Virus record (IMG/VR): IMGVR_UViG_3300009184_000138
Location: 1-30,628 of that record
Source: a virus
DNA length: 30,628 bases
Direction: 5' to 3' (one strand)
In this document: in pieces, positions 1 through 30,628 of the stretch
Numbering within the stretch: the stretch's first letter is position 1
Layout of the letters: the number at the start of each line of letters is the position of its first letter
Program-made: the position numbers and the translations under genes
Notes under the pieces: model-generated
The model's database searches: none
What the model was told of the DNA's origin: nothing
Seen by the model: the letters and a program-made list of their open reading frames with translations, nothing else

Positions 1-164
1 ACAAAGGCGAAATCAGGTCTGTAGACGGCTCGACATTGGTTACTTGGAAGAGTGCCAAACCAAGCATGAGTTTCTCAGCCAGCCTGTTTAAAACGGCTTA
101 TAAAGACCTGTACGAACAGTTTGTGGTGCAGCAAGCCGGCTCACGCCGTTTCTTAGTTAAATGA
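1..164 (+). CDS. YqaJ-type phage exonuclease, C-terminal end (5' truncated)
   Basis: Only the last 53 or so codons are present; the gene enters from the left edge in frame 3 and stops with TGA at 162-164. The visible tail contains a stretch ending in DLYEQFVV followed by GSRRFLVK, a pattern I recall from the C-termini of phage YqaJ/lambda-exonuclease-like nucleases, which resect double-stranded ends to expose single strands. The catalytic core lies outside the window, so the family call rests on the tail and on the next gene, a RecT-like annealase, the usual partner of such nucleases. The next gene starts 11 bases downstream. It could instead be another protein of the recombination cassette; confidence is moderate. 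Confidence 0.55.
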   Translation, partial: KGEIRSVDGSTLVTWKSAKPSMSFSASLFKTAYKDLYEQFVVQQAGSRRFLVK

Positions 165-174
165 GAGGATTTAC

Positions 175-1002
175 ATGAGCAATATCGTACCGTTTGCAGA
201 TATGCAACAGATGGCCAAGGCTATCGCTGATTCTCGACTTTTCGGGCTAACAGATGTCAACCAGGTGCTCGCCTTGGGTATGGTTGCTCAGGCCGAGGGT
301 CATGCGTTTGCCACCGCTGCTCGCGACTATCACGTTATTCAAGGCCGTCCAGCACTCAAGGCCGATGCAATGATGGCGAGGTTTCAAGCAGCCGGGGGAA
401 AAGTTAATTGGGAGGTTTACACCGATGAACGTGTCACCGGCAGTTTTAGCCATCCGAATGGTGGATCTCTTAGCGTCACTTGGACTATTGAACAAGCAAG
501 ATCGATTGGTCTTGTTAAGCCAGGTAGCGGCTGGCAAAAGTTTCCAAGAGCTATGCTCCGATCACGTTGCATTAGCGAAGGCATTCGATCAGTTTACCCA
601 GGCTCTGTTACCGGCTTCTACAGTCCCGAAGAAGTAGCAGATTTTGAACCTCCTAAAACAAAGGATTTGGGGCGTTTTGATGCCTCACCCTTAAATCCAC
701 TACCCGAGTTGCCAGAAAACGCTACAGAGCTTGTTTTAGAGGCTGTAGACCGTACTGGCACGATACCGCTCATGGTGCCTGACTCCGATACTCCGTATTT
801 GTTCGCAATGGACTTGGAAGACTGGATTTTGCAGTTTGCAACCTTATGCGAAAAGATCGGAAAGTCCAAAAAACTTAATGGCGGGGAGCGAAAAGAGAAA
901 TGCAAAGCACTCGCCCGTGCCAACGAAGGTTACATTGAGACATTCAATCCTATTCAGAAAACAATACTTAACCAAGCAATTGCAAACGCAGGAGAGGCAT
1001 GA
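175..1002 (+). CDS. RecT-like single-strand annealing protein
   Basis: The 275-residue product resembles the phage recombinase family usually annotated RecT-like. Visible hallmarks are a helical N-terminus with AQAEG (residues 39-42), the segment DYHVIQGRPALKADAMMARF (51-70), GGKVNWE (74-80) and RAMLRSRCISEGIRSVYPG (125-143), followed by a PEEV motif near 151-154. Such proteins anneal complementary single strands left by a partner exonuclease. The start at 175 is preceded by GAGAGG (164-169), a good ribosome site. The C-terminal third (about 190-275) is less conserved and Lys-rich. It lies between the exonuclease end and an SSB-like gene and overlaps the latter, consistent with one recombination operon. 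The motif match is by eye, so a distant relative of another annealase family remains possible. Confidence 0.65.
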   Translation: MSNIVPFADMQQMAKAIADSRLFGLTDVNQVLALGMVAQAEGHAFATAARDYHVIQGRPALKADAMMARFQAAGGKVNWEVYTDERVTGSFSHPNGGSLSVTWTIEQARSIGLVKPGSGWQKFPRAMLRSRCISEGIRSVYPGSVTGFYSPEEVADFEPPKTKDLGRFDASPLNPLPELPENATELVLEAVDRTGTIPLMVPDSDTPYLFAMDLEDWILQFATLCEKIGKSKKLNGGERKEKCKALARANEGYIETFNPIQKTILNQAIANAGEA

Positions 1003-1313
1003 TGGCCACAGGACACATTGAACAGCCAGGTAAAGGCGTGTTGTTTATGAACGAAAAGAAGGTGAAGGATTCGCACCCAGATTGGAAGGGTTTCATCATT
1101 GTCACTGAAGACTATAAGGCTGGTGACAAGGTCAAGATCACCGCGTGGACTAAGCAGACTGCTCGCGGCCAGTTGATCTCGCTTGCAGAGGACACTTGGA
1201 AGCCTGACCCTAACTGGGTGCCGCCACTACCGATCTCTGGCAAACCCAACATGGTCACCAAGAACTATCCAAAAGAAGTCGGTGGGTTTGATGATTCAGA
1301 AGTACCGTTCTGA
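999..1313 (+). CDS. small SSB-like protein with acidic C-terminal tip
   Basis: The product is about 104 residues. The N-terminal two thirds look like one small beta-rich domain (GVLFMNEKK, then DWKGFIIV, KVKITAWTK and GQLISLAED), compatible with an OB fold. A Pro-rich linker follows and the protein ends in DDSEVPF, which resembles the acidic DDDIPF tip that bacterial SSBs use to recruit partners. The position between annealase and RusA fits a single-strand DNA-binding role. Two ATGs are adjacent, at 999 and 1002; the GGAGAGG site at 991-997 is better spaced for 1002, and either way the gene overlaps the preceding stop. The stop TGA at 1311-1313 overlaps the start of rusA. The SSB assignment is inference from the tip, size and context. 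Confidence 0.5.
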   Translation: MMATGHIEQPGKGVLFMNEKKVKDSHPDWKGFIIVTEDYKAGDKVKITAWTKQTARGQLISLAEDTWKPDPNWVPPLPISGKPNMVTKNYPKEVGGFDDSEVPF

Positions 1314-1702
1314 TGCGACACGTTCTACATCTACCGTATCCACCGAGCATCAACAACTATTGGATTGCTAGTGGCCATCGAAGATTCATTTCTAAGCGTG
1401 GCGTGGCTTTCAAACAGGCAGTCTCAGAGTATGTTGCGATGCACCAATTGGAATCTTTTGGGGATGGGTCGGTGATTGTCGATATTGTTTTGCGTCCAAG
1501 AGATGCAAGGTTGATGGACATTGACAATTGTATTAAGCCAATCTTGGATTCTTTACAGGATGCAGGGTTGGTTGATAACGATAAACAAGTACACCGCGTG
1601 TCGATCATGCGGGGCTTGGTTATGAAGGGCGGTGGCGGCTGCATAGTTGTCATCGAAAATAAACCAACAGGGGATAACGATGAACGAACACTTACTTGCT
1701 GA
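1313..1702 (+). CDS. rusA: RusA-family Holliday junction resolvase
   Basis: The 129-residue protein has the RusA layout. It starts with a PYPPSINNYW motif (8-17), has a basic stretch RRFISKRG (23-30), then MDIDNCIKPILDSL (68-81), and ends the core with DNDKQV (88-93). In RusA the acidic residues of the DxDN motif and of the later D-rich loop bind the metal in the active site; here D69, D71 and D90 are the candidates, and K75 matches the essential lysine position. RusA dimers cut Holliday junctions, resolving recombination and replication intermediates before packaging. Length matches the family (about 120 residues). The start overlaps the previous stop codon (TGATG), indicating coupling. Confidence 0.9.
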   Translation: MRHVLHLPYPPSINNYWIASGHRRFISKRGVAFKQAVSEYVAMHQLESFGDGSVIVDIVLRPRDARLMDIDNCIKPILDSLQDAGLVDNDKQVHRVSIMRGLVMKGGGGCIVVIENKPTGDNDERTLTC

Positions 1703-1847
1703 AGCGAAAGCACTCCAGGTCGATCTGAAATGGTTTCTTGGAGCTTGCAACACCATACATTACAAAGACGAACAGATGCTTGTGCACTTAAGCAACATCA
1801 TGGTCGAGTTAATTAAGGGGTACGAGGATGCGACAAAAACACATTAA
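1680..1847 (+). CDS. small helical protein of unknown function
   Basis: A 55-residue protein starting MNEHLLAEAK, predicted by eye to be mostly alpha-helical, with no motif I recognise. I chose the ATG at 1680 because AGGGGA (1669-1674) precedes it at ideal distance; a longer reading from 1647 lacks such a site. It overlaps the end of the resolvase gene by 23 bases and its own end overlaps the next gene by 20, typical of compact phage operons. It may be an accessory of the recombination cassette, but nothing in the sequence proves that. Confidence 0.6.
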   Translation: MNEHLLAEAKALQVDLKWFLGACNTIHYKDEQMLVHLSNIMVELIKGYEDATKTH

Positions 1848-2004
1848 AGACACGGACGATATGCTCTCTTTGCAGAGCTGCTGGTGTCCGCCGCTAGAGG
1901 ATGACCAGGAGTACAAGCAATGGAGCAAAATGGTTCTTATTTGCATGGCCATTATCGCAATTACTCTTATTTCTATTGTCACTTTTTGGAATTTTTATGA
2001 CTAA
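1828..2004 (+). CDS. small single-pass membrane protein
   Basis: A 58-residue protein with a polar N-terminus containing a CWCPP cluster (18-22) and an acidic patch, followed by one hydrophobic segment (about residues 35-54, MVLICMAIIAITLISIVTFW) next to the C-terminus. This topology suggests a tail-anchored inner-membrane protein. AAGGGG (1815-1820) lies seven bases before the ATG. The stop TAA at 2002-2004 overlaps the glycosyltransferase start (ATGACTAA), so the two are probably co-translated. It might anchor or assist the glycosyltransferase, but this rests only on the coupling. I do not recognise a family. Confidence 0.6.
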   Translation: MRQKHIKDTDDMLSLQSCWCPPLEDDQEYKQWSKMVLICMAIIAITLISIVTFWNFYD

Positions 2005-2737
2005 AATCTTTATTGCAACGCCAATGTACGGCGGTATGTGCACAGGTTCGTACACACAAGGGCTGCTGAACCTCGGTGGCATCTTGCGTGAGGCCGGCAT
2101 CGAATCAATGATGAGCTTTATGTTCAATGAATCGTTGATCACCCGTGCTCGCAACGCATTGACTCAAGCCTTTCTGAAAACCGATTGCACACATTTGATG
2201 TTCATTGATGCTGACATTTTGTTTAACCCAGCAGATCTTGTCACCATGATAAAGGCAGACAAGGATGTGATCGGTGGCATCTATCCCAAGAAAGAAATCA
2301 ACTGGACTACGGTCAGGCAAGCTATTGAGGCAGGGGTGCCTAATGAGCAGCTCAAGCACCACACAGGATCGTTTGTGGTTAACCTGGTGAACTACGCACC
2401 CTCGGTGACCGTGCCAATTGACCAGCCCGTGGAAGTACAGAACATGGGTACAGGGTTTCTACTAATAAAGCGTGAAGTGTTCGATAAACTCAAGCCTTGC
2501 GTCCCATCGTATTCAAATGACGTTTCCGATCTCGGCAACACGATTGGGGCGAGGGAAGTTATACATGAATATTTTGCAACAAGCATTGAAGAATCCACTA
2601 ATCGACTACTGTCTGAAGACTATCACTTTTGTACGATCTATCGGGCAATTGGTGGGCAAATCTGGGCAGCACCGTGGGTGGTACTGAGTCACATAGGCAC
2701 CTATGCGTTTGAAGGTAGGCTGGTAGCCGCACCATGA
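1997..2737 (+). CDS. GT-A-type glycosyltransferase
   Basis: The 246-residue reading from ATG 1997 begins MTKIFIATPMYGG, the first beta strand of a GT-A nucleotide-sugar fold, and carries HLMFIDADILF (66-76) with a D71-x-D73 pair in the place of the metal-binding DxD motif. VIGGIYPKK (91-99) follows, then a MGTGFLLIKREVF stretch and a late SEDYHFC segment, as in phage glycosyltransferases. The frame is open back to 1901, but that extension is hydrophobic, out of phase with the real gene 1828-2004, and has no good ribosome site. The acceptor may be the host surface, a virion protein or phage DNA; the sequence does not tell. The downstream methyltransferase overlaps it (ATGA). Confidence 0.75.
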   Translation: MTKIFIATPMYGGMCTGSYTQGLLNLGGILREAGIESMMSFMFNESLITRARNALTQAFLKTDCTHLMFIDADILFNPADLVTMIKADKDVIGGIYPKKEINWTTVRQAIEAGVPNEQLKHHTGSFVVNLVNYAPSVTVPIDQPVEVQNMGTGFLLIKREVFDKLKPCVPSYSNDVSDLGNTIGAREVIHEYFATSIEESTNRLLSEDYHFCTIYRAIGGQIWAAPWVVLSHIGTYAFEGRLVAAP

Positions 2738-3306
2738 CACACTTCACTCAAGACTGGTTTAGTCACAACATTGAAAACTTTATTATTATTAAAGAGATGA
2801 TGCCTAAATGCAAAAGCATCCTAGAGATTGGTTGTTTTGAAGGCAGGGCAACGTGTTGGATGTTAGAGCATATGCTGTCTAGAGATGGCGATATGGTGTG
2901 TGTTGATACGTTTAAAGGGTCTGAAGAGCACAGTCAAATTGAATTGACCGATATGTATAAGCGTTGGCAGTACAACGTGGATGCATCAAGCGGTGAGGAT
3001 CAAACTGTTGCTTGCTATGTCGGGACTAGTTATGAAATGCTTGCCCGTCTGATTTCTGAAAAGCAAAGATTTGATTTCATCTACATTGATGGCAGTCACA
3101 CCGCCCCCGATGTAATGACAGACGCTTGCATGGCTTGGGGAATGCTTAAACACGGTGGCATCATGCTGTTTGATGATTACCTGTGGACAGATATGCCAGG
3201 ACTGTTGCACCGCCCTAAACTTGGGGTAGATTTCTTTACCACCCTGTTTTCAGAACAAAACGAACTGGCTTTACTAGGCTATCAATACGCTTTACGCAAA
3301 CTTTAA
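2734..3306 (+). CDS. class I SAM-dependent methyltransferase (Methyltransf_24-like)
   Basis: The 190-residue protein has a Rossmann-type SAM site. Motif I is ILEIGCFEGRAT (29-40), the next strand ends in VCVDTF (55-60), and FDFIYIDGSHTAPDV (113-127) is typical of the Methyltransf_24 group. A second acidic motif MLFDDYLW occurs at 144-151. That family modifies small molecules, sugars or natural products more often than DNA, and no DPPY or IPP nucleobase-methylation motif is seen. The start overlaps the glycosyltransferase stop (ATGA), so the pair probably acts on one substrate, for example a methylated sugar. The stop at 3304-3306 overlaps the stop of the convergent gene on the other strand. 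Confidence 0.75.
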   Translation: MTHFTQDWFSHNIENFIIIKEMMPKCKSILEIGCFEGRATCWMLEHMLSRDGDMVCVDTFKGSEEHSQIELTDMYKRWQYNVDASSGEDQTVACYVGTSYEMLARLISEKQRFDFIYIDGSHTAPDVMTDACMAWGMLKHGGIMLFDDYLWTDMPGLLHRPKLGVDFFTTLFSEQNELALLGYQYALRKL

Positions 3307-3461
3307 CGCTTGGCGGTGCGCTTACTCTTACGAAAGGCTTTAGCAGTAGGCGCACCTTTAGCACCAGGCTTTCTCATCCGCTCTTTAGAGCCACGCTTAA
3401 TCCGCGCACGTTTGCGGTGAATATTGGCATACAAACCGTCTTTCATCTGCTGCATCCCCAT
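3303..3461 (-). CDS. small basic phage protein (KDGLYANIH family)
   Basis: A 52-residue Lys/Arg-rich protein. The core DGLYANIHRKRARIKRGS (8-25), then RMRKPGAKGAPTAKAF (29-44), is a pattern I recall from small hypothetical proteins in many podovirus-like genomes; no function is known to me. Starts at 3461, 3455 or 3446 are all possible. GGGG lies nine bases before 3446, which would give a version beginning MKDGLYANIH. It overlaps the end of the preceding basic gene, and its stop shares the TTAA with the methyltransferase stop on the other strand. A nucleic-acid-binding role is plausible from charge alone. Confidence 0.7.
   Translation of the reverse strand: MGMQQMKDGLYANIHRKRARIKRGSKERMRKPGAKGAPTAKAFRKSKRTAKR
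3315..3356. other. imperfect candidate hairpin at the convergent gene junction
   Basis: GGTGCGC (3315-3321) and GCGCACC (3350-3356) are complementary across a 28-base loop and are followed on the + strand by TTTA. This could slow transcription leaving the rightward operon, but the loop is large, there is no long T run, and the sequence codes for the small basic protein on the other strand. Low confidence as a terminator. Confidence 0.2.
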
Positions 3462-3676
3462 CTTCGTCTAGCGGCTCGACCGCGATCACCTTTCCAAGAT
3501 TTAGACCTTGCACAAAACGACTTGTGGCGCGGGTTCTTCGGGTCTTTAGTCGGTGCCTTAAGTTTACTGCCAGTTGCACGATTAGTCTTGGCTCGACCCT
3601 TCGCAGTCAGTCCTGCGCCTCTTGAGACAGAAAGTTTCTCGCCGCGGCCAACAGATAGATTTGGATTCTTAGCCAT
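3443..3676 (-). CDS. small basic phage protein (DUF6321-like)
   Basis: The 77-residue product has the pattern SVGRGEKLSVSRGAGLTAKG (8-27), then KAPTKDPKN, KSFCARSKSWKGDRG and a terminal RRRWGC. I recall this conserved layout from small phage proteins annotated as DUF6321; the name is from memory. It is highly basic. The ATG overlaps the last codons of the endolysin gene by eight bases, so it is the tail of the lysis cluster. It might bind nucleic acid or be packaged, but no function is established. It is complete and not a fragment of its downstream neighbour: both retain their own conserved ends. Confidence 0.7.
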   Translation of the reverse strand: MAKNPNLSVGRGEKLSVSRGAGLTAKGRAKTNRATGSKLKAPTKDPKNPRHKSFCARSKSWKGDRGRAARRRWGCSR

Positions 3677-4175
3677 TATTCACCATTACAAGAGCTTCGT
3701 TATGGACACGGACAAGGCGGTTCATCCAACCTAATTCATTTACAGGGTCGTGCAAACTGATATAAAACTGTTTCTTTTGACTGCTAAACCTTTCAATTAA
3801 ATCAACAGGGTCTTGCGTAATGGTCGCGGCAAAGGTCAGTGGCCCCATCGCACCATCAGGATAAGCACCCACCGAACGCTGCAACGTAAGCACCGATTGA
3901 GCCACGCCGGCATTGACCGCATAATCAAACAAAAGGTAATCAATACCGCTGGGCATCCGGTCGCACCAACACCGATCCCAGTAGAAGCGTTTGTACAGCG
4001 GCTCAACATCACTACACATTAGTGACTTCATTTCATCAATCGTGGCCGTGCGCTCAACGTACATTTCCCACGTTGTCTGGGTGACACCAAGGTTAGTCGC
4101 GCCACCTCGGTCAATCACAAACCCGCCTTCCGAGGAGAGCAGCAACTTAAACGATTGATCCCAATTTTCTTTCAT
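3669..4175 (-). CDS. endolysin, glycoside hydrolase family 108 type
   Basis: The 168-residue protein begins with an amphipathic helix and then LLLSSEGGF (11-19). The Glu of the EGG motif (E16) is the expected catalytic acid of GH108 muramidases, and GGATNLGVTQ (24-33) is the family's next signature. FYWDRCW (64-70) and FDYAVNAGV (83-91) complete the domain, followed by a region resembling the peptidoglycan-binding part (PDGAMGPLT, 106-114). It would cut the glycan backbone of murein at lysis. There is no signal peptide, so release needs the holin. Its ATG overlaps the holin stop (ATGA), as usual for holin-endolysin pairs. Length is normal for the family (about 160-180). Confidence 0.9.
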   Translation of the reverse strand: MKENWDQSFKLLLSSEGGFVIDRGGATNLGVTQTTWEMYVERTATIDEMKSLMCSDVEPLYKRFYWDRCWCDRMPSGIDYLLFDYAVNAGVAQSVLTLQRSVGAYPDGAMGPLTFAATITQDPVDLIERFSSQKKQFYISLHDPVNELGWMNRLVRVHNEALVMVNNG

Positions 4176-4537
4176 TTCTTCTGTGAGTAGAAAAGTGTTC
4201 GATCACCAAACAAGTAGAAACCTACAGCACTTGCAAAATTGTTTACAGCAGGGTTTTCTTGCCCCGACAACATCATAAACGACCAAGTGCCGAGCACAAT
4301 AGCCCCTACAGCGGGTCTCATTAGCCTCACAACGCTTTCAACCCACGGGTAAGTAGTGCCGCCACTCCCTGCGTTGTTCATCGCTTTAAACATCTCTAAA
4401 TCAACGGTACGCATTTGCGTGTATTCAGCAATGTTTGTTGGTTTGTATACGTCAGTCTGGATGAACCGCCCGATCAAAGACTTACCAAGGTCTACCGCCA
4501 GTGGCCCTAAGGCCGCAAGGATGGTTAGCGGGTCCAT
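4172..4537 (-). CDS. holin, three-transmembrane (GTA_holin_3TM-like)
   Basis: The reading from ATG 4537 gives 121 residues. An N-terminal hydrophobic segment DPLTILAALGPLAVDLG (2-18) is followed by a polar stretch, then a strongly hydrophobic helix (about 72-90, VGAIVLGTWSFMM) and a short third one (about 100-113, FASAVGFYLFG). This matches the three-segment holin type common next to GH108 endolysins. I chose 4537 because it overlaps the upstream stop (TAATG) with a GGCGAGGG ribosome site; the frame is open ten codons further without better support. It would form the inner-membrane lesion that lets the endolysin out. Confidence 0.75.
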   Translation of the reverse strand: MDPLTILAALGPLAVDLGKSLIGRFIQTDVYKPTNIAEYTQMRTVDLEMFKAMNNAGSGGTTYPWVESVVRLMRPAVGAIVLGTWSFMMLSGQENPAVNNFASAVGFYLFGDRTLFYSQKK

Positions 4538-4887
4538 TACAAACCCTCGCCTGGCGTAAAGTAGCACTCAGAAGTGCCGCTCTCTGTGATAAACGCAATG
4601 TACAAACTGTCTGAAGGCGTAAATTGTTTAGGCACGGTTAGCACCATGTTTTGATTAGGCACCGCTACATAAGCATATTGAGCAACACCAGGTGCAGGAA
4701 CAACGCAAGTCACCGCAGAATTGCCAATGTTGAAATAGACGGGTTTGCCTGTAGTGCTGCTTTCATGGCTTGCAACCAACAAGTTACGACAATTAGTATC
4801 AGACAGAATTTGAATACGTTGACTAGTGCTTGTCGCGTTTGCTTGATAGGTTTTGCCCATCGCTTGAAAAGCAATGTTGTTAGCCAT
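4537..4887 (-). CDS. small beta-rich structural protein
   Basis: The 116-residue protein is rich in Thr, Ser and Val with alternating hydrophobic residues, as in beta-sandwich virion or fibre accessory proteins. It ends YFTPGEGL. The 108-residue protein at 15044-15370 ends YITPGDGI and has a similar make-up, so the two look like distant paralogues. It starts two bases after the upstream stop and its stop overlaps the holin start. A virion decoration or fibre role is inference; no enzymatic motif is visible. Confidence 0.65.
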   Translation of the reverse strand: MANNIAFQAMGKTYQANATSTSQRIQILSDTNCRNLLVASHESSTTGKPVYFNIGNSAVTCVVPAPGVAQYAYVAVPNQNMVLTVPKQFTPSDSLYIAFITESGTSECYFTPGEGL

Positions 4888-4889
4888 GA

Positions 4890-5111
4890 TTAGCAGATCC
4901 GTCCACCATCCGCATTGCCAGGCTTGCTGGTAGAACTATCCTTGGTATCACGGTTGCCATCAAAACGCCACACAGACGTAAAGCCACCCTTGGGCAACTG
5001 ACCACTTTGCCATTTATTGTTACCGTCCTTACTGCCATCTCGCGGCAATTGGACGCGAACAGACTTAGCAATTTGTTGGTTCACATCACTCGGTCTTTTG
5101 ATCTTTTCCAT
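4890..5111 (-). CDS. small polar protein of unknown function
   Basis: A 73-residue, Gly/Lys/Asp-rich protein with no hydrophobic segment: KRPSDVNQQIAKSVRVQLPR (4-23), then a low-complexity polar C-terminus ending GRIC. The ATG at 5111 follows AAAGGA at good distance and lies inside the end of the upstream membrane-protein gene. A competing 63-codon frame (4880-5071) has no comparable ribosome site, so I prefer this one. Function unknown. Confidence 0.6.
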   Translation of the reverse strand: MEKIKRPSDVNQQIAKSVRVQLPRDGSKDGNNKWQSGQLPKGGFTSVWRFDGNRDTKDSSTSKPGNADGGRIC

Positions 5112-5304
5112 TTGTATTCCTTTCTTTCACGTTAATAATAAGATACGAGAAAATGGCAAAAAAAGCCATAGTTGCTAATCTTTCCCAACCAGGCGCATAC
5201 ATCACCCAACAGGCCAAACCAAACGATAAACCCAAAGCCAAAATCACCAACAACCGCTGACAAATAACATCAAGTGCAAGGCGCACCAAACTAATCGCAT
5301 CCAT
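5086..5304 (-). CDS. small two-helix membrane protein, lysis-cluster
   Basis: The 72-residue product has two hydrophobic segments, about residues 15-36 (LLVILALGLSFGLACWVMY) and 43-59 (LATMAFFAIFSYLIINV), separated by a short APGWER loop, with a charged C-terminal tail. The ATG is preceded by AAAGGGGATATAC, an excellent ribosome site. It lies in the leader of the lysis cluster, 550 bases ahead of the three-helix holin, and could be a second holin or antiholin. Similar small membrane proteins are common in podovirus-like genomes, but I know no demonstrated function. Confidence 0.65.
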   Translation of the reverse strand: MDAISLVRLALDVICQRLLVILALGLSFGLACWVMYAPGWERLATMAFFAIFSYLIINVKERNTNGKDQKTE

Positions 5305-5330
5305 GTATATCCCCTTTAGGAATACACAGT

Positions 5331-5537
5331 TTAACTATCTTCTTCATCTGTTGCAATGAAGCCTGATCCCCATTCATCGTCACTTATTTTTTGCTTTAGC
5401 TTCTCTACGTTGATCGAACGGTCTAGAATCTTGCACTTATCGGTCAGCGAGGCTGTCGGATCGTTCATGACATCTTTGAGCAACTTCTCAATTGCACGTT
5501 CTAACTCTGGGTTAATACCCTTGGATTTCTTGCTCAT
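5331..5537 (-). CDS. small helical protein of unknown function
   Basis: A 68-residue, charged, probably all-helical protein (GINPELERAIEKLLKDVMND at 8-27; INVEKLKQKI) with an acidic end DEEDS. Its ATG overlaps the stop of the large upstream internal-protein gene (ATGA), so it is translationally coupled to it. The size and charge would suit a small chaperone or regulator of that protein, but this is a guess from position only. Confidence 0.6.
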   Translation of the reverse strand: MSKKSKGINPELERAIEKLLKDVMNDPTASLTDKCKILDRSINVEKLKQKISDDEWGSGFIATDEEDS

Positions 5538-8368
5538 TCTTGCCCCGCAAAAGATACGGCACCACCCGCAGTCAAGCCGCCAGTTGCACCAATTGCACGT
5601 TTAATCATATTGTAAATAGTCTCAGATTTCTGCGCGGCTGAGATTGGAGTAAGCAAAATGGCCTTGAGCGTATCACCCATCTCTAGCATCTGATCCACCG
5701 ATGCCAAGCCGCGGCTGGTCAATCTGTTTGAGATTTCTTTAAACGTCTGCTCGCCCATGTTGGGACGCGAGGCAACCAATTGACCAATAGCGCGACTCAT
5801 GCTGTCTTGCAGATCGGGGCGCGACATAACCATGTCAGCCAACGCATCCCACTCTTTTTCGTTTGAGCTAAAGAAAATATCACGCAACCGGCTTTCATCC
5901 GTTGTGTTGGCCAGTAGTTCGTTTGCTTTCTTTTGAGCAACTTTGTTAATTTCTTCTGCTTCTTTTGTTAATTGCCCAGCTTGTTTTGCAGTTTCTTTTT
6001 CCCCTGTTTTAATTTCTTTTTTTAGTACATCTATTTCTTTTTTTGCAACAGGAGCTTCATTTTTAGTAATGCGCTTTTCTACAGAAGATGCTAATGCTTC
6101 TGCTTCTTTTTGAGCACCAGTTGTGATGCCTTGCGCTTGCTTCTCAGCATCAGTCAGCATTGCAGCAGAACCTTCACGACCCTCAGTCAACGCTTTTCTA
6201 GCTATTTTGGCTTGCTCGGTTGTTCTCTGGCCGGTGCGCGTCTTAAGATCAGAAGTCAGTCTAGGAATAGTCTCGGTGCCTAACGCTTTTGCTAACGTTC
6301 CACGCTTCTCAGAAACAGCCTTTGCGGTCAACGCAGAAACAGAGCCAGCTTCCAACTCTTTTTGCAGAGTCGGAAAATTAACAATCCAATCTTTAACTTT
6401 AGGATTTTGAACAAACGTTTTAATCTGGTCGGGTGAGGAGAACCTTAATTGTGTTGCAACAAATTGCCGCGCCATCTCTTCTGCGCGAGGCTTGCCAACA
6501 ATTGCCGATAATTGCTGAACCGACTCCGCGTTGTTAAACAGCACTGGGCCAATGTCAGCTGCATAGCGTTTAAACAGCTCCGGGTCTTTTACGTTCTTGC
6601 CGGTTAACACTTGGCCAACAGGCGTGTTCAAGACTTTTAATGGTTCAGAAGACTTTTGATACCCTTTTAAGTAAGCATCCATCAAGTCTTTGCCAACCAT
6701 GTCCTTTTGGATTTCTTCAATAGCGTTTGCTATGCGCCCAGACTGTTGCTGCGACATCGCGCTTGCACGTTCTTTAGGCAATCCAAAGGCTTCATCACGA
6801 TAGATTCTGCGTAACTTTTCAAGTGCGTCAAAACTTAAACGCTTGTCTTGACCGCCAGTACCGCCACCTAAAAGCGCATCCATCTCGGATTGCATCCCGC
6901 CTTTAGCCTGGGGAGCACCGCCTTTTAATTGAGCTAACAACGAATCAAGCTCGGATTGCAATTGCTGGGGGTTTGAAACTAACCCAGACTCAGGATCAAA
7001 CTTTTCTCTTTCAACAACACGAACAAAGTTTTGATACGCAGGACTGTCTGTCCGATAATCAAAACCACCCGCCTCTTTCTTGCCGGCAGCAGTACGAACA
7101 TTGTTAATGTTTGTTTTGACTTCTGTTTCACGAGCTGCTTTTAAATCTTTAGCTACAGTTTCAGTCTCTGATCTAGCAGTCTGACCAAAAGGAGTAGCCT
7201 CAACTGGCTCACCAATTGCTTTGATCTCTTGCGAGGCTTTTTCTACGCGCTGGCCACTGGTCTTACGCAAATCTTGAATGGTCTTTTGGACACGCTTAAT
7301 CTCTGTAGCAGTCTGGTCTTCATCTGCTTTGATTCGCCTACGCGCATCATCAATAATTTCTTTAGCATCTGTCCTAGCTTTACTCTTAAATTCAGCACTG
7401 CCAGTTTCTGCTTGATAGCGCAATTGAGCAGCCTTGATGTTGGCTTCTTCAAGAATGATCTGCCCTCTTGCTTCAGCGGTTTTACGCAAATTATCAGCGT
7501 GTTGATCAAATTGATTTTGTATGGCGTTAATGCGTTGAGTCTTTTCAGGAATGGTAATGTTTGCAAAATCATCAACTAATTTTTTAGCTTGATTCTCTAA
7601 CGTTAACCCTTGATAACGTGCGGCATTTACCGTGTCATCAGCCATCTCTTTTAGGCCACGATAAATCTCAAGTTGAGGCTCAAGAGAGCGTTCGCCCCCA
7701 CGGATACGATTGAGTTGTGTCTCAATAATTTCTCTAGTTCGTTGAGGCATCTTTTCTGTTGCACTTGGGTCTTGCATCAACTCGCCAATTCTTTTTGATC
7801 CTCCGCGCAAAAAAGAACCAACTCTAGAACCAAGTAGGTATGTCAATGGTTTCAACATAACAGGGGCAGCGGTTACAGCTAAAGCATCTGCCGGCATTGT
7901 GTACATTCGAGGAATGCCAAGCATTTCCCCGCCTTGCTCAATAACATCTGACGCCGCACCGGTTGCGCCACCAGCAGCCGTTCTTTTTGTCGTGGATGTT
8001 TTGCCAAATTCTTTACCAAATGTTTCTAGAGCTTTGCCGGCTCTTCCGTATGGCGCAGGCAAGATAGAAGCAAGTTTACCAACGCCTTGTGCCAATTTAG
8101 GTGCAGCCGCCATAAGCGCACCACCACCCGCTGTAGCTACACCTGTTTGTACGCCACTATATTCGTTGCGTTCTGGGTCTTCAGTGAGATAAACATTTAA
8201 ACTTTCGCCTAAACTTTTGACACGTTCTTTTACCGCAGGATCACCCGTGCCGCGCTGTTGGCGAAATTCTGTCGATGGCTTTTCAGCGTACTTAGCAAAA
8301 GGATTCTCAGTGCTAGTACTTTCTGTTTTGTATTTAGCAAAAGGATTTTCAGAGTTGCTTGTAGCCAT
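5534..8368 (-). CDS. large coiled-coil protein, candidate internal virion/ejection protein
   Basis: At 944 residues this is the largest product in the window. The N-terminus carries two copies of ENPFAKY (7-13 and 21-27). An Ala/Gly-rich hydrophobic stretch follows (about 77-100), then long Lys/Glu/Ala/Gln-rich segments with heptad character (about 230-420 and 690-830) and a Gly-rich hydrophobic end (IGATGGLTAGGAVSFAG). No catalytic motif is evident. In podoviruses, very long helical proteins of this kind encoded after the tail genes are ejected with the DNA to form a conduit through the envelope. It forms a run with three other such genes upstream (8368-12771). It overlaps its upstream neighbour by one base. 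A tape-measure role cannot be excluded. Confidence 0.6.
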   Translation of the reverse strand: MATSNSENPFAKYKTESTSTENPFAKYAEKPSTEFRQQRGTGDPAVKERVKSLGESLNVYLTEDPERNEYSGVQTGVATAGGGALMAAAPKLAQGVGKLASILPAPYGRAGKALETFGKEFGKTSTTKRTAAGGATGAASDVIEQGGEMLGIPRMYTMPADALAVTAAPVMLKPLTYLLGSRVGSFLRGGSKRIGELMQDPSATEKMPQRTREIIETQLNRIRGGERSLEPQLEIYRGLKEMADDTVNAARYQGLTLENQAKKLVDDFANITIPEKTQRINAIQNQFDQHADNLRKTAEARGQIILEEANIKAAQLRYQAETGSAEFKSKARTDAKEIIDDARRRIKADEDQTATEIKRVQKTIQDLRKTSGQRVEKASQEIKAIGEPVEATPFGQTARSETETVAKDLKAARETEVKTNINNVRTAAGKKEAGGFDYRTDSPAYQNFVRVVEREKFDPESGLVSNPQQLQSELDSLLAQLKGGAPQAKGGMQSEMDALLGGGTGGQDKRLSFDALEKLRRIYRDEAFGLPKERASAMSQQQSGRIANAIEEIQKDMVGKDLMDAYLKGYQKSSEPLKVLNTPVGQVLTGKNVKDPELFKRYAADIGPVLFNNAESVQQLSAIVGKPRAEEMARQFVATQLRFSSPDQIKTFVQNPKVKDWIVNFPTLQKELEAGSVSALTAKAVSEKRGTLAKALGTETIPRLTSDLKTRTGQRTTEQAKIARKALTEGREGSAAMLTDAEKQAQGITTGAQKEAEALASSVEKRITKNEAPVAKKEIDVLKKEIKTGEKETAKQAGQLTKEAEEINKVAQKKANELLANTTDESRLRDIFFSSNEKEWDALADMVMSRPDLQDSMSRAIGQLVASRPNMGEQTFKEISNRLTSRGLASVDQMLEMGDTLKAILLTPISAAQKSETIYNMIKRAIGATGGLTAGGAVSFAGQE
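8291..8352 (-). repeat. 42-bp-spaced direct repeat encoding ENPFAKY twice
   Basis: Two 20-base copies differing at two positions lie at 8291-8310 and 8333-8352, 42 bases (14 codons) apart and in frame, encoding the duplicated ENPFAKY motif at the N-terminus of the 944-residue protein. Confidence 0.8.
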
Positions 8369-9978
8369 TATTTACGCCCCAAAATTCGGTCAGCAGAACC
8401 CGCGCCAAACGTCTCATCAAACGCATCACGCAACGCATCAGGATTTTCTTTTAATTCTGCAATAGCCCTCGGATCAATTTGAGGCGTTGACTTTTCTTCT
8501 GTTGGAAATTTAATTTGAGCAAATTCTGTAAATGACATTTTTTTCTGGTCAGCATTTAATTTAGTACTTTCACCAGCCCTTACAGCGTCTGTTACTTGTT
8601 TTTGAGTAAATGGTATAGCTTCTTCAACTCTCTTTAAATTAAATCTCAACAAGTCTTTTTCTCCAGCCGTATAGTTGTCACTTGCTAATGCTGTTCGTAC
8701 GCCATCTTCAACAATACGTCTCATCTCTGCAAGTTTGTACAACGCAACGTTAACTGTTGAGCCTTTTTGTATAATAATTGCCTGTTCAATCTTATCGGTC
8801 AAACCAACCAAGCCTGTTGCCGCGCCACTTGTTTCTATTGTCGCTAAGTTTCTTGCTACACCAGCCAATGCGGTTTGCATTAAAAATGCTGTTTGATCTG
8901 TCATTTTTTGATTTAAAACAGATAATGGTGCAGTAAATAAACTACTAAAATTTTTCTGCCCAAAAACAGGGTTTGCTGTTGTAACAGGCAAGTCCGAAAG
9001 AGCTTGAACTGCTCCGCTTACTTGAGACATTGCACCGGTAATTCTACCGACTTGACCGGCAACAGCACCTTTGCCACCTGATTTGCCGCTACCTAATGCA
9101 CTAGGTTTATACAAAGGTTCTGTTGTAGGATAACGCCCTGTTGCGTCCATATATACCGGTGTACCGTCTCTTTTAACCATAAACGGTACTTCAGTGTTAG
9201 TCATGTCAGGAGAAAATCCTTCAGGCAACTTTAACGAAACAAACTTGCCTGTCTTTGAATCCATGTACCCGCGCTCACCCGTTTTAGGATTAACAAGTAC
9301 ATTCTTCTTATCCGCGTTTTCTCTGTCCAAGTCTATCTTTGCAGTTGCTTGAGTTTGTCTATCGCTTAACTGCGCTAATTGAATCTGAGTGCTCGCAATC
9401 TTGTCTGCTGATTGAGCATCTGCAATTGTGGCAGCAATACCCGCGTTATATTTAGCTTTGAAAGACGCAATGTCTTGAGCAACAGTTTGATCCCTAGTTT
9501 TGTACTTCTCAAGAATCACAGACAACTCTGCTTGCGCTTGTTGCACCTGACTTTGCATCCGCTTCTGATTCATATCAAATTCTTTTTGATAGTTTGCAAT
9601 CAGATCAGTGCGACCTTTTTTGTAGCCGTCCATAATGCCGGTCATGCTGTTTAAAACATTTTGAGCAGACATTTTGCCTGACGTACCGAGCATGACTCCT
9701 GCAATCGCAACAAGACCACCGAGCTGCGAGAAGTCGGCAACAGTCTCTTGAGGAATCTGAATTGGCTGCGCCATCTTCTTGCCAACATCAGAAATTGTTT
9801 GCTGCTGTTCGCCAACTTCGCGTATTTTTTCCTCTTGAATAGGCGCATTTAACCGTTTAGTTTCTTCAGCAACAGCCGATTCCATACCCGCTTGAGCCTC
9901 TGCCCCAGCACGGACTTTCTGTTGGATTTGACCAGGTATGCCACCTAACTTGGTGCTTAGTGTGTCTGCTAATGCCAT
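8368..9978 (-). CDS. helical internal virion-type protein
   Basis: A 536-residue protein, rich in Gln, Ala and Lys. After a short N-terminal segment with repeated Glu/Gln, a hydrophobic patch LGGLVAIAGVMLGTSGKMSA (85-104) is followed by a long heptad-like region (about 118-215, including FDMNQKRMQSQVQQAQAELS). A beta-type segment follows, with RDGTPVYMDATGRYPTTEP near 269-287. The C-terminus is helical again. I recognise no enzyme motif. Its place in the run of four large genes, between the fibre genes and the lysis cluster, suggests a structural or ejected internal protein. Its stop overlaps the next start by one base. Confidence 0.55.
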   Translation of the reverse strand: MALADTLSTKLGGIPGQIQQKVRAGAEAQAGMESAVAEETKRLNAPIQEEKIREVGEQQQTISDVGKKMAQPIQIPQETVADFSQLGGLVAIAGVMLGTSGKMSAQNVLNSMTGIMDGYKKGRTDLIANYQKEFDMNQKRMQSQVQQAQAELSVILEKYKTRDQTVAQDIASFKAKYNAGIAATIADAQSADKIASTQIQLAQLSDRQTQATAKIDLDRENADKKNVLVNPKTGERGYMDSKTGKFVSLKLPEGFSPDMTNTEVPFMVKRDGTPVYMDATGRYPTTEPLYKPSALGSGKSGGKGAVAGQVGRITGAMSQVSGAVQALSDLPVTTANPVFGQKNFSSLFTAPLSVLNQKMTDQTAFLMQTALAGVARNLATIETSGAATGLVGLTDKIEQAIIIQKGSTVNVALYKLAEMRRIVEDGVRTALASDNYTAGEKDLLRFNLKRVEEAIPFTQKQVTDAVRAGESTKLNADQKKMSFTEFAQIKFPTEEKSTPQIDPRAIAELKENPDALRDAFDETFGAGSADRILGRK

Positions 9979-9988
9979 GATTTATCCT

Positions 9989-11113
9989 TTAAGCAACAGG
10001 TTTGCCGGTATATGGGTCATACTTCATGTCCCCGCGACCAGACTGACTAAAACCAACTTGAGCTAATGAAGTATAAAAAGTCTTCAGGCTCTGCGCTACG
10101 TCTTTATCTGTTTGCAAGGCCAACATAATTGCATTAACTGTGTACTGATCTGCAATACCGGCTTGTTGCAATCCTACGCTGATCGCCTGTTGCTGAATGC
10201 CAGTTGCCATGTTTTCTTGCGCTTGTTGCAGTGCAATAGCCTGTTGTTGATACGCGGCACCTTGCTGATATGTGGCCAACCCTTTGTCTAATTGCTGTTG
10301 AGACAATTGAGCTAGTGCGCTTTCTTCAGCGACACCGGCTTGCATTGCACCGACACCGCCACGCTTGCTAATGTCTTGCTCTGCACGGGCTTTGAGTGCC
10401 GCAATTGCTTGTTGATTAGCAGGAGTTAAGTTTCCAGATACTGCGCCTGAAATCATACCTGTACCTAAATCTCTTGCTGGCGCACCTAACGCTGCTAAGT
10501 TAGTTGCAGACGCTGCTCCTGTTGTTCTTGCTGAGTCTGATATTTTTTGCAATTCTGCTTGAGCCACCGCAGAGCGATCCATAACCTTTGGAGCCATTGC
10601 AGACACTTGTCCAGCCGCGGCCTGACCTTGTGCTGCCGCTGTTTGCCCTTGTTTGGCACCGTAAGCACCAAGACCACCGAGCAATCCTAGCTTGGCAAGG
10701 TTGGCAGGATCAGATAAGTATTTTGTGACACCATCCATGATCCCAGGTTTTTCTTTGTCTGTCGGGGCTGTTACATCTGCGCTTGATTTAAATCCCGCAG
10801 ACGGGTCTTCATAGAATCCTTGAGTTGGTTGACTAAATTGCGAATAATCCATTTCCGGACTTGTTTGTAAAGCCGGCAAATCTTCACTTGATTGAAAACC
10901 TTCAGACGGGTCTCCAAAAAATCCCTCATCTTCATACTCAGGCAAGCCAGTATCAGGGTTAATTGAACCACGACCACCGCGGCGTTTAAGCAGCGCGGCT
11001 TCTTTAGGCGTAATGTGAGCAAGCACGGTATCTCTGCCACGCCCCTTAGAACGTAACACTTGCGCCAATGCCGCTAGATCGGTGCCTAACGACTTACTTA
11101 ATGTTTTGCTCAT
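9989..11113 (-). CDS. Ala/Gln-rich internal virion-type protein
   Basis: From ATG 11113 the product is 374 residues. The frame is open 16 codons further, but 11113 forms an ATGA overlap with the upstream stop. The N-terminus is basic, followed by two copies of a GF(F/Y)xDPSxGF(Q/K)SSxD motif (64-78 and 99-113). A short hydrophobic Gly-rich segment LGLLGGLGAYG (about 140-150) precedes a long Ala/Gln helix-forming region (about 155-330) with many QQ pairs. No enzymatic motif is seen. Composition and location suggest a virion-internal or DNA-ejection protein that could span or insert into membrane; this is inference. Confidence 0.55.
   Translation of the reverse strand: MSKTLSKSLGTDLAALAQVLRSKGRGRDTVLAHITPKEAALLKRRGGRGSINPDTGLPEYEDEGFFGDPSEGFQSSEDLPALQTSPEMDYSQFSQPTQGFYEDPSAGFKSSADVTAPTDKEKPGIMDGVTKYLSDPANLAKLGLLGGLGAYGAKQGQTAAAQGQAAAGQVSAMAPKVMDRSAVAQAELQKISDSARTTGAASATNLAALGAPARDLGTGMISGAVSGNLTPANQQAIAALKARAEQDISKRGGVGAMQAGVAEESALAQLSQQQLDKGLATYQQGAAYQQQAIALQQAQENMATGIQQQAISVGLQQAGIADQYTVNAIMLALQTDKDVAQSLKTFYTSLAQVGFSQSGRGDMKYDPYTGKPVA
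10775..10924 (-). repeat. internal duplication encoding GFxDPSxGFxSSxD
   Basis: The copies at 10880-10924 and 10775-10819 encode 15-residue motifs matching at ten positions (GF, DPS, GF, SS and D, plus aromatic and basic substitutions). They are 35 codons apart in the 374-residue protein. Confidence 0.7.
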
Positions 11114-12771
11114 ACTTGACTCCCTGTTTCGTCTTTGTACCTTAGAGACGCTGTATTCCAAACGTTTTGTTGCTTGCCTGTACCGCCACTCGGACTATCA
11201 ACAGACCCCGCATCACTTGGATCACCCACCCGTAGGGCTTGCGCCAATGCTTGACTACCCGGCTGACCTGGCGTTGATGCTTGCCCAGTTATTAACGCCC
11301 CACCATAACTGTTCGGTGCTGTACTAGCAATATAAGATGGCAATCTTGTGCCGGTAGGCCCATAACTTGTAGATGGTTTAGATGATGTTGAATCTTGTGC
11401 GCCATCAACACCAAATAAACTAGATACGGTTTTAGATATTAATGGCTGGCCTAATTGCCGTGCTGCTGATCCTAACTGTTTGTTTGCATTAGCGGCTGCT
11501 GCATCTTCTTTTGCGGTATCCAACACAGGTACAGGTTTGCCCTGATCATCCAATAAAATATTACCAAATTCATCAAATTGGTATTCTGGGGGATCAATCG
11601 AGCCGCTTGCAATTAGATTGATTGCATCAGGGTTCTCATTTGAAACGTTGCTGCCAGAAGTATCTTCGGCTGAAGTTACGCCACCAACACTTTGTCCCAA
11701 CACTTCACTTAATGCGCCTGTCAACCCGCCTTTTGCGGCACCAGATAACGCCCCTGTCCCGCTTAGACTGCCAGACAATGCACCGCTAAGTGCGCCACTT
11801 ACGCCTTTTGCTACAACGTCTGCGGCATCCTTATCAAGAACACCTTGTAGTTGAGTCGAGACTGCGCTGTTGATATAAGGAGCTACACCGCCCGTTACAC
11901 CACCGGTTACCGCCCCAGTAAGAACATTGCCGCCTGTTAGAGCAGAGGTGAGTGCGCCTCGACCCGCCCCCACAACCGCTGAAGCCGCAGTCGAAGCCGC
12001 TGAAGCAGACAATCCCATGCCTTCAAAAGCACCCACAACCGGAGCCAATATTGATGGCATCATATACGGTGCAGCAATAGCAAAGGCTATTTGCATAGCC
12101 AGTTGCGTATCTTTTGGAATCTGACCGCCGCGCTTGCCTGGGTCATTGATGTACATCAAATCTTTGACCGTGCTCCCCGTCTCAGCAGGAATACCCGTAT
12201 TGTAAGGAGTGGTGGTGCCTGTGCGTGGATCAATAAACAGCAACTGACCTTCTTCATTGCGCTGCTGAACTGCGCTGTTAATTGACGGCTTTTCGCCTGG
12301 CTTTAATACCAAGCCAAGTGACGTTGGATCAATAACATAACTGCCTTCTTTACTAGCTCCACCGCTGCGAACCGTATCAATCAAAACGCCTTTTAAGTTT
12401 CCTTGAGCGTCATAAAATTGAGTTGGCGTACCTTCATAATTTCTGCCTGTTTGTACAGGTAACGTATTTGTGTCAACAGGTTGGTATGTTGGCCCTTGAG
12501 TTGCTGGATCAACGGCTTTTCTTTCCCCCGTAATTGGGTTGATAAAGTAAGGAGCCTCATACCCACCGTCATCATTACGACCACCGGATTGATATTGATA
12601 TTCGGTTAAACCTTTTGATTGCCCTTCTGCACTGTTTATCAGCGTTGATTTAACCTGTTCTTCTGTCCACCCTTGGTTAAGCAAATTAGTAAACGTAGCC
12701 AAGCCACTTGGGTCAGCTTGCCGTCCCAATGTTTGTTGGTAAATATTGTTTACTGTATCTGCAAGTGACAT
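11110..12771 (-). CDS. DUF4214-like N-terminus with Gly/Ala-rich body, virion-type protein
   Basis: The 553-residue product begins with IYQQTLGRQADPSGL, then a W-containing turn and STLINSAEGQ (about 9-51). This matches the DUF4214 pattern (YRxxLGRxxDxxGL ... S.E) known from secreted, adhesion and phage tail proteins. A central region (about 230-365) is a Gly/Ala/Ser/Leu-rich low-complexity stretch with repeated GALSG and GGVTGG units that may form a glycine-zipper-like, membrane-compatible segment. The C-terminus is Ser/Gly-rich and disordered. The gene heads the block of four large internal-type proteins and its stop overlaps the next start (ATGA). It may be a tail-tip or ejected protein; its function is not established. 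Confidence 0.6.
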   Translation of the reverse strand: MSLADTVNNIYQQTLGRQADPSGLATFTNLLNQGWTEEQVKSTLINSAEGQSKGLTEYQYQSGGRNDDGGYEAPYFINPITGERKAVDPATQGPTYQPVDTNTLPVQTGRNYEGTPTQFYDAQGNLKGVLIDTVRSGGASKEGSYVIDPTSLGLVLKPGEKPSINSAVQQRNEEGQLLFIDPRTGTTTPYNTGIPAETGSTVKDLMYINDPGKRGGQIPKDTQLAMQIAFAIAAPYMMPSILAPVVGAFEGMGLSASAASTAASAVVGAGRGALTSALTGGNVLTGAVTGGVTGGVAPYINSAVSTQLQGVLDKDAADVVAKGVSGALSGALSGSLSGTGALSGAAKGGLTGALSEVLGQSVGGVTSAEDTSGSNVSNENPDAINLIASGSIDPPEYQFDEFGNILLDDQGKPVPVLDTAKEDAAAANANKQLGSAARQLGQPLISKTVSSLFGVDGAQDSTSSKPSTSYGPTGTRLPSYIASTAPNSYGGALITGQASTPGQPGSQALAQALRVGDPSDAGSVDSPSGGTGKQQNVWNTASLRYKDETGSQV

Positions 12772-12822
12772 TATTTTCTTAGGAAAAATCCATTTTTTTA
12801 TACGGGGGGAATCATTTTTTAA

Positions 12823-13170
12823 TTAGGAGACATTAATATTTAAAGCAGCAGCAATTTGTTCGTGAATATAATAATGTGACGCAACCCAATCGTAGAAATC
12901 ATCCTCATTATTAAAGTCAACATCAAGCATATTAAACGGATTATTAAGTCCTAAAAGGGACGCAAATGACTGATGTTCGTCTTGATGCGCGAGCAACCAA
13001 TCGTCTAAATTGTCTGGATTAGCCTCTGTAATTGGGTATGCAGGGACTTGAATGCCTTGATCCATGAAGGTTTCGCGAAATAACTGATGCTGAACCCCGT
13101 TTTCAAACAAGAATTCACTCAACGAATCTAAATCGCCAAACTTAATCACGGACAAGGTTGCCATGTTCAT
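12823..13170 (-). CDS. acidic small protein of unknown function
   Basis: The 115-residue product is acidic. Two similar halves can be seen: NLDDWLLAHQDEHQSFASLLGL in the middle and NNEDDFYDWVASHYYIHEQIAAALNI near the end share a D-x-W-(6-7)-H-(4-7)-A-x-x-L pattern, suggesting an internal duplication of a helical hairpin. The start at 13170 overlaps the upstream stop (TAATG); an alternative ATG is two codons downstream at 13164. Its neighbours are fibre and internal-protein genes. The family is unknown to me. Confidence 0.6.
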   Translation of the reverse strand: MNMATLSVIKFGDLDSLSEFLFENGVQHQLFRETFMDQGIQVPAYPITEANPDNLDDWLLAHQDEHQSFASLLGLNNPFNMLDVDFNNEDDFYDWVASHYYIHEQIAAALNINVS

Positions 13171-13403
13171 TACTTATCAACTTTCTTGTCTAACTTATCA
13201 AATATCTTCTCAAGCATGGATTCAATCTTGTTGTACTGAGATTCCATGTCTGTCTTTCTAACGTAATTGCTTGGCAAATCAATTTCAATCTTTTTAATGT
13301 CATCTTTGAGCTTTTGTACAGCGTCCCATAATTGACGGAAGAACCAACCCGCTACAGGTAACGCAACACCAAACGCCAGGTTGAAAATGTTTTGCCAATC
13401 CAC
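13170..13403 (-). CDS. membrane-anchored coiled-coil protein, spanin/holin-like topology
   Basis: The 77-residue product starts at GTG 13403 with AAAGGA at the right distance. Residues 4-22 (NIFNLAFGVALPVAGWFF) form one hydrophobic segment and the rest is a charged heptad-like coil (VQKLKDDIKKIEIDLP, then IESMLEKIFDKLDKKVDK). Similar proteins are common and unnamed in phage genomes. The topology (N-terminal anchor, periplasmic or cytoplasmic coil) would suit an i-spanin or an XhlA-type lysis accessory, but it lies among fibre genes, far from the endolysin, so I do not name it. Confidence 0.6.
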   Translation of the reverse strand: MDWQNIFNLAFGVALPVAGWFFRQLWDAVQKLKDDIKKIEIDLPSNYVRKTDMESQYNKIESMLEKIFDKLDKKVDK

Positions 13404-13412
13404 GACATTCCT

Positions 13413-13685
13413 TTAAACCAACGGTTCAGTAATGACTTGCAAGTTATTTGCAGCTAGGGCGGCTTGCCAGTCTGTACCGAAGTACATCTTCTTTGCCCAT
13501 GTCACATCGTTTGCCATCTGATCCATCTCGGCGTTTGACCACGGTCCAGAGGTGACATAGTTGGTCGCAGGGGCTAGTCCATCAGCAGACGCACCCACGA
13601 TGAAGACGGTATCGCCCATATCAGCCTGTGCAGCGGCTTGATCGGCGGCTTTGATAATGACGGTTGCTTGTGTGAAGTCGCTCAT
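13413..13685 (-). CDS. small protein following the fibre gene
   Basis: A 90-residue protein rich in Ala with a central SGPWSNAEMDQMANDVTWAK stretch; no recognised motif. The ATG at 13685 directly abuts the stop of the upstream fibre gene (13686), indicating coupled translation. Short proteins right after fibre genes are often assembly chaperones or fibre tips, but I have no motif support for either. Confidence 0.6.
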   Translation of the reverse strand: MSDFTQATVIIKAADQAAAQADMGDTVFIVGASADGLAPATNYVTSGPWSNAEMDQMANDVTWAKKMYFGTDWQAALAANNLQVITEPLV

Positions 13686-15041
13686 TTAGTAAGCCTTGGT
13701 TTTGCTATTGACGTAGGTTTCTGTATTGGCAATCTCTGTGGCGGTCAGGGTTTTGCCGACTATGATGGTTTGGAATTCTAGACCGTTAAAAGGTGAGGAT
13801 GCACCTGCTCGCCTACCAAAATACATTGCGTAATTGCCGTAATTTCCCGTACCTTGTGTTGAAGTACTTGATAAAACAGATGTGTTATTTAAATATAAAT
13901 TTAATGACGGCGCAGATATATTGGCAAGTATTTGTGCTGTTTGAGTTGTAGGCGCAGCAAATGAAGACGCAGACGCGCCCGAAACAAATGTTGTTCCTCC
14001 GCTTCCTGCGCCAAAATTAGCCGCAGCAGAATTTGGTGCGCTTAAATAAAACGCGCCGCTATTTGACGTAGAGTTAACGCTTAATTCTATTGCGTATCCC
14101 GCCGCCGCGTCACTTAACTTTCTCAAACCACTAAACACGCTCATCTGCGCCGTAGCAGTAAAGTTAATGCTTACAGTCGAGAGTGATTGATCTAAGCCGT
14201 TGTACTTAATGTACTGAGGAAACCCTACGGTGTCGTAGACGGATGAGGTGTCTACACGCTGATAGGTGGGGATTAAGCCTGTGGCTTGGTTGGCGGGGCG
14301 AACGTCTGCGCCCCAAGCGTAGATTCCATAACCTACTGTTCCTACATAAATTACAGAACTACCGTTGCCTAATGCAGGGTTAATAACAAATTGCCACGCA
14401 GCAGCAGTTGTTGTGCGTGTAACAGAACATTGATACCAACCGTTGCCTACATATGTTGATGTAGCCGTGCAACCAGTACCAACAGTACCAACACCTCCAC
14501 TACCATCAGCGGCAAGATTAAACCAAGTTGAATTAATTGAACCTGTTGAAAGATAAACAGACGCCCATGTGCGTTCAGCAGCTTTTAGATAGACACTAAA
14601 GGTATGCTGCGCCGCTACAACAGTCTGAATTTGAACCAAATAGTGTTCAAGACTTACAGTACTATTTTCTGCTAATTTATCAGCGGTATTGCCGCCCAAT
14701 GGGTCGGTTGTTGCGTTGGCGGTAATAGTTAAATTGGGTTTAATCCACGCCGCATTATCAAACTGCTCAGTCTTAGTCAGCAAGTTATACCGCGCCGACA
14801 GGGTTGGGCGATTGGCGGAGGTGGCTTGAGTACGATGGTTATTGTTGCCTGACAGGTCAAGTTGTTTGCCGACAGGCGATTCAAGCACCGCTGCAACTGT
14901 ACCCGCCGAATCTTGGTACATCGAACTAGTCAGGCTATCGTCATACCAAACACCTTGGCTACCGTCAGCAAAGAGCGACAGGGGGCTGAAGGCTACGCCA
15001 CCGGCACTTCTATTATTGTGTCTGCTTAATCCACGGCGCAT
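13686..15041 (-). CDS. tail fibre/adhesin with carbohydrate-binding-type beta domains
   Basis: The 451-residue product opens with a basic RRGLSRHNNR segment. It then has the pattern LFADGSQGVWYDDSL (23-37) and LDLSGNNNH (61-69), common at the start of phage adhesins with concanavalin/LamG-like folds. NLLTKTEQFDNAAWIKPN (86-103) and FSVYLKAAERTWASVYL define a carbohydrate-binding-module-like domain up to about residue 265. A second LamG-like beta sandwich (about 270-445) ends with IIVGKTLTATEIANTETYVN, typical of that fold. It probably binds a host surface glycan. It shares the tail region with a pectate-lyase-type fibre upstream, so the virion may carry two adhesins. Confidence 0.75.
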   Translation of the reverse strand: MRRGLSRHNNRSAGGVAFSPLSLFADGSQGVWYDDSLTSSMYQDSAGTVAAVLESPVGKQLDLSGNNNHRTQATSANRPTLSARYNLLTKTEQFDNAAWIKPNLTITANATTDPLGGNTADKLAENSTVSLEHYLVQIQTVVAAQHTFSVYLKAAERTWASVYLSTGSINSTWFNLAADGSGGVGTVGTGCTATSTYVGNGWYQCSVTRTTTAAAWQFVINPALGNGSSVIYVGTVGYGIYAWGADVRPANQATGLIPTYQRVDTSSVYDTVGFPQYIKYNGLDQSLSTVSINFTATAQMSVFSGLRKLSDAAAGYAIELSVNSTSNSGAFYLSAPNSAAANFGAGSGGTTFVSGASASSFAAPTTQTAQILANISAPSLNLYLNNTSVLSSTSTQGTGNYGNYAMYFGRRAGASSPFNGLEFQTIIVGKTLTATEIANTETYVNSKTKAY

Positions 15042-15043
15042 GA

Positions 15044-15370
15044 CTAAATCCCATCACCTGGCGTAATGTACACAGTCGAGTTTGCTGATGCCGTGCCTGT
15101 GAAGTAAGCACCAGGTACAAACGAAAACACTTGTGTAGTGCTCGGCAACAATGGGATAGCCGCACCGGAGCTAGTGACGTTTGCAGAATTAGTTGTTGCG
15201 TTAGCAGCTGCAACACCAACGCCGAGAAACACCGTCTGGGTGCTTGGATTCTGCACAAGGTATTGATTAGCCGAGCCAGTTGTTGATGTCGCTTGTACAG
15301 GCGTAGGCGCAGTTGAAGCCGCAATAAACGTTACCGTGTTGCCCATTGGGGTAAAAGCCATGATGCCCAT
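15044..15370 (-). CDS. small beta-rich structural protein, paralogue of 4537-4887
   Basis: The 108-residue product is almost entirely small and beta-prone residues (Ala, Thr, Val, Ser) and ends YITPGDGI, close to the YFTPGEGL end of the protein at 4537-4887. AAGGA precedes the ATG by six bases; a second ATG is three codons downstream. It lies between the two fibre genes and three bases from the second. A fibre-associated or capsid-decorating role is likely from composition and position, not proven. Confidence 0.65.
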   Translation of the reverse strand: MGIMAFTPMGNTVTFIAASTAPTPVQATSTTGSANQYLVQNPSTQTVFLGVGVAAANATTNSANVTSSGAAIPLLPSTTQVFSFVPGAYFTGTASANSTVYITPGDGI

Positions 15371-15389
15371 AATTTTTCCTTAATTAAAT

Positions 15390-15455
15390 TTACAAATTTT
15401 TCATCAACATTGAAATATTAACCGCACCGGCAAACGCTGAGATATTGATGGACAT
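15390..15455 (-). CDS. possible 21-residue hydrophobic peptide
   Basis: A 66-base frame starts with ATG at 15455 and stops with TAA at 15390-15392. AAGGA precedes it by seven bases. The product (MSINISAFAGAV and then NISMLMKNL) is hydrophobic with a single lysine. It fills the 112-base gap between two small genes. The ribosome site and fit make translation plausible, but the frame is too short to judge by coding statistics. Confidence 0.35.
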   Translation of the reverse strand: MSINISAFAGAVNISMLMKNL

Positions 15456-15482
15456 TAGACTATCCTTGTGTAGAAATCATAG

Positions 15483-15668
15483 TTAATCACCCAAGAACTC
15501 GTCTTTAGGTTTAGTCTGACCTGTTGGGTCATCACCTTTAGCCGCATCAAAATGACGTTGGATTTCTTGATTAATGTGCATGACCAATGGCGCTGCACGT
15601 TTAAAGGGAATCTCGCCTAACGCTTCGTTAAGCACTTGTAACTGTTGTTCGTTAAATTCAAGTTTCAT
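15483..15668 (-). CDS. small helical protein of unknown function
   Basis: A 61-residue protein starting MKLEFNEQQLQVLNEALGEI, followed by PFKRAAPLVMHINQEIQRHF and a polar tail. This is a common form of small phage protein with an N-terminal strand and two helices. The ATG at 15668 overlaps the end of the upstream fibre gene; a TTG three codons earlier (15677) is an alternative. It may be a fibre chaperone by position. Family not known to me. Confidence 0.6.
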   Translation of the reverse strand: MKLEFNEQQLQVLNEALGEIPFKRAAPLVMHINQEIQRHFDAAKGDDPTGQTKPKDEFLGD

Positions 15669-15669
15669 T

Positions 15670-17058
15670 TTATGCAATCCAACATGGAATATAGTGAGTT
15701 GTTCCGCTAATAACTATTGTTAACCATTTTGCGGGTGCTTGACCGCTAGTTGCACCGGGCTTATTTGTGGCTGAAAATAATGCCGTTGATGATCCTGTAA
15801 CAGCTTGACTTGAACCTTCAAAACGTAAAATTCCAGTGTTTTTTATTGTTAGCCCATTAGCATTATTTAAAACAGCAGTATCAGAACGTACAGTTAACGA
15901 TTGAACTCCACCTACAAATAATTGTATTCCTGTGTCTGTTCCGACAGCGTACTGAATATAGTCATTGCTGTAATTATTTGTTACCCAAGCAATACCGCTA
16001 CCGCCCGTGGGCGTAGCTGTATTATTTAAATAAATGCGTTGATTAGCTTTTAAACTAATAGCAGATTGATTTGCGCCAAAATCAACCGGAACCAAATCAA
16101 GTCCATTTTTCCATAAACCACTAGCTAAATATATAGAATCAGCAGGGACAGAACCGGTACTTTGCGCTGTGTAACCCGCCCAAAATACATTTTTTGCACC
16201 AGTGTTATTTGTTCTACTTAAATTATTTACAATACCTACACAAGCAACATCATAGCCATCATCTTGTAAATTTACTTCGTATGGATTTAAATATACTCCA
16301 TTAGCACCAGCGTCCATTTGCCCCGCAAAAAGACCCGCCGCAGGGTTTGCTAAAAAGCTAGTTGATCCCGCTTTAGTACCTGTTACAAGTCCTGATCCAA
16401 AGTAACATACTGTATCGCCTTGACCAGAATTTGTTACTTTTGTAGTAAAAGCATTGGTTAATGTTCTTCCATCATTAAGGGATGTAGATTGATTCCAGCC
16501 AGAAGTATTAAAAAGTTGTGTGTAAAAAGCAGAGGTTTCATAGGATATGTAATATCCTGATGCAGGTTGAGTTAAAGTTGTAGCACCTTGAATTACATGA
16601 CTTACAGGAAATTGAATTCTTGATATATCACCATTAAACGCAGTTAAAACACTACTTTGGTTTCCTGTTGATGTTGGGGGACTAGAAACAATAGAAAAGT
16701 ACGGAGCTGATTTATTTCCGTCTGCTGTTTTAATTTGCCCAGAACCAATCTGTTTACCAGATAAAAAAGTAAAATTTGCGGTTGTAGTTGAGTAAATTCC
16801 AGATGGGGCATAAACAGGAATGTTTAATTCCGCATTTTGAATAGCAGCCGTGTCATCCGCAACGCCATCACCCACAGCACCAAAGTCTTTAACCGAAACA
16901 GACTCTTGCAGTTTATTCTGTACCGTGCGTGTGACTGCGCCTGTGCCGCCTTGGTTGTAGTTTATATTTGAAGAAGTTCCTAGAGCTGCAAAATTGGCAT
17001 CCAATTGCGATAAAGGAATTGGAGAAGACGCAGTGGCAAAAGTATATGGTACGGTCAT
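15670..17058 (-). CDS. tail fibre/spike with pectate-lyase-type N-terminal motif
   Basis: The 462-residue product begins with a virion-anchor-like segment containing SSPIPLSQLDANFAAL (11-26). It then has NYNQGGTGAVTRTVQNKL (33-50) and the signature VSVKDFGAVGDGVADDTAAI (54-73), the hallmark of pectate-lyase-superfamily beta-helix tailspikes. The downstream part is Asn/Thr/Gly-rich and beta-prone, without an obvious catalytic motif, and ends in a compact domain (about 405-462). It probably makes up the trimeric fibre or spike that binds or degrades host surface glycans. It follows the tail protein gene with one base between them. Confidence 0.8.
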   Translation of the reverse strand: MTVPYTFATASSPIPLSQLDANFAALGTSSNINYNQGGTGAVTRTVQNKLQESVSVKDFGAVGDGVADDTAAIQNAELNIPVYAPSGIYSTTTANFTFLSGKQIGSGQIKTADGNKSAPYFSIVSSPPTSTGNQSSVLTAFNGDISRIQFPVSHVIQGATTLTQPASGYYISYETSAFYTQLFNTSGWNQSTSLNDGRTLTNAFTTKVTNSGQGDTVCYFGSGLVTGTKAGSTSFLANPAAGLFAGQMDAGANGVYLNPYEVNLQDDGYDVACVGIVNNLSRTNNTGAKNVFWAGYTAQSTGSVPADSIYLASGLWKNGLDLVPVDFGANQSAISLKANQRIYLNNTATPTGGSGIAWVTNNYSNDYIQYAVGTDTGIQLFVGGVQSLTVRSDTAVLNNANGLTIKNTGILRFEGSSQAVTGSSTALFSATNKPGATSGQAPAKWLTIVISGTTHYIPCWIA

Positions 17059-17059
17059 A

Positions 17060-19051
17060 TTAAAACCTTGTTCTCAATTCATGTTCAAATTCAAATGTGT
17101 TGTACGAAAAACCAGGTGCTTCTGACGTTACGGTTAATCCTAAATATTTGCCCCATTGTTGAGCATCTGATTTGTACAAATAATAACCTTGTGTGTATAC
17201 CCAAGGAATATTTACAAAACTATTGTTTGCCCAAGGAATAATTTGCAAATTGTTATTTACCCACGTTGCTTGGTCAATTAACACATAAGGTGGGCTTGAT
17301 CCGTATTCAGAATCAACAGTTGCAATAATTTCATTACCAACAGCACCCGTTGCTTCAATGCCAAATTTTAATGCTTGCTTAGTACGAATTGGGTCAGCCA
17401 TTGACAACAAAGCCGTTTGCACTCTTGACGTAATAGTGGCTGAAGCGTTGCCATACAATTGATATAAGCTAGTACCTGAAGTGCCAAATAGCGTGACTAA
17501 GCCACCAACTGGCACAGACGTTACAAAATTTAACGCATCACCTTGAGAAGTTAAAAACCATTTTTTATCAAAAAACACTGCTTGAATATACCGATACGAT
17601 TCTGTAAATATTGCATCGTAATATCGAAAATTAAACGCCGCACAAAGAATATTATTTAACAATACCTGACCGGCATAAATTGGATAACTAAAATCAATGT
17701 TTGGAAACATTCCGTCTAGGCCGTCTGACAATTTAGATGTTGTTGAACCAACCAACGCATAAATCCCGTAGTCGTTTAAAAACAACACAGACCGAAAATA
17801 AGGAAAAATAGCGTAAGGGCGTTTGCTGCCTACTGAAGCAGAGACGTTGGTGTTTGTAAAAATGGTGATGCCGTTGGTGTCCACCCGAACGTCAGAAAAC
17901 ACGTTGATTGAGTCATCACCAAAAATGTACAAAAAGTTATTCGCGGCAAGAATCTGTTGAATGTTGCCATGCAATGTTGAGTCTGTTAGAACAAAAGAGC
18001 CAGCTGACACACTTGTGAAGTCTGAGTAGCTTCCAGCCGCAGAATAATAAATAGTCCTACCGGCAGCAATAAAAACGCGACCGCTAAAAGAAGCAATCCC
18101 GCAATTAAGGTCGCTGTTAACAATCCCTTTAAGAACAGCACCTGAACCTCCTCCACCGCTCACTGTGACAACCAAGTTGGCAGCATTGGTGTAGCCCGAC
18201 CCTGGGTTGGTCATCACAACTGTAAATACTGCGCCACCTTTTAATACTGCCGTGCCAGCAGCACTTGACCCACCACCGCCACTAAAACTAACAACGGTGT
18301 TTGCAGAATTTGTATATCCAGTGCCGCCAGAGATGACAACTGCGGAAGCTGTCCCATACTTAAAAGTAACAACTCCTGCAATAGCAGTTGCGTTTGCGCC
18401 ACCACCACCAGAGATAGTCACGGATGGGGGCGGTGTCGAATATCCTGTTCCTGCGTTTTGCAAAGAAACTAAGACAACAGTGTTTGCTAAAACTGAAGCT
18501 GTAGCGTTAGCTTGAACGCCATTAGCGTCCGTAGGAGCACCGATCACCACGGTAGGGTTACCTGTGTAGCCAGTGCCGCCGTTGGTGACTGCAATGATGC
18601 CTACAGAGCCTACAGATACAACGTTGTTTCCATCCCAAGTGTAGTAACCCTTGAGCGGATCAAGAATTAGCATCCGTTCATTTTTCCACTGGCTTGTCTT
18701 AATGTCAGCATTAGAAAATGTACCAGTGACTGCTACGTTGCCTTTAGCTTTAGTGGTTAAGTTGTAATACTCGGCACGACCATCTGCTTGAAACGCAATA
18801 ACAAAATCTGTAACGTCAATGTTGCAAGACGTTAAGTGAGTGACTGTATTTGCCCAAACAATTGCATTTCCTGCGCCATTTTTAGAAGTGATGGCATTAG
18901 GAATAATTTTTAAATTTCCATTTCCAATTGGTTGTGCGTTTTCAACCCAAGAAAACTCTTCTTCTTCAATCGCTGTACGGTTAGCCTTAGTGTTAAGCCC
19001 TCTAAATTGCTTAACAACTTTGTAACTTTTTTTCTGCTCTGCCGCGGCCAT
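17060..19051 (-). CDS. tail/stabilisation protein (P22 gp10-like) with Gly-rich repeat insertion
   Basis: The 663-residue product starts with KVVKQFRGLNTKANRTAI (11-28) and ENAQPIGNGNLKIIP (37-51), the usual N-terminus of podovirus tail and DNA-stabilisation proteins. The later portion, with RVFIAAGRTIYYSA (325-338), ILAANNFLYIFGDDSINVF and YPIYAGQVLLNNI, looks like a beta-propeller-type body. Between residues about 150 and 308 there is an insertion of four repeats centred on GTGYT-like turns. In P22 the equivalent protein seals the portal and links to the needle or tail. Its position just after the head-tail adaptor supports this. The exact family is recalled, not searched. Confidence 0.7.
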   Translation of the reverse strand: MAAAEQKKSYKVVKQFRGLNTKANRTAIEEEEFSWVENAQPIGNGNLKIIPNAITSKNGAGNAIVWANTVTHLTSCNIDVTDFVIAFQADGRAEYYNLTTKAKGNVAVTGTFSNADIKTSQWKNERMLILDPLKGYYTWDGNNVVSVGSVGIIAVTNGGTGYTGNPTVVIGAPTDANGVQANATASVLANTVVLVSLQNAGTGYSTPPPSVTISGGGGANATAIAGVVTFKYGTASAVVISGGTGYTNSANTVVSFSGGGGSSAAGTAVLKGGAVFTVVMTNPGSGYTNAANLVVTVSGGGGSGAVLKGIVNSDLNCGIASFSGRVFIAAGRTIYYSAAGSYSDFTSVSAGSFVLTDSTLHGNIQQILAANNFLYIFGDDSINVFSDVRVDTNGITIFTNTNVSASVGSKRPYAIFPYFRSVLFLNDYGIYALVGSTTSKLSDGLDGMFPNIDFSYPIYAGQVLLNNILCAAFNFRYYDAIFTESYRYIQAVFFDKKWFLTSQGDALNFVTSVPVGGLVTLFGTSGTSLYQLYGNASATITSRVQTALLSMADPIRTKQALKFGIEATGAVGNEIIATVDSEYGSSPPYVLIDQATWVNNNLQIIPWANNSFVNIPWVYTQGYYLYKSDAQQWGKYLGLTVTSEAPGFSYNTFEFEHELRTRF
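18124..18604 (-). repeat. four 41-43-codon Gly-rich repeats (GTGYT type) in the tail protein
   Basis: Repeat turns GGTGYT (158-163), AGTGYS (200-205), GGTGYT (242-247) and PGSGYT (283-288) are spaced 41 to 42 residues apart. Each is followed by a strand and, in three repeats, a GGGG-type turn. The block is in frame and absent from the minimal tail-protein pattern. Confidence 0.75.
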
Positions 19052-19053
19052 GA

Positions 19054-19923
19054 TTAATACGGGCTGCTGTAAGGAGACGGAATCCTGCGAGTAAACACAG
19101 AATTCAAGATACTTGTGGCTTGCTTGATATATTCTTGTTTATAAATCTCGGCTTCGCCAAAAGACTGTTCGTAATACTTAGCCAAGTAGGCTGCATAAAA
19201 CTTTGGTGCGCTTGTGTACGGGTCTTGAATTGAGTCTGCAACTGTTGGCGCGGCCAATACAAGATCGGTCGGCAAAACCACTGTGTCAATCTCAAGTTGA
19301 TAGACTTGATCTGGGATTGGCCCAATATAAATTGTGTTTTGCCCATAGATTGAAAACGCAGCAGGACGGCCAATTGAATTCTGCCAAAACCGCAACCTGG
19401 CGTTAAAGTCACTCCACGACAAGTAATCTAACGGCACTCGCGAGTTACCCCAGTACAAGTTGACATTTAAAATATCAAGCGTGTTTGCACCTTGCGGCAA
19501 CGTTGAATAAGGAATCTTTTCAACGTCACCTACATACGTTAATCCACAAGTCCCATCTGTAAATTGGGTGCTCGGTGGATAGTTTGTGTTGCCAGAAGGA
19601 TAGGCCGGTGCTGTTGACCCGCTTGTGCCGGCAGTTGTGACTTGATAAATAAAAATATTGCTAAACACAAACTGGCCTAGCGTGTAGACAGTGTTTGCAG
19701 TCCAAACTAAAGGGTTTGTTGCGGTCACGCCGTTAAGTGGATTGGCCACTGGTGCGGGAGATTGGATAACTTGGATAATGCGCAGACAGCCCGTATCTCT
19801 GACCGTGCGTTGACGGGCAGAATTGATGTAGTCTGTTAGCTGCTGATCCGTGTAAAAATTTGCATTGGCATCATGCAGCAAACGTCTAACTTCGGTGATG
19901 TATCCCGATAAGTTTTGCGACAT
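19054..19923 (-). CDS. head-tail adaptor protein with carbohydrate-binding-like insertion
   Basis: The 289-residue product starts with a helical N-terminus (YITEVRRLLHDANANFYTDQQL, about 8-29; DYINSARQRTVRDT, 31-44) typical of phage head-tail adaptors (gp4/gp11-like, SU10 type). The C-terminal half is also helical and carries an APKFYAAYLAKYYEQSF segment. Between residues about 74 and 132 an inserted beta module has W-x-Ant-x-Y-t-x-G and GTSGSTAP patterns like small chitin- or cellulose-binding modules. The protein would bind the portal ring and dock the tail. The preceding ribosome site is GGAAAG. It sits directly upstream of the tail protein gene, the expected place. Confidence 0.7.
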   Translation of the reverse strand: MSQNLSGYITEVRRLLHDANANFYTDQQLTDYINSARQRTVRDTGCLRIIQVIQSPAPVANPLNGVTATNPLVWTANTVYTLGQFVFSNIFIYQVTTAGTSGSTAPAYPSGNTNYPPSTQFTDGTCGLTYVGDVEKIPYSTLPQGANTLDILNVNLYWGNSRVPLDYLSWSDFNARLRFWQNSIGRPAAFSIYGQNTIYIGPIPDQVYQLEIDTVVLPTDLVLAAPTVADSIQDPYTSAPKFYAAYLAKYYEQSFGEAEIYKQEYIKQATSILNSVFTRRIPSPYSSPY

Positions 19924-19939
19924 TTACTTTCCATAATCT

Positions 19940-20275
19940 TTAAGCTACTGACAGGACTTTTCCCCCGCGAGGCTTTACAACCTCTAGGGGTACTCGTTCC
20001 ACGATCGGGGATAAGGAATCGTTCTTTTTAGGTGGTTGGTCGGAAAACTTCCATTTGGACATCCGGTCAATGCCTTCATCCAAATCATTAGCAGTTTTAA
20101 TCCAACCAAGCCGCGCCAAATACGGTTCTTTGTTTGCATCTCCATAACCAAAAACGTGTTTGGCAACTTCAATCGGCACTTCTACCGTTTCGCCTTTGCC
20201 AAAAGTATAGAATTGACCGGCATAACCGTCTTTCAATACTTTGTCAGAATGATTGGTTACAAAAATGTTAATCAT
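19940..20275 (-). CDS. small head/neck-region protein
   Basis: From ATG 20275 the product is 111 residues: MINIFVTNHSDKVLKDGYAG at the start, then beta-rich FYTFGKGETVEVPIEVAKHVFGYG, and a Lys/Pro-rich C-terminus (PPKKNDSLSPIVERVP). The start overlaps the upstream stop (TAATG); the frame is open ten codons further without that feature. Similar proteins with a VPxEVAKHxFGxG stretch sit between coat and adaptor genes in many podovirus-like genomes, in my recollection with unknown function. A head completion role is plausible from position. Confidence 0.65.
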   Translation of the reverse strand: MINIFVTNHSDKVLKDGYAGQFYTFGKGETVEVPIEVAKHVFGYGDANKEPYLARLGWIKTANDLDEGIDRMSKWKFSDQPPKKNDSLSPIVERVPLEVVKPRGGKVLSVA

Positions 20276-20736
20276 TAGAATCCCACTACTTGTCCAAAAA
20301 CGCAAATGTCAACGGTGTTAGCGTTGCCAGAAGCGGTGTTCACATTTACAAACAACGCAGAAGATGTGTTTCCTGATACAGCGGTGTTGGCACCAAAAGC
20401 ACCAGCAATCGTTAAATCTTGAAACCTATTGACTGCGCTAACCGTAGACAACACCACGTTTGCAACAACAGCATTAGAAATATTGCCATCGCTACTTGTG
20501 GTAATTGATACGTTGGCAGATGCAATACTGCCAGTTGGATTTTGAACAGTAATGCGCCGAATAATAACGCTGCCTGAAGTTGCTGCGTTACCACTGTTAG
20601 TTAAACCACCACGCAACAGAGGCAACGTAACAACAGCATTTCCAGCAGTATTAAGTGCAGTAGCGCGAATTTGTGCAACCAAACCAAAACCAAAGCTGTC
20701 TAGGGTTAGTTGACCTACTGAATCTGGATTTGCCAT
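20275..20736 (-). CDS. beta-rich capsid decoration/structural protein
   Basis: The 153-residue product is made of Ser/Thr/Val/Ala/Asn-rich alternating strands, starting MANPDSVGQLTLDSFG, with IIRRITVQNPTGSIASANVSI in the middle. It lacks Cys before its end, lacks charged patches, and looks like a small jelly-roll or decoration protein. It is one of two such genes directly after the coat gene (with 20746-21099), where decoration proteins usually lie. No homologue is certain to me. Confidence 0.6.
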   Translation of the reverse strand: MANPDSVGQLTLDSFGFGLVAQIRATALNTAGNAVVTLPLLRGGLTNSGNAATSGSVIIRRITVQNPTGSIASANVSITTSSDGNISNAVVANVVLSTVSAVNRFQDLTIAGAFGANTAVSGNTSSALFVNVNTASGNANTVDICVFGQVVGF

Positions 20737-20745
20737 TTTGTTTCC

Positions 20746-21099
20746 TTAACTGTTGTAAGTACCGGAGGCAGCCTGACCACCATTGACAGTAGCCAAAGTC
20801 ACTGTAGTGTTAGTTGCAACAATCACGTTTGCACGGACGTTTACACCGTCAGAAATCAACACGCCGCCAGCATTGTTGGCAATAAGGGTTGACCAAGTTG
20901 ATGGAGTCGCACAAGCGGTATTGGTGTTGTAAGCCGACACCGCTTCAATTGTGACGTTTGCTGTAGGAAACAACAGATATGTTCCTGCGGGAACCAACGT
21001 AGTAGCGTTGTTTGCAGAAAGTGTAGTCAGTTGCCAATAAGCACCGGGGGTATTGGTGCTTGCACTTGCGAGGACAATCTTGTTTAGACCGAGAGCCAT
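20746..21099 (-). CDS. small beta-rich capsid-associated protein
   Basis: The 117-residue product begins MALGLNKIVLASASTNTPGAYW and consists of short beta-prone segments (TLVPAGTYLLFPTANVTIEAVSAYN). Next to the coat gene, it is a good candidate for a capsid decoration or cement protein. Its composition is similar to that of the next gene, and the two may be ancient duplicates, though I see no clear alignment. Confidence 0.6.
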   Translation of the reverse strand: MALGLNKIVLASASTNTPGAYWQLTTLSANNATTLVPAGTYLLFPTANVTIEAVSAYNTNTACATPSTWSTLIANNAGGVLISDGVNVRANVIVATNTTVTLATVNGGQAASGTYNS

Positions 21100-21111
21100 G
21101 ACTATTTCTCC

Positions 21112-22122
21112 TTAGATAGAAATTGAGTTATAGCCAGAAACACGGGTCATCGACTTGGGCTTGGTAGAAACCAATTCCGCAATCATCAACACCGCACCAA
21201 CGTAACCAATCTGCCAGTTAGGCAAAGTTGATTCAAAGCCGGTGAACACAAACGAACCTTGTTCGTGAATGTACAGGTTGAGATAATTGCTGTTGATGAA
21301 ATAAACGATACCTTCAGGGCAATAAGGATCGGGATAGATCGGCACACCGGCAACCATCAAAGCGCGGAAAGCCGCTTGTGGGCCGTTACCATCACCATCA
21401 AATGCACTGCCTGGGGTAATAACGTATTGTTCCTGACCAACGTAGTCTTGAGCCAACAATGTCCAAGTACCAAAACCGCAAACACCAAAGGTAGGCACTT
21501 CTGCGCCGTTCTTCACGGTGCCTGAAATGTACTGAAGGATGTTTTGACGGGTTGGGTTCACGTTACCGGCTGCATAAACCTTAGACTTCCACCAAGTGTA
21601 AGTCGTGCGGCTAATGTTCCCGTAGGTGGTCATATTGGTGCCGTCATCAATTGCGCCTGGCAGACCAATAAACTGTTGGGTGTTGGTGTAGTTGTTGTAC
21701 AAGGCCGTGGCCATTGCATCCATCATCACGTTAGTCGCGTCATTCATACGCGCTTCGATCAGAGGAATAATTGCGTAGTCTTGTTGAACAGCACCTTCCA
21801 TACCGAGGAATGGCACTGGAGCAATCATCAGCTTGAGGTTGAACTCAGCGTTAAATGCACCTTGCTGAACTGATGGCTGGTTAAATGAACCAGAGTAATC
21901 AGACCATTGTGCGTTAACAAACTGTGCGCCCTGAACTGGGACTGTGACTTGGCTCACACCACCTGATGCTTGCTGACTGTTTGCAATCAGAGCTGCCATA
22001 AGGGGGGTTGAGTTATAAAGCTGCACCACAAGCTTGGGGATAAATGCCCGTCTTGTGACATAGGTAAGCTCGTTGTATTGTGAGCTACCTGATGCTGGTA
22101 AAATTCCGCCGCCTATAGGCAT
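21112..22122 (-). CDS. major capsid (coat) protein
   Basis: The 336-residue product opens with a Gly-rich arm and YVTRRAFIPKLVVQLYNSTP (21-40). VTVPVQGAQFVNAQWSDYSG (about 59-78) follows, and then a helical segment DATNVMMDAMATALYNNYTN (128-147), the pattern of a phage coat with an HK97-type fold. It comes directly after the scaffold gene and before decoration-type genes. AAAGGAG lies eight bases before the ATG, a strong ribosome site fitting a highly made protein. Evidence is fold-like pattern and synteny, not a search. Confidence 0.8.
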   Translation of the reverse strand: MPIGGGILPASGSSQYNELTYVTRRAFIPKLVVQLYNSTPLMAALIANSQQASGGVSQVTVPVQGAQFVNAQWSDYSGSFNQPSVQQGAFNAEFNLKLMIAPVPFLGMEGAVQQDYAIIPLIEARMNDATNVMMDAMATALYNNYTNTQQFIGLPGAIDDGTNMTTYGNISRTTYTWWKSKVYAAGNVNPTRQNILQYISGTVKNGAEVPTFGVCGFGTWTLLAQDYVGQEQYVITPGSAFDGDGNGPQAAFRALMVAGVPIYPDPYCPEGIVYFINSNYLNLYIHEQGSFVFTGFESTLPNWQIGYVGAVLMIAELVSTKPKSMTRVSGYNSISI

Positions 22123-22143
22123 AGCAGGCTCCTTTGATTGTTA

Positions 22144-22156
22144 CGGCAAAACGCCG
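22144..22156. other. small hairpin between scaffold and coat genes
   Basis: CGGC and GCCG are separated by AAAAC, giving a 4-bp stem just upstream of the coat ribosome site on the - strand transcript. No U tract follows, so it is not a terminator; it might protect or process the coat message. Confidence 0.25.
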
Positions 22157-22184
22157 AATAAAAATTTATCCCCAACATTAAACA

Positions 22185-22718
22185 TTAAAGACCAATAGGT
22201 CTGCGACCTTGGTTTCTAATTTCTTGCAAAGCAGTAGCCGCTTCATTTCGCGCAGCACCTTGAGGATTCTTCCAATACTTTGACAAGTCAAACTTGTTAA
22301 TCATATTGGGGTTGTATCCTGTTGGAGTCGGCGTTGCTGCTTGCTTCATCCATTCCCAGTGTTGCGCCGCGGTGTCGTGGCTAGTAATACCCTGCTCAAG
22401 CATAATCTTTTCAATGGCTTGAACGTCATCGTCTGTTTGTGCAATGCCGCTGTCTTTCAACGCACGGCGTTTGCGATCAAGTTGCTCGCGGATTTCTTTC
22501 TCATGCAGCTTGTTTTCCAATTGCATGACCCGCTTTTCAGCAGCGTTAACCTTGCTCTCTGTGTAATCCTCAAGTTGTAACTCTGGGATCACCATGTCAG
22601 GGTTGATGCGCTGCGTCATACGCAAAAACTCTTTGCGCGTAGCAGGGTTATCCGCAAGACTCTTGGCTAAATTTGCCAATTCATCGCGCTGTTCAAACGA
22701 TACGTTTTCTAAGCTCAT
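22185..22718 (-). CDS. capsid scaffolding protein
   Basis: A 177-residue, highly charged helical protein. A heptad-rich region runs from about 48 to 100 (YTESKVNAAEKRVMQLENKL and EKEIREQLDRKRRAL), and the C-terminal part has a Lys/Arg tail (NQGRRPIGL). Scaffold proteins of this size and helical character precede the coat gene in podovirus-like genomes and bind the coat through a basic C-terminal helix. No protease motif is visible, so scaffold may exit intact. The call is from composition and synteny. Confidence 0.7.
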   Translation of the reverse strand: MSLENVSFEQRDELANLAKSLADNPATRKEFLRMTQRINPDMVIPELQLEDYTESKVNAAEKRVMQLENKLHEKEIREQLDRKRRALKDSGIAQTDDDVQAIEKIMLEQGITSHDTAAQHWEWMKQAATPTPTGYNPNMINKFDLSKYWKNPQGAARNEAATALQEIRNQGRRPIGL

Positions 22719-22735
22719 TTTTATCCCCTAATTAA

Positions 22736-22921
22736 TTAGATGACTTTCTTGGTATCGCCAGGGCGAGACAAGTTCATCATGTTTTTGTACCCTGCTTTCA
22801 CAGAGCCAGTCAGGCCACCGAATTGCGAATAACGGGGAGTGTTAACAATCTGCCCGTTCTTCTGGTTATTATCGGTTGGGTTGCGTGGAGCCGAGGCACC
22901 GCGTGGCTTAAATAAATCCAT
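22736..22921 (-). CDS. small basic protein of the head cluster
   Basis: The reading from ATG 22921 gives 61 residues: MDLFKPRGASAPRNPTDNNQ, then a QFGGLTGSVKAGYKNMMNLSRPGDTKK stretch. It is basic and probably disordered at first. AAAGGA before the ATG is an excellent ribosome site. It lies between the Pro/Gly-rich protein and the scaffold gene. Function unknown; it may be a minor head protein. Confidence 0.65.
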   Translation of the reverse strand: MDLFKPRGASAPRNPTDNNQKNGQIVNTPRYSQFGGLTGSVKAGYKNMMNLSRPGDTKKVI

Positions 22922-22931
22922 TTTGATTCCT

Positions 22932-23480
22932 TTACATTGGTGGCGGCATACCGCCGCCTGGTGGGGGAGGCATACCTGGGGGCATACCGCCTGGAGGTGG
23001 AGGCATACCGCCACCCGCACCTGGAGGAGGAGGTGGAGGTGCACCTGGTGGTGTCATGCCTGGTACTGGGGGAGCCGCCGACATTGCTTTGGCTTCGGGA
23101 GATGCACCGCCAGCCTGTGGCAATGATTGCAACAATTGCAAAATTTCTGACTGCTGCAATTCGTTGGTTTTGCCTTTACGCTGACCAAGAATGCTAGAGG
23201 CAGTACGAATGGCCGCAAGAACTTTTTGTCCTTCAGGAGATTCACTACCTAAAGCCGGCAGACTTTGCTCAAGCAAGTCCATTGCCATGCCCACGTTAAT
23301 TAATGCGGCTTCGCGGTTGCCCATCTTAGGTTCTGGCGTTGACATAGGTGCTGCCATTGGAGGCGCACTTGGTTCTGACATCCCACTTTGACCTTCCGGA
23401 GTCGGAGGTAACCCGCCTGGTGTAGCAGAATCCTTCTGACTTTTCATTAACGCCATCAACTGATCTGGTGGGACAGCCAT
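22932..23480 (-). CDS. Pro/Gly/Met-rich head-cluster protein
   Basis: A 182-residue product in three parts. There is a disordered Pro-rich N-terminus (1-52), a helical core (about 54-122, with LINVGMAMDLLEQSLPALGS) and a long Pro/Gly/Met low-complexity tail (about 137-182) that repeats MPPPPGG-like units and includes six consecutive prolines (148-153). Proteins with this make-up occur upstream of scaffold genes in related genomes, in my recollection without known function. The tail may be an adhesive or assembly-driving disordered region. A candidate promoter lies 26-53 bases upstream. Polyproline translation would depend on host EF-P. Confidence 0.65.
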   Translation of the reverse strand: MAVPPDQLMALMKSQKDSATPGGLPPTPEGQSGMSEPSAPPMAAPMSTPEPKMGNREAALINVGMAMDLLEQSLPALGSESPEGQKVLAAIRTASSILGQRKGKTNELQQSEILQLLQSLPQAGGASPEAKAMSAAPPVPGMTPPGAPPPPPPGAGGGMPPPPGGMPPGMPPPPGGGMPPPM

Positions 23481-23505
23481 GTCAAATTCCTAAGTAATTT
23501 TCGAC

Positions 23506-23533
23506 AGAATAATCTTCTGTACGCGTTTGTCAA
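23506..23533 (-). promoter_or_regulatory. candidate sigma70-type promoter for the capsid gene group
   Basis: On the - strand TTGACA (23528-23533, full -35 match) and TATTCT (23506-23511, 4 of 6 to TATAAT) are separated by 16 bases and lie 26 bases upstream of the ATG at 23480. It would reinforce transcription of the Pro/Gly-rich protein, scaffold and coat genes within the late operon. By-eye call. Confidence 0.4.
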
Positions 23534-23594
23534 GAGGAGGAGTAATTTTTTTGGTTCCCGACCCTCGGCAGGACTTATCGGCTACACGATAATC

Positions 23595-23612
23595 TTAGGG
23601 TTTAACCCCTAA
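23595..23612 (-). other. hairpin after the 12-residue peptide gene
   Basis: TTAGGG and CCCTAA (- strand reading, with a GTTAAA loop) form a 6-bp stem three bases after the TAA of the tiny gene at 23615-23653. No U run follows, so termination is unlikely; it may stabilise or separate transcripts. Confidence 0.3.
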
Positions 23613-23614
23613 AA

Positions 23615-23653
23615 TTACTTGCGTGATTTACGGCCTTTACGCGATTTACGCAT
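23615..23653 (-). CDS. candidate 12-residue Arg/Lys peptide
   Basis: The frame encodes MRKSRKGRKSRK, with eight of twelve residues basic, and is preceded by AAAGGAG with seven bases to the ATG. This is the best ribosome site in the stretch 23481-23733, which otherwise holds no gene. Such a peptide would bind nucleic acid or phosphate. It is too short for coding statistics, but the combination of ribosome site, lysine/arginine codons and following hairpin makes chance less attractive. Conservation in relatives is the test. Confidence 0.4.
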   Translation of the reverse strand: MRKSRKGRKSRK

Positions 23654-23733
23654 AGTGCACTCCTTTAAGAATGACGGCCACCAAATTTTAGGGAAGGCAG
23701 CCAAACCCTATTCCCTGAACTAGGAATTCTTTA

Positions 23734-23892
23734 TTAACCGCGTGTTGCCCTGCCATAATTGCGCGGGGTTGTATTACGGTCAAAACTCTTGGTTGATACA
23801 CGATACTGCAAATTTGGACTTTGTTCACCACGTTTTAATGACTCTGTAGTCACTCGCGGCTGATCTGCCTTGGGTTGTACGTTTTTAGCCAT
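23734..23892 (-). CDS. small basic protein after portal gene
   Basis: The 52-residue product (MAKNVQPKADQPRV, then LKRGEQSPNLQYRVSTKSFD and PRNYGRATRG) is basic with no hydrophobic segment. GAAAGGATAATA precedes the ATG, including part of the portal stop, so translation is coupled to portal. It has two bases between its start and the portal stop. Function unknown; it may bind nucleic acid or be a minor capsid component. Confidence 0.65.
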   Translation of the reverse strand: MAKNVQPKADQPRVTTESLKRGEQSPNLQYRVSTKSFDRNTTPRNYGRATRG

Positions 23893-23894
23893 TA

Positions 23895-25508
23895 TTATCC
23901 TTTCTTGGCTTCTGGTTCAGGTTTCGGCTGTGAAGCCTCCTTTTCCATGCGCCGCTTTAACTTGTCTTTCAACAATTGTTTCATTGGAGGCTCTAGCATA
24001 TCAAGTAAGGATTCTTTGTCAATAGCTTGGGCTTTGAAGAGGCTAAACGCCAATTCTTTGGTATCTTCCGTAAATATTGGCGAGTTGGAATGAGCATCAA
24101 CTTTAACTACAAAGTCACGGGTAAATTGTTCAGCAATAAATGGCACATTCTCCGTGTCTTTAAAATGCGTAGCATCGTAGACTTGCATCAGTTTTAGATA
24201 AAGTGTTGCAACTTTCTCTAGGCTGTCCTCAACAATGAGTGCGCGTTTCTTAGCGCGGCTTGACCCTAGACGGGCGAGCTGGCTGGCGTGACCTTGTGAG
24301 CGAACACCGGATTCCCCGCGGCCTGAAAGAACGTTGCTAATTCCCGACACTTCAGAAAACATTGAATCAATTTCGTGAGTGACTTCCCAAAGATTAGAGG
24401 GCATCTCTGGCCCCATGCGCTCGGCTTTAGCGTTTGGCATATCGCTTGCCAACAGACCACCCGCACGGTTAAGTGCGAAATTCTTTTCATCCAAGATGCC
24501 AGTAAAGCCGGTCAGGGAAGTGGGAGGCGAGACTTGTTTGCTCAACAGGTCAAGTATCTCAGTCATGCGATTATTTCGCAGGGCTTGCAAGAGCATGAGC
24601 TTTTGCGCTTCTGATTGTCCCCAGAAGTAATCGTATTGGGGATTTGGGCAGATTTGAATGAAAGGATGCTCACCTTTAAGAAACAGGGAAGAGCCTGGGC
24701 GGTCATAAATAATAACGTCAGGTGAGGCAATAGTTACGCATTGGTAATCTTCAATCTCATCGTTCCAAACCCATAGCTCATTCATCTCTATGGTTTCTTC
24801 AGACAGTCGCGCACGGTACTTATTCATCCCGTACAAGTCCATATTGACTTGTCCGTAGATGGTTGGGTTGGTGGCCGACATCACAATACGGGCTACACCG
24901 TCCCCTCCCTCTGCCCCATCGTTGCTAGTGTTTTTAATGTTTCCTGTTACACGCGAAACAATTTGCTCACGTTTTGGGTGAGAATAGAGCCGCGCATAAA
25001 GTTCTGAGCGAGTGATGTAATAGCGTTGGCAGATGGCTTCTTGGCGATCAACGTATGGCGTGTCTTCACGCAACACGCCCATTGCACCTGGCTCAATCAT
25101 GTAGGGATGAATCCCTTGGTTGTAGACCAGTTTGACAAAGGTGGTGTTGTAGACCAACGACCAAGTTAGCGCCGTAGAAAAGACTTGATCAGCATTGCTG
25201 TTGAGCCACTCATCGTTTAATGCCATCGTGAGGCGTGGCACTTTGCGGTGTTCAAACTCAGCGACAGACGCACCCACGTTAATTGAAAACCGAGTGCTTT
25301 CAGCGGAATACAGAAACGAGGTGAGTTGATCTAAGTGCGGGTGAATCTTGTTAAAGTATGCGGGTGGCTCTTCGGGGCCAGCACCAAACAGATAATAAGA
25401 GCGAAGGGTTCCGTAATCGGCTTTGCGTTCTTCACGCGAGACCATACACTTTTCCATCAGGTCAAGATAGAAACTCTCGCGCTCATCATTGTTTGGTGGG
25501 ATACGCAT
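23895..25508 (-). CDS. portal protein
   Basis: The 537-residue product has the features of podovirus-type portals: a helical N-terminus with REERKADYGTLRSYYLFG (about 25-42) and FNKIHPHLDQLTSFLYSAES (52-71). A beta-rich central region includes DVIIYDRPGSSLFLKGEHPF. The crown/stem helices QSEAQKLMLLQALRNNRM and IDSMFSEVSGISNVLSGRGE are conserved in such portals. The C-terminal end is Lys/Glu-rich, as expected for the clip/crown tail. It sits after the terminase and the zinc-ribbon protein and before the head genes. It forms the dodecameric DNA channel. High confidence from synteny and pattern. Confidence 0.85.
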   Translation of the reverse strand: MRIPPNNDERESFYLDLMEKCMVSREERKADYGTLRSYYLFGAGPEEPPAYFNKIHPHLDQLTSFLYSAESTRFSINVGASVAEFEHRKVPRLTMALNDEWLNSNADQVFSTALTWSLVYNTTFVKLVYNQGIHPYMIEPGAMGVLREDTPYVDRQEAICQRYYITRSELYARLYSHPKREQIVSRVTGNIKNTSNDGAEGGDGVARIVMSATNPTIYGQVNMDLYGMNKYRARLSEETIEMNELWVWNDEIEDYQCVTIASPDVIIYDRPGSSLFLKGEHPFIQICPNPQYDYFWGQSEAQKLMLLQALRNNRMTEILDLLSKQVSPPTSLTGFTGILDEKNFALNRAGGLLASDMPNAKAERMGPEMPSNLWEVTHEIDSMFSEVSGISNVLSGRGESGVRSQGHASQLARLGSSRAKKRALIVEDSLEKVATLYLKLMQVYDATHFKDTENVPFIAEQFTRDFVVKVDAHSNSPIFTEDTKELAFSLFKAQAIDKESLLDMLEPPMKQLLKDKLKRRMEKEASQPKPEPEAKKG

Positions 25509-26068
25509 TATGTTTTGATCTTCAGGTTTTGTGGATCTTGCATTGTTGCACGGGGATCAACCCTTGGCCCTGATTGTATCCCCGCATCGCGTGGTGTCAA
25601 GCCCACGGACTCACCTTGTACGGATTGATTATAGCGGCCAGCCAAGACTGAGGCCATATTCATCCCTTGAAATCCACCGCCCCATATTGCTGAATCACCG
25701 GCTCTAGCTTCTTGCGGCGGCGGGGGCGGGGCTTGGACTGACTGGTCTTTACGGGGGCGGCCACGCTTTTTGGGTGTGGCAAACTTTTCTGCCTCTGCGT
25801 ATTCTTTCTCGCTGAACTTGTTGTTGCGGGTAAGGTAGCCGGCTTGGTTCTCGCCCGTGCGGGTGGACTTAATGTCAGACATTCCGAATTCGTTCGCAAG
25901 ATTTCGCAAGTGTGAGTCGGCGGCTTTGGACTTGTCTGAAACAAAGCCAACGCTTTTAAGAAAGACTTGTAGAACCAATTCATCGCGACATCCCTCTGAA
26001 CAAACAGGTTCAAAGCCTTCAAAGAAGCCATGCTCCTGACATTTGTAATCTCTAAGTATACGAGCCAT
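25508..26068 (-). CDS. zinc-ribbon plus AT-hook protein between terminase and portal
   Basis: The 186-residue product has an N-terminal cluster C10-x2-H13, C23-x3-C27 in YKCQEHGFFEGFEPVC, which could bind one zinc. After a helical stretch it has KKRGRPRK (100-107), a canonical AT-hook-like GRP core flanked by basic residues. A proline run (114-118) and a disordered Gly-rich tail follow. AT-hooks grip the minor groove of AT-rich DNA. The gene overlaps portal (TAATG) and follows the HTH gene after three bases. A role in genome packaging or DNA organisation is plausible; no family is known to me. Confidence 0.65.
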   Translation of the reverse strand: MARILRDYKCQEHGFFEGFEPVCSEGCRDELVLQVFLKSVGFVSDKSKAADSHLRNLANEFGMSDIKSTRTGENQAGYLTRNNKFSEKEYAEAEKFATPKKRGRPRKDQSVQAPPPPPQEARAGDSAIWGGGFQGMNMASVLAGRYNQSVQGESVGLTPRDAGIQSGPRVDPRATMQDPQNLKIKT

Positions 26069-26071
26069 TAT

Positions 26072-26467
26072 TTATCCCCTATCAAGTTGGTCGGCAAGAT
26101 TATGGTCATAGTCTGCCTTGTTAACAATTCCTAGCTTCATTTTGATCTCGCCGTTTACGACTTGCAAGCCATACCCCCGGGCGAGGCGAGGTTTGGCAAC
26201 TTTGCGGTATTCGGTGAATCTTGTATTGTCCCAGTTCTGCATGACCGCTATTTCTCCCTTTTTCCAAGAAATATAGGCTTTTGAGACTCTTATTTGTACA
26301 TATTCGGTAATTGGAAACGTTTCTTTCTGAAAAGTGTCGTTTAGCGTACTCAAAGAGATGCCGGCAACCTCTGCAAACAGTTTTAGCGAGATTCCACGGT
26401 TTTCATCCGCAATAAAGCGTTTAATGATGCGTAGAAGGTCGGTTTTAAGAATGGTTGTTGGACGCAC
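26072..26467 (-). CDS. helix-turn-helix protein, possible small terminase or regulator
   Basis: The 131-residue product starts at GTG 26467 and overlaps the end of the large terminase by 23 bases. Residues about 27-62 (LKLFAEVAGISLSTLNDTFQ) look like an HTH or winged DNA-binding segment; the rest is charged and ends DYDHNLADQLDRG. An HTH protein right after terL could be a small terminase in unusual order or a transcription regulator. No leucine-zipper oligomerisation region is evident. AGGT lies about eight bases before the GTG. Uncertain. Confidence 0.5.
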   Translation of the reverse strand: MRPTTILKTDLLRIIKRFIADENRGISLKLFAEVAGISLSTLNDTFQKETFPITEYVQIRVSKAYISWKKGEIAVMQNWDNTRFTEYRKVAKPRLARGYGLQVVNGEIKMKLGIVNKADYDHNLADQLDRG

Positions 26468-28223
26468 CGTAAATACCTATCTGTTTTAAGTAATCAGAGA
26501 CGTTTCTACCCATTGCGACCTCTTCAGGGGTTAATTCCTGCTGTTTCTTAGAGATATCCTTAGAAATACGTCTGCCAATGAGCTGGGGCTGCACTTGTTC
26601 GGCATAAGCCGCGGCTGCTAAGGCTGAAGCGATCACACGATCATCTTTGTTGCGCCCAGAGGCCTCAATTGAGCCACCGTCTCGCGTGACTGTCTTCATT
26701 TCTTCAATGGTATCCATATCCCAGATATCCATCATGTTGCGCTCAAAGTAATCCTTCATGTAGGTGAGCATTCTTTCCTTAGTAGCCGAGGTGGTGAGCC
26801 AGCCCATGCTCTGAGACAAGCCACCAAGCGAATCATTCTTTCTCCAGATGTAAGAAGTCATGCTACCGAGCACGTTCATCAAATCTGTACCCATTTGGTT
26901 GCCCATGTTGGAGGCCAGACGCTTAAGATTGCGTAATTCGTTGATGACGGCTTGGCCTGGGCCATTGACCTCAAGGTTTAGCGTGGAGTTCTTGTAGGCA
27001 CCCGCTAAGTGGGCAATCACCCAAGCGTATTGGTAGGTGTTCATCTCTGAGGTGGCAAACGCCGCCACTTGTTCCAAACCATCTGAATACGCTCGATACA
27101 CTTGAATGCAGAACCGATCAGCCCAATCACTAGAACCATAGGCAGGATCAGCACCGATAACGTAATACGCAGTATCAATGGGTTCCTCCCATATCTTAAG
27201 TGAGGCAAGACGTTCTGTGGATTTGAGCACGGTAGTGTCTTGGAAGTTTGCCCCGAAGGAGTATCGGTAATAATCGGGTAATCGTTTCTTGGCGGCCTTT
27301 GCAGCATCGGTACACCTCGCGTTAGAAAAGAAAGACGTTCCTGTCATCACAAAAGCGTAGTCTTCAGTTGGCGGGAACTCTTGATACATCAAAGAATCGT
27401 CCTTGATACCTTCTAAGAGTTTCCAACGCCACCAGGCTATTTGTCGTGAGTTGATCTCAACGCCATAGAGTTTCTTAATGTCACGCACCCACTCTTTCTC
27501 TTCACCGGTTAATTTACCGTCCCAGTAAACTTTGTAAGTCTGGCCAAGAGGATCAAGTGCATACAATTCATTACGCCACCAGCCACAAAAAATAGCCCTT
27601 TGCGTTCGTGCTCTTTTACTAGTGGTATACATATCGTGGAACATATTAAATCCACGGGCAGTAGATTCAAAGATGTACATTCGCATTGGGTTGGTTTCAG
27701 CCAAAGACGCCAGTAGTGAGGCAAGTCCTTCCTCATCACCCCATGATGAAGTTTCAGTCCCATGTAGGAATGTGATTGCTTTTCCACGGCCGAGCGTCCC
27801 CTTGCTTCTTGTCCCTGCCACTTGATAAAACAACCGACTGCGGTTCTTCAGACTCATCTGGGTTCTGTTGTGAGCCAACACCGGTATCTTGTACTCTTTT
27901 GGCAAACCCTCCATGTACATCGAAAGCGTTGACCTAAACATATCCCGATTCTCTTCAGTATCGGTTGTCAACGTTCCCTGTAAGCCTGGATTAATGAAGT
28001 GCCAGTACAGGTCAAGTGCCAGAGAGATGGTTGTAATCCCTAACTGTCTGCCTTTGAGAATGGTAAAGAAGTGAATATCCTCTTCCAACCCTTTAGCAAT
28101 CTCGCCCATCACATAGGTCTGGGTGCCTAGCAAGTTATCCATCTTGCGTAAGCCCTGCTCCTTAGTCTCAATCTTGAGCTGCTTACAGAAGTTGTAGAAC
28201 TGTTGCAGATTAAATGCGGCCAT
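26445..28223 (-). CDS. terL: terminase large subunit
   Basis: From ATG 28223, preceded by GGGAAC, the product is 592 residues; a GTG at 28271 would add 16 but has no ribosome site. The ATPase domain has a Walker A variant KGRQLGIT (57-64), a Walker B-like strand ITFLHGTE (150-157) and a C-motif-like FESTARG (185-191). The nuclease domain has IGADPAYG (D359), an acidic strand LEVNGPG (E418) and GRNKDDR (D527/D528), the expected three metal-binding acids of RNase H-type packaging nucleases. It packages DNA through the portal and cuts the concatemer. It overlaps the gene before it and the HTH gene after it. Confidence 0.9.
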   Translation of the reverse strand: MAAFNLQQFYNFCKQLKIETKEQGLRKMDNLLGTQTYVMGEIAKGLEEDIHFFTILKGRQLGITTISLALDLYWHFINPGLQGTLTTDTEENRDMFRSTLSMYMEGLPKEYKIPVLAHNRTQMSLKNRSRLFYQVAGTRSKGTLGRGKAITFLHGTETSSWGDEEGLASLLASLAETNPMRMYIFESTARGFNMFHDMYTTSKRARTQRAIFCGWWRNELYALDPLGQTYKVYWDGKLTGEEKEWVRDIKKLYGVEINSRQIAWWRWKLLEGIKDDSLMYQEFPPTEDYAFVMTGTSFFSNARCTDAAKAAKKRLPDYYRYSFGANFQDTTVLKSTERLASLKIWEEPIDTAYYVIGADPAYGSSDWADRFCIQVYRAYSDGLEQVAAFATSEMNTYQYAWVIAHLAGAYKNSTLNLEVNGPGQAVINELRNLKRLASNMGNQMGTDLMNVLGSMTSYIWRKNDSLGGLSQSMGWLTTSATKERMLTYMKDYFERNMMDIWDMDTIEEMKTVTRDGGSIEASGRNKDDRVIASALAAAAYAEQVQPQLIGRRISKDISKKQQELTPEEVAMGRNVSDYLKQIGIYGASNNHS

Positions 28224-28431
28224 CTTGTTCCCAATTTGCAATCCTGACACAGACTTCTTTGTTTCGTGCACAAGAAATCAACTCTCTGTACATCAGTTCA
28301 GAGTAATTCTTTTGCCAATCCTCTGCCAACTTAATCTTCTGCTTCTTGGTTTTGCAAGCCAATGCCCGTCTCATTTGCAAAGACAGGTCAGAGCGAGTCT
28401 CAAAGAGATACTGTTTAAGTAATGTATCCAA
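28210..28431 (-). CDS. small basic protein upstream of terL
   Basis: The 73-residue product is probably helical and basic: MDTLLKQYLFETRSDLSLQ at the start, then KTKKQKIKLAEDWQKNYSEL. The start is TTG at 28431 with AGAGG six bases upstream, inside the end of the preceding gene. It overlaps the terminase start region by 14 bases, so coupled translation is likely. It could be the small terminase by position but has no HTH I can see. Function unknown. Confidence 0.55.
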   Translation of the reverse strand: MDTLLKQYLFETRSDLSLQMRRALACKTKKQKIKLAEDWQKNYSELMYRELISCARNKEVCVRIANWEQDGRI

Positions 28432-28600
28432 GAATAACCTCTGCGGCCTTGATCACTTTCTTATCCCCAGGTTCAGCCACCTTGTCTTCAATGTAACCTG
28501 TCAACTCTTGAATAATCTCCTGCAACCGCGCACGCATCAAGCAATCCACAAAGTCACAAGCCAGCATCTCGCCATTATCAACAACGTGGTAATCAGCCAT
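28415..28600 (-). CDS. small acidic helical protein
   Basis: A 61-residue product starting MADYHVVDNGEMLACDFVDC, probably two helices, with RLQEIIQELTGYIEDKV in the middle. The ATG overlaps the upstream stop (TAATG). Its neighbours are other small genes ahead of terL. No family recognised. Confidence 0.55.
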   Translation of the reverse strand: MADYHVVDNGEMLACDFVDCLMRARLQEIIQELTGYIEDKVAEPGDKKVIKAAEVILGYIT

Positions 28601-28818
28601 TAATGCAACCCCTCAGAATACTGAGCAATCACCGCCTTCAAGTTATCAATCTCAGCCTGGGCTTGAGTCATCATCCGAGTACTCTCACCATGCACCCGCA
28701 TTAACTCTTTAAACATATCAATCTTAGTCATCGACCAGACACGATCCAAGTACTGACGCTTAAACGCCTCATCAGCAGTCTCAACCAGTTGTTCAATCAC
28801 CGCAGCACCGTTCATCAT
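28600..28818 (-). CDS. small helical protein
   Basis: A 72-residue product (MMNGAAVIEQLVETADEAF, then helices with EIDNLKAVIAQYSEGLH). I chose ATG 28818 because it forms an ATGA overlap with the preceding stop and has GGAGA six bases upstream; ATG 28830 is too close to its own ribosome site. The helical, coil-like make-up could suit a small terminase or a packaging accessory, but there is no HTH. Unknown function. Confidence 0.55.
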   Translation of the reverse strand: MMNGAAVIEQLVETADEAFKRQYLDRVWSMTKIDMFKELMRVHGESTRMMTQAQAEIDNLKAVIAQYSEGLH

Positions 28819-29036
28819 AAGATTCTCCATACCCTGATCCCATTATCCTGTTTACGAGCACTAAATTTCCAACCCAACACCTTGTTAGCACGGTAGTTAG
28901 CATTATTAATAGTCGGTAACTTACCTTCAGGTACAAAGAAACTATCTCCTACATCCATATCCTTATACGGATAGGTGTATCTTCGTATCTTAGCTGTCAT
29001 CGGTACATCTTTCTCAATACCAAGTATATCTGCCAT
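28815..29036 (-). CDS. small phage protein with DxxVGDSFFVP motif
   Basis: The 73-residue product (MADILGIEKDVPM) contains YKDMDVGDSFFVPEG and KFSARKQDNGIRVWRI, a layout I recall from widespread small phage proteins of unknown function (DUF7303-like; name from memory). I chose ATG 29036 for the AGGGAG site eight bases upstream; the frame is open to 29201, but that part runs through the control region and lacks a ribosome site. It is the first gene of the leftward operon. Confidence 0.65.
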   Translation of the reverse strand: MADILGIEKDVPMTAKIRRYTYPYKDMDVGDSFFVPEGKLPTINNANYRANKVLGWKFSARKQDNGIRVWRIL

Positions 29037-29132
29037 GTACATCTCCCTATATATCGGGATGTTAGCATAAACACGTTTTTCTTTTGGGGGGATGATGGAA
29101 TGGTGCACCCGCTCACCCATACTCAAACCCAA

Positions 29133-29146
29133 GCCAGTGCCCTGGC
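29133..29146. repeat. hairpin GCCAG-TGCC-CTGGC
   Basis: A perfect 5-bp inverted repeat with a 4-base loop in the leader of the leftward operon, about 100 bases before the first gene. It may shape the 5' end of the transcript. Confidence 0.35.
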
Positions 29147-29341
29147 ATCGATCTAGCTGCGCGTCTAGTGCTCGATTGCCGAGCGTTACTGTATCGCCCA
29201 TAGCCCTATGACGGCACTGGTATCTAGCTATGCTCCGGTATATAGGTATAACGTACCTAGTCGTTACCCCTTTGCCCCTTTGGATATACCATATACAGTA
29301 GACGGGAGAGAGATACTAAACTTCCAGCGTATCCCATTCTG

Positions 29342-29358
29342 AACCATACGGTATGGTT
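29342..29358. promoter_or_regulatory. 17-bp dyad, candidate operator
   Basis: AACCATAC-G-GTATGGTT is a perfect 8-bp inverted repeat around one base. On the - strand it directly follows TATAGT (29359-29364, 5 of 6 to a -10 box), so a repressor bound here would cover the start of a leftward transcript. The matching -35 is weak. Confidence 0.45.
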
Positions 29359-29498
29359 ACTATATGTATAACTTGAACCCCTATTGTCTATTCTGAGGTC
29401 TGATATGTATAATATATAAAAACAAGTATATACATCTATAGATAATAACTAAGTATTACTTAATATATCAGTACAGTCTATAGTCTAAGGTATAGGTA

Positions 29499-29512
29499 TA
29501 TAGACGTCTATA
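29499..29512. promoter_or_regulatory. 14-bp perfect palindrome
   Basis: TATAGACGTCTATA is fully self-complementary and lies ten bases from the 16-bp palindrome. It could be an operator half-site pair. Confidence 0.4.
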
Positions 29513-29522
29513 CTGTGGTGAA

Positions 29523-29538
29523 ATCTCGAGCTCGAGAT
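29523..29538. promoter_or_regulatory. 16-bp perfect palindrome over leftward start site, candidate operator
   Basis: ATCTCGAGCTCGAGAT is a perfect 16-bp palindrome and lies immediately downstream of the leftward -10 box (29540-29545). The predicted leftward start falls near its centre, the usual place for a repressor site. Confidence 0.5.
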
Positions 29539-29539
29539 A

Positions 29540-29567
29540 TTTATAAGTTATACTTTAGCAGGGTAAA
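29540..29567 (-). promoter_or_regulatory. candidate leftward sigma70-type promoter
   Basis: On the - strand TTTACC (29562-29567, 4 of 6 to TTGACA), a 16-base spacer and TATAAA (29540-29545, 5 of 6) face the structural operon, whose first gene starts about 500 bases away. Confidence 0.45.
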
Positions 29568-29604
29568 CACCTATAAATATATATCAATAATAATAAGAAA
29601 TACA

Positions 29605-29634
29605 TTGAACTGATATACATAAACGTGATCTAAT
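29605..29634 (+). promoter_or_regulatory. candidate rightward promoter for the ArdC-type gene
   Basis: TTGAAC (29605-29610, 4 of 6), an 18-base spacer and TCTAAT (29629-29634, 5 of 6) would start transcription near 29641, about 50 bases ahead of the ATG at 29690. Confidence 0.4.
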
Positions 29635-29640
29635 CAAGTA

Positions 29641-29657
29641 TCGAACAATTGGTTCGA
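29641..29657. promoter_or_regulatory. dyad TCGAAC-AATTG-GTTCGA over the rightward start site
   Basis: A perfect 6-bp inverted repeat with a 5-base centre begins at the predicted start of the rightward transcript, a natural operator position. Not a tRNA T-arm: no cloverleaf surrounds it. Confidence 0.45.
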
Positions 29658-29689
29658 CATTAGACAGAGTTTTACATTAGGGGTATCGA

Positions 29690-30544
29690 ATGACAATCTA
29701 TCAAACAGTTACCGATAGCATCATTGCTGAATTAGAGCGTGGTGCATCGCCTTGGATTAAACCTTGGCAAGCTGACAGTAGTGCAGATGCTAACGTAATC
29801 AGCAAGAAAGCCTATAAAGGCATCAATCGCTTATTGCTGGGTGTCAGCTCAATGTCTAAAGGCTACAGCTCTGCAAACTGGGCTACATACAAACAATGGC
29901 TAGAGCTGGGTGCCCAGGTTAAGAAAGGCGAAAAGGCTACAGCTATCGTTTACTTTCAGCCAGTAGTTAAACCCGTAGCAGATGCTGAGTCTACAGATGG
30001 CGGCAAGTCATACGCTTTACTTAAAACGTATTTTGTATTCAATGCAGCTCAGGTAGACGGCTATACCGATCAGGCCAGCGTGGTTGACTCTACTTTTAAC
30101 CCGATTGCTCTAGCAGATGATCGTATTGTAAAAACTGGTGCAATTATCCGGCATGGCGGCGATGCAGCCTTTTATTCACCTAGCCACGATTCTATCCAGT
30201 TACCACATCAATCAGCTTTTACTAGCACCGATCACTATTACGCTACAGCCTTTCATGAGTTGACACACTGGACTAGTGCAAAGGCTAGATGTGATCGAGT
30301 ATTGGGTAAAAAGTTTGGTGATAGCAAGTATGCATTTGAAGAGCTAGTCGCTGAGATGGGCGCAGCCTTTCTATGTTTCGATCACGGCATTACTGGCAAA
30401 CTGCAACACGCTAGTTATATCGCTAACTGGCTGAAATGCTTGCGTGATGATAATAAGGCTGTGTTTAAAGCTGCCGCACTCGCTCAGAAAGCCGCTGATT
30501 ACATCTTAGGGTTAGATGCCACTAAAGGCCAGATTGCAGCATAA
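29690..30544 (+). CDS. ardC: ArdC-type antirestriction protein
   Basis: The 284-residue product matches the ArdC layout. The N-terminal half begins MTIYQTVTDSIIAELERG and has PWIKPW (21-26) and INRLLLG (45-51), the ssDNA-binding domain, then a W-x-TYKQW stretch (64-70) and KKGEKATAIVYFQP (78-91). The C-terminal half is a zincin-like metallopeptidase domain with AFHELTHWTS (188-196), giving the HELTH zinc motif (H189, E190, H193), and FEELVAEMGAAFL (216-228) as the likely third-ligand helix. ArdC proteins protect incoming single-stranded DNA against restriction. It stands alone rightward of the control region, suggesting early expression. TAGGGG lies 11 bases before the ATG. Confidence 0.85.
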   Translation: MTIYQTVTDSIIAELERGASPWIKPWQADSSADANVISKKAYKGINRLLLGVSSMSKGYSSANWATYKQWLELGAQVKKGEKATAIVYFQPVVKPVADAESTDGGKSYALLKTYFVFNAAQVDGYTDQASVVDSTFNPIALADDRIVKTGAIIRHGGDAAFYSPSHDSIQLPHQSAFTSTDHYYATAFHELTHWTSAKARCDRVLGKKFGDSKYAFEELVAEMGAAFLCFDHGITGKLQHASYIANWLKCLRDDNKAVFKAAALAQKAADYILGLDATKGQIAA

Positions 30545-30552
30545 AACGTTAG

Positions 30553-30568
30553 ACCGTACCGGTACGGT
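30553..30568. promoter_or_regulatory. 16-bp perfect palindrome after the ArdC-type gene
   Basis: ACCGTACCGGTACGGT is fully self-complementary, lies eight bases after the stop codon and 35 bases before the next ATG. It may be an operator or, as RNA with the following TTT, a weak terminator. Confidence 0.4.
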
Positions 30569-30602
30569 TTACCGGTTTATTGTTCGTAATGGGGATTACA
30601 AA

Positions 30603-30628
30603 ATGACAAACAAACAAGAAATTATTGC
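30603..30628 (+). CDS. start of a further early gene (truncated)
   Basis: An ATG at 30603 is preceded by GGGG (30591-30594) at suitable distance and opens MTNKQEII before the window ends. Too little is present for any assignment. Confidence 0.4.

What the first reader, a model, noticed from the sequence alone, without database searches (positions are those of the whole stretch)
29342..29657. Divergent phage control region with perfect dyads placed over predicted start sites
Five dyads (29342-29358, 29434-29443, 29499-29512, 29523-29538, 29641-29657) lie within 316 bases. The 16-bp palindrome sits on the predicted leftward start, the TCGAAC dyad on the predicted rightward start, and the 17-bp dyad directly follows another -10-like box. 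The dyads differ in sequence, so more than one DNA-binding protein may act here. No classical repressor gene is seen nearby; the HTH protein at 26072-26467 is the only candidate in the window.
Basis: partly seen in the sequence, partly recalled or inferred. Interest (0 to 1): 0.6.

Follow-up and report, generated by a model that had tools for sequence, protein, structure and literature searches.

The report
Phage early-gene RNA hairpin start cassettes
One of the five palindromes in this lake-virus control region looks like a hairpin that folds in the RNA at the start of the early message, part of a hairpin-plus-ribosome-site cassette repeated through the early genes of this virus family, whereas most of the other palindromes are not kept in relatives and are probably incidental.

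Summary
The five dyads are real; the three longest (8, 7 and 8 bp arms, spacer 0-1) exceed chance (3 found, 0.23 expected, about 1 in 1000 shuffles). Relatives split them. The 16-bp and 10-bp palindromes are not palindromic in the three close relatives compared; TATAGACGTCTATA survives in one of three. AACCATACNGTATGGTT persists (perfect in one relative, degenerate in two) and may be a DNA operator. A more deeply conserved dyad, TAAGTATTACTTA (29450-29462), was missed. The TCGAAC dyad (29641-29657) changes sequence yet keeps pairing in every relative of its clade, starts where the mRNA should start, and is followed by a Shine-Dalgarno. Family-wide, 15 of 34 early leaders have such a hairpin (2.7 expected), as do 36 of 66 early intercistronic gaps (11.9 expected) but 1 of 19 late gaps (2.2 expected). 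After the ArdC gene a sister clade has a tandem hairpin with 15 of 20 pairs changed on both sides and GNRA loops, absent from Rfam. So dyad 5, and ACCGTACCGGTACGGT after ArdC, most likely act as RNA stem-loops in early-gene start cassettes resembling mycobacteriophage ESAS. Shielding of mRNA ends is my inferred function; no transcript was mapped.

The parts
29641..29657 (+). Dyad 5, TCGAAC-AATTG-GTTCGA: proposed 5'-terminal RNA stem-loop of the early mRNA
   Evidence: Starts 6 nt after the -10 box; in relatives the same place has other sequences that still pair; 15/34 family leaders vs 2.7 expected
29605..29634 (+). Candidate early promoter P2, TTGAAC-18-TCTAAT, just upstream of the hairpin
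   Evidence: Sequence match only; the equivalent place in relatives carries TTGACA-16-TATACT (L008, L013) or TTGTAA-16-TATAAT (L002)
29658..29689 (+). Linker CATTAGACAG-N6-ACATTAGGGGTA with Shine-Dalgarno AGGGG before the ArdC start
   Evidence: Nearly the same linker follows different stems before unrelated genes in L005 and L100
29690..30544 (+). ArdC-like antirestriction protein, first rightward (early) gene
   Evidence: Pfam ArdcN 3.5e-34 and MPTase-PolyVal 3.7e-48; phrog_7245 9.7e-86
30550..30571 (+). TAGACCGTACCGGTACGGTTTA: intercistronic stem-loop after ArdC (palindrome core 30553-30568)
   Evidence: the same site in 21 of 26 non-redundant relatives has a hairpin, 3.8 expected
29342..29358 (.). 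Dyad 1, AACCATAC-N-GTATGGTT: candidate DNA operator
   Evidence: Perfect with another centre base in L002, degenerate right half in L005 and L100; distance to the P1 -10 box is 59/58/49/49 bp in window/L100/L005/L002
29375..29420 (+). Conserved GAACCCCTATT and candidate promoter P1 with -10 TATAAT at 29408-29413
   Evidence: Conserved in the window and its three close relatives
29450..29462 (.).
   Evidence: Exact in L005, L100, L002, L008, L025; 1 mismatch in L009, L014, L083, L020
29523..29538 (.). 16-bp palindrome ATCTCGAGCTCGAGAT: not kept as a palindrome
   Evidence: L005 ATCTACAGCTCGAGAT, L100 ATTCACAGTTCGAGAT, absent in L002
29499..29512 (.). 14-bp palindrome TATAGACGTCTATA: kept in L100 only
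29434..29443 (.). 10-bp palindrome ATCTATAGAT: unremarkable, not kept
29075..29132 (.). T-run/GGGGGG-N-GGTGCACC-N-CAAACCCAA element between the leftward gene and the A+T-rich region; deeply conserved, function unknown
28815..29042 (-). First leftward gene, 75 aa, conserved in the whole family (YPYxxMxVGDSF...RVWR); used to anchor the comparison

Best explanation
29342-29657 is the divergent control region of a ~35-kb freshwater tailed phage. Its dyads are not one class. The dyad on the rightward start (29641-29657) is an RNA stem-loop formed at the 5' end of the early transcript from promoter P2, directly upstream of the ribosome-binding site. It is one copy of a start cassette (variable stem-loop, short conserved linker, Shine-Dalgarno, ATG) used in the early operon of this phage family; a second copy (30550-30571) follows the ArdC gene. 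Well supported by comparison: the structure, its position and its early-gene bias. Inferred: that the stem-loops shield the 5' and processed ends of early mRNAs from 5'-end-dependent RNase attack and keep the Shine-Dalgarno free, so each short early cistron is expressed on its own. Separately, dyad 1 (29342-29358) is the best candidate for a true protein-binding DNA site, acting on promoter P1; the 16-bp and 10-bp palindromes are probably incidental.
For: Position: hairpin starts 2-8 nt after the -10 box in 15 of 34 non-redundant family leaders, 2.7 expected; hairpin centres peak 12-16 nt after the -10 box (12 of 34, at most 5 in any other 4-nt bin). Pairing without sequence: stems TCGAAC, CCGTTT, GCAACA, ATGCACTA, TGCAAGTTA, TATGAGA; every pair position holds several pair types. 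Within homologous L008/L013/L107 leaders with a common CGTAA loop two pairs change on both sides and two become G-U. Early bias: hairpins in 36/66 early intercistronic gaps (11.9 expected, sd 3.0) but 1/19 late gaps (2.2 expected). RNA rather than DNA: G-T versus mirror A-C departures are 25:2 after ArdC and 20:2 in early gaps (overlapping sets), about 1:1 in shuffles. Tandem hairpin after ArdC in a sister clade: 97.5% paired, 15/20 pairs with two-sided change, covariation 0.674 vs 0.264 shuffled and at most 0.12 slid; tetraloops on one stem GNRA in 32 of 33 distinct contexts. Start motif CTAAC before 26/55 early gaps and 19/34 leaders, 6/140 late starts. Dyad 1.
Against: In this window the stem is only 6 bp, about -6 kcal/mol, and the leader folds no better than shuffles (z = -0.32; the post-ArdC stretch z = 0.03), so the case rests on relatives. 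19 of 34 family leaders lack a stem of 6 bp or more at that place. Leader stems are nearly all perfect, so the G-U test says little for them (2:0). The strongest covariation and the GNRA loops are from a sister clade with tandem hairpins; the window has no match to that model. No transcript ends are mapped; P2 has a weak -10 (TCTAAT). Gene calls in relatives were mechanical. Protection of mRNA is inference by analogy.
Confidence: 0.55

Rival explanations
1. The dyads, including TCGAAC at the rightward start, are DNA operators for phage or host repressors; relatives differ because each has its own repressor specificity (as in heteroimmune phages).
For: Dyads centred about 8-12 nt downstream of a start are typical operator positions; leader stems are mostly perfect dyads at a fixed place; an XRE/cro-C1-like HTH protein is encoded in the window; dyad 1 is conserved in close relatives.
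Against: Loop length varies from 3 to 8 nt; similar hairpins sit between early genes where no promoter lies directly upstream; G-T far exceeds A-C in intercistronic stems; the HTH protein is 95% identical in L002, whose start-site stem (GCAACA/TGTTGC) is unrelated.
Confidence: 0.22
2. The stem-loops are cis-acting antitermination RNAs like HK022 put (or nut boxB), letting RNA polymerase read through the early operon.
For: Early-operon specificity; one sits just downstream of the promoter; the sister clade has two adjacent stem-loops of about 50 nt, and put is two stem-loops of about 70 nt just downstream of PL (PMC9378689).
Against: Stems are not conserved in sequence; the element recurs at several gene starts within one operon; it stands a short distance upstream of the Shine-Dalgarno; the window copies are single hairpins.
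Confidence: 0.1
3. The intercistronic stem-loops are intrinsic terminators or attenuators between early genes.
For: Two overlapping terminator-like calls at 30550-30576; several stems are G+C-rich and some are followed by TTT or TTTT.
Against: 0 of 15 leader hairpins and 6 of 34 gap hairpins have at least 5 T in 8 nt after the stem (post-ArdC set 8 of 21); they stand a short distance upstream of the next gene's Shine-Dalgarno.
Confidence: 0.12
4. Dyad 5 in this window is a chance dyad in an A+T-rich leader.
For: Weak stem and unremarkable folding energy here; short dyads are common.
Against: All clade members compared have a stem at this exact place with different letters; family-wide excess.
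Confidence: 0.1

Closest known systems
Start-associated sequences (SAS) and extended SAS (ESAS) of cluster K mycobacteriophages (PMC3203893)
   Same: Short repeated sequence at translation starts of a subset of non-structural genes, about half with an inverted repeat with variable spacer just upstream; function unknown there too
   Different: ESAS inverted repeats have a conserved 17-bp consensus within a phage; here stems differ in sequence from gene to gene and phage to phage and only pairing, position and linker persist; no sequence relation; unrelated phages
5'-terminal stabilising stem-loops of bacterial mRNAs (ompA, papA, hairpin appended to bla; reviewed in PMC3997798)
   Same: A stem-loop at the very 5' end directly upstream of a ribosome-binding site, with no conserved stem sequence needed
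   Different: Those are single host leaders or constructs; here the stem recurs between cistrons of a phage early operon; stabilisation untested
HK022 put RNA (PMC9378689)
   Same: Early phage transcripts; stem-loops near the promoter; two adjacent stem-loops in the sister clade
   Different: put is about 70 nt with conserved sequence and internal features that touch the RNAP beta' zinc-binding domain; not shared as far as tested, and the window has single hairpins
RNase III-processed intercistronic hairpins of the T7 early region (from memory, not checked here)
   Same: Hairpins between early genes of a phage operon
   Different: T7 hairpins are longer cleavage sites; the present stems are mostly 6-13 bp

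Membership tests
Mycobacteriophage ESAS/SAS | Short conserved sequence next to translation starts of a subset of non-structural genes | tested here: met
   CTAAC before 26/55 early gaps and 19/34 leaders vs 6/140 late starts; CATTAGACAG..ACATTAGGRGTA before three different genes in the window clade
Mycobacteriophage ESAS/SAS | Inverted repeat with variable spacer just upstream | tested here: met
Mycobacteriophage ESAS/SAS | 13-bp GGGATAGGAGCCC and conserved 17-bp arm sequence | tested here: not met
   Stems differ between copies; the published SAS sequence does not appear in the leaders listed
HK022 put antiterminator RNA | Two adjacent stem-loops of about 70 nt in the early transcript | tested here: inconclusive
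   Met in outline by the sister-clade element (about 50 nt), not by the window
HK022 put antiterminator RNA | Suppresses termination by binding RNAP | not testable with these tools
   Needs a transcription assay
Intrinsic terminator | G+C-rich stem followed at once by a run of T | tested here: not met
   0/15 leader hairpins; only 6/34 gap hairpins and 8/21 post-ArdC hairpins have a T-rich tail
DNA operator (dyad 1, 29342-29358) | Dyad sequence conserved among close relatives with the same regulator | tested here: met
   Perfect in L002, degenerate in L005 and L100; the HTH protein is about 95% identical in L002
DNA operator (dyad 5, 29641-29657) | Dyad sequence conserved among close relatives | tested here: not met
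   TCGAAC/CCGTTT/GCAACA/ATGCACTA in relatives
Known Rfam RNA family | Match at the gathering score | tested here: not met
   No match in the window or nine relatives; the only weak match is to the S15 leader, 18.6 bits against a cutoff of 39.5

The most novel reading that the evidence does not exclude
A freshwater phage family marks its early cistrons with an RNA stem-loop start cassette under strong pairing selection, and one clade carries a new tandem-hairpin RNA with GNRA-type tetraloops after the ArdC antirestriction gene, not in Rfam, that controls early mRNA processing, stability or translation (or acts as a put-like antiterminator).
Probability: 0.5. Interest if true: 0.65.

Novelty: new variant of a known kind. 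Interest (0 to 1): 0.52.

Why it matters
It changes what to test: a dyad at a phage start site that looks like an operator is better explained as an RNA stem-loop once relatives are compared. It supplies a second, unrelated case of start-associated inverted repeats in phage early genes (after mycobacteriophage ESAS, whose function is open), here with enough sequence divergence to show that pairing is what selection keeps. The tandem-hairpin RNA is a well-defined, covariation-supported candidate for an Rfam entry and for a direct functional test.

Tried and rejected
Terminal repeats at the window ends: none. Close DNA relatives in the phage collection: none by megablast. Shared use of AACCATACNGTATGGTT beyond the clade: other exact matches in viral contigs lie in unrelated sequence. 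A common motif of dyad 1 and the palindrome at 30553: half-sites look alike (ACCATAC, ACCGTAC) but the spacing differs and no series of sites exists. Folding energy as proof of the window hairpins: not significant. Rfam: nothing. Aligning leader hairpins by MAFFT failed to register the stems (A4), so pair types were tabulated by hand. First search for the linker used a wrong pattern, repeated correctly. Fold search with the first leftward protein gave no informative match. Whether the T-run/GGGGGG element is a packaging site could not be settled.

Full report
Setting. The window is a 30.6-kb virus record, a linear fragment. Genes left of 29042 run leftward (terminase, portal and other structural genes); those right of 29690 run rightward (ArdC-like antirestriction protein; at the other end of the fragment RecT-like, SSB-like, RusA-like and methyltransferase genes). 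Four MAG contigs carry TerL relatives (two beta-proteobacterial bins, one alpha, one Patescibacteria); these may be binned phage contigs, so the host stays open.

Observation. All five dyads are present at the stated coordinates and the three long ones exceed chance. The short one does not stand out. The start sites are predictions; sigma70-like matches in the region are not above shuffles.

Conservation. Three informative close relatives (L005, L100, L002) and four more distant ones (L008, L009, L013, L107) span all or most of the region; L001 and L082 are 99.9% identical and uninformative. Dyad 1 (29342-29358) is perfect in L002 with a different centre base and has a degenerate right half in L005 and L100. 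Between it and the -10 box TATAAT (29408) the distance is 59 (window), 58 (L100), 49 (L005) and 49 bp (L002), that is, with or without about one helical turn; with four sequences this is suggestive only. ATCTATAGAT and the 16-bp palindrome are not palindromic in relatives; TATAGACGTCTATA is kept in L100 alone. The motif ACTAAGTATTACTT (29448-29461), with dyad TAAGTATTACTTA, is the most conserved piece of the A+T-rich part and extends to distant relatives; a weak leftward -10 candidate sits beside it.

Dyad 5 as RNA. At the place of TCGAAC-AATTG-GTTCGA relatives have CCGTTT-AACTG-AAACGG (L005, L100), GCAACA-AACC-TGTTGC (L002), ATGCACTA-CCGTAA-TAGTGCAT (L008), ATGTACTG-ACGTAA-CAGTGCAT (L013), ATGCAGTA-ACGTAA-TACTGCGT (L107), TGCAAGTTA-CCTAA-TAACTTGCA (L111). 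L008, L013 and L107 share the loop CGTAA, so they are homologous; among them two pairs change on both sides and two become G-U. Over 34 non-redundant leaders with a recognisable promoter, 15 have a stem of at least 6 bp starting 2-8 nt after the -10 box against 2.7 expected, with centres piled up 12-16 nt after the box. The first gene downstream differs among these phages, so the stem goes with the promoter, not with one gene. In the predicted fold the Shine-Dalgarno is free in the centroid.

The cassette. In the window clade the stem is followed by CATTAGACAG-N-ACATTAGGRGTA-ATG before ArdC (window), a 250-aa gene (L005) and a 90-aa gene (L100), with three unrelated stems. Across the family, 36 of 66 non-redundant early intercistronic gaps hold a hairpin (11.9 expected, sd 3.0) while 1 of 19 late gaps does (2.2 expected). 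The motif CTAAC stands before 26 of 55 early gaps and 19 of 34 leaders but 6 of 140 late starts. Few hairpins have terminator tails.

After ArdC. The window has TAGACCGTACCGGTACGGTTTA at 30550-30571. The homologous site in 21 of 26 non-redundant relatives has a hairpin (3.8 expected), with 25 G-T but 2 A-C departures, a strand-specific sign of RNA pairing (shuffles about 1:1). In a sister clade the element is two adjacent hairpins: on 14 sequences 97.5% of cells pair, 15 of 20 pairs show two-sided change, covariation 0.674 against 0.264 shuffled and at most 0.12 slid. A covariance model finds it on the early strand of many relatives at E down to 3e-15, the training sequences among them, and not in the window. 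An exact-stem search with a GNRA loop in the pattern finds 45 contigs; all 43 with ArdC in the fetched stretch have it on the ArdC strand, 23 of them 14-19 nt after the end of the ArdC match; with the loop left free, 32 of 33 distinct contexts on that stem are GNRA. Rfam has no such family.

Mechanism. Shown by comparison: paired structure, fixed place, early bias, linker. Inferred: the 5' stem leaves no single-stranded 5' end for RppH and RNase E, and intercistronic stems protect processed ends and insulate each Shine-Dalgarno. A 5' hairpin is known to impede 5'-end conversion and stabilise mRNA (PMC3997798). The absence of stem sequence conservation favours a structural rather than a sequence-specific role. 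put-like antitermination and attenuation remain possible for the tandem element.

Limits. The window's own stems are weak by energy, half the family leaders lack the stem, gene calls in relatives were mechanical, and no expression data exist. My probability for dyad 5 acting as RNA is about 0.65; for the end-protection role given that, about one half.

Noticed in passing
29075-29132: A T-run followed by GGGGGG, then GGTGCACC (GGGGCNC in most relatives) and CAAACCCAA: the most deeply conserved noncoding element near the control region; it keeps its place even when extra genes sit between it and the first leftward gene (e.g. L093, L078). Packaging or replication site is possible; function unknown.
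   Followed up: partly
L065:2061-2107 (-), L042:1955-2002 (-), L130:1870-1917 (-) and many relatives: Tandem-hairpin RNA after the ArdC gene with GNRA-type tetraloops and strong covariation, not in Rfam.
   Followed up: yes
L042, L050, L165 post-ArdC gaps: RNAfold suggests that a segment upstream of stem 1 can pair with the 5' arm of stem 2, competing with stem 2; possible switch.
   Followed up: no
26072-26467 (-): HTH protein conserved next to TerL in at least 64 relatives; model has an XRE/cro-C1-like N-terminal domain and a beta domain. Small terminase or regulator.
   Followed up: partly
L002, between the first leftward gene and the GGGGGG element: An extra leftward gene is inserted here; by eye it looks like a Cys-rich, possibly HNH-type protein (not tested).
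   Followed up: no
29408-29413 and 29629-29634: Two rightward promoter candidates about 220 bp apart, both with counterparts in close relatives; the early operon may have tandem promoters.
   Followed up: partly
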